Both the position numbers and the translations under genes were made by a program. A DNA stretch of 56,110 nucleotides from Anaerobranca gottschalkii DSM 13577 (GTDB taxonomy: Bacteria > Bacillota > Proteinivoracia > Proteinivoracales > Proteinivoracaceae): the NCBI RefSeq assembly GCF_900111575.1, contig NZ_FOIF01000008.1:1-56110 (forward strand), read 5' to 3'. Below, piece after piece: positions 1 through 56,110 of this stretch (position 1 is the stretch's first letter; every line of letters begins with the position of its first letter). The notes below the pieces were generated by a model. The model saw nothing but the letters and a program-made list of their open reading frames with translations. It was not told the origin of the DNA and made no database searches.

Positions 1-2
1 CC

Positions 3-209
3 TATAAATACAATGGTGGCGATATTTATGAGTTAGTATTAAAAAACAAGAAAAAAGAAAAAGTGAAGTTGCCTGAAAAGTATATAAAAGAAATTAGAAA
101 AAATCTAAAAAAGAATATAACAGATATAAATGCTGATATCCCTGTAATAAAATATGGCAAAAGAAATGGTTCATATTTTGCTGTAAATGCCTTGAGATAT
201 GCTTGGTAG
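3..209 (+). CDS. 3' end of an unidentified protein gene (partial)
   Basis: An open frame enters from the left edge and ends with TAG at 207-209, giving 68 residues. The visible C-terminus is Lys-rich (a run of Lys/Glu near residues 14-21) and ends in the residues NALRYAW. The strongly coding-like composition and the clean stop support a real gene whose start lies outside the window. I do not recognise the family. It points toward ispG, so the two genes converge. A mobile-element protein is possible but nothing visible proves it. Confidence 0.5.
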   Translation, partial: YKYNGGDIYELVLKNKKKEKVKLPEKYIKEIRKNLKKNITDINADIPVIKYGKRNGSYFAVNALRYAW

Positions 210-351
210 ATGTTTATTTTAGAATAAATGAAATATGTTTATATACCGATAAAATTACATGTGATAAAAATCACAATCTATTAAGAAAGGTATTTTTTGA
301 ACTATTTTTGAAAGTAGTTAACAAACAGGGGGTAATCCATAAAATTTTTTC

Positions 352-426
352 CTACAGTATATTGACACTATCTTTTTCAATATTTTTTAACTCATTTAAT
401 GCAATTTCGTGTATAATATTATTCAT
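352..426 (-). CDS. possible 24-residue peptide or truncated ORF remnant
   Basis: Reading leftward from ATG at 426-424, 24 codons (beginning MNNIIHEIALNELK) run to TAG at 354-352. An excellent ribosome binding site, AAGGAGG, sits about eight bases upstream. Part of that site lies inside an inverted repeat (428-490), so translation could be structurally controlled. No family is recognised. It may be a real small peptide, a leader peptide, or the 5' stub of a decayed gene. The strong ribosome binding site is the only firm evidence. Confidence 0.25.
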   Translation of the reverse strand: MNNIIHEIALNELKNIEKDSVNIL

Positions 427-427
427 A

Positions 428-490
428 GGGATTCGCCTCCTTGGTTAATTTGTTTTTTGCCAATTTCTATTTTACCAGAGGCGTAATCCC
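428..490. repeat. imperfect inverted repeat masking a ribosome binding site
   Basis: The arm GGGATTCGCCTC at 428-439 is complementary to GAGGCGTAATCCC at 478-490, giving twelve pairs with one bulged base and a loop of about 38 bases. On the minus strand the ribosome binding site of the 24-codon ORF lies in the arm nearest its ATG. The rest of the 210-556 gap shows no other convincing gene, and no strong terminator is seen for ispG. The repeat could be an RNA hairpin or the terminal repeats of a decayed mobile element. Confidence 0.45.
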
Positions 491-556
491 TTTTAAATTT
501 TTATTATCAAATTTTCCTACAATAATTTTACACTATGACAATTTACTATTACTGAC

Positions 557-1615
557 TTAATCAAAATTGATTATTTGGAGTAATGTATTTATAGCTTCTT
601 CTTCAGGTACAGTCCTTATAACTTCTCCTTTTTTAAAAATTATTGTTTTTCCTTTCCCTCCAGCTAATCCATAATCTGCTTCTTTTGCTTCACCAGGTCC
701 ATTGACAACACAACCCATAACAGCTATTTTTATAGGTTTTCTTAGATTAGCTACTCTTTTTTCTACTTCCTTTGCTAAAGCCTCTAAGTTGACATCACAT
801 CTTCCACAAGTTGGACAAGAAATAATTTCAGGTCTTTCCCAAAGGGTAGGTAGTTTTAAAGCTCTTAAAATATTATATGCAACAGCTACTTCTTCAATAG
901 GATCCCCTGTTAGTGAAACTCTAATAGTATCACCAATTCCATTAAATAGCAGGATACCTAAACCAACGGAAGATTTAATTGCCCCTACTTTCTTTAACCC
1001 TGCTTCAGTGATTCCTATATGTAAAGGGTAGTCTACTTTTTCTGATAGTAATGTATAAGCTTGAACTGTATCTAGCACATCGGAAGATTTTAGAGAAACA
1101 CATATATCTTCAAAGGAATGTTTTTCTAAAAGTTTAATTTCCCGTAGCGCCCCTTCCACCATTGCTTCAGGTGATGGCCTACCGTATTTTTCTAGAATAT
1201 CCTTAGGTAATGAACCACTATTTATTCCTATCCGGATAGGTATTTTTCTCCTTTTAGCTTCCTGAACAACTTTTAAAATATTGTCCTCACTACCGATGTT
1301 ACCAGGATTAATCCGAACTTTATCAATACCATTTTCCATAGCCATTAAGGCTAACCTATAATCAAAATGGATATCAGCAACTAAGGGAATATTAGTCTTT
1401 TTTTTAATTTCTTCAATACTTTTTGCAGCTTGCAAGTTGGGAACTGCTACCCTAACAATTTGACAGCCAGCATCCTCTAATCTTTTAATTTGTTCTACAG
1501 TATCAGCTATGTTTTCAGTCTTGGTATTTGTCATAGATTGAATAACAATTGGATTGAAATTGCCAATTTTAACATTGCCGATGGAAATTTCTCTAGTTCT
1601 TTTGCGATTTATCAT
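557..1615 (-). CDS. ispG: 4-hydroxy-3-methylbut-2-en-1-yl diphosphate synthase (flavodoxin/ferredoxin), IspG
   Basis: IspG reduces the cyclodiphosphate MEcPP to HMBPP, the penultimate step of the MEP isoprenoid pathway, using a [4Fe-4S] cluster. The 352-residue protein has the N-terminal TIM-barrel region (PIVIQSMTNTKTEN, then DIHFDYRLA). The C-terminal cluster-binding part shows CPTCGRC and MGCVVNGPGEA, which supply the Cys-x2-Cys and Cys-x6-Glu ligands. Length matches the short bacterial form. ATG at 1615 is preferred over GTG at 1624 because AGGA lies about ten bases before it. It is the last gene of the pyrH-frr-uppS-cdsA-dxr-rseP-ispG series, a standard Firmicutes order. Confidence 0.96.
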   Translation of the reverse strand: MINRKRTREISIGNVKIGNFNPIVIQSMTNTKTENIADTVEQIKRLEDAGCQIVRVAVPNLQAAKSIEEIKKKTNIPLVADIHFDYRLALMAMENGIDKVRINPGNIGSEDNILKVVQEAKRRKIPIRIGINSGSLPKDILEKYGRPSPEAMVEGALREIKLLEKHSFEDICVSLKSSDVLDTVQAYTLLSEKVDYPLHIGITEAGLKKVGAIKSSVGLGILLFNGIGDTIRVSLTGDPIEEVAVAYNILRALKLPTLWERPEIISCPTCGRCDVNLEALAKEVEKRVANLRKPIKIAVMGCVVNGPGEAKEADYGLAGGKGKTIIFKKGEVIRTVPEEEAINTLLQIINFD

Positions 1616-1641
1616 TATACCCACATCCTACTATTTATCAA

Positions 1642-2652
1642 TTATAGAATAAATCTTACTACATCCTTATACATGATAAATATCATAAAAATTATTAAAA
1701 CTATAAAACCAATTATATGTATTGTACCCTCTTTTTCAGGGTCAACTGGCTTTCCTCTCAATGCCTCTACTAATAAAAATACTAATCTACTTCCATCTAA
1801 AGCTGGTATGGGCAATAAATTTAATACCCCTAAGTTTACACTAAGTAAAGCAGTAAATATTAGCAAACTAGATAAACCATATTTTGCAGATTCTCCTACC
1901 ATAGAAACAATACCAATTGGGCCTGCAATTTCTGGCTCTATTCTACCTGTTATCATTAAAATTATTCCACTAATTATTTGAGTGCTTAAAGAAAAGGTTT
2001 GATAAATACTTTCTTTAATAGCTTGGAAAAAAGGTAAAGTTTTATATGCAGGGCCTATCCCGATCATCACCCTTTCAGTTTCTGGATTATATTTAGGTGT
2101 TACAGGTATATTTAATATATTACCATCCCGGGATACTTTTAAATTTAGGGTTTTATCTGGGTTACTACTAATTTGTACTACTAATTCTTCCCAAGTATTT
2201 ATTTTAATATCGTTAACTTCTAAAATATAATCTCCTTTTTTTAATCCCGCTTGATAGGCTATATTTCCTTCTTCCACTACGCCAATTTCAGGTATATTGG
2301 CCGCTAATCCAAAACCAGTAAAAACTATAATAAACAACACAAAAGCTAAAACAAAATTCATAAAGGAACCGGCAAAGACAAAGGCAAAACGCTGTAAAAC
2401 TGATTTAGTTTGTAAACTTCCTTCTTTGTCATGATCTCCTTTTTCTTCCCCTAATACCTTTACATAACCACCTAATGGAAAAAAACGTAGTGAATACTTG
2501 GTTTCACCTTTTTTCCAACTAAATATTCTTGGCCCAAATCCTATAGCAAATTCCTCAACTTCAATTCCCACCGCCCTAGCAGTAAGAAAATGACCTAACT
2601 CATGAACTAATACTAATAGTCCAAAAACAATTAAAGCTAAAAAAATTGTCAT
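1642..2652 (-). CDS. rseP: RIP metalloprotease RseP (site-2 protease)
   Basis: This is a membrane-embedded zinc protease that cuts membrane-anchored anti-sigma factors and remnant signal peptides (RasP in Bacillus). The zinc motif HELGH is at residues 17-21 inside the first hydrophobic segment. A PDZ domain occupies roughly residues 105-190, and the third ligand motif LLPIPALDG lies near residue 280 between C-terminal membrane segments. The 336-residue length is slightly short for the family but complete. ATG at 2652 is chosen over GTG at 2661 because the AGGGG of the ribosome binding site lies eight bases before it. It sits between dxr and ispG as in many Firmicutes. Confidence 0.94.
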   Translation of the reverse strand: MTIFLALIVFGLLVLVHELGHFLTARAVGIEVEEFAIGFGPRIFSWKKGETKYSLRFFPLGGYVKVLGEEKGDHDKEGSLQTKSVLQRFAFVFAGSFMNFVLAFVLFIIVFTGFGLAANIPEIGVVEEGNIAYQAGLKKGDYILEVNDIKINTWEELVVQISSNPDKTLNLKVSRDGNILNIPVTPKYNPETERVMIGIGPAYKTLPFFQAIKESIYQTFSLSTQIISGIILMITGRIEPEIAGPIGIVSMVGESAKYGLSSLLIFTALLSVNLGVLNLLPIPALDGSRLVFLLVEALRGKPVDPEKEGTIHIIGFIVLIIFMIFIMYKDVVRFIL

Positions 2653-2665
2653 CAATTTCACCCCT

Positions 2666-3802
2666 TTAATAGATAAGCTCTTTTGTTTTTTCCCTTGCCC
2701 ATTGATCTAGGTTTAAGATTTCTTCTAAATTAGGTTTTTCTACATAGGTATGTAAACTAACGGTTTTTTCAATAATTTCAGGTATTTCTAGAAAACTAAT
2801 TTTACCCTCTAAAAAGCTTTGGACACAAACCTCATTACTGGCATTTAAAATAATAGGTGCACTACCACCTTTTTTACCACATTCTAAACATAACCCTAAT
2901 CCTTTGAAGGTTTCGTAATCCGGTTCTTCAAAGGTCAAATTCTGATTGAATAAATTTAGTCTCGGAAGTTTACTAGGCCTTCTATTGGGGTAATTTAGAG
3001 CATATTCAACGGCGTAACGCATATCTGGTGGACTTAAATGGGCAATTATATTGCCATCTATAAATTGTACTGCAGAGTGAACAATACTTTGGGGATGGAT
3101 GGTAATTTGTATTTTTTCTAAGGGCACATCAAAGAGCCATTTAGCCTCTATTGCTTCTAATCCTTTGTTTATCAAGGTAGCAGAATCTATGGATATTTTT
3201 TTACCCATTGACCAATTAGGATGTTTTAATGTTTGGGCAATTGTAACATCTTTTAATTCAGATATTTTTCTACCCCTAAAGGGACCACCAGATGCAGTTA
3301 GAATAATTTTTTCTATTTGGCTATTTTGACCTTGTAAACATTGGAAAATTGCAGAATGTTCGCTATCTACAGGAATTAGCTTTACCTTGTTTTTCGTGGC
3401 TAACTCTGTAATAATATGACCTGCTATTACTAAAGTTTCTTTATTTGCTAAAGCTATATTTTTGTTATTTAAGATAGCATGATATGTAGGTAAAAGTCCA
3501 GCTTTTCCCACTATAGCAGAAACTACTGTATCTACTTCATCGTGGCAACAACATTCTATAATTCCTTCAATTCCTGAAAGAACTTTGATACCTGTTCCCT
3601 TTAATTTTAACTCTAATTCCTTTGCTGCCTTTTCATCAAACATCCCTACCATTTTAGGTCGATGTTTTAGGCATTGTTCATAGACTTTTTGCCAATTTTT
3701 ATTTGCTATTAAACTAAATACCTGGATATGGGAATTAAATTCTACAACTTCTAATGTTTGTGTTCCTACTGAACCTGTGGAACCTAATACAGATATTTTC
3801 AT
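2666..3802 (-). CDS. dxr: 1-deoxy-D-xylulose 5-phosphate reductoisomerase
   Basis: Dxr converts DXP to MEP with NADPH and a divalent metal, the first committed step of the MEP pathway. Seen in order: the nucleotide-binding start ISVLGSTGSVG, ALANKETLVIAG, the metal site VDSEHSAIFQCL, the substrate loop TASGGPFRG, HPNWSMGKKISIDSATL, and the conserved C-terminal helical domain. The length of about 378 residues is normal. ATG at 3802 is preferred over the upstream ATG at 3817 because GGGGTG lies eight bases before it. It sits 15 bases after cdsA and just before rseP. Confidence 0.96.
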   Translation of the reverse strand: MKISVLGSTGSVGTQTLEVVEFNSHIQVFSLIANKNWQKVYEQCLKHRPKMVGMFDEKAAKELELKLKGTGIKVLSGIEGIIECCCHDEVDTVVSAIVGKAGLLPTYHAILNNKNIALANKETLVIAGHIITELATKNKVKLIPVDSEHSAIFQCLQGQNSQIEKIILTASGGPFRGRKISELKDVTIAQTLKHPNWSMGKKISIDSATLINKGLEAIEAKWLFDVPLEKIQITIHPQSIVHSAVQFIDGNIIAHLSPPDMRYAVEYALNYPNRRPSKLPRLNLFNQNLTFEEPDYETFKGLGLCLECGKKGGSAPIILNASNEVCVQSFLEGKISFLEIPEIIEKTVSLHTYVEKPNLEEILNLDQWAREKTKELIY

Positions 3803-3817
3803 AAAAAAGCACCCCAT

Positions 3818-4588
3818 TTATATTATGTACATAAAGAATAAATATGCTATAGGTATTAAAAACAACAAACTATCAATTCTATCTAATATTCCGCCATGGC
3901 CTGGTAGGATATTTCCTGAGTCTTTAACATTATATTCCCTTTTAATAGCCGATTCAAATAAATCTCCAACCTGTGCACAAATACTTCCAATTAAACTAAA
4001 AAGGATTATCCAATAAGACTCTCCTAATGGAAAGAAGGTGTGAAAAATAATAGCACCAACTACTGCTAATATTGTCCCACCAATGGCACCTTCAACAGTT
4101 TTCTTAGGGGAAATATTAGGAGCTAATTTGTTTTTACCAAAAATCCATCCTGAAAAATATGCACCAGAATCAGTAAGCCATGTTAGTATTAACAAAAAAA
4201 ACACTATCTCTATTCCCTTATCTAAGTTTCTCAATTCCCGCAGATAATATAGTGGTAAGAAAATATAGAGTATTCCCCATGTAATTAAACTCAATTCCTT
4301 TAAAGTTGTATTGGAAAAATTTATAATTCTAATATATATTGCAAAGGAAAACAAAAATAATACGGAGAAAATAGTAAGGTCTAAATTGAGTTGTAATAGT
4401 AATATTATTGAAAATATACAAGAAAAAAATAGTATAACTTTGTCTTGAATATTGGTAATTTTATAATATTCATAAATGGCAATTAGAGAAATTATAAGGG
4501 TTAATAGATTGAAAATAATCCCCCCTTTTAGAAGGGCAAAAAAAACTATTGGTATTCCCAAAATTGCGGTAATTATCCTTTTTAACAT
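3818..4588 (-). CDS. cdsA: phosphatidate cytidylyltransferase CdsA
   Basis: CdsA makes CDP-diacylglycerol from phosphatidate and CTP, the precursor for pgsA-dependent phospholipids (pgsA is also in this window). It is a 256-residue, strongly hydrophobic protein with about seven membrane segments. The family signature lies near the C-terminus: ESAIKREYNVKDSG followed by LPGHGGILDRIDS. ATG at 4588 has AGGTGA seven bases upstream and is preferred over GTG at 4597. It lies between uppS and dxr, the conserved Firmicutes arrangement. Confidence 0.95.
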   Translation of the reverse strand: MLKRIITAILGIPIVFFALLKGGIIFNLLTLIISLIAIYEYYKITNIQDKVILFFSCIFSIILLLQLNLDLTIFSVLFLFSFAIYIRIINFSNTTLKELSLITWGILYIFLPLYYLRELRNLDKGIEIVFFLLILTWLTDSGAYFSGWIFGKNKLAPNISPKKTVEGAIGGTILAVVGAIIFHTFFPLGESYWIILFSLIGSICAQVGDLFESAIKREYNVKDSGNILPGHGGILDRIDSLLFLIPIAYLFFMYII

Positions 4589-4602
4589 AATTATCACCTA
4601 TT

Positions 4603-5352
4603 TTATTTATTTTTTAATCCACCGTATCGCCTATTTCTTTTTTGATAATCTATAATTGCTTCACAAAGGTGTTTCTCTGTAAAATCTGGCCATAATACTG
4701 GAGTAAAATAAAGTTCTGTATATGCAAGTTGCCATAATAGGAAATTACTAATTCTTAATTCCCCACCAGGCCTTATTAAAAGATCTGGGTCAGGTATACC
4801 CTTTCTCTTTGTTTCAAGAAATTTTCCTAAATCTGCTTCCTCTAGGTCATTAAGATCTTCTTCCTTAAAGTTTTTATTGAATTCTACCGCAGCATCTAGA
4901 ATTTCTTTGCGGGAACCATAATTGATGGCAAAAATTAAATTTAACCCATTATTATTTACAGATTTGTTTTTAGCAATTTCTATGGTATTTTTAGTGTTTA
5001 CTGGTAATTTATCTAAATCACCAATGGTTTCTATTTTGATATTATTTTTAATAATTTTATCTAATTCATTGCTAAGGTATTCTTCTGGTAACTTCATCAA
5101 AAAGTCTACTTCTTCTTTAGGTCTTTTCCAATTTTCTGTAGAAAAAGCATAAAGGATGACATTTTCAATTCCTAATTTAATACAACTTTCCGTTATTTTT
5201 TTAACAGTTTCTACACCCATTTTATGCCCTGCAGTACGGGGTAAGCCCCTCCTTTGGGCCCATCTACCATTTCCATCCATTATTATTGCTATTGTTTTAG
5301 GAATATTACCTTGTTTTTTTACTTTCTCTAGGAGATTTCTTTTAAATAACAT
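4603..5352 (-). CDS. uppS: undecaprenyl diphosphate synthase (di-trans,poly-cis)
   Basis: UppS condenses isopentenyl diphosphate units onto farnesyl diphosphate to make the C55 lipid carrier for cell-wall synthesis. Its 249 residues show IAIIMDGNGRWAQRRG (catalytic Asp, Gly-Asn-Gly-Arg-Trp-Ala), AGHKMGVE, YAFSTENWKRP, FAINYGSR and LLIRPGGELRISNFLLWQ. Length and motifs fit the bacterial cis-prenyltransferase family. AGGGGTGG precedes the ATG. The gap of about 80 bases before it (5353-5435) holds no gene. Confidence 0.96.
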   Translation of the reverse strand: MLFKRNLLEKVKKQGNIPKTIAIIMDGNGRWAQRRGLPRTAGHKMGVETVKKITESCIKLGIENVILYAFSTENWKRPKEEVDFLMKLPEEYLSNELDKIIKNNIKIETIGDLDKLPVNTKNTIEIAKNKSVNNNGLNLIFAINYGSRKEILDAAVEFNKNFKEEDLNDLEEADLGKFLETKRKGIPDPDLLIRPGGELRISNFLLWQLAYTELYFTPVLWPDFTEKHLCEAIIDYQKRNRRYGGLKNK

Positions 5353-5435
5353 TTTGCCACCCCTAATTTAAATTTTATCCCCCCTCTGCTAATTTCCCCA
5401 AATTTAGAGGATATTAAATAGCGAGGGGGGATATT

Positions 5436-5635
5436 TTATATCATTAAGTACAGTATTATTACCCCTTGTTTCTCTTCTTCCTTTACTACTCGCCAATTTT
5501 CTAATTCAGGCGAAATCTCTACTGTTTCAAGAATTTGTTCATTACCATCGGAATAAATTAATCTAAATTGAGCTTTAATTCCTCTATTTAAAATTAATTC
5601 ATTTGCCTCTTTTAATGTTAAAGCTATAAAATCCA

Positions 5636-5636
<1 letters not shown>
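5436..5636 (-). CDS. small conserved-looking protein of unknown function (66 aa)
   Basis: This 66-residue, mostly acidic protein starts at an ATG that shares its A with the TAA stop of frr (TAATG), so it is probably translationally coupled to frr. The N-terminal helix-like part (LTLKEANELILNRG) weakly recalls the first half of a PASTA-type module, but the rest does not fit well and no catalytic motif is visible. It sits between frr and uppS, where most Firmicutes have no gene. I do not recognise a family. Confidence 0.6.
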
Positions 5637-6932
<1,296 letters not shown>

Positions 6933-6960
6933 CTACATAATTTAATATTTTCCTGCCAAT

Positions 6961-6989
6961 ATTTTAACATGTTAATCAATAATTAGCAA
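6961..6989 (-). promoter_or_regulatory. candidate sigma-A promoter for pyrH and downstream genes
   Basis: On the minus strand TTGCTA (6989-6984) and TAAAAT (6966-6961) are separated by exactly 17 bases and lie just after the tsf terminator. The -10 matches five of six consensus bases and the -35 four of six. The predicted transcript would begin about 45 bases before the pyrH GTG. Confidence 0.5.
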
Positions 6990-7005
6990 AATTTATTTAC
7001 TCTTT

Positions 7006-7032
7006 AAAAAAGAGCACAAACCCTGTGCTCTT
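7006..7032 (-). terminator. intrinsic terminator after tsf
   Basis: The minus strand forms a nine-base-pair stem (AAGAGCACA at 7032-7024 with TGTGCTCTT at 7018-7010) and a five-base loop, followed directly by a run of T. It lies a few bases after the tsf stop and ends the rpsB-tsf unit. Confidence 0.85.
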
Positions 7033-7037
7033 CCTAC

Positions 7038-7688
7038 TTATTTTACTTGAGAAGCTTTCATTACTTCTTCTACAAAGTTTTCTTCTTTTTTCTCAATTCC
7101 TTCACCTAAAGTAAAGCGAACAAATCTACGGATTGTCATATTTTCTCCGATTTTAGCAATCTTCTCATTTAAAAGTTCTTGAATTGTTTGATCAGGGTTT
7201 TTGATGAAAGGTTGTTCTAATAAACAAACTTCTTTAAAATATTTATCAATTCTACCAGCTACCATTTTTTCTGCAATATTTGCTGGTTTTCCTTCGTTAA
7301 TAGCCTGAGCCATAAGGATTTCCTTTTCTTTATTGATTACTTCTTCTGGCACTTCTTCTCTTCTAATATATAATGGATTAGCAGCAGCTATTTGCATAGC
7401 TATATCTTTAACAAGTTGTTGAAATTCAGCATTCTTAGCAACAAAGTCTGTTTCACAGTTAACTTCAACTAATACACCTATTCTTCCATTACCATGTATG
7501 TAAGCATCAACTAGACCTTCAGCAGCAATTCTACCAGATTTTTTTGCTGCAGCAGCAAGACCTTTTTCCCTTAAATATTCAATAGCTTTTTCCATATCAC
7601 CATTAGTTTCAGCTAAAGCTTTTTTGCAGTCCATCATACCTGCACCTGTTTTTTCCCTTAACTCTTTAACTAAATTAGCAGATACCAT
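7038..7688 (-). CDS. tsf: translation elongation factor Ts
   Basis: EF-Ts is the guanine nucleotide exchange factor for EF-Tu. The 216-residue protein begins with the UBA-like domain ([20 protein letters not shown]), continues with GIAA-type [28 protein letters not shown], and ends in a short C-terminal domain. It is the compact form common in Clostridia and cyanobacteria, much shorter than the 283-residue E. coli protein. GGGAGG precedes the ATG. It follows rpsB in the usual order. Confidence 0.97.
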
Positions 7689-7726
7689 CGTAGTACCTCC
7701 CTTTCTTATTTTTAAGCTAATATTAA

Positions 7727-7772
7727 GGGTAAGGATGAAACAAAGGTTATGCCCTCCGCTGTCCCCTTACCC
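7727..7772 (-). repeat. hairpin between rpsB and tsf
   Basis: GGGTAAGG (7727-7734) and CCTTACCC (7765-7772) are a perfect eight-base inverted repeat around a 30-base loop in the 95-base gap between rpsB and tsf. No T-run follows on the transcribed strand, so an attenuating or processing stem is more likely than a full terminator. Confidence 0.5.
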
Positions 7773-7783
7773 ATTTTAAAATA

Positions 7784-8476
7784 CTATTCTTGTACTCCTT
7801 GATTGCCTTCTAATACTGCGTCGGCAATTTTAGAAGCAATTAGGCTCACAGCACGGATAGCATCATCATTTCCAGGAATTACATAATCTACTTCATCTGG
7901 ATCACAGTTAGTGTCTACTATAGCTACAATTGGTATACCCAATTTTCTAGCTTCCGCTACTGCAATTCTTTCTTTTCTTGGATCCACAATAAAGATTGCA
8001 TCTGGAAGTTTAGCCATGTCTTTGATACCAGCTAAGTTTTTGTTGAGCTTTTCCATTTCATGACGAAGTTTAATAACTTCTTTTTTAGGAAGAACATCAA
8101 AGGTTCCATCCTGCTCCATTTGCTCTAATTCCCTTAGCCTGTTGATCCTTTTTCCAATGGTATCAAAGTTAGTTAACATACCACCTAACCATCTTTGATT
8201 TACCCAGAACATACCACAGCGCTTTGCTTCAGTTTCTACTGCTTCCTGTGCTTGTTTTTTTGTACCTACAAAGAGAATTTTTCCTCCTTGAGAAGCAACC
8301 TCTTTTACGAAATTGTATGCTTCTTCAATTTTTCCTACTGTTTTTTGTAGGTCAATAACATAAATGCCGTTTCTTTCAGTGAAGATATAAGGAGCCATCT
8401 TAGGGTTCCAACGGCGTGTTTGATGTCCAAAATGAACACCTGCTTCTAATAATTGTTTCATTGAAATAATAGCCAT
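7784..8476 (-). CDS. rpsB: 30S ribosomal protein S2 (uS2)
   Basis: S2 binds the 16S rRNA head-body junction of the small subunit. The protein has 230 residues and shows the family landmarks [49 protein letters not shown] and [22 protein letters not shown] precedes the ATG. It lies after the last gene of the flagellar operon, as in Bacillus, but has its own promoter and a structured leader. Confidence 0.98.
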
Positions 8477-8505
8477 TAAAATGACCTCCTCTCTGGTTTT
8501 TCCTC

Positions 8506-8567
8506 CGCTTAAAATTCTAAAGGGATCAACCTTAAATATATAAGGACCAGCTCCCTTGTTTTAAGCG
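8506..8567 (-). promoter_or_regulatory. structured 5' leader of rpsB, candidate S2 autoregulatory RNA
   Basis: Three nested inverted repeats can be read: CGCTTAAAA (8506-8514) with TTTTAAGCG (8559-8567), AAGGGA (8520-8525) with TCCCTT (8552-8557), and CCTTA (8530-8534) with TAAGG (8541-8545). They form one long interrupted hairpin in the leader of about 100 bases before the rpsB ribosome binding site. Ribosomal protein operons often carry such leaders. Binding of S2 is an inference from position only. Confidence 0.6.
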
Positions 8568-8587
8568 TGTGTTTTTACAACAAATGT

Positions 8588-8616
8588 AGTATATCATATT
8601 AGTATCCAAAAAACAA
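8588..8616 (-). promoter_or_regulatory. sigma-A promoter of rpsB-tsf
   Basis: On the minus strand TTGTTT (8616-8611) and TATACT (8593-8588) are separated by exactly 17 bases. The -10 has five of six consensus bases. The predicted start gives a leader of about 100 bases before the rpsB ATG. The promoter lies just beyond the stop of the preceding membrane-protein gene, and no terminator is seen between them. Confidence 0.6.
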
Positions 8617-8655
8617 CTTTTTATTTATTTTTTTATACTTTTTTCACCTTAAAAA

Positions 8656-9225
8656 TTATTTATTTAATGTCAGTGTAAAAATAGATGTTAGCTCTTCTCC
8701 TTGATCTTGAATGTCGATGATTATAGGGATTGTTAGTATTTTTATTGGATCAAAAAGAATTGTTTTACTATTTAAGTTATTGTCTATTAACTCGTCAATT
8801 TTGATGGAGATATCCCGAGAAATTGATTGAGCAATTACCTTTTCATCTAAACCTTCTAAAAGCCGTACCATGGCAATTTTTACTTGACTTTTAAAGGTTT
8901 CTTCGATTCCCTTTACAGTATCGGGGGGAAGGGGATATTCCATATCACCAATTTTGATACTGGCACTTTTAATTTGTCCTGTCAATTCGCTATCAACAAT
9001 ATATGGTATTTCAGTTTTTAATGCATCTACATAGTGGGGAAGCTGTATTTCAACTATTTCAGAAACTTGCTCTGCAATAACAGGAGTTATGCTTCTAGTA
9101 TCAATAGTTAATATTAACCCTTTGTAAAAAGTAAAATAAGTGATAGAAGAAAAGGCAATTATTAATAAGAAAAAACCTACAAAAAATCCTATAAAAAAAG
9201 AAGACAAACTAAATTTTTTAAACAT
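8656..9225 (-). CDS. single-pass membrane protein of unknown function
   Basis: The 189-residue protein has a strongly hydrophobic N-terminal segment (about residues 9-34) and then a hydrophilic domain of about 150 residues, probably outside the membrane. That domain is rich in Ile, Val and acidic residues and has no cysteine and no catalytic motif I recognise. The ATG is preceded by AGGGGTGG. It is the last gene before rpsB and may be the distal end of the flagellar operon. No family is recognised. Confidence 0.65.
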   Translation of the reverse strand: MFKKFSLSSFFIGFFVGFFLLIIAFSSITYFTFYKGLILTIDTRSITPVIAEQVSEIVEIQLPHYVDALKTEIPYIVDSELTGQIKSASIKIGDMEYPLPPDTVKGIEETFKSQVKIAMVRLLEGLDEKVIAQSISRDISIKIDELIDNNLNSKTILFDPIKILTIPIIIDIQDQGEELTSIFTLTLNK

Positions 9226-9286
9226 TATTTACCACCCCTATTAGTTAATTATTATACCAATAGAAAGGTAAAATATGCCCAAAAAC

Positions 9287-9679
9287 TTAGTTTGTCAATA
9301 AAGAAATTATCTCCTCAATACTTGCATTTGATTTAATTATATAATCACCATATCTAATTTTAGAAGTAAGTCCCCTTTTTTCTATTTCCCTTAAAAATTC
9401 ATCGCCATTAAATCCCTTTTCCTTTAACAATGTTACAATATATTGAGTACTTACACCTTTAGGTATTGACAATAGTATTTCGTCAGATTTTTCCTCTTCA
9501 ATTTCAATTCTTATTGTATTTTTTATTTTTTGATAAAGTTCTTCTTCTACTTCAGATTGAAAAACCATTCCCATCTCTTTAGCTCTAGTAATAATTTCTT
9601 GATCCGTTAAAGATTGATTCATCCAAAACAAAGATGTAATTATAATACCTATTCCTAAAGAAATCAGATTTTTACCCAT
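9287..9679 (-). CDS. membrane-anchored protein with a YceG/MltG-like N-terminal-type domain
   Basis: The 130-residue protein has one N-terminal membrane segment and a soluble domain. The motifs LSIPKGVSTQYIVTLLKEKG and YGDYIIKSNASIEEIISLL resemble the LysM-like subdomain that precedes the catalytic domain of endolytic transglycosylase MltG (YceG). The catalytic part is absent, so enzyme activity is not expected. ATG at 9679 has GAGGGGG upstream and overlaps the preceding gene by eight bases. The upstream alternative at 9694 lacks a ribosome binding site. The link to peptidoglycan is an inference from weak similarity. Confidence 0.6.
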   Translation of the reverse strand: MGKNLISLGIGIIITSLFWMNQSLTDQEIITRAKEMGMVFQSEVEEELYQKIKNTIRIEIEEEKSDEILLSIPKGVSTQYIVTLLKEKGFNGDEFLREIEKRGLTSKIRYGDYIIKSNASIEEIISLLTN

Positions 9680-10079
9680 TATAATCCCCCTCAAAGTTAA
9701 ATAAAGCTATTATTGTTTCAATTTCCCCTACACCCCTATTTAATTTCATAGCGATATCTTTTGCTGATAAACCTTGATTGTATAAAGTATAAACTTCTTT
9801 GTGTTTCTGAATAATTTTATCTTTAGAATTACTCTGTTCAATTACTGGATCTACTGGCCAATTTTCATTAGAAGGAGACTTCATTTCCTTAATTGTCTCA
9901 ATTTCTTCTTCTATTTTTTCTAATACCAAATCTAACTTATTTTCTAGTGAACTAATAGCTACTAAAATTTCTTCTATCTCAAAGGTATACCTTTTCCCCG
10001 ACGATTCCTTAAACATCAAAAAAATTCCTATCAAAACTATAATAATTCCAATGATTAAAAATAATATATTTGTACCCAT
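9672..10079 (-). CDS. SwrB-like / DUF6115 protein
   Basis: The 135 residues comprise an N-terminal membrane helix (about residues 4-23), a coiled-coil-like stretch (about 35-70), a linker, and a C-terminal helix-turn-helix-like segment LYNQGLSAKDIAMKLNRGVGEIETIIALF. This architecture and the position between sigD and rpsB match Bacillus SwrB, a membrane protein that promotes assembly of the flagellar basal body/export apparatus. The similarity is in layout and C-terminal motif rather than strong identity. It overlaps the next gene by eight bases. Confidence 0.65.
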   Translation of the reverse strand: MGTNILFLIIGIIIVLIGIFLMFKESSGKRYTFEIEEILVAISSLENKLDLVLEKIEEEIETIKEMKSPSNENWPVDPVIEQSNSKDKIIQKHKEVYTLYNQGLSAKDIAMKLNRGVGEIETIIALFNFEGDYNG

Positions 10080-10099
10080 GAATTCACCTTCTATTATTT

Positions 10100-10405
10100 C
10101 TAAATGTTTATATCGATATATTTACCTCTAACGGGATCGAAGACCTTTTTCTTTTCTTCTTTCTTTTCTTTTTTCCCTTGATCCTTTTGCCCTTTTTGCT
10201 CTTTATTACTACCATGTTCTTTTCCTATATTATTATTTTCTGATTTATGACTTTCATTAACTTGTTTTTGTCTCTGTGAAGCTAATTGTAACTGCTGTTG
10301 TTGAGTAAATTCCTGATGAAATTGTGAGTTTTGGTTATTATGCACCTTTACTACTTCACCACTTCTAGGTATAGAAATCTGTAAATCGATGGGTCTGAAT
10401 CCCAT
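10100..10405 (-). CDS. small highly charged protein of the flagellar operon, function unknown
   Basis: The 101-residue protein has three parts: an ordered-looking N-terminus (MGFRPIDLQISIPRSGEVVK), a low-complexity middle rich in Gln, then Lys/Glu/Asn, and a short C-terminal motif DPVRGKYIDINI. AGAGGTG lies before the ATG. It lies ten bases after fapA and before the swrB-like gene. The polar middle is probably disordered, and the two end motifs could be binding sites. I cannot name a function. Confidence 0.6.
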   Translation of the reverse strand: MGFRPIDLQISIPRSGEVVKVHNNQNSQFHQEFTQQQQLQLASQRQKQVNESHKSENNNIGKEHGSNKEQKGQKDQGKKEKKEEKKKVFDPVRGKYIDINI

Positions 10406-10415
10406 AAAATCACCT

Positions 10416-11783
10416 CTATGTGATCATAATCTCACCATCGGGCCCAATAATAAAATTGGAAGTTTTAGTTTCATCGGTTATAGTTCGATATCTGGTTCCA
10501 ATGGTAACTTTAACTCCAGGATATACAATTTTATTAACCGTTACCTTACCCATTACATTATTTAACAATTTATCTAACATTTCTTTTTGTAATTTTTGTT
10601 TATCCTCTAAATAATCGGTTAAACTTTCTATTGTAACCTCTAGACGTTCTAGTAAACATCTATGTTCTTTGGAAAGTTGTCCCTTTTCTTCTTTTAACTT
10701 AAGGATTCTTTGAGCTTGTTTAGCTTTTTTTAATTCTTCACTTTTTATAGTTAATTCCTTTGTTAGCATTTGTAAATTATGACGAAGTTCAGGATTGACT
10801 CCAACTTCTAACTCAGTTTTTGTACCTTTAGGGGAACCAACAATATTAGCTAAAATTTCTTGCTCTGCCCCTACAATTCCCCCAACAATTAAGCCTTTAC
10901 CTTCAGTAACAACTACCCTATCACAGGCATGGACTTTACTATACATAATAGCATCTTTTATTATGACTGATCCACCTGCTTTAACTTCACAGTTTTCTAT
11001 ATATCTTGCAACAATATTACCTTTAGAATTTATTACTCCTTTATTTCGCCCTTGTATTCCACCATTTACTACTAAGTTTCCTTCACAATAAATATATGAA
11101 CTATCTATCGTTCCTTTAACAGTAACATCACCTTGGGCTTTGATAGTAAAACCCTCTTTGACATCACCCTTAACAATTACACTGCCGATAAAGTCGATAT
11201 TCCCCGTTTTAAAATTAACTTCTTCTACTTCTAGAATTTGAAAAACATTAAGCTTTCCTTCAATTAAAGAAAATTTTCCATCAACACTTGCAATAATAGT
11301 ATTGTCACCTTGTAATTGAACATTTTTCCCTAAAGGAAGTTTTGCAGGTTTCCCCGGTTTAAAAGGGATAATTTCTCCAGTTACAGATAACCCATCTATT
11401 CCAGGTTCAGGAGGATAAATAGTAGCTAAAGTATCACCTTTTTTAATGTTAATTATCTTTTCTAAGTTATAAAAGTCTACCCTTCCATCTTCTAATATAA
11501 CGGGTTTTCCATCCTTTTCTTGAAAATGAATTTTAACATAACCATCTTTACCGGAAACGGCAGGTGTTCCAGTGGCAATCTGGATTTCTTCTAACCCTGT
11601 ACTCCTTTTAATTCTTTCTTTTACCATTTCTAGAGATTGGACAATTAAATTATTTTTTCTAATTTCATTTACAATCTCTTCTAACTCTATTTCACTAAGT
11701 TCAACTCCAGGTTTAGAAAGTTCTAAAAAGGCAGCCAATTTATCCTTTGTTATGTTAATTCTAAACCACTTATTTCCATTCAT
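10416..11783 (-). CDS. fapA: FapA / DUF342 family protein
   Basis: The 455-residue protein has an N-terminal region with RINITKDK-type repeats. It is followed by the characteristic DUF342 beta-helix, with many short Val/Gly repeats such as GSVIVKGDVKEGFTIKAQGDVTVKG and GGIVGAEQEI (about residues 190-320). A coiled coil lies at about 330-400 and a beta-rich tail at the end. FapA-type proteins are often encoded beside sigD in clostridial flagellar operons and are linked to flagellar or envelope placement. The exact role is unsettled. It sits directly after sigD. Confidence 0.85.
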   Translation of the reverse strand: MNGNKWFRINITKDKLAAFLELSKPGVELSEIELEEIVNEIRKNNLIVQSLEMVKERIKRSTGLEEIQIATGTPAVSGKDGYVKIHFQEKDGKPVILEDGRVDFYNLEKIINIKKGDTLATIYPPEPGIDGLSVTGEIIPFKPGKPAKLPLGKNVQLQGDNTIIASVDGKFSLIEGKLNVFQILEVEEVNFKTGNIDFIGSVIVKGDVKEGFTIKAQGDVTVKGTIDSSYIYCEGNLVVNGGIQGRNKGVINSKGNIVARYIENCEVKAGGSVIIKDAIMYSKVHACDRVVVTEGKGLIVGGIVGAEQEILANIVGSPKGTKTELEVGVNPELRHNLQMLTKELTIKSEELKKAKQAQRILKLKEEKGQLSKEHRCLLERLEVTIESLTDYLEDKQKLQKEMLDKLLNNVMGKVTVNKIVYPGVKVTIGTRYRTITDETKTSNFIIGPDGEIMIT

Positions 11784-11796
11784 CTTGATTCCCCCC

Positions 11797-12540
11797 TTAA
11801 CCTGCTTCTTTTTTGAGCATTAACCTTAATCGGTTAATTGCCTTTGAATGGATTTGGGATATCCTTGCTTCCGATAAGTTTAATATCAGTCCTATTTCTT
11901 TTAGTGTTAATTCCTCATAATAATATAAATTTAATACCATTTGTTCTTTAACACTAAGTTTTTTAATAGCATCCGTCAACCTTACAAGGATATCTTGGTT
12001 CACAAGGTTTTCAAGAGGATTTGTTCCCTCATCTGGTAGAATATCAATAAATCTATCTTCTTCTGAGTTTTGCACAAAATTATCTAGATATAATAAATTA
12101 CTTTGATTTGCGTAATTTAAGATTTTCCTTAGTTTCTCTTTATCTATTCCCATCATAGACATTAAATTTTCGTCTGTTAAAGGTTTTCCTGCTACAGCCA
12201 ATTCTTCATAAGCTTTTTCTAGTTCTTGTATACTCCTTTGGACGTCTTTGGGCAACCAATTTGATTTTCTAATGTTATCTATAATTTGTCCTTTTATTCT
12301 CATACTTGCAAAGGTTTCGAATTTTACCCCTTGTTGAGGGTTAAAACGTTCGATTGCTTCAATAAGGCCGATGATTCCATAATTATACAAATCTTCCTTG
12401 TCAAAAATTCCATATTTATTACCTATACAAATTCGTCCAACTATTATATGAACTAAATTACAGTAAGTTTCTATTAGTTTATTCTTTGCTTTATTTGAAC
12501 CTTGTTTATATTGCTGCCACAATAAACTCACATTATCCAT
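11797..12540 (-). CDS. sigD: flagellar sigma factor SigD/FliA (FliA/WhiG family)
   Basis: This alternative sigma factor directs RNA polymerase to late flagellar and chemotaxis genes. The 247 residues carry region 2 (LYNYGIIGLIEAIERFNPQQGVKFETFASMRIKGQIIDNIR), region 3 (about residues 85-150) and region 4 with a helix-turn-helix (LTLKEIGLILNLSEARISQIHSKAINRLR). AAAGGGTGG precedes the ATG. It follows cheD, exactly as in the Bacillus fla/che operon. No anti-sigma FlgM is encoded in this window. Confidence 0.95.
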   Translation of the reverse strand: MDNVSLLWQQYKQGSNKAKNKLIETYCNLVHIIVGRICIGNKYGIFDKEDLYNYGIIGLIEAIERFNPQQGVKFETFASMRIKGQIIDNIRKSNWLPKDVQRSIQELEKAYEELAVAGKPLTDENLMSMMGIDKEKLRKILNYANQSNLLYLDNFVQNSEEDRFIDILPDEGTNPLENLVNQDILVRLTDAIKKLSVKEQMVLNLYYYEELTLKEIGLILNLSEARISQIHSKAINRLRLMLKKEAG

Positions 12541-12551
12541 GGAACCACCCT

Positions 12552-13043
12552 TTAAATTATTTTCTCTCCTTGACTGATAGTCCTTACATACAATTGCCCT
12601 GTTAATAAATCAAATTCAATGGTCCTTCCATAATTTCCCCCAACATCTTCTGCCACTATTTTTATATTAAATTTATCTAGATTTTCCTTTACTGCTTCGA
12701 TATTTCTTTGGCCAATTTTCATAATATCGCTACTACCAGCAAAGGAAAACATTTGAGCTCCCCCAGCTATTTTAGCTACTAAATTTTTATCCCCAGCCCC
12801 TGCATTAACTATCCTTTTAATTAGTTCCTCTATAGCAGTATCTGCAAATTTGCCTAATATCGTAGTAGTATGCCTAGAATTTTTACTATCTGGGAGCATA
12901 ACGTGGGCCATGCCACCTATTTTTTTAAAGTTATCATAAATACATACCCCAACACAAGATCCAAGCCCTGTAGTTTTCAATATATCTGGAGAAAATGAAT
13001 GGTGTATTTCTGCCATTCCCACTTTTATAACTTTTCTATTCAT
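12552..13043 (-). CDS. cheD: chemoreceptor glutamine deamidase CheD
   Basis: CheD deamidates glutamines on chemoreceptors and also binds CheC to raise its CheY-P phosphatase activity. The catalytic Cys lies in TGLGSCVGVCIYD and the His in GGMAHVMLPDS. A later IKIVAEDVGGNYGRTIEFD stretch completes the family pattern. ATG at 13043 overlaps the end of cheC by eight bases; the TTG further upstream has no advantage. With the usual start the protein has 163 residues, which is normal. Confidence 0.94.
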   Translation of the reverse strand: MNRKVIKVGMAEIHHSFSPDILKTTGLGSCVGVCIYDNFKKIGGMAHVMLPDSKNSRHTTTILGKFADTAIEELIKRIVNAGAGDKNLVAKIAGGAQMFSFAGSSDIMKIGQRNIEAVKENLDKFNIKIVAEDVGGNYGRTIEFDLLTGQLYVRTISQGEKII

Positions 13044-13653
13044 TGGCAACACCAAAGTAACTCATTAATTTTTCAAAGGCCTGTATCTCAGGGATAAAAA
13101 AGAAGTTTCCAGATACATCTTTACCTTCATGGGTAAAGGTTGTTTTAATTAATAATGCCACATCTCCCATCTCACCCATTTGGATTAAAGGTAAACTAAG
13201 GGCTGCCTCCGCCATATCTACAGATAAAGCTGGAACTGATGGATACATATTTTGTTGGGTAAAATTTGATAATGCTGTTAAGTAAGCACCACATAGCATA
13301 TTGCCAATTTCAGAGATAGCAGATGTTTGATAGGAATCTAAATTATAGTAATCTATATTTTTATCATTAAGTAAGTACTCTAAAATAAATTTTATTGTTT
13401 CTAAGGGTAACATTAACAAGATATTGCCAGGAAGTGAGCCTTCTACCCGAAAATAGATAGATGCAACTACTTGATCTTCTCCGCCAACAAACTCCAATGC
13501 CTCTTGAAAAGAAACTAAACTCACTTCCGGAACACTTAAACCAATTTTGTTAGAAATAATTTTAGATAAAGCAGTTGCTGCGTTTCCAGCACCTATATTT
13601 CCTAATTCTTTAAGCAAATCTATCTGCATAGGTTTTAATGAATAAATGTTCAA
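13036..13653 (-). CDS. cheC: CheY-P phosphatase CheC
   Basis: CheC dephosphorylates CheY-P. The 205-residue protein shows two phosphatase half-sites: the Glu-x2-Asn in LKELGNIGAGNAATALSK near the N-terminus and SEIGNMLCGAYLTALSN near the middle. This is the two-site form typical of true CheC rather than CheX. The start codon is TTG, with GGGGGATG about ten bases upstream. Overlap with cheD fits their physical partnership. Confidence 0.93.
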   Translation of the reverse strand: MNIYSLKPMQIDLLKELGNIGAGNAATALSKIISNKIGLSVPEVSLVSFQEALEFVGGEDQVVASIYFRVEGSLPGNILLMLPLETIKFILEYLLNDKNIDYYNLDSYQTSAISEIGNMLCGAYLTALSNFTQQNMYPSVPALSVDMAEAALSLPLIQMGEMGDVALLIKTTFTHEGKDVSGNFFFIPEIQAFEKLMSYFGVANE

Positions 13654-13670
13654 CCAGTCATCCCCCTTAT

Positions 13671-14126
13671 TTATTCTTTTATCTCTTTTATTTCAACAAT
13701 CTCCTCTTTATTGAGAATTTTTTCTAAATCTAAAATAATAATCAATCTTTCCCCTAATTTCCCTACACCGCTAATAAATTTTGTATCGATGGAGTCAATA
13801 ACTGAGGGGGTAGGTTCAATATCTTCAGATTTTAAAGTTATTACATCATTGGCAGAATCTACTATTAAACCGACCTTAACATCCGCTAAGCTAACTACAA
13901 TAATTCTTGTATTATCATCCTTTTCTTTTTCAGGCAGATTAAACCTTTGACGTAAATCTACTACTGGAACGATACTGCCCCTTAAATTACAAACTCCTTC
14001 TACAAATTTAGGGGTTTTAGGAACCCTTGTAATTGGAAGCATCCTTTCTATTCCTTGAACCTTCAAAATATCTAAAGCGTATTCTTCAGTATCCAATCGA
14101 AAAATAACAAATTTTTGCTCATTCAT
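13671..14126 (-). CDS. cheW: chemotaxis adaptor CheW
   Basis: CheW links receptors to CheA. The protein is 151 residues of a single CheW SH3-like domain: FVIFRLDTEEYALDILKVQGIERM, TRVPKTPKFVEGVCNLRGSIVPVVDLRQRF, and KVGLIVDSANDVITL. The short acidic/Lys tail is unremarkable. It lies between cheA and cheC with AGGAGG upstream. No CheV-type receiver domain is present. Confidence 0.96.
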   Translation of the reverse strand: MNEQKFVIFRLDTEEYALDILKVQGIERMLPITRVPKTPKFVEGVCNLRGSIVPVVDLRQRFNLPEKEKDDNTRIIVVSLADVKVGLIVDSANDVITLKSEDIEPTPSVIDSIDTKFISGVGKLGERLIIILDLEKILNKEEIVEIKEIKE

Positions 14127-14148
14127 TGTAATATTCCTCCTTTAGAAT

Positions 14149-16104
14149 TTAATTAAAAAATAATGAGTTTGTATCTAAAATTAATATTACTTCTCCATCT
14201 CCCGAAATAGTTGCTCCAGCAAAACCTTTAATATTACTTAAGAAGTCACCTAAATGCTTAATTACAATTTCTTGTTGTCCTATTAAGTCATCTACAATTA
14301 ATCCAATTTGCTTATCACCTTTTTTGACAATTACCATAGAAAGTTCGGAATTTGCTTTTCTTTTACATTCTAAAACATCTGCTAGATCAACTAATGGTAA
14401 TACAGAATTTCTAAACATTAAAACTTTCTGATTACCAACTTTTTTAATATTTCTACTGTCAAAGGCAGCTGTTTCAACTATTGAAGCTAAAGGGATTGCG
14501 TATTTTTCTTCACCAACTTTTACTAATAAACCTTGAATTATAGCTAGTGTAAGGGGTAAATGAATAATAAATTTAGTTCCCTTTCCAATTTCAGTTTGGA
14601 TTTCTATTCCTCCACCTAAAGCTTCAATTGATGTTTTAACAACATCAAGACCAACACCTCTTCCTGATAAATCAGTAACTACTTCTTTTGTACTAAATCC
14701 CGGTTCGAAGATTAATTGTAATATATTGTGGGGATCTAATGTTGCTAATTGATTATTGTTAATTATGCCTTTATTAACTGCTGTTTGACCTATTTTCTTA
14801 TAATCTATTCCTTTTCCATCATCACTAACTTCAATAAATACCTCATTACCACTTTGATAAGCCTTTAACTCGATCTTTCCTTTTTCTGATTTCCCTAACT
14901 TCTTTCTTTCTTCTTTATCTTCAAGACCGTGATCTATAGCATTTCTAATCAAGTGAACTAAAGGATCACCTATTTCATCGATAATGGTTCTATCTAGTTC
15001 CGTTTCTTTACCGATAATGGTTAATTCAACTTCTTTACCTAAGTCTTTAGCAGTATCCCTTACCATCCGGGGAAATCTACTGAATACTCTATCTATGGGA
15101 ACCATCCTTAAACTCATCACTACATTTTGTAACTCTGTAGTTATCCTATGTAATTGTTCTAATCCTTCTAAAGCCAGTGCCTGATTATTTGTTGAAACAC
15201 TTTGATTTAAACCTGTTTTATTAATAACTAATTCAGATACTAAATTCATCAAGGCATCTAAGCGATTTATATCAACCCTAATTGTTGCTTGATTTTTGAA
15301 ATTATTAGCTTGTCCATTTACTTCTAAAGATTTTGTACTATTTTGAGATTCATCCTTTTTTTCCTTAACCCGGATTTCTTTAGTATTCTCATCAAGGGAT
15401 ATTATTTCAACCCTTGCCACTTCAGGTATTTCTTTAACTTTTTCTAATTCATCTTTTCTATTTCTTGAAATTAGCCAAATTTCAAAAGTATCTTCAAATC
15501 GTTCTTCTTCAATATCTTCTACTGTAGGAGATGTCTTAATTATTTCACCTAACTCTTCTAACTGCTTATATACTATAAATGCTCTAGCTGATTTTAGAAT
15601 ACACTCTTTACTTAGTTCTATTTTTAGGTGATAAACATTAAAACCTTGAGCTAATGCATTTGAAATTACATATTGTTCATAGTCTTTAACTATTTTGCTA
15701 GTACTATCTTCTTGGATAATCATTTGCTGTTCATTTTTATGATTAAATAAATCATCTAAGATTTTTTTATCAAGATCTGTATTTTTTCCTTGACGGATAT
15801 CGTTTAAGGCCTGGGAAAGTATATCAAAGGCTTTAAAAAGGGTGTTTAATATAGTAACCGTTAATTCCTTTTCCCCTTTTCTTATTTCGTCTAAATAATT
15901 TTCTATATTATGAGTTATTTCAGCAATAGCTTGAAAACCCATAGTTGCCGACATCCCCTTTAAAGTATGGGCAGCTCTAAAAATTTCATTTACTGCTTGA
16001 ATGTCTTTAGGATTGTTCTCTAAACTTAATAAATTATCATTGATTATTTGCAAATTTTCTTCACTTTCTTCAAAAAATATTGGTAAATAATTACTCATAT
16101 CCAT
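14149..16104 (-). CDS. cheA: chemotaxis histidine kinase CheA
   Basis: CheA autophosphorylates and passes phosphate to CheY. Domains in order over 651 residues are: P1 with phospho-accepting His46 in AAHTLKGMSATMGF; a CheY-binding P2-like region; P3 dimerisation (RVDINRLDALMNLVSELV); the P4 ATPase with N-box HLIRNAIDHG and G-boxes DDGKGID and GRGVGLDVVK; and P5, CheW-like, at the C-terminus. ATG at 16104 is chosen because AGGAGG lies eight bases before it. The in-frame ATG at 16134 would overlap the PilZ gene and lacks such a site. Confidence 0.96.
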   Translation of the reverse strand: MDMSNYLPIFFEESEENLQIINDNLLSLENNPKDIQAVNEIFRAAHTLKGMSATMGFQAIAEITHNIENYLDEIRKGEKELTVTILNTLFKAFDILSQALNDIRQGKNTDLDKKILDDLFNHKNEQQMIIQEDSTSKIVKDYEQYVISNALAQGFNVYHLKIELSKECILKSARAFIVYKQLEELGEIIKTSPTVEDIEEERFEDTFEIWLISRNRKDELEKVKEIPEVARVEIISLDENTKEIRVKEKKDESQNSTKSLEVNGQANNFKNQATIRVDINRLDALMNLVSELVINKTGLNQSVSTNNQALALEGLEQLHRITTELQNVVMSLRMVPIDRVFSRFPRMVRDTAKDLGKEVELTIIGKETELDRTIIDEIGDPLVHLIRNAIDHGLEDKEERKKLGKSEKGKIELKAYQSGNEVFIEVSDDGKGIDYKKIGQTAVNKGIINNNQLATLDPHNILQLIFEPGFSTKEVVTDLSGRGVGLDVVKTSIEALGGGIEIQTEIGKGTKFIIHLPLTLAIIQGLLVKVGEEKYAIPLASIVETAAFDSRNIKKVGNQKVLMFRNSVLPLVDLADVLECKRKANSELSMVIVKKGDKQIGLIVDDLIGQQEIVIKHLGDFLSNIKGFAGATISGDGEVILILDTNSLFFN

Positions 16105-16121
16105 AAGGTCCACCTCCTGCG

Positions 16122-16469
16122 TTATTTCTTCCATCTACTTTCTAACTTGAAAATTAACTGTACTAACTGATCTTGTGTATTTCTATCTAAATACATAAAT
16201 TCCACTGCATAAACTCTCGAATTATCTATTTCCATAATTCTAAGAACTTTTCCTATTAGTACGAATAACTTATCATCATCAAAAAATCTAATTTCCAGCA
16301 ATGTATCCCTTTGTAATGAAATATCGGTGGTAAAACAAAGGCCACCTCCACTTAAGTCCCGCAAAATCCCTTTATAGGGATTAGAAACAACTTCAACTGT
16401 ATCAGGATCCAAAATACTGAATTCTATTTCTTTACTCATTTGAAATCTATAAAAATTTCTTTTCTCCAT
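16122..16469 (-). CDS. single-domain PilZ protein (probable c-di-GMP sensor)
   Basis: The 115 residues show the two PilZ binding signatures: Arg-x3-Arg at residues 3-7 (KRNFYRF) and DLSGGG near residue 38. The rest is one beta-barrel. PilZ domains bind cyclic di-GMP and in Bacillus and E. coli slow motility through YpfA/YcgR. This one lacks a separate YcgR N-terminal domain. It sits between flhG and cheA, where Bacillus has cheB, suggesting a direct link between c-di-GMP and the motor or chemotaxis. That link is an inference from position. Confidence 0.85.
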   Translation of the reverse strand: MEKRNFYRFQMSKEIEFSILDPDTVEVVSNPYKGILRDLSGGGLCFTTDISLQRDTLLEIRFFDDDKLFVLIGKVLRIMEIDNSRVYAVEFMYLDRNTQDQLVQLIFKLESRWKK

Positions 16470-16483
16470 TTTACCCCCCCTAA

Positions 16484-17329
16484 CTATTTAAATAACCTAA
16501 ATATATTAAACAGCCCTTTTCTTTCCTTATATTCCTGTTTTCCTAAAATTTTATTGGCGACTCTCTTTACATCTTTGGAGGCAGTACATTGATGATATAA
16601 AGTTATATAGGGTTTTTGTAGTTTTACCGCCTGTTGAACATGTTTATCATCTGTAATAAAGCCTAAAAAATTAGGAGTTGATTTTAGAAAATTATAGGCT
16701 ACTTTAATTAGTTTATTGGCAATATACTCCCCCTCAGCAAAATCAGCTGCTCTATTAACGAGAATATTTATTTTGATATTATGCTTTTTCCCGTATAAAG
16801 TTTTTAATAATGCATATGCATCGGTTATGGCTGTAGGTTCAGGGGTAGTTACTAAAATTACTTGATCTGCCGATAAAGCAAAATATGTAACGTTTCTATT
16901 AATCCCAGCTCCAGTGTCAAATAATATATAGTCATATCCCATTAGTGTTTGTAAGTCAGCCCTTAATGTATTAGGATTAATTTTTTCTAACATTTCTTCA
17001 TCTGATAATGCAGAACCTCCAGCTAATAAATCTACATTTTCATTTACAGGAAAAATCAACTCAGATAATTGGATATTATTCTTAAAATAATCAAAAAGAT
17101 TATATTTGGGATAAACACCTAATAAAAGATCTGTGTTCCCTAAGCCTAAGTCGACATCTACTAACAAAACCTTTTTTCCTAACTCTCCTAAGGCAAGGGC
17201 TAAATTAACACTAGTATTACTCTTCCCTACTCCACCTTTACCACTGGTAATGGTTATTACTTCCGGTTCCTTAAACCCTTTTTCTACCTTTGATTTAAGT
17301 AACCTTAATTTTTCCGCTTGATCATGCAT
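16484..17329 (-). CDS. flhG: flagellar number/placement ATPase FlhG (YlxH, MinD-like)
   Basis: FlhG is a MinD/ParA-type ATPase that regulates flagellar number and activates FlhF GTPase. The 281 residues show the deviant Walker A TSGKGGVGKSNTSVNLA, the DVDLGLGNTDLLLG segment, YILFDTGAGI and TTPEPTAITDAYALLK. The N-terminal DQAEKLRLL stretch resembles the FlhF-activating motif of FlhG. ATG at 17329 has AGGTGG upstream and overlaps the end of flhF by eight bases. Confidence 0.93.
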   Translation of the reverse strand: MHDQAEKLRLLKSKVEKGFKEPEVITITSGKGGVGKSNTSVNLALALGELGKKVLLVDVDLGLGNTDLLLGVYPKYNLFDYFKNNIQLSELIFPVNENVDLLAGGSALSDEEMLEKINPNTLRADLQTLMGYDYILFDTGAGINRNVTYFALSADQVILVTTPEPTAITDAYALLKTLYGKKHNIKINILVNRAADFAEGEYIANKLIKVAYNFLKSTPNFLGFITDDKHVQQAVKLQKPYITLYHQCTASKDVKRVANKILGKQEYKERKGLFNIFRLFK

Positions 17330-18431
17330 GATAACCACCTAGAATTTTATCTATGATATCTTCAGCAGTTAATACTTCTATATCATCTGGAACATTTTGC
17401 CCTGTGGTAAAGTAGTAAATAGGCTTCTTAAAATGGGTAATTATATTATAAAGGTTACCATAACGATCAACTTCATCTAATTTTGTTAAGATTAGACCTG
17501 TTGGATTAAAAAGGCTAAATGTTTTGTATATAGGTATCAAGTCATCGATCTGGGTAGTTACACTTAAAACTAAAAAGACATAATCTAAGGAAAGTTTATC
17601 AAAATATTTTTTTAATTCTTGTAATTCCTTAAGATTTTTGTGGCTCCTTCCAGCTGTATCTACATAGATCCGTTGTTTATCATTTAACCTTTTAAGGGCA
17701 AGTTCATATTCTTCTAAATTATTAGCTACATAAACTGGGACATCGAGGATATTACCATAAACTTTTAACTGTTCCGCAGCTGCTATCCGGAAATTATCTA
17801 AAGTAATTAAACCTAAAGATTTCCTTTCATTTAATGATGAATGGGCAGCTAATTTAGCTATTGTTGTGGTTTTACCAACCCCAGTTGGTCCTACCAAACC
17901 AAACCTAAAAACCTTATTTTCATTAGGAATTACTCCTTTTTCTAAAATTGGCTGTATTTCCTTTAGCATTATTTTTTTCAGAGATTGGATCAAATCATTT
18001 TCTTGGCCCTTTTCCCGTAATTTGTTTACTAATTTTTTAGCCTTCTCTTGACTAATCCCCTCATTTATAAGAAATTTATAGATCTTACTATATACTGGGG
18101 GAAAGTGGGATGGTATGTGTTCTAAACCATCTAAAACATTATTTAATAATTTTTGATTCTCTAGTAATTGTTCCTTGATTTCTTCAAGTTCACTATTTTT
18201 AGTTTCCAAAGGAGGAGTAGGTTGTCTGTTAGGTTGTGGTTTAAGATTTTCCCTCTGGCTCTTTTCATCGGCAGCGGCGAGAATTTCAAAATAATGTTTT
18301 CCAAACCAACCTTTTATTCCTTTAGCCCGAATTTTATTAGTATGAATTATGATAGCATCTTTTCCTAAATCTCTAATAATCTGTGGTTTAGCTTCATCTA
18401 TTTTATTTACTATGTATTTTCTAATTCTCAT
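17322..18431 (-). CDS. flhF: flagellar SRP-type GTPase FlhF
   Basis: FlhF is an SRP-family GTPase that places the flagellar basal body. The N-terminal B domain (about residues 1-110) is variable and charged. The N domain follows, and then the G domain with GPTGVGKTTTIAKLAAH (P-loop), TLDNFRIAAAEQLK, DTAGRSHK and LTKLDEVDRYG. The length of 369 residues is typical. It overlaps flhA by four bases (ATGA) and flhG by eight. Confidence 0.95.
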   Translation of the reverse strand: MRIRKYIVNKIDEAKPQIIRDLGKDAIIIHTNKIRAKGIKGWFGKHYFEILAAADEKSQRENLKPQPNRQPTPPLETKNSELEEIKEQLLENQKLLNNVLDGLEHIPSHFPPVYSKIYKFLINEGISQEKAKKLVNKLREKGQENDLIQSLKKIMLKEIQPILEKGVIPNENKVFRFGLVGPTGVGKTTTIAKLAAHSSLNERKSLGLITLDNFRIAAAEQLKVYGNILDVPVYVANNLEEYELALKRLNDKQRIYVDTAGRSHKNLKELQELKKYFDKLSLDYVFLVLSVTTQIDDLIPIYKTFSLFNPTGLILTKLDEVDRYGNLYNIITHFKKPIYYFTTGQNVPDDIEVLTAEDIIDKILGGYHA

Positions 18432-20470
18432 AATTTCACCGTCCCGATAATTTGCACTTCTAACTTCGAATCAAGTTCATTATATGAAATTACCACTAAA
18501 TGGGGGAAACTGTTTTCTACCAAACGTTTAAAATACAATCTAACTAAAGGGGCTGTAATTACTACAGGATTGTAACCTTGAGTTAAGGAATCTTCATAAA
18601 CCTCCCTTAATCTCTCAATTATCCTTTGGGTGTTCATTGGATCAATAGATAAATAATTTCCATGTTCTGTCCTTTGAATAGAATCACTTATTAACTGCTC
18701 TATTGATCCATCTAAGGTTATTGCTGGTAGTGGTGTACCATACCCTTTTAAATAACTTGAAATTTGCCGCGATAATCCTTGTCTAACATATTCTGTCAAT
18801 GTATCAGGATCTTTAATTAGTGACCCGTAATCTGCTAATATTTCTAGTATTGTTGGTAAATTTTTAATACTGATACCTTCCCGTAAAAGATTTGCTAAAA
18901 CTTTTTGAACATCTCCCAATGTTAATATCGATGGAACTAACTCTTCTACTACTGCCGAATTAGTCTTCTTTAGATTATCTAATAATGCTTTGACTTCTTG
19001 TCTTCCCAATAATTCATGGGCATGGTTTTTGATAACCTCTGTCAAGTGGGTGGCAATTATCGACGGAGGGTCTACAACAGTATAGCCTTTATTTTCTGCA
19101 TTTTCCCTTTCATTAGTTCCTATCCATAGGGCAGGTAACCCAAAAGCTGGCTCAATAGTTTCTTCTCCTTTTATAGTTTCAGTAACAGTTCCTGGGTCCA
19201 AGGCCATTAATTTATTTGGATATACAGTTCCTTGGGATACTTCTACCCCCTTTATTTTAATTAAGTAGTCATTTGCTGGAAGTTGGATATTATCCCGTAT
19301 CCTAATTATAGGTACAACCATTCCTAAATCTACCGCCAATTGTCTTCTTATCATAACAACTCTATCTAATAGGTCGCCCCCCTGGTCTTTATCAAATAAA
19401 GCTATAAGTCCATAGCCAAACTCTAACTCTAAGGGGTCAACTTGCAACATATTATACACCATTTCTGGGCTACTAGAGTCAATATCTTCAGTTGTTGCTG
19501 TTACTTCCTTCTCCCTTTCTATAAGTTCCAGTTCACTAACTTTTTTAGCGGAAAAGTAGCCGATAATAGTAAAAAAGAGAGACATAATTAAAAAATTAAA
19601 AGTTGGTAATCCTGGGAAAATACCGAGAATAACTAATATAACTGCAATAATGTACATTACCTTAGGATTTTTAAATAATTGGCTTATTACATCATCACCT
19701 AAGTTACTTTCAGAAGCAGCCCTAGTAACCATAATACCTGTGGAAGTTGAAATTAAAAGGGCTGGAATTTGACTTACCAGACCATCCCCCACAGATAATA
19801 GGGAATATTTTTGCGCAGCTTCACCAATAGTTAAGTTAAAAGAGAGGACACCAAGGGCCAATCCCCCAACAATGTTAATAAATGTAATAATAATCCCTGC
19901 TATAGCATCTCCTTTAACAAATTTACTGGCACCATCCATTGCACCATAAAAATCCGCTTCCCTTTCAATAATCTTCCTTCTTTCCCTTGCTTGTTGCTCA
20001 TTGATTAAACCTGCATTTAAATCAGCATCAATGGCCATTTGCTTTCCCGGCATAGCATCTAAAGTAAAACGGGCTGCCACTTCTGCTACCCTTTCTGAAC
20101 CTTTAGTAATTACAATAAATTGAATGATTACCAAAATAATGAAAATTATCAATCCTACTGCTACATTTCCACCGATAACAAAATTACCAAAAGCTTCAAT
20201 TACTTCCCCGGCATAACCATTTAAGAGTATTAATCTTGTAGAAGAAACGTTTAGAGCTAAGCGGAATAATGTTGTTACTAACAATACCGATGGAAATATT
20301 GAGAATTCTAATGGCTCCTTGACGTACATAGTAACTAATAAAATTGTTAAAGCCAATGATATATTTAAAATTAGCAATAAATTTAGCAGCATAGTGGGTA
20401 TAGGTATAATCATCATTATTACAATAAATATTACTAATACAACAAAACTATATTCACCAAATTTGTTCAT
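18428..20470 (-). CDS. flhA: flagellar export gate protein FlhA
   Basis: FlhA is the large export-gate component of the flagellar type III system. The 680 residues carry about eight membrane segments (roughly residues 8-330), including the conserved FHIPEP-like region TRLALNVSSTRLIL and the cytoplasmic loop RFTLDAMPGKQMAIDADLNAG. A cytoplasmic domain (about 340-680) follows with EPAFGLPALWI and the substrate-docking part. It is full length and intact, unlike its neighbour flhB. Confidence 0.97.
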   Translation of the reverse strand: MNKFGEYSFVVLVIFIVIMMIIPIPTMLLNLLLILNISLALTILLVTMYVKEPLEFSIFPSVLLVTTLFRLALNVSSTRLILLNGYAGEVIEAFGNFVIGGNVAVGLIIFIILVIIQFIVITKGSERVAEVAARFTLDAMPGKQMAIDADLNAGLINEQQARERRKIIEREADFYGAMDGASKFVKGDAIAGIIITFINIVGGLALGVLSFNLTIGEAAQKYSLLSVGDGLVSQIPALLISTSTGIMVTRAASESNLGDDVISQLFKNPKVMYIIAVILVILGIFPGLPTFNFLIMSLFFTIIGYFSAKKVSELELIEREKEVTATTEDIDSSSPEMVYNMLQVDPLELEFGYGLIALFDKDQGGDLLDRVVMIRRQLAVDLGMVVPIIRIRDNIQLPANDYLIKIKGVEVSQGTVYPNKLMALDPGTVTETIKGEETIEPAFGLPALWIGTNERENAENKGYTVVDPPSIIATHLTEVIKNHAHELLGRQEVKALLDNLKKTNSAVVEELVPSILTLGDVQKVLANLLREGISIKNLPTILEILADYGSLIKDPDTLTEYVRQGLSRQISSYLKGYGTPLPAITLDGSIEQLISDSIQRTEHGNYLSIDPMNTQRIIERLREVYEDSLTQGYNPVVITAPLVRLYFKRLVENSFPHLVVISYNELDSKLEVQIIGTVKL

Positions 20471-20484
20471 GGTACCCTCTCCTA

Positions 20485-21572
20485 CTATAGATTAACAACT
20501 TTTCCTTTAACTTTATAAACATATGCTAAGACTTCTGCCACCGCTTTAAAAAACTCAAAGGGGATAGGTTCACCTATTTCCACAGCTTTGTAAAGGCTTC
20601 TAGCTAAGTGAACATCTTCATACAAAACTATATCATGTTCTTTAGCAATTTCTTTAATTTGTTGAGCAATTAGATCCTGTCCTTTTGCTATAACAATAGG
20701 AGCTTGTCCAGAGTTAATGTCATACTTCAGTGCTACAGCAAAGTGGGTAGGGTTAGTGATAACCACATCAGCTTTAGGAATTTCTTGCATCATCCTTCGA
20801 CTTGCCAATAACCTTTGCCTTTCTTTGATTTTTCCCCTGATTTGTGGATCACCTTCCATTTGTTTGTACTCTTCTTTAATCTCATGTTTACTCATTTTTA
20901 GATTATTTTCATATTCCCACCAACTATAGAAATAGTCTAATATAGCGACAAATATCATAACAGCTCCACTGTAGATTGCTAAGGAGAATACTGTAGAACC
21001 AATGGTAGAAATAATTGTCAATAAATCCATTTCCATTATATTAGGGATATTTCTTATATGTTTTTTAATATTTATATAGACCATATAACCTATGGCTCCA
21101 ATTTTCAATAGTGATTTTAATAACTGAACTATACTTCTTTTAGAAAACAGTCTTTTAAATCCTTCAATTGGATTGATTCTACTTAATTTCATTTTTAATG
21201 GTTCAATGGTAAATAACGGTCCTACTTGGATATAATTAGCAGTTATTCCAATCAATAATACTCCAAATCCTACAGGTCCAAAGAGTATTAAAAATTCTTC
21301 AAATATTAGTAAAGACAGCCTGCCTGTCCAATGAATAGTAATTTCTTCTGTAAAATAATAAATTAATACATACTCAATTAAACCTATTATCCTTTCGAAA
21401 ATAAAGGGGATCCAGATTCTTAGAATAACAAAGGCTATTAGTAATACTAAGGCTGAACTAACTTCCGGAGACTTTAGAACCTGACCTTTTTTTCTCGCCT
21501 CTTGCCTTTTTTAGGGGTAGCCTTTTCTGTTTTTTCCTGAGAAAATAGCTGAAGATTAAATTCAAAGGTCAT
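20485..21572 (-). CDS. flhB: flagellar export switch protein FlhB, interrupted by a one-base frameshift
   Basis: FlhB sets the substrate switch of the flagellar type III exporter and cleaves itself at NPTH, present here in VVITNPTHFAVALKY. The true start is ATG at 21572, after AGGGGG; the first 21 codons (MTFEFNLQLFSQEKTEKATP) read well. In the A6 run at 21507-21512 the frame fails, reaching TAA soon after. Inserting one base restores RQEARKKGQVLKSPEVSS and the whole rest of the protein, including four membrane segments, giving 362 residues. The visible downstream ORF alone begins at a TTG at 21255. Sequencing error, A-tract slippage or a real mutation are all possible. Confidence 0.9.
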
Positions 21573-21576
21573 GGAT

Positions 21577-22356
21577 TTATCCCCCTAATATCTGAATAAA
21601 TTTATAGATATTAGCATGTAATACCTCAAATAACGACAGTAACATTCTTATATATAAAGGGAAAATCATGATAATAATTGTAAAACCTACTAAAATCTTT
21701 AAGGGGATACCAACTACAAAAACATTCATTTGAGGTACAGTCCTTGCAACGATTCCCAATCCTACATCTACAATAAATAGTGTTCCAATAATTGGTAGAC
21801 CTACCTGTAAACTAATTAAAAATAATCTAACAAATAATCCAAATATATAAATTATTACATTATCTCCAAAAGTTATTGTTCCTATCGGAACCAGTTCAAT
21901 GCTTTTAAAAAGGGCATCTATCAATAAATGATGGCCATTAACAGTTAAGAAGAGTAGTATTGCAATGATATATTTAAAATTACCTATGATTGGTATAGGA
22001 TTGCCAAACTGGGGATCTACTACATTTACAATCCCAAAACCCATTTGGACATCTATGAACTGGCCTGCAAATTGAATGGCAGTAAAAGTTAACATCGCAA
22101 TATAACCAATAACTAATCCTACTACTAACTCTTTTATACCTAATAATATTATTGAGAGATCTATTTGTTCTATTGTTATTCCCACACTATGTAAAGGTGT
22201 TATTATTAAACTGCAAATCAATGCCAAAGCTATTTTAACTTGATTAGGTATATTTCTCCCACCGAAGATAGGGGAGCCTAAATAAAGTCCTGTAAACCTA
22301 ACTGTCAATAAAATAAAAGTATAGAAATGATCGTTAATAATATTATATAGTTCCAT
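21577..22356 (-). CDS. fliR: flagellar export protein FliR
   Basis: FliR is a membrane component of the export gate, forming the FliP5-Q4-R1 complex. The 259-residue protein has about six hydrophobic segments and the family stretches FTGLYLGSPIFGGRNIPNQVKIALA, GFGIVNVVDPQFG, and TVPQMNVFVVGIPLKILVGF. It is separated by two bases from fliQ and followed immediately by flhB. Confidence 0.95.
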   Translation of the reverse strand: MELYNIINDHFYTFILLTVRFTGLYLGSPIFGGRNIPNQVKIALALICSLIITPLHSVGITIEQIDLSIILLGIKELVVGLVIGYIAMLTFTAIQFAGQFIDVQMGFGIVNVVDPQFGNPIPIIGNFKYIIAILLFLTVNGHHLLIDALFKSIELVPIGTITFGDNVIIYIFGLFVRLFLISLQVGLPIIGTLFIVDVGLGIVARTVPQMNVFVVGIPLKILVGFTIIIMIFPLYIRMLLSLFEVLHANIYKFIQILGG

Positions 22357-22358
22357 AA

Positions 22359-22631
22359 TTACATCCCTATTATGTTTGGTATATTAGAAAATAAATTAAC
22401 TGTAAAATCTACAATTAGGTTTAACATCCATGGGCCGAAAAATAGTATTGAAAGTAATACGGCAATAATTTTAGGTATAAAGGTGAGGGTTTGTTCTTGA
22501 ATTTGGGTGGTAGCTTGAAAAATACTGATAAGCAACCCCACTGCCAAACCTATACCTAACATTGGTGCTGCTAACAACAATATCATCATCAAAGCCTCTT
22601 TACCTAGATCAATTATAAAATCTGGACTCAT
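22359..22631 (-). CDS. fliQ: flagellar export protein FliQ
   Basis: FliQ is a small two-helix membrane protein of the export gate. With ATG at 22631 it has 90 residues, the family norm, and shows LGKEALMMILLLAAPMLGIGLAVGLLISIFQATTQIQEQTL, typical of FliQ. AAGGGG lies eight bases before that ATG, so it is preferred over GTG at 22640. It lies between fliP and fliR in the standard order. Confidence 0.95.
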   Translation of the reverse strand: MSPDFIIDLGKEALMMILLLAAPMLGIGLAVGLLISIFQATTQIQEQTLTFIPKIIAVLLSILFFGPWMLNLIVDFTVNLFSNIPNIIGM

Positions 22632-22643
22632 TCCCTTCACCCC

Positions 22644-23402
22644 TTAAAAACTATGGAGTAGAGACCTAATTACTAGGTTCCAACCATCTGCCAATACAAA
22701 TAGTAAAATTTTAAAAGGTAATGATATCATCACTGGTGGAAGCATCATCATACCCATGGACATCAAGGTGCTGGCAACAACCATATCAATAACTAAAAAA
22801 GGGATAAATATTATAAATCCGATTTGAAAGGCAGTTTTAAGTTCACTTATTACAAAAGCAGGTATTAGTACTAAAGTGGGTACATCATCTTGGGTTTCTG
22901 GTTCTTCTATTTCACTATAATTCAAGAAAAGGGCGATATCCTTTTCCCTTGTATATTTAAACATAAATTCTCTGATAGGTTCTAATCCTGCTTGGATAGC
23001 CTCATCTTGACTTAACTCTCCATTTAGATAGGGTTGTAAAGCCTTATCATTAACTTGATTCCAAGTTGGTGCCATAACAAAAAAAGTAATAAATAGTGCT
23101 AAACCAATCAATACCTGATTAGGAGGCATTTGCTGGGTTGCTAAACCGTTACGGATAAAGGATAAAACTATTACAGTTCTAGTAAAAGAGGTCATTAAAA
23201 TTAAAATAGCAGGAGCTAAGGAAAGAATGGTCAAAATGAAAAGAATTCTAATACTTGTAGCCACTTGCTCAGGTTCTTCAGAATCAGTTACCCCGATTTC
23301 TAATGTAGGCAAAGCGTAGTTTTTTCCAGCAGCATGAACAGTTGTAGATAGGGAAATCAATATCAATAACATTACTAAATGAATAAATAATTTATTCTTC
23401 AC
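22644..23402 (-). CDS. fliP: flagellar export protein FliP
   Basis: FliP forms the core of the export gate. The 252 residues begin with a signal-peptide-like segment ending near VHA-AG, followed by the conserved ILTILSLAPAILILMTSFTRTVIVLSFIRNGLATQQMPPNQVLIGLALFITFFVM and C-terminal MGMMMLPPVMISLPFKILLFVLADGWNL. The start is GTG, overlapping the fliO stop as GTGA. Confidence 0.96.
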   Translation of the reverse strand: MKNKLFIHLVMLLILISLSTTVHAAGKNYALPTLEIGVTDSEEPEQVATSIRILFILTILSLAPAILILMTSFTRTVIVLSFIRNGLATQQMPPNQVLIGLALFITFFVMAPTWNQVNDKALQPYLNGELSQDEAIQAGLEPIREFMFKYTREKDIALFLNYSEIEEPETQDDVPTLVLIPAFVISELKTAFQIGFIIFIPFLVIDMVVASTLMSMGMMMLPPVMISLPFKILLFVLADGWNLVIRSLLHSF

Positions 23403-23776
23403 TGGTCCTCTCCCCTGGTACTATTTGAAAACTTAGAAAATTGTTCTGATAAAGTTTTAGCAAAATCTGTACCTATACTTTCTCCCCCACTTTGTATATT
23501 TTTTAAAATTTCTAATTCTTGTTCATCAGTAATTTGAGAGAGTAAAGTTATTTGATCTCCTAATCCCACAATGTAATAATTTGTTAGAATTCTAATTATA
23601 TAAATTCCTTTATTTTGACTTAAAGGCAGTCCGCTAATCACTTCCATTGTATTATTAGAAGATATACTCATTTTTTTATTGATAAATCTTAAAGCGTAAT
23701 ATGTAAGTACTAATATACCAAGAAATATTAGTACGAACAGAAAACCTTGAAACATATACTTAATTTGATTACCCAT
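23399..23776 (-). CDS. fliO: flagellar export accessory protein FliO (FliZ)
   Basis: FliO stabilises assembly of FliP. The 125-residue protein has one N-terminal membrane segment (about residues 9-30), the family pattern MEVISGLPLSQNKGIYIIRILTNYYIVGLGDQITLL, and a polar tail. ATG at 23776 is two bases past the cheY stop and is preferred to TTG at 23785. FliO is poorly conserved, so identification rests on the short motif plus position between cheY and fliP. Confidence 0.88.
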   Translation of the reverse strand: MGNQIKYMFQGFLFVLIFLGILVLTYYALRFINKKMSISSNNTMEVISGLPLSQNKGIYIIRILTNYYIVGLGDQITLLSQITDEQELEILKNIQSGGESIGTDFAKTLSEQFSKFSNSTRGEDQ

Positions 23777-23777
23777 T

Positions 23778-24140
23778 TTAACCAACCGCTTTTCTAACAG
23801 CTTCTATTACCCTATCATTCTGAAATGGTTTAACGATAAAATCTTTGGCTCCTGACTGGATAGCATCTATAACCATAGCCTGCTGACCCATTGCAGAACA
23901 CATTATAACCTTTGCGTTAGGATCAATTTTTTTGATTTCTTTTAGGGCAGTTACTCCATCCATTTCCGGCATTGTAATATCCATTGTAACTAAATCTGGC
24001 TTTAACTCCTTATATTTTTCCACAGCTTCAACACCATTGGCCGCTTCTCCAACTACCTCATAACCATTTTTAACTAAAATATCTTTAATCATCATTCTCA
24101 TAAAAGCTGCATCATCTACAATCATAATTTTTTTACTCAT
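23778..24140 (-). CDS. cheY: chemotaxis response regulator CheY
   Basis: CheY-P binds the flagellar switch. The 120-residue receiver domain has acidic residues Asp9/Asp10, phospho-acceptor Asp54 in LVTMDITMPEMDG, the Ser/Thr switch position in IMCSAMGQQ, and Lys in FIVKPF. There is no output domain. ATG at 24140 follows GGAGG at a good distance; the in-frame ATG at 24155 does not. It lies between fliY and fliO as in Bacillus. Confidence 0.97.
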   Translation of the reverse strand: MSKKIMIVDDAAFMRMMIKDILVKNGYEVVGEAANGVEAVEKYKELKPDLVTMDITMPEMDGVTALKEIKKIDPNAKVIMCSAMGQQAMVIDAIQSGAKDFIVKPFQNDRVIEAVRKAVG

Positions 24141-24165
24141 TATCTCTACCTCCATTTAGCTGTAT

Positions 24166-25254
24166 TTATTGTAAATTTTGTACCCTTTCAATAGGTGTCA
24201 AAATACTAGTTATTCTAACTCCAAAATTTTCATTAATTACTACTACTTCTCCTTTGGCAATCACCTTTCCGTTGGCTAATATTTCCACAGGTTCTCCCGC
24301 CATTTTTTCTAATTCTATTATAGAGCCTGTCCCAAGGGAAAGAATATCTTTAATTTTTTTCTTAGTTCTTCCTAATTCCACTGTTATTTCCAGTGGAACA
24401 TCCATAATTAGCCCTATATTATGGCTATGTTGTCCAACTTCCACTGGCTGTAATTCAGAAAATTGAGCTTTTTGATATTGAATTTGCCTTTGCTCTAAAA
24501 TATCCCTTTGCTGAATCTCTTGGTTTCTATCCTTTTCTATTGATCCTTGGGTATTATTATTTATATTTTTATCTTTCACACCTTTAGATACCTCCTCAGG
24601 TTGTGGTTCAGATAACCTACCCACCAATTCTTTAAAGAAGTTTATTGGAAGTATTTGCATTATTACACTATCAATTAAATTACCAACTACCATTCTAAAG
24701 GCTACTTTTACCACTAACTCTTCACTAGACAATATTCCATTGATAGAACTTTGAGAAAGGTCTAATGTCTTGGTTATTGGCGGTGAAATATTGACCATTG
24801 TCCCAAAAATAGTTGACAAGGCAGTAGCAGCCCCACCCATCATTTGATTCATAGCCTCAGATACTGCACTGATATCAAGTTCTGTAAGTTCATCAGATTC
24901 TAAGTTTCCATCTCCCCCCATCAATAAATTCGCAATAATTTTAGCATCCCTTTGTTGAATTATCAAGACATTTGCTCCATGTAATCCTTCAGTATAACTT
25001 ACTTCAACTACTAAACAAGGAACAGGATGATCTTCAGAAATTTTCTTTTTTGTAGTTAACTCTACATAAGGTGTTGTTATTTCCACCCTTTGGTTTAACA
25101 AGTTTGAGAGACTTGTAGCAGCAGAACCAAAAGATATGTTACCTATTTCACCTATAGCATCCTTCTCCCATTCAGTCAAAGTCACTTCTTCACTTTTGCT
25201 ACTATCTGCCGATAATAATGCATCTATTTCTTCTTGAGTTAAGATATCACTCAT
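24166..25254 (-). CDS. fliY: flagellar switch protein FliY (FliN-type with CheC-like domain)
   Basis: FliY is both a C-ring component and a CheY-P phosphatase in Firmicutes. The protein has 362 residues. It begins with MSDILTQEEIDALLSA, a CheY-P docking peptide shared with FliM, then a CheC-like domain with two phosphatase half-sites (IGEIGNISFGSAATSLSN and SEAMNQMMGGAATAL). A variable Gln-rich linker lies at about 225-275, then a C-terminal FliN domain (LIMDVPLEITVELGRTKKKIKDILSLG). Its ATG lies within the end of fliM. Confidence 0.96.
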   Translation of the reverse strand: MSDILTQEEIDALLSADSSKSEEVTLTEWEKDAIGEIGNISFGSAATSLSNLLNQRVEITTPYVELTTKKKISEDHPVPCLVVEVSYTEGLHGANVLIIQQRDAKIIANLLMGGDGNLESDELTELDISAVSEAMNQMMGGAATALSTIFGTMVNISPPITKTLDLSQSSINGILSSEELVVKVAFRMVVGNLIDSVIMQILPINFFKELVGRLSEPQPEEVSKGVKDKNINNNTQGSIEKDRNQEIQQRDILEQRQIQYQKAQFSELQPVEVGQHSHNIGLIMDVPLEITVELGRTKKKIKDILSLGTGSIIELEKMAGEPVEILANGKVIAKGEVVVINENFGVRITSILTPIERVQNLQ

Positions 25255-26239
25255 AATCCCACTCCTCTTCTGCTATAGTTTCTGTAATTTGTACTGCTAA
25301 TTTATTTTTTAATAATCCCACAGTACCTAAAAATTTAACTTTATCTTGAACTTTAACGAACAATGGTTCTGTGGTAAGCTGGTCTAAAGTGATTACATCA
25401 CCAACTTGTAATTCTAACATATCTTTTATAGTAATAGTTGCTTTACCTAGCTCTACTGCTATAGGTAAATAAGATTTTTTCAAACCTGCTTCTACATTAG
25501 CTTGGTTTTCTGGTATTTTCTTGATAGATTGGGAAAACCAAAAATGGGCATTTAATTTATCTATCATAGATTCAATAGATATATACGGTATACAGATATT
25601 CATAAAACCTTCACTTTCCCCTAAGACTACTTTAAAAACGATTACTGCAACGGTTTCATTAGGTGAGACAATTTGCAAAAATTGGGGATTTGTTTCAATT
25701 TTGGTAGTTTTAGCTTTTAAATTAGTTACATTAAGCCATGCTTCATTTAAGTTTGTTAATATTCTATCTGTTACCAACTTAATAATTCTCTGTTCAATTT
25801 CTGATAAGGGACGTGAGTCTTTAATAGTTTTCCCTGGACCACCGAGTAATCTATCTATAATTGTATAAGCAATACTAGGGTTAATTTCAAGTAGTGCTTG
25901 CCCTTCCCCTGAATTGATGGAAAATAGATTAATTATAGTTGGGTTAGGTACTGACCTGATAAATTCTTCATAGGTTGTTTGATCAACGGAAGCCACACTA
26001 ACCTGGACTACACTCCGTAAATTAGCTGATAAATAAGAAGTGATTAGGCGGGCAAAGTTTTCGTGGATCATTTGTAAAGTTCTTGTCTGATCCTTTGAGA
26101 ACTTGTTAGGTCGTCTAAAATCATAAACCCTAATTTTAGTTTTTGTTTCCTCTTTTTTAACCTCTTCTACATCAATTTCTCCAGAAGATAAAGCTGAAAG
26201 TAGTGCATCTATTTCTGATTGAGATAAAACTTCAGACAC
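25247..26239 (-). CDS. fliM: flagellar motor switch protein FliM
   Basis: FliM links CheY-P to rotor switching. The 330 residues start with MSEVLSQSEIDALLSALSS (CheY-P docking), then the middle CheC-like domain without phosphatase residues (RPNKFSKDQTRTLQMIHENFARLITSYLS), and a C-terminal FliN-like domain (LPIAVELGKATITIKDMLELQVGDVITLD). It overlaps fliY by eight bases. Length and order are standard. Confidence 0.97.
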   Translation of the reverse strand: MSEVLSQSEIDALLSALSSGEIDVEEVKKEETKTKIRVYDFRRPNKFSKDQTRTLQMIHENFARLITSYLSANLRSVVQVSVASVDQTTYEEFIRSVPNPTIINLFSINSGEGQALLEINPSIAYTIIDRLLGGPGKTIKDSRPLSEIEQRIIKLVTDRILTNLNEAWLNVTNLKAKTTKIETNPQFLQIVSPNETVAVIVFKVVLGESEGFMNICIPYISIESMIDKLNAHFWFSQSIKKIPENQANVEAGLKKSYLPIAVELGKATITIKDMLELQVGDVITLDQLTTEPLFVKVQDKVKFLGTVGLLKNKLAVQITETIAEEEWDYE

Positions 26240-26258
26240 CTGACCACCTCCCTTACCT

Positions 26259-26720
26259 TTATTGGGCTATGATAAATTCATTAAAATAGACATTGATAAT
26301 TTTATAAGACAAAAATTTTTCTAACCCTATTTTTATTTCGTCACTTAACATTTGTTTTCCTTCATTTCCTTTTAATTCTTCAGCACTTTTTGATCTTAAA
26401 ATTGTTATAATTTTATCTTGAAGCTGTATTTTCCTTTCTTCAATTTGTTGAACAGCTTTTTTATCCTCTAATTCAATATAGATATCAACTTTTATTATCC
26501 TAGTCCTGTTAGTATCCCTTAAATCAGTGGTGAAAGTACCTAAATTGTAAGTTATTCCTGTAAAATCAACAATATCCTTATCATTAGGAACTTCACCATT
26601 GTTTTTAGGTAAAACTAATCTCGTTGCAACTATATAAGATATTGAGGCTGACAATACAATTAAAATAAGACCTACTATGATTAAGAAACTCAAGTTGAAC
26701 AATGTATATTCTTTTTCCAT
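26259..26720 (-). CDS. fliL: flagellar basal body-associated protein FliL
   Basis: FliL is a single-pass membrane protein near the stator. The 153 residues include an N-terminal membrane helix (about residues 9-33). A periplasmic-type SPFH-like domain follows with FTGITYNLGTFTTDLRDTNRTRIIKVDIYIELED and a C-terminal KIGLEKFLSYKIINVYFNEFIIAQ motif. It sits between motB and fliM. Confidence 0.92.
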   Translation of the reverse strand: MEKEYTLFNLSFLIIVGLILIVLSASISYIVATRLVLPKNNGEVPNDKDIVDFTGITYNLGTFTTDLRDTNRTRIIKVDIYIELEDKKAVQQIEERKIQLQDKIITILRSKSAEELKGNEGKQMLSDEIKIGLEKFLSYKIINVYFNEFIIAQ

Positions 26721-26736
26721 AACCTCTCTCCTTTTC

Positions 26737-27456
26737 CTAATTTACAGTAGACCGCAGAACTATTATATTCACCCTTCTATTTGCTAGCCTTCCTTCCCTT
26801 GTTTTGTTTGTCGCAATAGGGCGATATTCTCCATAACCTAAAGCTCCTAACCTATTAGGAGAAATCCCTTGATCTACAAAATATTTTACTACAGAAATTG
26901 CCCTTCCCGCAGATAATTCCCAGTTTGAAGGGAAAATAAGGGTATTTATTGGAATATTATCAGTATGACCTTCAACTAAAATTTCGTTATCTATTTTTTG
27001 TAAAATTAAAGTTAACTTATTGAGCAGCTCAAAGGCACTGGGTTTTAAATCTGCTTTACCTGAATCAAAAAGTATACTATCTTTAAACCTTATTTCTATT
27101 CCCTTTGTCTCTATACCGACATAAATACTATCTTCTAAGCCATATTCCTTTATTAAACCTACGAGCTGTTGGTAAGTCTCTAACAATTCATCATCTTGAT
27201 CCTTTTGATCTTGATCTTCATCATCGTCTATTGGTAAATTATCTAGATCATTTATATCTATTATTTTTCCTCCATCTAAAACTCCAGATAAGCTTTGATT
27301 CAATGAAGCTACTAATTGTTGAAACTTTTGCATATCTATAGTTGAAAAGGAATACAACATGACAAACATACATAAAACCAAAGTAATAACATCACTATAT
27401 GTTAATAGCCAATTATGTTGACTACTACTTTCTTCTTGAATTTTACGCCGCCTCAT
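26737..27456 (-). CDS. motB: flagellar stator protein MotB
   Basis: MotB anchors the stator to peptidoglycan and carries the ion-conducting Asp. The 239 residues have one N-terminal membrane helix with the motif NWLLTYSDVITLVLCMFVMLYS; the Asp of TYSD is the ion site. An acidic linker (about residues 75-90, Asp-rich) follows, then an OmpA/MotB domain with ILVEGHTDNIPI and LSAGRAISVVKYFVDQGI. Whether H+ or Na+ is used cannot be decided here. It overlaps motA by 14 bases. Confidence 0.95.
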   Translation of the reverse strand: MRRRKIQEESSSQHNWLLTYSDVITLVLCMFVMLYSFSTIDMQKFQQLVASLNQSLSGVLDGGKIIDINDLDNLPIDDDEDQDQKDQDDELLETYQQLVGLIKEYGLEDSIYVGIETKGIEIRFKDSILFDSGKADLKPSAFELLNKLTLILQKIDNEILVEGHTDNIPINTLIFPSNWELSAGRAISVVKYFVDQGISPNRLGALGYGEYRPIATNKTREGRLANRRVNIIVLRSTVN

Positions 27457-28243
27457 CTAATTCATCTCCAGCTTTTTTATTTCTTAAATTTTCCCTATCG
27501 CTAGGAGCTAAAAAGGCTTTCAGTTTTTCTTCAACAATCCTTGGGTTTTCCCCAGCTTGGATTGATAATAAACCCTCAATAACAACTTCCTTGAGCAAAA
27601 TTTCTTCACTACTTTTCACTTTTAATTTTGCAGCTAAAGGGTTAAAGAAAAGATTAGCTAAAATTACGCCATAAAAAGTTGTTATTAAAGCTACTGCTAG
27701 CCCTGGGCCAATGGTTTCTGGATTATCTAGATTTTCTAACATCCTAATCAGACCAATTAAAGTTCCCGCCATTCCGAAGGCTGGAGCATAGGAACCCATA
27801 GTCTCAAATAATCCTCTACCTAACTTATGTCTATCTTCTAAAAAGGCAAGTTCTGTTTCTAAGATATTTCTAACTAATTCAGGATCAGTACCATCTACAA
27901 CCAGTTGTACACCTTTTTTAATAAAATTATCTTCTATTTCTGTTATTTCATCTTCTAGTGAAAGTAAGCCTTCCCGCCTTGCCTTTTCTGAAAATCTAAC
28001 CATAAGGCTAATAATTTCACTTGAAGAAAAGTTGTTTTTACTTATCGTTTTTTTAATAGTTTTTACCATCTGTTTTATCTGTTCCAAAGGATAACTAATT
28101 ATAGCTGCACTAATTGTCCCACCTAAAACTATTAACAAGGAAGAAGTCGAGTAAAATGTTCCTAAAGGCCCTCCAGCCCTTAAGGCAACCAAAAATAGGA
28201 CAATACCACTAACAAGTCCAATTATTGTTGATAAATCCAGCAT
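27443..28243 (-). CDS. motA: flagellar stator protein MotA
   Basis: MotA forms the stator ion channel with MotB. The 266 residues have four membrane segments. The large cytoplasmic loop (about residues 60-150) includes SEKARREGLLSLEDEI, and the last two helices carry YAPAFGMAGTLIGLIRML and GPGLAVALITTFYGVILANLFFNPLAAKLK. These are the MotA/PomA signature. In Bacillus the motAB pair lies elsewhere; here it is inside the operon, between flbD and fliL, as in many Clostridia. Confidence 0.96.
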   Translation of the reverse strand: MLDLSTIIGLVSGIVLFLVALRAGGPLGTFYSTSSLLIVLGGTISAAIISYPLEQIKQMVKTIKKTISKNNFSSSEIISLMVRFSEKARREGLLSLEDEITEIEDNFIKKGVQLVVDGTDPELVRNILETELAFLEDRHKLGRGLFETMGSYAPAFGMAGTLIGLIRMLENLDNPETIGPGLAVALITTFYGVILANLFFNPLAAKLKVKSSEEILLKEVVIEGLLSIQAGENPRIVEEKLKAFLAPSDRENLRNKKAGDELDEAA

Positions 28244-28245
28244 AA

Positions 28246-28443
28246 TTACACCTCTCTCTCAGGTCGATGAATACGTCTTTTAAATTTTACCACTTTATTT
28301 ACTACTTCTTCACAGCTTTCTTTAACTACAAATTTTTTACCATTAGTGAGAGTTATAACTGTATCAGGAGTACTTTCAATAATCTCAATCAAATCACAAT
28401 TCACATAGTATTTCTTATTATTTAATCTAGTTACTTGGATCAT
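28246..28443 (-). CDS. flbD: FlbD/SwrD family flagellar protein
   Basis: The 65-residue protein starts MIQVTRLNNKKYYVNCDLIEIIESTPDTVITLTNGKKFVVKES, which is the whole FlbD domain. Bacillus SwrD (YlzI) belongs here and raises motor power for swarming. ATG at 28443 follows AAGGTG; the GTG at 28452 is less likely. It lies between flgE and motA, preceded by a perfect palindrome. Confidence 0.9.
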   Translation of the reverse strand: MIQVTRLNNKKYYVNCDLIEIIESTPDTVITLTNGKKFVVKESCEEVVNKVVKFKRRIHRPEREV

Positions 28444-28463
28444 TTTAATCACCTTTTTTTATC

Positions 28464-28490
28464 TACATCCCCACAAGATGTGGGGATGTA
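28464..28490. repeat. perfect intercistronic palindrome between flgE and flbD
   Basis: TACATCCCCACA (28464-28475) and TGTGGGGATGTA (28479-28490) form a perfect 12-base-pair stem with a three-base loop. No T-run follows on the minus strand, so it looks like an mRNA-stabilising or processing hairpin, or a binding site, rather than a terminator. It is the strongest stem inside the flagellar operon that I can see. Confidence 0.75.
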
Positions 28491-28500
28491 TAAATTTTAT

Positions 28501-29352
28501 CTACCTTTTAAGGTTTATCAATTCATTTAAAATTTCATCAGATACAGTAATTATCCTTGAATTAGCTTGAAATCCCCTTTGAGTTATTATCATATCAGTA
28601 AACTCTTGAGCTAAGTCCACATTAGACATTTCTAAAGTACCTGGCATAATACTTCCTGAACCATTTTCACCTGGAATACCTTCTAATGCTACTCCAGAGT
28701 TATTTGAAGGAACATATAAGTTATCACCGGTTTTTAAAAGTCCTCCTGGGTTATTAAATTTAGCTAAACCTATTGTGGCAATTTTAGTTAAACTTCCATC
28801 ATCATTTACTATGTTGACATCACCAGCTTGGTCAATAATAAAAATGGCATCAGACGGAATTTGAATACGCCTTTCATCATTTGGCACTTCGTCTAATGTA
28901 GTATACAGAGGATTATCATCATCATCTAAAGGAATATCTCCCCTTAGTAGATAGTAACCATTGGTGGCAGATACTAAGTAACCCTCACTGTCTAATTCAA
29001 AATTACCTGCCCTAGTATAGTACTTTTCGTCTCCAATAGAAACTATAAAAAATCCATCTCCTTCAATACCTAAATCAGTTATTCTCCCTGTTGATTGTAA
29101 ACTCCCTTGGGTATGGTTTACCGATATGTTAGCGATGGATACCCCTAAACCCACTTGCATTGGGTTTGTTCCTCCTCTACCACCTGTTGGTGCAGAAGCA
29201 CCTTTTAATGTTTGGCTAAATATATCTTTAAAATTAACTTGGCTAGTTTTATATCCTAATGTATTGACATTGGCGATGTTATTACCAATAACATCCATTC
29301 TCGTTTGGTGATTCCTCAAACCACTTACACCTGAAAATAATGACCTTAACAT
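28501..29352 (-). CDS. flgE: flagellar hook protein FlgE (FlgG-like short form)
   Basis: The 283-residue protein has the rod/hook N-terminus MLRSLFSGVSGLRNHQTRMDVIGNNIANVNTLGYK and C-terminus LEMSNVDLAQEFTDMIITQRGFQANSRIITVSDEIL. The core domain includes LGIEGDGFFIV and YTRAGNFELDSEGYLV. Its short length and position after flgD match the Bacillus hook protein (once called FlgG). The heptad-like ends form the coiled-coil core of the hook. FlgG itself is not otherwise encoded in this window. Confidence 0.92.
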   Translation of the reverse strand: MLRSLFSGVSGLRNHQTRMDVIGNNIANVNTLGYKTSQVNFKDIFSQTLKGASAPTGGRGGTNPMQVGLGVSIANISVNHTQGSLQSTGRITDLGIEGDGFFIVSIGDEKYYTRAGNFELDSEGYLVSATNGYYLLRGDIPLDDDDNPLYTTLDEVPNDERRIQIPSDAIFIIDQAGDVNIVNDDGSLTKIATIGLAKFNNPGGLLKTGDNLYVPSNNSGVALEGIPGENGSGSIMPGTLEMSNVDLAQEFTDMIITQRGFQANSRIITVSDEILNELINLKR

Positions 29353-29441
29353 TAATATCCTCCTTCAATTTATTATTTGTTAAACCTGTAGGTATTTCTG
29401 TCGATCCATACCTACTCAGCTTCCTATAAAGGTCCAGCTGA

Positions 29442-29807
29442 TTAAAGTATTAAGGCACTATCAATTTCTGTAAAAATTTTTTCCTTTAAATTATCCTTGT
29501 CTATGGCAGTGATAATTACCCGTTTTTGAGGATTTACTATATAAGCATTGCCATTTACTAACACTAAAGAATCTTTACTTCCTTTTTCTTTAAGCTTGTC
29601 CATTGCCAAATTAAGTTTTGCCAATTCTATGGCATCTAAATTAATTCCCCTTTTTTCCAACCTTCCATTGGCATGTTTTGAGATTGTTAAATTAGCTAGC
29701 TCTTGTTGAAAAACAGTTTTAAAATTTTCAGATTTAATAGTTGAATTAACTAATTTAACCTTTTGTTGATTATAAGGTAACAATTGAGGGTTAATGATCT
29801 TTGTCAT
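29442..29807 (-). CDS. flagellar operon protein of the TIGR02530 type
   Basis: The 121-residue protein has the recognisable centre SKHANGRLEKRGINLDAIELAKLNLAMDKLKEKGSKDSLVLVNGNAYIVNPQKRVIITAID. This is a small family encoded beside flgD/flgE in Firmicutes and of unknown function. GGGGGG precedes the ATG, and it overlaps flgD by 17 bases. The gap of about 88 bases before flgE (29353-29441) holds no gene. Confidence 0.8.
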   Translation of the reverse strand: MTKIINPQLLPYNQQKVKLVNSTIKSENFKTVFQQELANLTISKHANGRLEKRGINLDAIELAKLNLAMDKLKEKGSKDSLVLVNGNAYIVNPQKRVIITAIDKDNLKEKIFTEIDSALIL

Positions 29808-30216
29808 TTTCGTCCCCCCTAGCCACTGAGATAATCTCTGTTAATTTATATTGTCTAGAATTTACTTCAACAAAAAATTCTCCACCTTTTTGCAATACTT
29901 TATCTACTAATCCGGAAATAGTGTGATCTCCAGTTTGAATTTCTACAAACTTACCTACTAAGTTAAAAGCATTTACAGAATCAAAACCTACTCCTAAGAG
30001 GTAGAACATTTTAGAAAAATTGTTATTTAAATTAACCATTTGTTCTAAAGCACTAAATTGTGCCATTTGAGCCATAAACTCTTTATCGTTAGTCGGTGAA
30101 AGGGGGTCTTGATACCTGAGCTGGGCTACTAAAACCTTTAAGAAATCCCCTTGTGTAAGAGTTCCTGTTTCATTCACTTTTTGAAAGTTAGTGACATAGC
30201 TTGATTGAATTTTCAT
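29791..30216 (-). CDS. flgD: flagellar hook cap / assembly protein FlgD
   Basis: FlgD caps the growing hook and directs FlgE polymerisation. The 141 residues carry the diagnostic N-terminal motif LTQGDFLKVLVAQLRYQDPLSPTNDKEFMAQMAQFSALEQM and a short C-terminal beta domain (LVDKVLQKGGEFFVEVNSRQYKL). The length is the short Firmicutes form. AGGAGGTG precedes the ATG. Confidence 0.94.
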   Translation of the reverse strand: MKIQSSYVTNFQKVNETGTLTQGDFLKVLVAQLRYQDPLSPTNDKEFMAQMAQFSALEQMVNLNNNFSKMFYLLGVGFDSVNAFNLVGKFVEIQTGDHTISGLVDKVLQKGGEFFVEVNSRQYKLTEIISVARGDENDKDH

Positions 30217-30227
30217 TTATTCACCTC

Positions 30228-31433
30228 CTAAACCTTATAATTGTATTTAGTTGTGATTAAATCAGATATTTGTTGGGGTAACTCTAAATCTTCTAATTCT
30301 TTAACATTAAACTTAAACTGACTTAAAACTTGGTGTTCTTTTCTTCCCTTATCCTCATTTCCTCTATAATCATCCATAACAAATTCTAAGTTAACTTGTT
30401 CAAATTCAAAGGAGTTGTTAGTAAGCCTTTGTTGTAGTTCTTGTTCATTATCCCTTAAATAATTAAATCCTAATTGTTCTGATGCTACTATTTTAATGTT
30501 CAATATCCCTTTATCTAAGGAAAGATGGATTTTTACTTCCCCTAATTCTTCTGGATGAAGCTTGATTGTAGTTTTTGTTGTCCCTTTTTCTTTAATAATT
30601 TGGAAATCTCGATTTAAAAGTTCCACTGATGATTGAAATAAAGTTTGAAAATTATCTTGGATGTTGAAAGAATCTACATCAAGGGAATTTTGAGGAAAAT
30701 CTGTCATCATTTCATTAATACTGTTTGGAAAATCAGTGTTAATAATATCTTTAGAACTTTCACCTTCAACTCTTACAACTTTTGTATTATTAATAACTTC
30801 CTTAATATTCCCTTCACTTCGATAAAAGAGACCTGTTTTAAACTTTTGCCAACCTACTTGAACATTAGAATCCATTTTTAACTTTTCAGTTCCATTAATA
30901 CTTATTGGTTGATTTAAAACACCCAATAAATTATTATTCAAATTTTCTTTAAGGCTATTTTCAATAAAAGTCGGTATACCTTTTTCAGAAAAATTATCTT
31001 TGTTATGTAGATTTAAATTGATTCCGTCAAATTGTTTTTCAAATTTAATTTCTTTGTATTGATCTATTTCTAAATACTTTAAAATAAGATCATTGTCTGA
31101 TAGATTATTGTCTGTTTTTAAATTATACTCTGGTTTTGGTAAGGAAAAGGGTTCTTTTACAGACTCTAATATTTCTAATTGTTGTAAGGGTTCTAATTCT
31201 AATTGTTGTAAGGGTTCTAATTCTAATTGTTGTAAGGGTTCTAATTCTAATTGTTGTAAGGGTTCTAATTCTAATTGTTGTAAGGGTTCTAATTCTAATT
31301 GTTGTAAAGGTTGGTCTAATTGCTGTTGAAAAACAGCTAAAAAGGATAAATCAAAAATCTCTTCTTCATTCTCCTTTTTATCTAATGGAAAAAAGAGCTG
31401 TAATGTTTCAAATTCTACCTTCACAAACTTCAC
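30228..31433 (-). CDS. fliK: flagellar hook-length control protein FliK
   Basis: FliK is the secreted ruler that measures hook length and triggers the FlhB switch. The 401 residues end with the Flg_hook C-terminal domain: TKTTIKLHPEELGEVKIHLSLDKGILNIKIVASEQLGFNYLRDNEQELQQRL. The N-terminal half is low-complexity and includes six copies of the eight-residue unit PLQQLELE (residues 42-89), encoded by a 24-base DNA repeat. FliK is variable in length, so assignment rests on the C-terminal domain and position before flgD. Confidence 0.9.
   Translation of the reverse strand: MKFVKVEFETLQLFFPLDKKENEEEIFDLSFLAVFQQQLDQPLQQLELEPLQQLELEPLQQLELEPLQQLELEPLQQLELEPLQQLEILESVKEPFSLPKPEYNLKTDNNLSDNDLILKYLEIDQYKEIKFEKQFDGINLNLHNKDNFSEKGIPTFIENSLKENLNNNLLGVLNQPISINGTEKLKMDSNVQVGWQKFKTGLFYRSEGNIKEVINNTKVVRVEGESSKDIINTDFPNSINEMMTDFPQNSLDVDSFNIQDNFQTLFQSSVELLNRDFQIIKEKGTTKTTIKLHPEELGEVKIHLSLDKGILNIKIVASEQLGFNYLRDNEQELQQRLTNNSFEFEQVNLEFVMDDYRGNEDKGRKEHQVLSQFKFNVKELEDLELPQQISDLITTKYNYKV
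31167..31310 (-). repeat. 24-bp tandem repeat, six units, in fliK
   Basis: Six consecutive 24-base units encode PLQQLELE five times and PLQQLEIL once. On the plus strand the unit reads as TTCTAATTCTAATTGTTG plus GTAAGG-type joins. The units are almost identical at the DNA level, implying recent copy-number change. Because 24 is a multiple of three, gain or loss of units keeps the frame. Confidence 0.95.
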
Positions 31434-31455
31434 CTCCTTTCTAAATTAAAAGATA

Positions 31456-31992
31456 TTACATCATTTTAAGGATTAAGGCTGCAGCCCGTTGACTATCTAA
31501 AGCAGATAGTATTTCTGATACTTTTTGAGAAGTCATGAAATTAAAAATCTTAATTATTTCCTCATCTGGCATATGGGTTAAAATAGCTGCTGCATCCTTC
31601 GCCCGCATGGTTGTCAAGTTTTTTGCTAAATTTTCTAACCTCTCTTCTTCAGACTTTAAATTTTCTTCCCTTTCTTTTAATTGTAATTCAAATTCTTTTA
31701 ATTCCCTTTCTCTACTTAATAATTCCTGTTCTTTTTTCAAGTATTCTTGTTTAATCTTAGTAATTTCTTCTTTTTGATTTTCTATAATTTTTCGTAGAGA
31801 AGTGATAGTATCTTCATAGTTTGAAATTTGCTTATTTAACTCTTCTATCTGCTCATTATGATCTGTAAATTTTAAAAAAGGAACTTTAATAATCCCTAGA
31901 CTACCTGCTAATAAAGTAAAAATTACAGATCCTATCAAAAGGGGAACTAATACAATATAAAAGATCGCTTTTATTCTTGGAATACTAATCAT
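31456..31992 (-). CDS. YlxF/MotE-like protein with MgtE N-terminal-type domain
   Basis: The 178-residue protein has an N-terminal membrane segment (about residues 10-33), a long coiled coil (about 45-120, Glu/Lys-rich), and a C-terminal domain LTTMRAKDAAAILTHMPDEEIIKIFNFMTSQKVSEILSAL. The last is like the MgtE intracellular N-domain and the FliG middle repeats. It sits between fliJ and fliK, where Bacillus has ylxF. In some bacteria such proteins (MotE) chaperone the stator protein MotC. The exact role here is inferred. Confidence 0.8.
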   Translation of the reverse strand: MISIPRIKAIFYIVLVPLLIGSVIFTLLAGSLGIIKVPFLKFTDHNEQIEELNKQISNYEDTITSLRKIIENQKEEITKIKQEYLKKEQELLSRERELKEFELQLKEREENLKSEEERLENLAKNLTTMRAKDAAAILTHMPDEEIIKIFNFMTSQKVSEILSALDSQRAAALILKMM

Positions 31993-32436
31993 CTAAGCCC
32001 CTCCTAAAAACTTCCTGCTTATCACTAAATCATCAAGGATTGTTTGCTCCTGGTATAATAATTCTTTCTTATATTCCTCAAACTTCTTTTCCTTTAATGT
32101 ATTAATAGTTTTATATTCCTTTTCCAAAGAAATTGCTTTATCCTTTGCCTGTTGCAAATTATTTTCTAATAATGCTTTCTGTCTAACTAAGTTATTCATC
32201 AAAGCTTTTAAATCATTAATATACCTTTTATGAATAAATAAGAAGTGTCCTGTAACTATCTTGTTTTTTTCACAAGTGACTTTTGATAGAGTTATTATTC
32301 TTCCATTTATATCATCGATTTTTTTTTGGCAATCACTTATTTCTTTAGTTAAAGTACTAATTTTAGCTACTTGTTCATTAAGTAAGATTTTTTTATAGTC
32401 TAAAAGTTTTTGGAGCTTAAAATGGAACTTTTGCAT
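31993..32436 (-). CDS. fliJ: flagellar export chaperone FliJ
   Basis: FliJ is the coiled-coil stalk of the export ATPase. The 147-residue protein, the same length as in Bacillus, begins MQKFHFKLQKLLDYKKILLNEQ and is almost entirely helical with heptad patterns. AAAGGTG lies before ATG at 32436. The longer ORF start at 32466 would overlap fliI and has no such site. Confidence 0.9.
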   Translation of the reverse strand: MQKFHFKLQKLLDYKKILLNEQVAKISTLTKEISDCQKKIDDINGRIITLSKVTCEKNKIVTGHFLFIHKRYINDLKALMNNLVRQKALLENNLQQAKDKAISLEKEYKTINTLKEKKFEEYKKELLYQEQTILDDLVISRKFLGGA

Positions 32437-32452
32437 TTTATCACCTTTTAAA

Positions 32453-33763
32453 TTAAATACTTTCAAGCTTTGACATTATTTCATTAAAGGAATATTTTTC
32501 TTCAACCTTTTGTTGTAAAAATTCCCTGATTTTATTGATCTTTTTAATTGATTCATCGATATCTTTGTTACTCCCTGTCTTATATGCTCCAATATTGATT
32601 AAATCTTCAGCATTATAGTAGTTTGCTAACAGCTTTCTTAAATTACCAGCAAAGTTTAAATGTTGTGGTGTTACTATTTCCGCCATTAGTCTGGATATAC
32701 TATTGAGAACATCGATAGCAGGATAATGGTTTTGGGCAGCTATTTTACGGGATAGAAAGATATGACCATCTAATATCCCCCTAACTGCATCGGTTATAGG
32801 CTCATTAAAGTCATCTCCATCAACTAAAACGGTGAAAAAACCTGTTATAGTTCCTTTGTGACTTGTACCACATCTTTCAAATAATTTAGGTAAAAGGGCA
32901 AAAACTGATGGTGTATAACCCCGACTAGTAGGAGGCTCCCCTAAAGATAATCCTATTTCCCTCTGTGCCATAGCTAGCCTTGTAACAGAATCCATAAGCA
33001 ACATTACGTCTTTATTGTTATCTCTAAAATACTCAGCTATAGCCATAGCAACAAAGGCTGCTTTTAATCTCACCAAAGGAGGTTGATCAGAAGTTGCTAC
33101 TATTAAAACACTTCTTTTCAACCCTTCTTCTCCTAAATCCCTTTCGATAAAATCCTTTACCTCTCTACCCCTTTCACCAATTAAAGCTATAACATTGACC
33201 TCAGCTTGAGTGTTCCTTGCAATCATACCCATCAAAGTACTTTTCCCAACACCACTTCCTGCAAAAATTCCCATTCTTTGCCCTTTTCCTACCGTTAATA
33301 ATCCATCAATAGCTTTAATTCCAACTGGTAAAATATCTGTAATTCTCGGACGTGTTAATGGGTTAGGAGGGGAATTCATTACATTAAATAGAGTTAAATC
33401 ATCAGGGTATGGCAAATCATCAATGGGATGCCCCAATCCATTTAATACTCTGCCTAGCAAACTTTCTCCCACTAAGACTTTCATTCCATGACCTAAACAT
33501 TCAACCTTACAACCTGGTCCTATGTCGAATATTTCACTTAAAGGCATTATTAACGTCGTATTATGCTGAAATCCCACTATTTCCCCGTAAATTACATTTC
33601 CCTTGGAATTTCGTATAATACACGTATCCCCTATGTTACCCCATGGTCCTCTACACTTTATAACTAAACCTACTATTTCTTCAATAACTCCCACTGGTCT
33701 TAAAAGGGATAAATTATCTATTCTCTTTTTTATCTTATCAATATGTAACAGATTACTAGGCAT
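32453..33763 (-). CDS. fliI: flagellar export ATPase FliI
   Basis: FliI energises export and is related to the F1 beta subunit. The 436 residues contain the P-loop GIFAGSGVGKSTLMGMIAR, the GERGREVKDFIERDLGEEG segment, LLMDSVTRLAMAQREIGLSLGEPPTSRGYTPSVFALLPKLFERCG, and GSITAFYTVL-type TGFFTVLVDGDDFNEPI. Length and motifs are standard. It overlaps fliH by eight bases. Confidence 0.97.
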   Translation of the reverse strand: MPSNLLHIDKIKKRIDNLSLLRPVGVIEEIVGLVIKCRGPWGNIGDTCIIRNSKGNVIYGEIVGFQHNTTLIMPLSEIFDIGPGCKVECLGHGMKVLVGESLLGRVLNGLGHPIDDLPYPDDLTLFNVMNSPPNPLTRPRITDILPVGIKAIDGLLTVGKGQRMGIFAGSGVGKSTLMGMIARNTQAEVNVIALIGERGREVKDFIERDLGEEGLKRSVLIVATSDQPPLVRLKAAFVAMAIAEYFRDNNKDVMLLMDSVTRLAMAQREIGLSLGEPPTSRGYTPSVFALLPKLFERCGTSHKGTITGFFTVLVDGDDFNEPITDAVRGILDGHIFLSRKIAAQNHYPAIDVLNSISRLMAEIVTPQHLNFAGNLRKLLANYYNAEDLINIGAYKTGSNKDIDESIKKINKIREFLQQKVEEKYSFNEIMSKLESI

Positions 33764-34451
33764 TTGACATCCTCAATTCCTTAATAATCTCATCTAGCTT
33801 TTCTTTTAAATCATAGGTTATATATCCCTGTTCTGTAATTATTTTAATTGACCCTTTGGGGATTTCTTGGGATGAAGATACTTTGATTCCTTCTTGTCCG
33901 GTAAAATTTAAGTATTCTATCAGTATATTATTATCCTGAGGATTTGTAACAATCTCAGTTATTTTTTTATCTGAGACCATAGGAAGTAGTAATTTATAAA
34001 GGTCTATGATTAAATCAACTTTTTCTACTATTAGTTGATCTATTAACTTTTTAGTAATATATAAAGCTATTTCCTGGACTTCTGAACTTGCTTCTTCCAA
34101 AGCTTTCTCTTTGTATAAATTAAATTCCTCTACCAAATTATTAAAACGCTGAGTAAAGCTTGTCTCTAATTGAAGGAGTCTTTCCTTCCCTTGATTAAAG
34201 CCTTCTTGATAACCTTTTTGAAAACCTTCTTCTATCCCTTGCTCCCTTAAATATTGGGCTTCTTGATGTGCTTGTTGTAAAATAGCTTCCTTCTCCCTTA
34301 AAGCTTGCTGAATTAATTCTTCATAATCTATACTGGGGGGCAATTCTTCAATATTTTTTTCTCTATTATCTTTGATTAATGGAAATTTTAATGTTTCAAT
34401 TTTCCTATAATCTACTGCCTTAGCAAAATTTCCTTTGATTATTCTAGACAA
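33756..34451 (-). CDS. fliH: flagellar assembly protein FliH
   Basis: FliH regulates FliI and links it to the export gate. The 231-residue protein has a helical, Glu/Gln-rich middle with Gly-x3-Gly-type repeats (EQGIEEGFQKGYQEGFNQGKE, about residues 70-92) typical of FliH. The C-terminal domain has EIALYITKKLIDQ and SSQEIPKGSIKIITEQGYITYDLKEKL. It overlaps both fliG and fliI by eight bases. Confidence 0.92.
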   Translation of the reverse strand: MSRIIKGNFAKAVDYRKIETLKFPLIKDNREKNIEELPPSIDYEELIQQALREKEAILQQAHQEAQYLREQGIEEGFQKGYQEGFNQGKERLLQLETSFTQRFNNLVEEFNLYKEKALEEASSEVQEIALYITKKLIDQLIVEKVDLIIDLYKLLLPMVSDKKITEIVTNPQDNNILIEYLNFTGQEGIKVSSSQEIPKGSIKIITEQGYITYDLKEKLDEIIKELRMSNA

Positions 34452-35457
34452 TTATTTCATCCCCTCCCCCGCCACGGGCGATAATAATTTCTCCAGTGTC
34501 TTCTAATTTTCTAATTAAATTAACTATTTTTTGTTGGGCTTCTTCTATATCCCTCAAACGAACTGGACCCATATATTCCATTTCTTCTTTAATTAATTCA
34601 GCTTGACGTTTAGACATATTCTTAAATATTTTATTTGAAACCTGTTCTGGAGCAATTTTCAAAGATAAAGCAAGTTCTTGATTATTTACTTCCCTTATAA
34701 CCCTTTGTATTGCCCTATCATCGAGGTTGATTATGTCATCAAAGACGAACATCTTTCTCCGGATTTCTTCCGCCAGTTCTGGATCTTCAATTTCTAAATT
34801 CTCAAAAATCGTCTTTTCAGTTCCTCGATCAACTTTGTTAATTATATCAACAATAACATCAATTCCTCCAGCCCTCGTATAGTCCTGATTTGACAATGAA
34901 GAAAGTTTTTGCTCTAAAATCCCCTCTACTTCCCTAATAACCTCCGGTGATGTTCGATCCATCTGAGCAATTCTCCTAACAATATCACTTTGTTTTTCAG
35001 GAGATAAACCAGATAAAACAATGGCTCCTTGTTCCGGTTGCAAAAAGGAAAGGACTAATGCTATAGTCTGGGGATGTTCATTAGCTAAATAATTTAATAA
35101 TTGTTGAGGATCTGCTTTCCTGACAAAATCAAAGGGCTTAACCTGTAAAGTAGCAGTTAATCTACTGATAATATCTAAAGCTTTTTGATTGCCTAAAGCC
35201 CGTTCTAAAACTTCCTTTGCATACTGGATACCACCTTGGGTAATAATTTCTTGAGCCATACATAATTCTTGAAACTCTTGTAAAATGGCATCCCTTTCTT
35301 CGTTGGTAATCTTACGGGCATTGGCAATTTCAAGGGTAAGTTGCTCGATTTCTTCATCGGTTAAATGTTTAAATATCTCTGCAGAAACTTCAGGTCCTAA
35401 ACTAATTAACAAAACTGCAGCTTTCTTTTTCCCTGAAATTCCTTGTTGCCTTAACAT
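34444..35457 (-). CDS. fliG: flagellar motor switch protein FliG
   Basis: FliG makes torque against MotA. The 337 residues have the N-terminal GKKKAAVLLISLGPEVSAEIFKHLTDEEIEQLTLEIA, the middle EHPQTIALVLSFLQPEQGAIVLSGL, and the C-terminal torque helix MFVFDDIINLDDRAIQRVIREVNNQELALSLK with the charged pattern needed for MotA contact. Length is standard. Confidence 0.97.
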   Translation of the reverse strand: MLRQQGISGKKKAAVLLISLGPEVSAEIFKHLTDEEIEQLTLEIANARKITNEERDAILQEFQELCMAQEIITQGGIQYAKEVLERALGNQKALDIISRLTATLQVKPFDFVRKADPQQLLNYLANEHPQTIALVLSFLQPEQGAIVLSGLSPEKQSDIVRRIAQMDRTSPEVIREVEGILEQKLSSLSNQDYTRAGGIDVIVDIINKVDRGTEKTIFENLEIEDPELAEEIRRKMFVFDDIINLDDRAIQRVIREVNNQELALSLKIAPEQVSNKIFKNMSKRQAELIKEEMEYMGPVRLRDIEEAQQKIVNLIRKLEDTGEIIIARGGGGDEIIV

Positions 35458-35467
35458 CCTTTCACCC

Positions 35468-36970
35468 CTATTCCTCCGCTAGCCAAGTTCTTAAAACCTT
35501 TGAAAATCCTTCTGGATTCTTTTTCGCTAGTCTCTTTAATGATTCTGTTTTATCTTTTGGATTAATTTCTATTTCTTCTTCACTTACATCTGTAGTTGCT
35601 GCAATAGGAGGTATTTCATAATCATTCTTTTTGTTTCGGAATAACAATAGTCCTAATACAACTACTGCCCCTAAGATAGTACCTAAAATCAATGCCACAT
35701 CTTTAGTTAACCAAGGCATTTTAATAGTAATTGGAGGTTGATCCACTCCTACATCTGAAGAAGTAAATTCTTTACCTATTACACTTATTTGATCCATTCT
35801 GTTTACTGTATCAAGGCCTGCAGCAACAGCAATAAAATCACTTATGATTTCCTTTTCTTCATCTTCTAATTCTTTATTAAGCATTACTGCCACTGATAGC
35901 CGTTTCACTGCACCGGGAGCTACCACTAAATGTTCCTTGACTTGATTTATTTCGTAATTTATAATTTCTTGTCTACGTTCAGCCTCGCTACTACCGTCAT
36001 TGATCCCAGGGTAATAGGGAATTTCTCCATCACCTGGGGTATATTCACCATAATTACGGTAGTATTCCTCTAATACCTCCATACTTCTTATAATTCTTTC
36101 TCCATTAGTCAGTGGATCAAATAATTGGGTTTCCTTTACCAATCTATCGAAATTCAATTCAGCATTTACTTTAACGGCAACTTCACCATAGTATAATTTC
36201 AACAAAGAAGTTAAACTATTTTCCAAATTCTTTTCAAATTCTTCTTTAATTTGCATATTTTTTCTAATATTTTCATTAATGTCAGTATAATCATTTGAAT
36301 AATCACCATCTAATGGCCGCATATTTTGATCTGTTAGGAAAACGTTATCATAAGTTAAGCCTTCAACACTATGGGCAACTAAATGTTTAATTCCACTTAT
36401 TTGACCTGGACTTAATCTTACCCCCGGTTTAAGAAATAGGGTTACAGCAGCTTTAGCTGGTTCCCGTTCCCGTATGTATATAGAATCTTTAGGGAGAGTA
36501 ATCAAGACTTGAGCCCTAGTAACTTCTTCAAATAACTCAATGGTTCTGCGGATTTCTCCCTGTAAAGCTTGCAAGTATAGCATCTGTCTTTCAGATTCCG
36601 GTGCAAAACGGCTAATATTTTCTAGTAATTCATAACCAATTACTCCAGAATTCCTTGGCAGTTGTAGACTGGCCATTTGTATACGAACATCATCTGCTAA
36701 GTCTTTAGGAACTTGAATTCCTGTACCGCCATCTATAACTTTATATTTTATGTTTCTTTCCCTCAGCTTCATTGTTATTTCAGCTACATCTTGACTACTT
36801 AAATTGGTAAAAACTGTTTCTAAATCAGAAGTAAACAACAGTAGGGAAGACATGGTCAATGTGGTAATAGTAAAAAATATAATTGCTATAATTTTTGTTT
36901 TATCTTTAGCTGATTTTGCAGTCCAAAATTCCCTTAACTGCTCAGCTATATTCCCATTTACTAGATTCAT
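35468..36970 (-). CDS. fliF: flagellar MS-ring protein FliF
   Basis: FliF builds the MS ring in the cytoplasmic membrane. The 500 residues have two membrane segments (about residues 24-45 and 425-445). Between them are YscJ-type ring-building motifs (VFTNLSSQDVAEITMKLRERNIKYKVIDGG, QRMLYLQALQGEIRRTIELFEEVTRAQVLITLPKDSIY and AAVTLFLKPG). The C-terminal SLKRLAKKNPEGFSKVLRTWLAEE binds FliG. Standard length and order. Confidence 0.97.
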   Translation of the reverse strand: MNLVNGNIAEQLREFWTAKSAKDKTKIIAIIFFTITTLTMSSLLLFTSDLETVFTNLSSQDVAEITMKLRERNIKYKVIDGGTGIQVPKDLADDVRIQMASLQLPRNSGVIGYELLENISRFAPESERQMLYLQALQGEIRRTIELFEEVTRAQVLITLPKDSIYIREREPAKAAVTLFLKPGVRLSPGQISGIKHLVAHSVEGLTYDNVFLTDQNMRPLDGDYSNDYTDINENIRKNMQIKEEFEKNLENSLTSLLKLYYGEVAVKVNAELNFDRLVKETQLFDPLTNGERIIRSMEVLEEYYRNYGEYTPGDGEIPYYPGINDGSSEAERRQEIINYEINQVKEHLVVAPGAVKRLSVAVMLNKELEDEEKEIISDFIAVAAGLDTVNRMDQISVIGKEFTSSDVGVDQPPITIKMPWLTKDVALILGTILGAVVVLGLLLFRNKKNDYEIPPIAATTDVSEEEIEINPKDKTESLKRLAKKNPEGFSKVLRTWLAEE

Positions 36971-37008
36971 TCCTTCACCCCTTATTTAAAATAAACTGGG
37001 TAACCTAA

Positions 37009-37290
37009 TTACACTTGCATACGCATTATCTCATTATATGCATCTACAGCTTTATTCCGCACCTGTACCGTTAACTGTAGTGCAATATTTGCTTTTTCCG
37101 TAGCTATCATAACATCGTGTAAATCGACATTTTCCCCAGCCGCTAATTTTTTAGTTAAAGTATCTGCTTCCTTTTCTAATCTATTAACTTCCATTAAAGC
37201 ATTTCGTAGATAATAGCCAAATCCTTTATTATTGTTAGCAGTCCCTTGCTTTTGGGACAAATTTAAATTAGCACCAATTCTTTCAATCAT
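37009..37290 (-). CDS. fliE: flagellar hook-basal body protein FliE
   Basis: FliE joins the MS ring to the rod. The 93 residues show the family C-terminus [39 protein letters not shown] Gly/Asn-rich N-terminus is typical. It is slightly shorter than Bacillus FliE, but complete. GCAGGTG precedes the ATG. Confidence 0.94.
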
Positions 37291-37307
37291 TATTATAAAT
37301 CACCTGC

Positions 37308-37748
37308 CTATCTACCTATTTCTAAAGCTTTTAAAGCCATAGATTTAGTATTATTTAATGCCGTTATATTAGCTTCATAAGCCCTACTTGCGGAAATCAT
37401 ATTTACCATCTCTTGGACAATTTCTACATTGGGCATTTTTACAATCCCGTTTTCATCGGCATCTGGATGAGAGGGATTGTATACTTCTATAAAAGGAGAA
37501 GGATCTTCTACAATTTTTACTGCTTTAACTCCCCTTTGTTGGTTAACCCTTACTAAACTGCTTCTAAAAAAGCTATCAAAGGTATTTTCTCCCCTTGCCG
37601 CTAATACTACCTCTTTCCTTCTATAAGGCCCACCATTGGGAGTTCGGGTAGTATTGATGTTAGCAATATTTTCTGAGATAATATCTAATCTTAACCTTTG
37701 AGCTGTTAACCCTGAAGCACTTATATTCATAGTATTAAAAAGAGACAT
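37308..37748 (-). CDS. flgC: flagellar basal-body rod protein FlgC
   Basis: FlgC is a rod subunit. The 146 residues include the rod N-terminus NTMNISASGLTAQRLRLDIISENIANINTTRTPNGGPYRRKEVV, the family variant with NTTRTPNGGPYRRK, and the C-terminal PNVEIVQEMVNMISASRAYEANITALNNTKSMALKALEI. Length is typical. It follows flgB by five bases. Confidence 0.97.
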   Translation of the reverse strand: MSLFNTMNISASGLTAQRLRLDIISENIANINTTRTPNGGPYRRKEVVLAARGENTFDSFFRSSLVRVNQQRGVKAVKIVEDPSPFIEVYNPSHPDADENGIVKMPNVEIVQEMVNMISASRAYEANITALNNTKSMALKALEIGR

Positions 37749-37753
37749 TTTTA

Positions 37754-38167
37754 CTACCTCCTTCCTTCACTAATAACAGTTTGAAGGGTATTAAATTTTT
37801 TAATCAACTGTTGTACCATAGCAGAATGATAAATGGTGTTTTTGGCCATTTCTGCACCTTCAAGTTCAATGTCTACGTTATTTCCATCTAATCTCATTGT
37901 GGTACTATTATCTCTATATATTTTAGGATAAATATCATTAAGGGATTTTCTCCCAATAGGGATATGTCTCGGATTTGTCAAGTTACCTCTAATCCCTTTA
38001 TTTGATAAACTTTGCCTAAGTAATGATTTAAACTCAACATCACTTCTTTTAAAACCAGGAGTATCTATATTTGCAAGATTATTAGATAAAACCTGATGTC
38101 TAACAGTTGAACCCTCTATAGATTTTTCTAGAACTTTAAAAATCGGACTAGAAAATAACCCATTCAT
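37754..38167 (-). CDS. flgB: flagellar basal-body rod protein FlgB
   Basis: FlgB is the first rod subunit and the first gene of the operon. The 137 residues show VRHQVLSNNLANIDTPGFKRSDVEFK at the N-terminus and DIELEGAEMAKNTIYHSAMVQQLIKKFNTLQTVISEGRR at the C-terminus. AAGGGGTG precedes the ATG. The 180-base gap upstream carries the codY terminator and presumably the operon promoter. Confidence 0.97.
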   Translation of the reverse strand: MNGLFSSPIFKVLEKSIEGSTVRHQVLSNNLANIDTPGFKRSDVEFKSLLRQSLSNKGIRGNLTNPRHIPIGRKSLNDIYPKIYRDNSTTMRLDGNNVDIELEGAEMAKNTIYHSAMVQQLIKKFNTLQTVISEGRR

Positions 38168-38300
38168 TTTTTCACCCCTTTTTAACTAACTATTTGTGTA
38201 TTAAAACAAATCCTTATTAAAAATTCGAGTTTTTTCGCCAAAATCCTTTTTTTTATTTAAAATAAATATTAATACTTTAGTCTTAAAAAGTAATGAATAA
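38168..38300 (-). promoter_or_regulatory. presumed promoter region of the fla/che operon
   Basis: This very AT-rich gap is the only intergenic space upstream of flgB. A weak sigma-A-like pair (TTGGCG and TAATAA, 16 bases apart) and a loose sigma-D-like pair (TAAA and GGCGAAAA, 16 bases apart) can be read on the minus strand around 38221-38266. Neither is convincing. The region must hold the promoter because the codY terminator lies directly upstream. Confidence 0.3.
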
Positions 38301-38301
38301 T

Positions 38302-38341
38302 AAAAAGAACAAAGTCTTCCTCTTAAGAAAGGAAGACTTTG
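38302..38341 (-). terminator. intrinsic terminator after codY
   Basis: On the minus strand AAAGTCTTCC and GGAAGACTTT form a perfect ten-base stem, extended by one pair on each side, with a loop of about eight bases, followed by TTCTTTTTA. It starts nine bases after the codY stop and separates codY from the flagellar operon. Confidence 0.88.
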
Positions 38342-38349
38342 CTTAATTT

Positions 38350-39132
38350 TTAACTATTTCTTAATTTCCTTAATTCTTCTAAAAGCTTTTCATTCTTAAT
38401 TTTTATATAAGTACCTTTCATACCTAATGAGCGGGACTCAATAACTCCAGCACTTTCAAATTTCCTTAGGGCATTTACTATAACTGATCTAGTAATTCCC
38501 ACTCTATCTGCTACTTTACTTGCAACTAATAAACCTTCGTTACCATTTAATTCTTCAAAAATATGTTCAATAGCTTCTAATTCAGAATATGATAATGTAG
38601 CTATGGCTAATTGTACTATAGCTTTATTTCTTGCTTCTTCCTCAACTTCACTGGCTTTTGCTCTAATAATTTCCATTCCTACTACTGTTGCACCATACTC
38701 AGCTAATAGTAGGTCTTCATCGGTAAATTCCTCTGTAAATCTCGCTAATACAAGGGTACCTAACCGCTCTCCATTGCCTATAATAGGGACAATAGTTGTA
38801 ATATTATCCTCAAACAAGCATTTTTCTTCTCCATCAAAAACACATACATTTTTAGATTTTAAATTTGGAGAAGTTTCAGTAACTCTAAGAAGTTGTTCAT
38901 TATATTCTTCTGGGAATTTTCCTGTAGGTAAAACATCGTTTTTCATAACTTCACATTCAAATTCTTTAACTATAGCAGAGCCTAAAATTTTACCCTTTCT
39001 ACTAGCCACATAAACATTAGCAGAAATAATATCCCTTAAAACTTCAGCCATTTCATTAAAATCTACTGCTTGAGCAGTACTCCTTTGTAACAACCTGTTA
39101 ATTTTTCTAGTCTTTTTTAGTAATTCTTGCAT
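38350..39132 (-). CDS. codY: global transcriptional regulator CodY
   Basis: CodY senses branched-chain amino acids and GTP and represses stationary-phase, amino-acid and motility genes. The 260 residues include the N-terminal GAF domain (residues about 1-155, [22 protein letters not shown]) and the C-terminal winged helix [39 protein letters not shown]. Length matches the family. In Firmicutes CodY commonly sits just before the flagellar operon, as here. The AGGAGGA ribosome binding site is strong. Confidence 0.97.
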
Positions 39133-39229
39133 CTTCTATTCCTCCTATTAATATAATTTATTGTGTGCAGATTAAGTAAGCTAATTACAATATCTTTTGG
39201 GGCTAATTATGTCTTCTCTATGTTTAAAG

Positions 39230-40114
39230 TTAGGCTCTAGGATGATTGGCTAGATAGACATTTTTAAGTTTGTCTTTTGTAATGTGGGTATAAATTTGGG
39301 TAGTTTTAATATTTGTATGGCCTAACATCTCTTGAACTGCCCTTAAGTCTGCCCCATTGTCCAAAAGATGTGTGGCGAAACTATGCCTAAAGGTATGAGG
39401 AGACACATTAAATTTAATAGCTAGTATTTCCACATATTTATCAATAATTCTTCTAATACTTCTATCGGTTATAGCATCTCCAAACTTATTGACAAATAAA
39501 TAAGGGTGTTTTTTATTTTTCATTAACTTTACTCGAGATTTTTCCAGATAAAGACGGATAAACTCACAAGCTTTTGAGCCCACATAAACATACCTCTGTT
39601 TATTTCCTTTACCATTGACCAAAATTAAACCCCTAGCAAGTTGTAAATCTTTCAAAGTAATATTTACCAATTCACTTACCCTTAGCCCAGAAGAATATAA
39701 CAACTCCATTATAGCCCTATCCCTTAAGCCAAGTTCTTCGTTTATATCTGGTGCTTCTATTAATTCTGCAATTTGTTGTTGATATAAAAACTTAGGTAGT
39801 TTTTTTTCTGTTTTCGGTGAATGTAGTTTAGTTATCGGGTTATTTTGTAAATAACCATGTTTTACTAAGTACTTAAAAAAGGATCTAATGGCTGACAGTT
39901 TTCTATTTATTGATTTCTTAGAGTAATTTTGATTTTGAAGATATGCTAAAAATCTTCTAATAGTTAAATGACTAACTGATTTGTGTCCCTCATCACCTTG
40001 TTCTAGAAAGCTTAGGAACTGTTCTAAATCCACTCTGTAATTAGTTATGGTATGAGGAGAACAGTTTTTTTCAACAGAATACCCTTGTAAAAATTCATCT
40101 ACCCACATTTTCAT
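39230..40114 (-). CDS. xerC: tyrosine recombinase XerC (CodV-like)
   Basis: XerC/CodV resolves chromosome dimers at dif. The 294 residues have the N-terminal SAM-like core-binding domain (about 1-90, FLQGYSVEKNCSPHTITNYRVDLEQF) and a C-terminal catalytic domain. The catalytic residues are Arg in SSGLRVSELV, HTFRHSFATHLLDNG (His-x2-Arg), LGHTNIKTTQIYTH (His and Tyr nucleophile). Its place between trmFO and codY is conserved. The hslVU genes that usually follow are absent. Confidence 0.93.
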   Translation of the reverse strand: MKMWVDEFLQGYSVEKNCSPHTITNYRVDLEQFLSFLEQGDEGHKSVSHLTIRRFLAYLQNQNYSKKSINRKLSAIRSFFKYLVKHGYLQNNPITKLHSPKTEKKLPKFLYQQQIAELIEAPDINEELGLRDRAIMELLYSSGLRVSELVNITLKDLQLARGLILVNGKGNKQRYVYVGSKACEFIRLYLEKSRVKLMKNKKHPYLFVNKFGDAITDRSIRRIIDKYVEILAIKFNVSPHTFRHSFATHLLDNGADLRAVQEMLGHTNIKTTQIYTHITKDKLKNVYLANHPRA

Positions 40115-40167
40115 ATTCCCACCTACACTTATATAATATCAAAGTAAATTATTTTTTTCAAGGGAAA

Positions 40168-41454
40168 TTATAAACTTTTCGTAAAATTTATAATTGTTTC
40201 TAGGGCTCTGTCTTTATAATATTCATATTTTTGTTTTTTATCTTTTATTTTTTTCTCCGGTGGTAAAAAAAGTCCAAAGTTAATATTCATAGGCTGAAAA
40301 TTTTTTATGCTTGAATCAGATAAATAATTAGTTAAGGAACCTATAGCCGTTTCTCTAGGAAAAGATTTATCAAAAATAATACTATAAGCAACAGCCAATC
40401 CTGTAGCTATAGCTTCCACATAACCTTCAGATCCTGTAATCTGTCCAGCAAAATAGTAATTAGGATTGTGTTTTAACTGCAGTTTATTATTTAGTAAAGA
40501 AGGGGAGTTTATATATGTATTACGATGCATTACTCCATACCGTACAAATTCTGCTTTTTCTAGACCGGGAATTAGCCTAAATACCCGTTTTTGTTCACCC
40601 CATTTTAAATGGGTTTGAAAACCTACTAAATTATACAAAGTTCCTTCTTTATTATCTTGCCTTAACTGCACCACTGCATGATAGGTTTCCTTTGTTTCTG
40701 GATGTTCTAAACCTACAGGTTTTAACGGACCAAAAAGTAGTGTTTTTTCTCCCCGCCTTGCCATTTCTTCTATTGGCATACATCCTTCAAAATAGATTTC
40801 CTTTTCAAATTCTTTAATTGGTACAACCTCTGCGTTAATTAATTCATGGTAAAATCTTTGGTATTGTTCTTCATTCATTGGGCAGTTAATATACTCCCCA
40901 TCTCCTTTACCATATCTAGAAGCAAAATAAGCTTTGGAAAAATCTATAGATTCCTTTGTCACTATAGGAGCTGCAGCATCGTAGAAATATAAGTATTCAT
41001 CCCCTGTTAAACTTTTTATACTTTCAGCCAATTTACCGGTAGTTAAAGGTCCACTAGCTATTACTGTAGGATATGAAAAATTCAAATCTGTAACCTCTTC
41101 ATTTATAACAGTAATATTGGGATGATTTTTTATTTTTTCAGTAATCATTTTTGCAAACAAATGTCTATCTACCGCTAAAGCCCCTCCTGCCGGAACCTTA
41201 GTTTGATCAGCACATTCCATCAATAAAGAATTAAGTAATCTGAGTTCTTCTTTTAATAGTCCAACGGCATTGGTAAGACTGGCGGCTCTAAGGGAATTAC
41301 TACAAACTAATTCACCAAATAGGTCAGTATGGTGTGCAAGGGAATTAACCTTTGGCCGCATTTCATATAACTCAACTTTAAAACCATGATTAGCTAACTG
41401 CCAAGCACACTCTGAACCTGCCAATCCTGCTCCAATTACTATTACTTTATTCAT
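40168..41454 (-). CDS. trmFO: folate-dependent tRNA m5U54 methyltransferase TrmFO
   Basis: TrmFO (formerly Gid) methylates U54 of tRNA using methylenetetrahydrofolate and FADH2. The 428-residue protein starts with the FAD motif [18 protein letters not shown] and shows [40 protein letters not shown], and a C-terminal GLFLPPEKK segment. ATG at 41454 follows AGGAG; the longer ORF start at 41505 would lie inside topA. It lies between topA and xerC, the classic Firmicutes order. Confidence 0.97.
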
Positions 41455-41458
41455 ATTT

Positions 41459-43531
41459 TCAACTCCTGTCTTTAACAAAGCCACATTTTTCACTAGAACA
41501 AACAAATTTTTTATTGTTTCCTCTACCTTTTTCCACTAAATAACTTCCACATTTAGGACAAATTTCCCCAATTGGTTTATCCCATGATTGAAACTCACAT
41601 TCTGGATATCTAGAACAGCCAAAAAATTGTCTTCCCTTTTTGGTTTTCCTTATCACAACTTTACCTTGTTTACAAATAGGACAAACAATTCCTAATTCCT
41701 CAACTAAGGTTTTTGTATTTCTACATTCAGGAAAACCTGGGCAAGCTAAAAATCTTCCAAACTTACCTAATTTATAAACCATATTTCTACCACATTTTTC
41801 ACAAACAACATCACTTATTTCATCTTCTAATTCAACTTGAGGTATTTGGGCTTCTGCTTTTTGTAAATCTTTCTGAAAATCTTCATAAAAAGCTTTTATT
41901 AAATCTTCCCAAGATTCTTTCCCTTCTTCAATTTTATCTAATTTATCTTCCATTTGGGCTGTAAAGGATATATCTACAATTTTAGGAAAATGTTCTAACA
42001 TTAAATCTGTAACTATTTCCCCTAATTCTGTAGGTACAAAAACTTTTTTATCTTTTATTACATAACCACGATTAGAAATTGTATCGATTATAGGTGCATA
42101 TGTACTTGGTCTTCCAATTCCTTTTTCTTCTAGAGTTTTAACTAACATTGCCTCAGTAAATCTTGGAGGTGGTTGAGTAAAATGTTGTTTAGGATCAACT
42201 TTCAAAAGATTTAATATCTCACCTTCTTTAACAATCCCTTTGAAAACCAACTCTTCATCTTCTATTTCATCTTGACCTTCAAGATAAACTTCAGTAAAAC
42301 CAGAAAACTTTAGAATTGAACCAGTTTGTCTAAAAGTGTAATCTGAATTTTTTATATCTATAGTAAGAACATTATAAACAGCTGAAGCCATTTGAGAAGC
42401 AATAGTCCTTAACCAAATCAATTTATATAACTTATATTGATCATTAGTTAAAAACTCTTTAATTTCATCGGGATTATTGTTTAAATCTGTAGGTCTTATG
42501 GCCTCATGGGCTTCTTGTGCATTTTTTTTGCTTTTATATTTCCTTATCTCTTTACTAATATATTTTTCACCATAATTATTGACTATATAATTTCTTAAAT
42601 TTCTTATAAACTCATCGGATAATCTAGTTGAGTCTGTTCTTATATAAGTAATTAAACCTACAGAACCCCTTTTACCTAGTTTTATTCCTTCATAAAGCTG
42701 TTGAGCAATCATCATAGTTTTTTTAGGAGAAAAATTTAGTTTTCTAGCTGCTTCTTGTTGCAAATTACTAGTAGTAAAAGGAGGAGAAGGATGTTTCTGC
42801 CTCTCTGTTTCCTTAACTTTATCAACTAAAAACTGACCTTTTTCGATGACAGAAACTATCCTGTCCATTTCTTCTTTAGTATTGATTTCTATTTTATCAT
42901 CTTTATAACTTACTAATTTAGGCTGTAATATTTCTTGCTGAGCATTTTGTAATTCAACTTGTAAAGTCCAATACTCTTTGGGGATAAAGTCTCTTATCTC
43001 CCTTTCCCTGTCAACTATTAATCTAACAGCTACCGATTGAACCCGTCCTGCACTTAAACCCTTTTTTACTTTCCTCCAAAGCAATGGACTAATTTTATAT
43101 CCTACTATTCTATCTAAAATTCTTCTAGCTTGTTGCGCATCGACTAAAGCTTGATCGATATTTCTTGGATTTTTAAAACCTTCCTTAATAGCTTTGGGAG
43201 TAATTTCATTAAATACCACCCTACATCTTTCCGTTGTATCTATTCCAAAACTATTAGCAAGATGCCATGAAATAGCCTCTCCTTCTCGATCAGGGTCTGT
43301 AGCTAGAAAAATTTTATCTGCTTTTTTGCCAGCCTTTTTTAGTTCCTGCAATATTTTACCTTTCCCTCTAATTGTTATATATTTAACTTCTAAACTTTCT
43401 AAGTCCACACCTAACTGGCTTTTAGGTAGATCTATAATATGGCCCATTGATGCTTTAACATCATAATTTTTGCCTAAAAATTTTTTTATAGTTTTTGCTT
43501 TAGATGGTGACTCCACAATTACCAAATTCAT
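41459..43531 (-). CDS. topA: DNA topoisomerase I TopA
   Basis: TopA relaxes negative supercoils. The 690-residue protein has the TOPRIM domain ([33 protein letters not shown]), the catalytic Tyr in [29 protein letters not shown], and three C-terminal zinc-ribbon modules with paired Cys ([24 protein letters not shown]). ATG at 43531 follows GAGGAGGG and gives the Bacillus-like length. The longer ORF start at 43591 would overlap dprA. Confidence 0.97.
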
Positions 43532-43580
43532 AATAACCCTCCTCACGGGAAATGACTTTATAATTTTATTTAATTTTTTA

Positions 43581-44669
43581 CTAAAAGTCAACTTTTCCCA
43601 CCCATTGATATGTATTAAACCCGATTTTTTTAATTAAACCCTTTATTTCAAGGGTAATTAAATTAGATAATATTTGGGAAATCTCTAATCCTGTAGTTAA
43701 TACTAAATATTCAACGGAAAATTCTTGTCCCATTGTAGCTTTAACTATTTCTTTTTCTACAGAAGTTAAATTAATATCCCCTCTTTGTTGATTACAACTA
43801 TATTGTACGTTATATTCAGATAATATATCTTCATATTTACTAACAACTATTGCACCTTCTTTCAACAATTTATTAGTACCTGTACTAAGAACACTATTGA
43901 TATTTCCCGGCACTGCAAAAACATCTCGACCTTGAGAAAGGGCAAAATCGGCAGTTATTAATGAACCACTTTTTAAACTAGCTTCCACTACAACGACCCC
44001 TTTAGCTAAACCACTTATTATCCTGTTCCGTGCAGGAAAATTCCCTGATAACGGTAAAGTCCCTAATGGAAAAGTAGTTAACAATAATCCTTTTTCCTCC
44101 ATCTCCCTATACAACTTTTCATTTTGTTTTGGATAAATTACATCTAGACCACAACCTAAAACTCCAATGGAACTCCCTTGACCTTCCAAAGCTCCTTTAT
44201 GGGCCCAAGCATCTATCCCACTAGCCATCCCACTAGTTATTGTATAGCCATTTTTACTTAGAAATTCCCCCATTTCCTGTGCCACCTTTTTCCCATACCA
44301 AGTTCCTTTTCTAGACCCTACAATAGCTATATTGTTTAGATTTTTAAGCAAGTCAGTATTTCCTTTACAAAATATTATTGGAGGTGGGTCGTAAATTTCT
44401 TTTAATAGCATAGGATAATCAGGATCTTCTTTAATTAAAATCTTTATATTTTTTTCTTTATATTTTAATATAGTTTCCTCTATACAGAAATTATTCATAA
44501 TTTTTTCTAAATTTTCTTTTGTTTGATTATCTAATTGGAGTGATGTTTCCTTGAATTTTTCTTTAAGTTCCACTATTGAATTTACTTTTGTTGTTATCAA
44601 CTCCATTTTTTTAGGCCCTATACCTTTTACATAAGTTAATAAAAGCAATAATTCCAATTTATCTTTCAT
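43581..44669 (-). CDS. dprA: DNA-processing protein DprA (Smf)
   Basis: DprA binds incoming single-stranded DNA and loads RecA. The 362 residues have an N-terminal helix-hairpin-like segment (TYVKGIGPKKMELI), the Rossmann-like core IAIVGSRKGTWYGKKVAQEMGEFL, GMASGIDAWAHKGALEGQGSSIGVLGCGLDVIYPKQN, NRIISGLAKGVVVVEAS, and a C-terminal winged-helix (TTGLEISQILSNLITLEIKGLI). It directly precedes topA. Confidence 0.96.
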   Translation of the reverse strand: MKDKLELLLLLTYVKGIGPKKMELITTKVNSIVELKEKFKETSLQLDNQTKENLEKIMNNFCIEETILKYKEKNIKILIKEDPDYPMLLKEIYDPPPIIFCKGNTDLLKNLNNIAIVGSRKGTWYGKKVAQEMGEFLSKNGYTITSGMASGIDAWAHKGALEGQGSSIGVLGCGLDVIYPKQNEKLYREMEEKGLLLTTFPLGTLPLSGNFPARNRIISGLAKGVVVVEASLKSGSLITADFALSQGRDVFAVPGNINSVLSTGTNKLLKEGAIVVSKYEDILSEYNVQYSCNQQRGDINLTSVEKEIVKATMGQEFSVEYLVLTTGLEISQILSNLITLEIKGLIKKIGFNTYQWVGKVDF

Positions 44670-44726
44670 ATAAACTCACCCCTTTAGTTGATAATTCTAC
44701 TAAATTTCGATAATTCCTCTAATTTA

Positions 44727-44758
44727 CAAAAAAAGAACGGGTAAAATTCCCGTTCTTT
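44727..44758 (-). terminator. intrinsic terminator after the aminomutase gene
   Basis: AAAGAACGGG (44732-44741) and CCCGTTCTTT (44749-44758) form a perfect ten-base stem with a seven-base loop, followed on the minus strand by eight T. The stem begins at the aminomutase stop codon. It separates this gene from dprA. Confidence 0.9.
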
Positions 44759-45989
44759 ACTCATCATATTTATAAATTAACTCTCGATTTTCCCAAGTCC
44801 GCAATTTAATATGATCCTCATCTACTTCCAATAAATAATTAGGTAACATAGGAGTTTTACCATACCCTTTGGGAGCATTGACAATATATGTTGGAATAGC
44901 TAAACCACTGGTATAGCCCCTTAATTTCTCCATTATTTCCAGCCCTTCTTCTACCCTTGTCATAAAATGGGTTGTTCCTTTAACACTCTTAGCATGGAAA
45001 ATATAATATGGTCTTATTCTTACCTTTAATAATTCATGATTAAGTTTTTTCATTATATGGGGATCATTATTGATTTTATTTAATAAAACCGCCTGATTCC
45101 CCATAACAACCCCTGCTTTTGCCAACATATCTGTAGCTTTTTTAACTTCTTTAGTTATTTCTTTAGGATGATTAAATTGAGTATTAAGATAAATGGGAGC
45201 ATATTTTTCTAAAATTTCACAAAGCTCTTTAGTTATTCTTTGTGGTATAGTTACTAATGCCCTTGTACCAATTCGTATAATTTCCACATGGGGAATATTC
45301 CTCAATTCTCCTAAAAGCCAATCTAGTGTACTATCTGCTAACATCAAGGCATCTCCACCGGTCACTAATACATCTCTAATTTCACTATTTGACCGAATAT
45401 ATTCAATTGCCTCTAATAATTGATCCTTAGGTAAATTTTTATCTACTTCTCCTATATTTCTTCTCCTTTGACAATGTCTACAATACATAGCACACTGGTT
45501 AGTTACATTTATAATTAACCTATCAGGATATCTTCTAGTAATACCAGGAGCTGGAGATGTATATTGCTCTCCCATTGGATCTTCATGTCCTGAATCATCT
45601 AGAATTTCCGCCAACTGAGGTAAAGATTGTAATCTAATAGGACAGGTTGGATCATCCTTAGACATTAAAGCTGCATAGTAAGGTGATATAGCCCACCTAT
45701 TTTTTTCTCCAGATTTTTTTATTTCTTCTATTTCTTTATCAGTTAAATTTAAAATGGCAGATAAAGTCTCTACATCACTGATTCTATGTTTGATTTGCCA
45801 TTTCCAATTATTCCAATCCTCTTCAGTCCCCCCTAGCATCTGAAGAAGTTTAGCCTTCTGCTGATTGTACTGTTCTTCTATACCATATCCTACCGGTATT
45901 TTATCTTTAACATCTAAATAATCTTGAATACGACTCTTTAATTCAGCAGCTCTTTTTAATGACACCTCTCTTTTATTAATTTCATTCAT
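44757..45989 (-). CDS. radical-SAM/PLP aminomutase, probably glutamate 2,3-aminomutase
   Basis: The 410-residue enzyme belongs to the lysine 2,3-aminomutase family. The radical-SAM cluster cysteines are Cys166, Cys170 and Cys173 (CAMYCRHC), and the PLP Lys is Lys378 (GYGKTPMLPNY). The two acidic residues that bind substrate lysine in Clostridium KAM (Asp293 and Asp330) are replaced by Lys334 (FHAKSVKG) and Asn371 (IVNAPKG) at the same 37-residue spacing. That is the pattern of glutamate 2,3-aminomutase, which makes beta-glutamate, a compatible solute. A plain KAM cannot be excluded without assay. Confidence 0.85.
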   Translation of the reverse strand: MNEINKREVSLKRAAELKSRIQDYLDVKDKIPVGYGIEEQYNQQKAKLLQMLGGTEEDWNNWKWQIKHRISDVETLSAILNLTDKEIEEIKKSGEKNRWAISPYYAALMSKDDPTCPIRLQSLPQLAEILDDSGHEDPMGEQYTSPAPGITRRYPDRLIINVTNQCAMYCRHCQRRRNIGEVDKNLPKDQLLEAIEYIRSNSEIRDVLVTGGDALMLADSTLDWLLGELRNIPHVEIIRIGTRALVTIPQRITKELCEILEKYAPIYLNTQFNHPKEITKEVKKATDMLAKAGVVMGNQAVLLNKINNDPHIMKKLNHELLKVRIRPYYIFHAKSVKGTTHFMTRVEEGLEIMEKLRGYTSGLAIPTYIVNAPKGYGKTPMLPNYLLEVDEDHIKLRTWENRELIYKYDE

Positions 45990-46008
45990 TCTACCACCTC
46001 CAAATTAC

Positions 46009-46037
46009 ATTATAACTTAAAATCTTTCGTGTTTCAA
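46009..46037 (-). promoter_or_regulatory. strong sigma-A promoter of the aminomutase gene
   Basis: On the minus strand TTGAAA (46037-46032) and a perfect TATAAT (46014-46009) are spaced by exactly 17 bases. The predicted start is about 13 bases before the ATG at 45989, so GGAGGTGG of the ribosome binding site begins almost at the 5' end of the message. Confidence 0.8.
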
Positions 46038-46050
46038 TTTTTTTGATATT

Positions 46051-47754
46051 CTACATTTCTTCCGGAGCTTCTATTCCTAATAAATTTAAACCATTTTTAA
46101 TAACTTGAGCAGTGGCTTTTGCCAGCATCAGTCTACCCTGTCTAATATGTGGATTTTCTTCTTTATTGATAGGACAATAATGATAGTATCTGTTAAACTC
46201 TTTAGCTACAGTAATTAAATACCTAGCAATTACCGATGGCTTATATCCTTGTATACTATTTTTAACTATATCAGGAAATTGACTTAATTTTTTCACTAAA
46301 CCATCTTCATATTCGCTATTTAATGCAGCAAAATCTGGGTTTACTTCCTCAGCAACACTTTTCCTTAACAAACTACAAATTCTAGCATGGGAATACTGAA
46401 CATACGGGCCAGTTTCACCATTGAAATCCAATATCTTATCCCAATCAAAAATAACATTTTTTATTCTATCATTGTATAAGTCTCCAAAAATTATAGCACC
46501 TACTCCCACCTGTTTACTAACTTCATCTTTATTTTTTAGATTAGGATTTTTTTCTAATATTATTTCTTTAGTTAAACTAATAGCCTTTTTAATTACATCA
46601 TCTAGAAATATTAAATTACCTTTACGGGTAGACATTTTACCTTCTTGAAATCTAAAAAGGCCAAAAGGTATATGCTCACAGTTTTCGCTAAACTCAAACC
46701 CTGCTATAGCTAAAGTCTTAAAAACTTGTTTGAAGTGGAGAGATTGTTCTGCTCCAACAACATATAACATTTTATCAAATTTATAGTTATTATATCTATA
46801 AATAGCTGCACAAATATCTCTAGTAGCATATAAGGTGGCCCCATCTTTTTTCCTTAATAATATAGGAGGTAAATCAAATTTATCTAAATTTACGATTAAA
46901 GCTCCTTCACTTATTTCAGTTATTCCTTTATTTATCAGGGTTTCTAAAGTCTCAGGAATTAGGTCATTATAAAATTGTTCTCCTTTATAACTGTCAAAAT
47001 GTACTCCTAAGATATCGTAAATCCGCTTTAATTCTTTTAAACTAATATCTCTAAACATTTGCCATTTAGCCATCTTTTCTTCATCGCCATTTTCTAAATC
47101 CTTAAAAGTATCTCTAGCAAGATCTTCTAAAGATGGGTCTTTTTCTGCTTCTTCATGGAATTTAACATATAAATCATAAAGGTATTTAACGGGATCTTCT
47201 GAATTATTTAAAGTTTCTATATCTCCCCATTTATCAAAGGCCACAATAACTTTACCAAATTGAGTACCCCAATCACCGATGTGATTTATGCCAACAACAT
47301 TAAAACCTAGAAATTTATGGATTTTATAAAGGCTATTACCTATAACTGTACTTCTCAAATGGCCAATACCAAAAGGCTTAGCGATATTAGGAGATGAAAA
47401 ATCTATAACAACAGTTTTTCCTTCCCCTAAATTAGAACTTCCAAATTTATCACCTTGCTCTAGTATTTCCTTTATTGTTTCTTCCATAAGCTTTGTTGTA
47501 TCAATAAAGAAATTAACATATGGTCCTAAGTTTACTACCTTAGAAAAACCTTCAGGTTTTTCTATTTTTTCCACTAACTCTTGTGCAATAATAGCAGGAG
47601 CTTTTCTTAAAGTCTTTGCTAATGAAAATGTAGGAAAAGCTAAATCTCCATACTCAGGATTATCTGGTTGTTCTATTAAATCAAATATTTCCTGTCTATT
47701 TAATCCTGTTAATCCTTCTAATATTTCACTAATGACCTTTTTATATTTATCCAT
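46051..47754 (-). CDS. argS: arginyl-tRNA synthetase
   Basis: ArgRS charges tRNA-Arg. The 567 residues show the N-terminal Arg-S domain, the class I site SSPNIAKPFGIGHLRSTVIG (HIGH-type HLRS), the WGTQFGKVI segment, the KMS-like FQEGKMSTRKGNLIFLDDVI, and the DALR anticodon domain near the C-terminus. No T-box leader (no specifier stem or TGGNACCGCG-type antiterminator motif) is seen in the 95-base gap upstream. Probably co-transcribed with mgsA. Confidence 0.97.
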   Translation of the reverse strand: MDKYKKVISEILEGLTGLNRQEIFDLIEQPDNPEYGDLAFPTFSLAKTLRKAPAIIAQELVEKIEKPEGFSKVVNLGPYVNFFIDTTKLMEETIKEILEQGDKFGSSNLGEGKTVVIDFSSPNIAKPFGIGHLRSTVIGNSLYKIHKFLGFNVVGINHIGDWGTQFGKVIVAFDKWGDIETLNNSEDPVKYLYDLYVKFHEEAEKDPSLEDLARDTFKDLENGDEEKMAKWQMFRDISLKELKRIYDILGVHFDSYKGEQFYNDLIPETLETLINKGITEISEGALIVNLDKFDLPPILLRKKDGATLYATRDICAAIYRYNNYKFDKMLYVVGAEQSLHFKQVFKTLAIAGFEFSENCEHIPFGLFRFQEGKMSTRKGNLIFLDDVIKKAISLTKEIILEKNPNLKNKDEVSKQVGVGAIIFGDLYNDRIKNVIFDWDKILDFNGETGPYVQYSHARICSLLRKSVAEEVNPDFAALNSEYEDGLVKKLSQFPDIVKNSIQGYKPSVIARYLITVAKEFNRYYHYCPINKEENPHIRQGRLMLAKATAQVIKNGLNLLGIEAPEEM

Positions 47755-47849
47755 AGTCTACCGCCTTTCAAAATTAGTATTTACTAATAACATTAAAAAA
47801 TTATATATTTAAAATTATTAATGTGAGGATATACTAATAAAAGTCAATA

Positions 47850-48239
47850 TTATATTGTCCTCCAATGAAAATCTCCTCTCTCTAAACCCTTTAGTAAAAT
47901 TTCTGCAGTAGCTATATTTGTAGCTACTGGTATATTATGTACATCACATAGTCTCAGTAATGCTGTAATATCAGGTTCATGGGGCTGAGCCATTAAGGGA
48001 TCTCTAAAAAATAATACTAGATCCATTGAATTCTCTGCAATTTTAGCTCCTATTTGCTGATCTCCCCCTAAAGGACCGGATAAAAATCTGTTAACCTTAA
48101 GTCCTGTAGCATCTGATATTTTTTTACCTGTAGTTCCTGTGGCATATAGGGTATGGGCTTCTAAAATTTTTTGATAAGCTATGCAAAAATTAACCATTTG
48201 TTGTTTTTTTCTATCATGGGCTATTAAAGCTATATTCAT
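47850..48239 (-). CDS. mgsA: methylglyoxal synthase
   Basis: MgsA converts dihydroxyacetone phosphate to methylglyoxal, a phosphate-recovery bypass of glycolysis. The 129 residues cover the whole family: [78 protein letters not shown]. Catalytic Asp and His residues are in place. The ATG is only 29 bases from the divergent nuclease ATG, so its promoter must lie inside that nuclease gene. Confidence 0.97.
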
Positions 48240-48268
48240 CCAACATTCCTCCTAAGCAAGGTGAAAAT

Positions 48269-48754
48269 ATGTATCCAAACATTTACTACATAAAAAGCAA
48301 AGACTTTTCTAAAGAAACATTATATCAATTAACTGGCGTTTTGGCAAAACATAGAGAAGAAATTATAAAATTCAGAGATACTAAAAATGAAAAAAGCAAA
48401 AAAATTGAAATATTAGTTAAAGATGATTTTGAGAAATTAGGTTTTTTACATTCGGTAACTAATGATATTTATCCCCTTTTCAAAAAGGGTAGTTTATTTG
48501 AAGTAGATTTTTACCACCCTCAATATAAAATTGCCATTGAAATAGAAAAAAGTAATCTTTACAGTAAAGTATGGTTAGCTTTATATAAACAATTAGAGTC
48601 AAAGGAAATTAAACATGGAATCATTATGGTTCCTAGTATTAAATACTCAAAATCTAAAGTTGAAAATACCTTCCAACTTACTTATCAACGTATTATTAAC
48701 AATAGTGTTCATTTATTAAAAAACATTGATTCCCTCATAATTATAGGATATTAA
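48269..48754 (+). CDS. putative PD-(D/E)XK nuclease, BglII-type-like, orphan
   Basis: This is the only complete plus-strand gene in the interior. The 161 residues hold a motif typical of PD-(D/E)XK nucleases: Asp80 in SLFEVDFYHPQ, then Glu91 and Glu93 in YKIAIEIEKSN, followed by an alpha helix and a strand (HGIIMVPSIKYS). The order D-x10-E-x-E resembles the BglII/BstYI class of restriction enzymes. No methyltransferase is next to it. AAGGTG precedes the ATG, and a perfect stem ends the gene. It could be a restriction enzyme, a repair nuclease or part of a defence unit. No function should be assumed. Confidence 0.75.
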   Translation: MYPNIYYIKSKDFSKETLYQLTGVLAKHREEIIKFRDTKNEKSKKIEILVKDDFEKLGFLHSVTNDIYPLFKKGSLFEVDFYHPQYKIAIEIEKSNLYSKVWLALYKQLESKEIKHGIIMVPSIKYSKSKVENTFQLTYQRIINNSVHLLKNIDSLIIIGY

Positions 48755-48780
48755 ACAAAGCCCTTAGGGGCTTTGTTTAA
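48751..48780. terminator. bidirectional terminator between nuclease and M42 genes
   Basis: TTAAACAAAGCCC (48751-48763) and GGGCTTTGTTTAA (48768-48780) form a perfect 13-base stem with a TTAG loop. Short T-rich stretches flank both sides. The nuclease stop codon lies inside the first arm, and the M42 stop is 12 bases past the second arm, so it can end both transcripts. Confidence 0.85.
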
Positions 48781-48791
48781 TTCTAGATAAA

Positions 48792-49775
48792 TTAAAATTC
48801 AAATTCTGTAGAAGCGACAATTAATTTCACAGCATTATTTAAATCATCTACACTTACCATCTCTGAAGGACTGTGTATATAGCGGCAGGGAATTGAAACA
48901 ACACCTGCCCATACCCCTTCTCTAGAAACGTGGATAGCTCCAGAATCAGTGCCACCAAATTCAAGGACTTCTAGTTGATATGGAATAGATAATTCCTTTG
49001 CTTTTTGAATCAACATATCTTTAACCATAGGATGAACCATTATAGACATATCCTTAATCTTAATAGCTGGCCCTTTACCAAGTTCAACAGCCATCCTATG
49101 AGCTTTAGGGGTATCACCTACTGCTGTGACATCTACAGCTATAGCTAAGTCTGGGTCTATCCTATAAGCTGCCGTTTTAGCTCCCCTTAATCCAACTTCT
49201 TCTTGCACGGTAAAGACAAAGTATAAATTATGTTCAGGGTTTTTAATTTGTTTTAATGCGTTAATCAATACCCAGCAACCTGCCCTATCATCTAAAGCTT
49301 TACCTATAACTTTATCACCTTTGTTTTCAAATTCCCTATGAATTACTGCAACTTCCCCAATACTTATTAACTTTTCTGCTTCCTCTTTTGAATTAACTCC
49401 AATATCAATAAACATTTTGTCTAAAGTTAATTTTGGAATATCTGTTATTTTCTCACTGCCTATAACTCCAATAATTCCACAATCCAATTTTACCCTTTGA
49501 CCTAAAAGAATATAAGGGGAAACCCCTCCAATATTAGTAAATCTTAAAAAACCTTCTTTTTCTATGTATGTAACTAATAAACCGATTTCATCTATATGGC
49601 TGGCATACATGATTTTTTTATCACTTTGACCTTTTTTTAGTGCAATAACATTACCTAGTTTATCAACAAAGATTTCATCACAATAGTCTCTAATTTCTTC
49701 AATAATTAAATCAGCTACCCTTTTTTCATGACCAGAGGGTCCAAAACTTTCTGATAAACGTTTCAATAATTCCAT
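48792..49775 (-). CDS. M42 family aminopeptidase (third of three)
   Basis: M42 aminopeptidases form tetrahedral dodecamers and remove N-terminal residues from peptides. The 327 residues show SESFGPSGHEKRVADL, the metal ligands in ASHIDEIGLLVT, KALDDRAGCWVLI and VQEEVGLRGAK, plus EFGGTDSGAIH. Length is typical. It starts at the base that ends the second copy, so translation is coupled. Confidence 0.94.
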   Translation of the reverse strand: MELLKRLSESFGPSGHEKRVADLIIEEIRDYCDEIFVDKLGNVIALKKGQSDKKIMYASHIDEIGLLVTYIEKEGFLRFTNIGGVSPYILLGQRVKLDCGIIGVIGSEKITDIPKLTLDKMFIDIGVNSKEEAEKLISIGEVAVIHREFENKGDKVIGKALDDRAGCWVLINALKQIKNPEHNLYFVFTVQEEVGLRGAKTAAYRIDPDLAIAVDVTAVGDTPKAHRMAVELGKGPAIKIKDMSIMVHPMVKDMLIQKAKELSIPYQLEVLEFGGTDSGAIHVSREGVWAGVVSIPCRYIHSPSEMVSVDDLNNAVKLIVASTEFEF

Positions 49776-50797
49776 TATATTAAACCTCCTTCAGAAATTT
49801 CTTTTAAAATAGCACTAACTAATTTAGTAGTATTTTCAAAGTCTTGGGCATTCATTAAGGATACGGGAGAATGGATATATCTACAAGGTACTGAGATGGT
49901 AAAGGTTTGAATCCCTTCCCTTGTTAAATGAATTTTCCCTGCATCGTTACCACCAACAGCTGTTTGACGATATTGGTAAGGTATATTATTTGCTTCCGCT
50001 ATTTTTACTACCTCTTTCAAAATGTTTTTTTGTACAATAATTGAAGCATCGATTACCGATAATGCTGGCCCATGTCCTAAACGGGTAGAAAACCTATGTT
50101 CTACACTTTCAGGGACATCAGAAGCAGAAGTCCCTTCTAAAACAATAGCTATATCTGGATTGACTGTATAAGCAGCTACTGTTGCTCCCCTTAATCCCAC
50201 CTCTTCTTGTACAGTAAAAGCTCCATAAATTGGGAAAGGAAAATCACTTTTTAAAATCTCAGCTAAAATAGCACAACCTACCCTATCATCAAAAGCTTTA
50301 CCTTTATATAATTGATCATTTATTTTAGCAAATTGAGTATCAAAGGAACAATAATCCCCTAACTTTACAGATCTTTTAGCATCTTCTTCACTTTTAGCCC
50401 CAATATCTATAAAAAGTTGTTCAAAACTCAAAGCAACTTCCCTTTCACTAGGTTTTTGTAAGTGGATAGGTTTTGCTCCGATTACTCCTTTAATTAAATC
50501 ATCCCCTATTTGTACAGTCTTTGATACTAAAACCCTTGGATCTATTCCTCCCACTGGTCTGAATTTTAACAATCCATTTCTTTCAATAGATGTGATCATT
50601 AAACCAATTTCATCCATGTGAGCAGCTATCATTACTTTAGGACCTTTTTTATCTTTACCTTTAATGGCAATTAAATTTCCCAAATAATCTGACTGAAATT
50701 CATCTACATAGGGCCCCAATTCCTCTTTTAATAACTTTGCTACTTTTACTTCATTACCTGCTACACCATGGGCATTTGAAAGCTTTTCTAATAGCAT
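49775..50797 (-). CDS. M42 family aminopeptidase (second of three)
   Basis: The 340 residues carry the same M42 metal motifs: AAHMDEIGLMIT, KAFDDRVGCAILAE, VQEEVGLRGAT and AVGGNDAGKIH. The last motif has Asn-Asp instead of Thr-Asp, a small difference from its neighbours that may alter the pocket. It overlaps the first copy by ten bases. All three are probably made together. Substrate preference cannot be told. Confidence 0.94.
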   Translation of the reverse strand: MLLEKLSNAHGVAGNEVKVAKLLKEELGPYVDEFQSDYLGNLIAIKGKDKKGPKVMIAAHMDEIGLMITSIERNGLLKFRPVGGIDPRVLVSKTVQIGDDLIKGVIGAKPIHLQKPSEREVALSFEQLFIDIGAKSEEDAKRSVKLGDYCSFDTQFAKINDQLYKGKAFDDRVGCAILAEILKSDFPFPIYGAFTVQEEVGLRGATVAAYTVNPDIAIVLEGTSASDVPESVEHRFSTRLGHGPALSVIDASIIVQKNILKEVVKIAEANNIPYQYRQTAVGGNDAGKIHLTREGIQTFTISVPCRYIHSPVSLMNAQDFENTTKLVSAILKEISEGGLI

Positions 50798-51837
50798 TTT
50801 AATTCCTCCAATCCCTTCTTATCCAAATTGGCAATATAGAGGGCTAATAGTTTCCCTGCTTTTTTTATATCTTGTATAGCCAAGGTTTCTACAGAAGTAT
50901 GCATATACCTTTGAGGTAAAGAAACCACTGCTGTAGCAATACCACCCCTTGCTATTTGAATAGCACCTGCATCAGTACCTGAATGACCGGGAGCTGTTTC
51001 TAGCTGAATAGGAATATTCCAATTTTCTGCAACTTTTTTCAAGCCTTCAAATACTTTTGGATGGATATTAGGACCTATAGCGAGAACTGGACCATCATCT
51101 AATTTAGAAGTGTATTCTTCAGATAATCCTGGCATATCACCAAAACAAACATCTATAGCAATCCCTATATCTGGCACAATCCCATAACTACTTACCATAG
51201 CTCCCCTTAAACCTACTTCTTCTTGAACTGTTGCTACAGCATAAACATCGGCAGTATGTACCATTTTTCTTAATTCTTTTAAACACTCAATTATTACTGC
51301 TACCCCTGCCCTATCATCTAGAGCTTTACCTGACACATAATTATTTTTTAAATCTAATAAGTTTCTATTAACTACCCCAATATCTCCAACTCCAATTTTT
51401 TCTTTAACTTCCTCTTCCGATAATCCAGTATCAATAAATAAATCATACATTTTTATAGCTTTAGTTCTTTCTTCAGGTTCTGTCAAATGGGGTGGTTTAG
51501 CCCCTATAATACCATATACTTTCTCTTTCCCGTAAATAGTTACCTCTTGAGCTGGCAAAGTTCTGGGGTCTATACCACCTACCGATGTAAAACGCAAAAA
51601 TCCCCCTTCTTCAATTTTTGTTATCATTAAACCAATTTCATCCATATGAGCAGCTAACATAATTTTAGGCCCATTACCACTTCCCTTTTTATAACCAATA
51701 ACATTACCTAATTTGTCTATTTTAGTCTGATCACATAATCTATGGAAGTAATCATTTATCTTAAGACCCACCTTAAGTTCATATCCTGAAACTCCCATAA
51801 TTTCAGTTATTTCTCGTAAAAAATCCTTTGTTTCCAA
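50788..51837 (-). CDS. M42 family aminopeptidase (first of three)
   Basis: The 349-residue protein has AAHMDEIGLMIT, KALDDRAGVAVIIE, VQEEVGLRGAM and HSGTDAGAIQ, all four metal/catalytic M42 motifs. It is slightly longer than its two neighbours and opens the triplet. AGGAGG precedes the ATG. The three share clear similarity and probably arose by tandem duplication followed by divergence. Confidence 0.94.
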   Translation of the reverse strand: METKDFLREITEIMGVSGYELKVGLKINDYFHRLCDQTKIDKLGNVIGYKKGSGNGPKIMLAAHMDEIGLMITKIEEGGFLRFTSVGGIDPRTLPAQEVTIYGKEKVYGIIGAKPPHLTEPEERTKAIKMYDLFIDTGLSEEEVKEKIGVGDIGVVNRNLLDLKNNYVSGKALDDRAGVAVIIECLKELRKMVHTADVYAVATVQEEVGLRGAMVSSYGIVPDIGIAIDVCFGDMPGLSEEYTSKLDDGPVLAIGPNIHPKVFEGLKKVAENWNIPIQLETAPGHSGTDAGAIQIARGGIATAVVSLPQRYMHTSVETLAIQDIKKAGKLLALYIANLDKKGLEELKCY

Positions 51838-51879
51838 AATTCTAACCTCCTTTATGTCCTTTATATTTTGTTATATAAC

Positions 51880-51906
51880 AAGGAGAAGACCTTCAGCCTT
51901 CCCCTT
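51880..51906 (-). terminator. possible weak terminator after pgsA
   Basis: AAGGAGAAGAC and GCCTTCCCCTT can pair over eleven positions with two G-U pairs and a five-base loop. It lies between pgsA and the first M42 gene. No T-run follows on the minus strand, so termination may be weak or only partial. Confidence 0.4.
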
Positions 51907-51934
51907 AGGCATATTATTTAATTCTACAATAAAT

Positions 51935-52498
51935 TTAAAAACCCTTTATTTTATCCCCATTATTATAAATATTAACCCTCTTTAACTTTAATTTAGATAA
52001 AAAAATCTTAAAATATATGCCAGTAGTTAATAAAACTATTCCAATAAAACCTATAGCTAAATATTCTTTTATTGACCAATTAAAAATATAGCTAATTATT
52101 AAAAGATAAACATAGCAAGTGTTAAATTTGCCCCAAAAATTAGCTGATATAACAACTTTAGTGTAGAGATAGTTAATTAGACCTCCAAGAATCATAAAAG
52201 CTTCTCTGATCATTATAAAAATTATTAGCCATAAAGGCAATTTTTCATTTAACCATAACCCAATTCCAACGGTTACCAAAAGGAGTTTATCTGCCAATGG
52301 ATCTAAGACAGTTCCTAAATCAGTTACTAAACTATACTTTCTCGCAATATATCCATCTAAAATATCCAACAAAGCACCTATTGTAATAATAAAAAGGGAA
52401 AAAAAATGTTTATATGAGTAACTAATATTAGGTAAAACGGTTAAATAAATTGGTATTAAAAACAACCTAAATAATGTTATTAAATTGGGCCAATTCAT
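51935..52498 (-). CDS. pgsA: CDP-diacylglycerol-glycerol-3-phosphate 3-phosphatidyltransferase
   Basis: PgsA makes phosphatidylglycerophosphate from CDP-diacylglycerol, the product of CdsA. The 187 residues are largely hydrophobic and show the CDP-alcohol transferase signature DILDGYIARKYSLVTDLGTVLDPLADK (D-x2-DG-x2-AR...G-x3-D-x3-D). MNWPNLITLFRLFLIPIY is the usual start. The basic C-terminus is normal. Confidence 0.95.
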   Translation of the reverse strand: MNWPNLITLFRLFLIPIYLTVLPNISYSYKHFFSLFIITIGALLDILDGYIARKYSLVTDLGTVLDPLADKLLLVTVGIGLWLNEKLPLWLIIFIMIREAFMILGGLINYLYTKVVISANFWGKFNTCYVYLLIISYIFNWSIKEYLAIGFIGIVLLTTGIYFKIFLSKLKLKRVNIYNNGDKIKGF

Positions 52499-52516
52499 AG
52501 TCCCTCCCCCTAACCT

Positions 52517-52789
52517 TTAAGCAGTTACAGGATCCTCATCTAAAATATCTAAAAACTCTAGATCTACCACCTGTTCATTATTATCTACTTTTTCCATTTT
52601 ATAAATAATACTTTTATACATGGGGGCAGTAATTTTCATGGAATAATTGGCACAATTTCTAGGCAAACCAACAATTACATCACCATTACAACAATATTTT
52701 ACTGTAAAATCCTCCCAATTTAGTTCTACTACACAATTAGGGATCCCCTTTAAAGATAATCTATCAATTATTTTTAATTTTAAGAACAT
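52517..52789 (-). CDS. small protein of unknown function behind a structured leader (90 aa)
   Basis: The 90 residues begin MFLKLKIIDRLSLKGIPNCVVELN and include TVKYCCNGDVIVGLPRNCANYSMKITAP. The alternation of short beta strands recalls a single carboxypeptidase-regulatory-like (Cna B/prealbumin) module, but with no secretion signal and three cysteines. I do not recognise a family. ATG at 52789 follows a GGAGGGTGAGG site that lies in an inverted repeat. It sits between the methyltransferase and pgsA. Confidence 0.6.
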   Translation of the reverse strand: MFLKLKIIDRLSLKGIPNCVVELNWEDFTVKYCCNGDVIVGLPRNCANYSMKITAPMYKSIIYKMEKVDNNEQVVDLEFLDILDEDPVTA

Positions 52790-52793
52790 TATC

Positions 52794-52845
52794 CTCACCC
52801 TCCTCCTCCTTTTTAATACAGTATATGTGATGTATAACAGAGGGT
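52794..52845 (-). promoter_or_regulatory. inverted repeat that can hide the ribosome binding site of the 90-aa gene
   Basis: CTCACCCTC (52794-52802) and GAGGGTGAG (52837-52845) are perfect inverted repeats of nine bases around a 34-base loop, with an inner ATACA/TGTAT pair. On the minus-strand message the downstream arm contains GAGGGTGAG of the ribosome binding site, four bases before the ATG. Translation could therefore depend on this stem opening. Confidence 0.6.
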
Positions 52846-52866
52846 GAGCTTTGTTTTTGTTATATA

Positions 52867-53430
52867 TTAAATCTTCTTTTGAATTAATATAAGTTGAGGC
52901 GGAAAATTCTGCAAATTAATTAAGTTATAGTGTAGTACCGTATAATGCCTAGGATTTAAGTTTTTAGCAAGGGTTATCACACCTTCAGTTTCCCACTTCC
53001 CTCCATAGTGACCAGGGTACAACATTAAGGACATTATGCCATTTTTTTGCAAAATTTCTAAGCCTTGTTCAATGGCTGGGATTGTAGATTCCAGTTTTGT
53101 TATAATTTTATGATTTCCTCCTGGTAAATATCCAAAATTAAACATTATAGCCTTTGCCTTTAGATTACCCAAATATTGTTTTAAACAATCATGGCTTTCT
53201 TTAATTAAAACTACTCTACTTTCTAGTTTATTATTAACTAATAATTTATATGTATTATCTAATGCTTCTTGTTGAATATCAAAGGCATAAACCTTCCCCT
53301 TTTCTCCAACTCCCTTTGCTAGTAATAATGTATCATTACCATTTCCTGCAGTACCATCTACTGCTATATCTCCATCCCTTAAACTTTCAAATACTAGTTG
53401 TCTTGCAAACTCTAAACTTCTTTTAATCAC
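52867..53430 (-). CDS. mnmM: class I SAM methyltransferase, YtqB/MnmM-like tRNA methyltransferase
   Basis: The 187-residue protein has the SAM-binding motif AVDGTAGNGNDTLLLAKGVG, DIQQEALDNTYKLL, and the family stretches FNFGYLPGGNHKIITK and LMLYPGHYGGKWETEGV. These mark the YtqB family, which in Bacillus makes the methyl group of mnm5s2U34 in tRNA. GTG at 53430 has AAGGAG at a good distance; the TTG at 53439 is too close to it. Confidence 0.88.
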   Translation of the reverse strand: MIKRSLEFARQLVFESLRDGDIAVDGTAGNGNDTLLLAKGVGEKGKVYAFDIQQEALDNTYKLLVNNKLESRVVLIKESHDCLKQYLGNLKAKAIMFNFGYLPGGNHKIITKLESTIPAIEQGLEILQKNGIMSLMLYPGHYGGKWETEGVITLAKNLNPRHYTVLHYNLINLQNFPPQLILIQKKI

Positions 53431-53452
53431 CTTTAACAACTCCTTACTAAAT

Positions 53453-54808
53453 TTACTTTAAATCTAAGCTTCTGTATTGAATAGCTTCTGCTATATGATT
53501 AACATCGATATTTTCCTTTTCCCCTAAATCAGCTATTGTTCTCGCTACTTTTAAGATTTTATCATAAGCTCTAGCACTTAATCCTAAGTTATAAAATGCC
53601 CCTTCTAATAATTTTTTAGCATCATCTGAAATTTTACAATATCTTTCAATATATTTACCTGTTAATTGACTATTTTCCTTTATATTTAAGTATTTATAAC
53701 GCTTTTTCTGAACTTCTCTAGCTTTTATTACTCTTTGTAAAATAGTTTTAGAGCTTTCTTCTTTAATATTATTATTCATCAATTCCTCAAAATTAACGGG
53801 TGGTACTTCTATATGTAAATCTAGCCTGTCCAATAAAGGCCCAGAAATCTTATTGCGGTATTTCTCAACTACCCCCATTGAACAAGTACACTCTATATTC
53901 ATAGATCGATAAAATCCACAAGGACATGGATTCATAGCGGCAATTAACTGAAAATCCGTTCCTCCCCCTATTAAACCTGCATAAGAAATAGTATGATGGG
54001 GAGCCCTAAAGGGCCTATTTTTTATTAAACCCCTCTTTCTTAATAACCCCGCTACACTGTAGATTTTAGATACTTCCAATATTTCCTCATAATTTAATGG
54101 GGGCAAGATAGTTGAAAATCTTTTAGCTAACATCGATTTGCCTGAACCGGGTGGGCCGATTAGAAGGATATTATGCCCTCCTGCCGCAGCAATTTCTAAT
54201 GCCCGTTTAGCTACCTTTTGCCCTTTAACTTCACTAAAATCTCCTGGATTTTTAATTTCTTCTAAAGGGATATTTGCCTTAAATTGTTCAATTACCTGTT
54301 TTTTTAGTATGTGATATACCCCTTCTTTTAAATTTTTTACGGGATAAACTTTTATTTCTTTAACTAAAGCTCCTTCTTCCTTATTGGCATCAGGTAAAAT
54401 ATAACTCCCTTTTTCTTTATCTTTTAAATGGATTAGCATTGGTAAAAGCCCATTTATTCCCCGTACTCTACCATCTAAGGAAAGTTCCCCCCAAACTATT
54501 ATATCTTCCAATAATTCTTTAGGCCAATTATTTGTTGCCGCTAAAATTGCTAAAGCTATAGGTAAATCATATATAGGCCCTTCTTTTTTCAAATCAGCTG
54601 GGGCTAAATTAACAATAATCCGTTGTGAAGGAAAATTAAATCCAGAGTTTATAATAGCTGCTTTTACCCTTTCCTTTGCTTCTCTAACTGCTGTATCTGG
54701 CAATCCTACAACTTCAAAGGCTGGAAGTCCTGGAGAAATATTTACTTCAACCTCTATTAAGTTAGCCTCAAGCCCTAGTAATCCACAACTTTTAACTGTA
54801 GCAAACAA
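53453..54808 (-). CDS. comM: YifB/ComM family AAA+ (Mg-chelatase-like) protein, internally deleted
   Basis: ComM/YifB is a helicase that aids branch migration during natural transformation. The 451 residues have an N-terminal LonC-like domain (ISPGLPAFEVVGLPDTAVREAKERVKAAI), Walker A at GPPGSGKSML, then APHHTISYAGLIGGGT, followed at once by DFQLIAAMNPCPCG. In all homologues I know, about 53 residues containing the Walker B motif (LFLDE type) lie between GGGT and the latter. They are missing in frame. The C-terminal helical domain is intact. TTG at 54808 is preferred because GGGG lies eight bases before it. Confidence 0.88.
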   Translation of the reverse strand: MFATVKSCGLLGLEANLIEVEVNISPGLPAFEVVGLPDTAVREAKERVKAAIINSGFNFPSQRIIVNLAPADLKKEGPIYDLPIALAILAATNNWPKELLEDIIVWGELSLDGRVRGINGLLPMLIHLKDKEKGSYILPDANKEEGALVKEIKVYPVKNLKEGVYHILKKQVIEQFKANIPLEEIKNPGDFSEVKGQKVAKRALEIAAAGGHNILLIGPPGSGKSMLAKRFSTILPPLNYEEILEVSKIYSVAGLLRKRGLIKNRPFRAPHHTISYAGLIGGGTDFQLIAAMNPCPCGFYRSMNIECTCSMGVVEKYRNKISGPLLDRLDLHIEVPPVNFEELMNNNIKEESSKTILQRVIKAREVQKKRYKYLNIKENSQLTGKYIERYCKISDDAKKLLEGAFYNLGLSARAYDKILKVARTIADLGEKENIDVNHIAEAIQYRSLDLK

Positions 54809-54890
54809 ATTAATCACCCCGTTTTAGCTGAATTTATTAAATTATTCTACAAAATCAGGGTGACTTCCTTTTTTAAGGCAAAAAAAAAAA

Positions 54891-55100
54891 TCAAATATAA
54901 AAATTAAATTGAATTAGCTGTGCTTCTCTAAACATATCATTTCTACCTGTTATTTTTTTACTATTAATCAACTCAGTTTTTTTTAAAGCCAATTTGGTCT
55001 CTGCTTCAATCAACCTACTTTTTAATTGATAATAATCTTCTTCATATTTATTTACCTTATCCAATACTTCCTTTAAACCTAAATAAATATCATCTACCAT
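54891..55100 (-). CDS. phage-like small coiled-coil protein, possibly truncated
   Basis: The 69 residues are a helical, charged protein (MVDDIYLGLKEVLDKVNKYEE, then SRLIEAETKLALKKTEL) with a C-terminal pattern KITGRNDMFREAQL that resembles small phage proteins with a GKNAEERxA-type motif. It may be cut short by the mobile element beside it. GGGGGG precedes ATG at 55100. The gap 54818-54890 holds only an A/T tract. Confidence 0.45.
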   Translation of the reverse strand: MVDDIYLGLKEVLDKVNKYEEDYYQLKSRLIEAETKLALKKTELINSKKITGRNDMFREAQLIQFNFYI

Positions 55101-55261
55101 AAAAAATCCCCCCATTTTAAAATTTTCCATTTGCCATAGAACATATGTTTGTTATATAATATGCTCAAGGAGGCTTTTAACAGTTAAACTATATTTATAA
55201 AATAATCTAAATATCTACAATTACTTTACAAATATAAATTTGTTAGGGGGTGATAAATCTA

Positions 55262-56110
55262 ATGATTAAAACCTATAAAGTTATGCTTTTACCTAACAAT
55301 AAACAAAAAACTAAACTAAAGGAATGTGCAGGGGTATCGAGATGGGCAATAATTGGGCTTTAGCTACAGAACAAGAGAATTATAATAACGGTGGTAAGTT
55401 TTTAAATGATAGGGAACTTAGAAAAATATTAACCGAATTAAAAAAGACAAAAGAATATTCATGGCTTAATAATTACTCAAACAATATAACCAAACAAGCA
55501 ATAAAGGATGCCTGTATAGCATATAAAAACTTTTTTGAAGGAAGGGCAAACCCACCAAAATTTAAAAGTAAGAAAAAAAATAAACAAAGTTTCTACCAAG
55601 ATATAGAAAAAATAAAGATAACCCAAACCCATGTAAAGCTAGAGAAACTCACTACCTCTAAAAAAAGCAATAAGCAAAAACTAAATTGGATTAAACTAGC
55701 AGAAAAAGGTAGAATACCAACGGGTGATCATATTAAATACTACAACCCAAGGGTAACATTTGACGGACTTAATTGGTACTTAACAATAGGAGTAGAAGAA
55801 GTAGAAAATAAGAATAAAGAATATACAGAGGGTATAGGTATAGATTTAGGAGTAAAAGATTTAGCTACAATAAGTACAGGACAAAAGTACAAAAACATAA
55901 ATAAATCAAGGAAAGTTAAGAAGTTAGAGAAAAAACAAAAACGATTACAACGAAAACTATCTAAAAAATATGAGTTAAATAAAATACAAACAGAGGGAGG
56001 TGAACACCGTTACAGAAAAACTAACAACATTAAAAAGTTAGAACACCTTGTTCTAAAAACACGAAGAAGGCTAAAAAATATTAGGAAAGACTATCTCCAT
56101 CAAATAACTA
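55262..56110 (+). pseudogene. tnpB: IS200/IS605-type TnpB with an early frameshift, running off the window
   Basis: The N-terminus MIKTYKVMLLPNNKQKTKLKECAGVSRWA is typical of TnpB. The frame then reaches TAG at 55361-55363. Removing one base of shift restores NWALATEQENYNNGGKF, NPPKFKSKKKNKQSFY, and the RuvC-I motif TEGIGIDLGVKDLATIS with its catalytic Asp, with no stop to the window end. So a single missing base near 55346-55352 breaks the gene. AGGGGGTG lies before ATG at 55262. The protein is an RNA-guided nuclease ancestor of Cas12; its omega-RNA and right end would lie beyond the window. Confidence 0.85.

Follow-up and report, generated by a model that had tools for sequence, protein, structure and literature searches.

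Bacterial flagellar genes can be interrupted by one-base changes in short tracts. Campylobacter jejuni evolving in the laboratory lost motility when single bases changed at short A/T tracts within its flagellar genes; such frameshifts arose in flhB, flhA, fliP, flgS and flgR, the flhB tract being 7–8 bases long (PMC7677240). Phase variation has been described for flhA of Campylobacter coli and fliP of Helicobacter pylori (PMC2831843; PMC7677240) and, as cited in PMC2831843, for flhB of Pseudomonas putida, which carries a poly-G tract. Rescue of a gene that looks broken is also documented: the secretion gene tssM of Citrobacter rodentium appears interrupted at a run of eleven A near a stop codon and is rescued by transcriptional slippage, with measured frameshifting of 20–25% (PMC4256274). 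In bacteria, slippage-prone runs are typically nine bases long, and eight in some cases (PMC1088944). On the ribosome, the heptamer A_AAA_AAG is made highly shift-prone in Escherichia coli by the sole tRNA-Lys, and it serves as a programmed site in dnaX (PMC5009743).

Here we describe an interrupted flhB in Anaerobranca gottschalkii DSM 13577. The window, the whole 56,110-nucleotide stretch of DNA that was analysed, carries on its minus strand a long flagellar and chemotaxis operon in which flhB lies between fliR and flhA:

22356–21577, minus strand: fliR, intact
21572–21570, minus strand: ATG of flhB, 4 bases past the fliR stop codon
21572–21474, minus strand: 5′ open reading frame of flhB as present, 32 codons and a TAA (21476–21474)
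21512–21507, minus strand: run of six A (A6), where the frame departs from that of relatives
21510–20485, minus strand: remainder of the FlhB coding sequence, open in another frame, 341 codons and a stop; its first ATG, GTG or TTG is a TTG at 21255
21492–21486, minus strand: A_AAA_AAG, a canonical −1 ribosomal slippery heptamer that the shifted frame reads in phase
20754–20743, minus strand: NPTH autocleavage motif of FlhB, present (ITNPTHFAV), read from the sequence and its translation
20470–18428, minus strand: flhA, intact

The A6 run occupies exactly 21512–21507, between ACC CCT and GGC. Translation from the ATG yields MTFEFNLQLFSQEKTEKATPKKGKRREKKVRF and ends at the TAA after 32 codons, so that flhB lacks the one continuous frame from the start that characterizes the FlhB/SctU export-gate family; a main-frame stop occurs only upstream of the junction. 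The remainder is FlhB. It matches PF01312 with about 410–414.5 bits (E = 8.7e-123) over profile positions 11–335 of 335, FlhB chains in the PDB align with it over residues 2–335, nearly the full chain length, and the NPTH motif of the family is in place. An internal start was rejected: ATG, GTG and TTG are absent before 21255, and initiation at that TTG would omit the beginning of the membrane domain. Elsewhere in the window, the genes for flagella and chemotaxis are open, as are two flagellin-family genes on another contig. A one-base frameshift at A6, within an flhB whose remaining frame and neighbours are intact, had been proposed by a sequence-only reading of this DNA, and these observations bear it out.

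Among the genomes sampled, the interruption is confined to this one. A family match was found in 48 of 61 genomes sampled, and neither the same-genus genome nor any other genome among the sample's matches has an FlhB with an internal stop. A recurrent flhB break across the phylum was likewise rejected, there being no stop among the matches listed, which were the higher-scoring ones. A disabling change that is absent from close relatives is what a pseudogene in the making would display. Alignment to the same-genus flhB gives 97% identity before the tract and 90% after it with a single base missing between these flanks, which places the break beyond chance. The same-genus gene reads CCT AAA AAG AGG CAA GAA and the gene here CCT AAA AAA GG CAA GAG, that is, nine bases after CCT in the relative and eight here. 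Because the same-genus gene has AAA AAG AGG, shortening of an A7 run is not the only possible event, and the earlier claim that A7 is needed was overstated. From the alignment, a seven-A run that lost one A and a AAAAAGAGG that lost its G are about equally good explanations.

Selection on the gene indicates that any loss is recent. The open part of flhB has a dN/dS of 0.075, within the range of neighbouring genes (fliP, 0.070; fliM, 0.068; flgB, 0.069). Against three outgroups, 3 changes fall on the flhB branch of this genome and 5 on that of the same-genus relative. The normal dN/dS, together with the lack of excess changes on this branch, rules out an old pseudogene. The earlier suggestion that flhB is meant to work therefore stands to this extent: the gene has recently been under normal purifying selection.

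In our judgement, these data rank a loss of function first, an assembly error second and a meaningful rescue third. The best reading, to which we give about an even chance, is that the sequenced strain carries a recent loss-of-function mutation in flhB. One base would have been lost from an A-rich stretch by replication slippage or simple deletion, a 32-residue peptide would be made instead of FlhB, and the export gate of the flagellum, deprived of this component, should fail, leaving the cells non-flagellated or nearly so. We infer from the sequence comparisons that the base is absent in the cells, that its loss arose recently, for example in laboratory culture, and that this phenotype follows. 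So read, the flhB case fits a known kind, one-base tract indels in flagellar genes, and would be ordinary. As in C. jejuni, a one-base indel in an A/T tract breaks a flagellar gene, flhB included; in C. jejuni, however, the changes were seen directly in evolving populations (PMC7677240), whereas here there is one consensus sequence, from another phylum, with a six-base tract. The flhB of P. putida DOT-T1E also has its frameshift near the 5′ end, in a tract of poly-G that is variable (as cited in PMC2831843), whereas the tract here is of a different base and is known from one sequence. A search of the literature on Anaerobranca motility returned no usable motility data. If the mutation is real, the strain would move weakly or not at all although the rest of its flagellar operon is intact, a prediction of importance to users of this genome as a motility reference.

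The possible, though less probable, alternative is a sequencing or assembly error, in which flhB is intact in the cells and the record is one base short. Consistent with this idea, the flagellar operon is otherwise open throughout and constraint on FlhB is not relaxed, the genome is a draft of 110 contigs with some N gaps, and indel errors fall in A-rich sequence. The tract, however, is just six bases long, and the rest of the genome does not behave as an error-prone record would. As a control, 844 kb of stretches of this genome were compared with 1.35 Mb of stretches of the same-genus genome, giving 604 orthologous gene pairs and about 554 kb of coding sequence; because a stricter frameshift filter missed flhB, whose 5′ part spans only 65 bases, the comparison was repeated with a looser one. 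When genes open in the relative are counted, these pairs yield a single clear internal one-base frameshift in this genome, that of flhB, and one further clearly disrupted gene, the SAM-methyltransferase-like gene with an 8-base deletion described below; the remaining events on the list map close to the start or end of a gene, to a tRNA cluster or to genes of which the relative has the shorter version. An error-prone assembly predicted many homopolymer frameshifts, yet none besides flhB is clear and internal, even though the compared genes hold many A/T runs of 6–8 bases. This assembly is thus not indel-prone. The sequencing error allowed for by the sequence-only reading is accordingly still possible and is now less favoured, given almost no other one-base frameshifts in the sampled genome. 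The split between loss of function and error rests on this low frameshift rate and is a matter of judgement rather than measurement. The flhB case is mainly a caution against calling this gene or organism defective from one draft.

A third explanation, which we consider unlikely, is that flhB is frameshifted in the DNA and useful FlhB is nevertheless made by −1 ribosomal slippage at A_AAA_AAG (21492–21486). FlhB is needed in few molecules per flagellum, which speaks for this explanation. The heptamer sits within an A7 run (21493–21487), and the shifted frame reads GAA AAA AAG, placing it exactly in phase four codons ahead of the stop, as in a programmed −1 frameshift gene. A −1 shift there would bring translation back into the FlhB frame and give a product of normal length in which a few residues differ; the predicted product has KKGKRREKKGQV in place of the relatives' KKRQEARKKGQV, a change that would affect conserved residues. 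All lysine tRNA genes found among 54 tRNA matches are UUU, the condition for strong shifting in E. coli (PMC5009743). The earlier reading had overlooked this heptamer, a likelier site for any ribosomal rescue than A6. It had allowed for slippage on A6, which is improbable on the ribosome, because A6 lies out of phase with a canonical slippery heptamer, and improbable for RNA polymerase, because such short runs are not its usual sites.

Several observations speak against a device that evolved for rescue. The sequence 3′ of the heptamer holds no significant stimulatory structure (z = −1.2; 27 of 200 shuffles fold equally well or better). An A_AAA_AAG in the equivalent phase occurs in 16 of 64 intact relatives because the conserved RKKG must be encoded, and this sharing through coding constraint indicates that the flhB heptamer is not an evolved device. 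Across 663 sampled genes, in-frame A_AAA_AAG occurs 105 times, 1.00 of the expectation from shuffled synonymous codons. No two-frame flhB arrangement was seen in relatives, in that no internal stop occurs in the matches of the 61-genome sample or among the matches listed phylum-wide. A programmed frameshift gene was therefore rejected, on conservation in relatives and on downstream structure. The likeness to E. coli dnaX extends to the in-phase A_AAA_AAG and, as far as found, to tRNA-Lys(UUU) as the only lysine tRNA; dnaX, however, is a programmed site (PMC5009743), whereas flhB has no significant 3′ structure and owes its motif to coding constraint. We read the heptamer as a probably fortuitous ribosomal leak, which may be weak. 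That such slippage keeps flhB working at a low FlhB level that limits the flagella per cell seems very improbable; if rescue does occur, flhB would be a natural example of a gene that looks dead and yet survives through a slippery motif imposed by coding constraint. Slippage during transcription of the A6 or A7 run is less likely still. It has a precedent in C. rodentium tssM, a secretion gene likewise seemingly interrupted at an A tract close to a stop codon, but the eleven A and measured frameshifting of tssM (PMC4256274) contrast with six or seven A in flhB, short of the nine or eight bases of slippage-prone runs (PMC1088944).

In the sampled open reading frames of at least 150 amino acids in this genome, lysine pairs following an A fall lower against expectation than lysine pairs following another base. 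A_AAA_AAA is depleted (0.67 of expectation) and AAA_AAG after a base other than A is enriched (1.61), suggesting that coding sequence avoids long A runs.

The least credible explanation, that the flhB tract is a contingency switch turning flagella off and on by gain or loss of a base, has precedents in P. putida flhB, C. coli flhA and H. pylori fliP, but lacks the long or conserved hypermutable tract of a contingency locus: the run has six bases and is interrupted at the equivalent place in the same-genus flhB, runs of this length are common here (1,177 A6, 463 A7 and 100 A8 in 724 kb of sampled open reading frames), and mutS and mutL are both open.

A hypermutator was also considered and set aside, because mutS and mutL are open in this genome and it is the same-genus assembly in which mutS is frameshifted. 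In that reverse direction, about ten one-base frameshifts were found in 555 kb of the same-genus assembly, several of them in runs. The mutS event (contig C3 of that genome, near 49621) lies in a T8 run; the ortholog here (contig C7, 8742–11285) has T9 and is open. With its ten or so frameshifts, the same-genus genome could come from a mutator strain, or its assembly could be error-prone. Beside mutL on contig C7 of A. gottschalkii, at about 6565, a SAM-methyltransferase-like gene, PF04445 in the same-genus relative, is split into two frames by an 8-base deletion. This is not a homopolymer error, and real gene-breaking changes thus occur in this genome.
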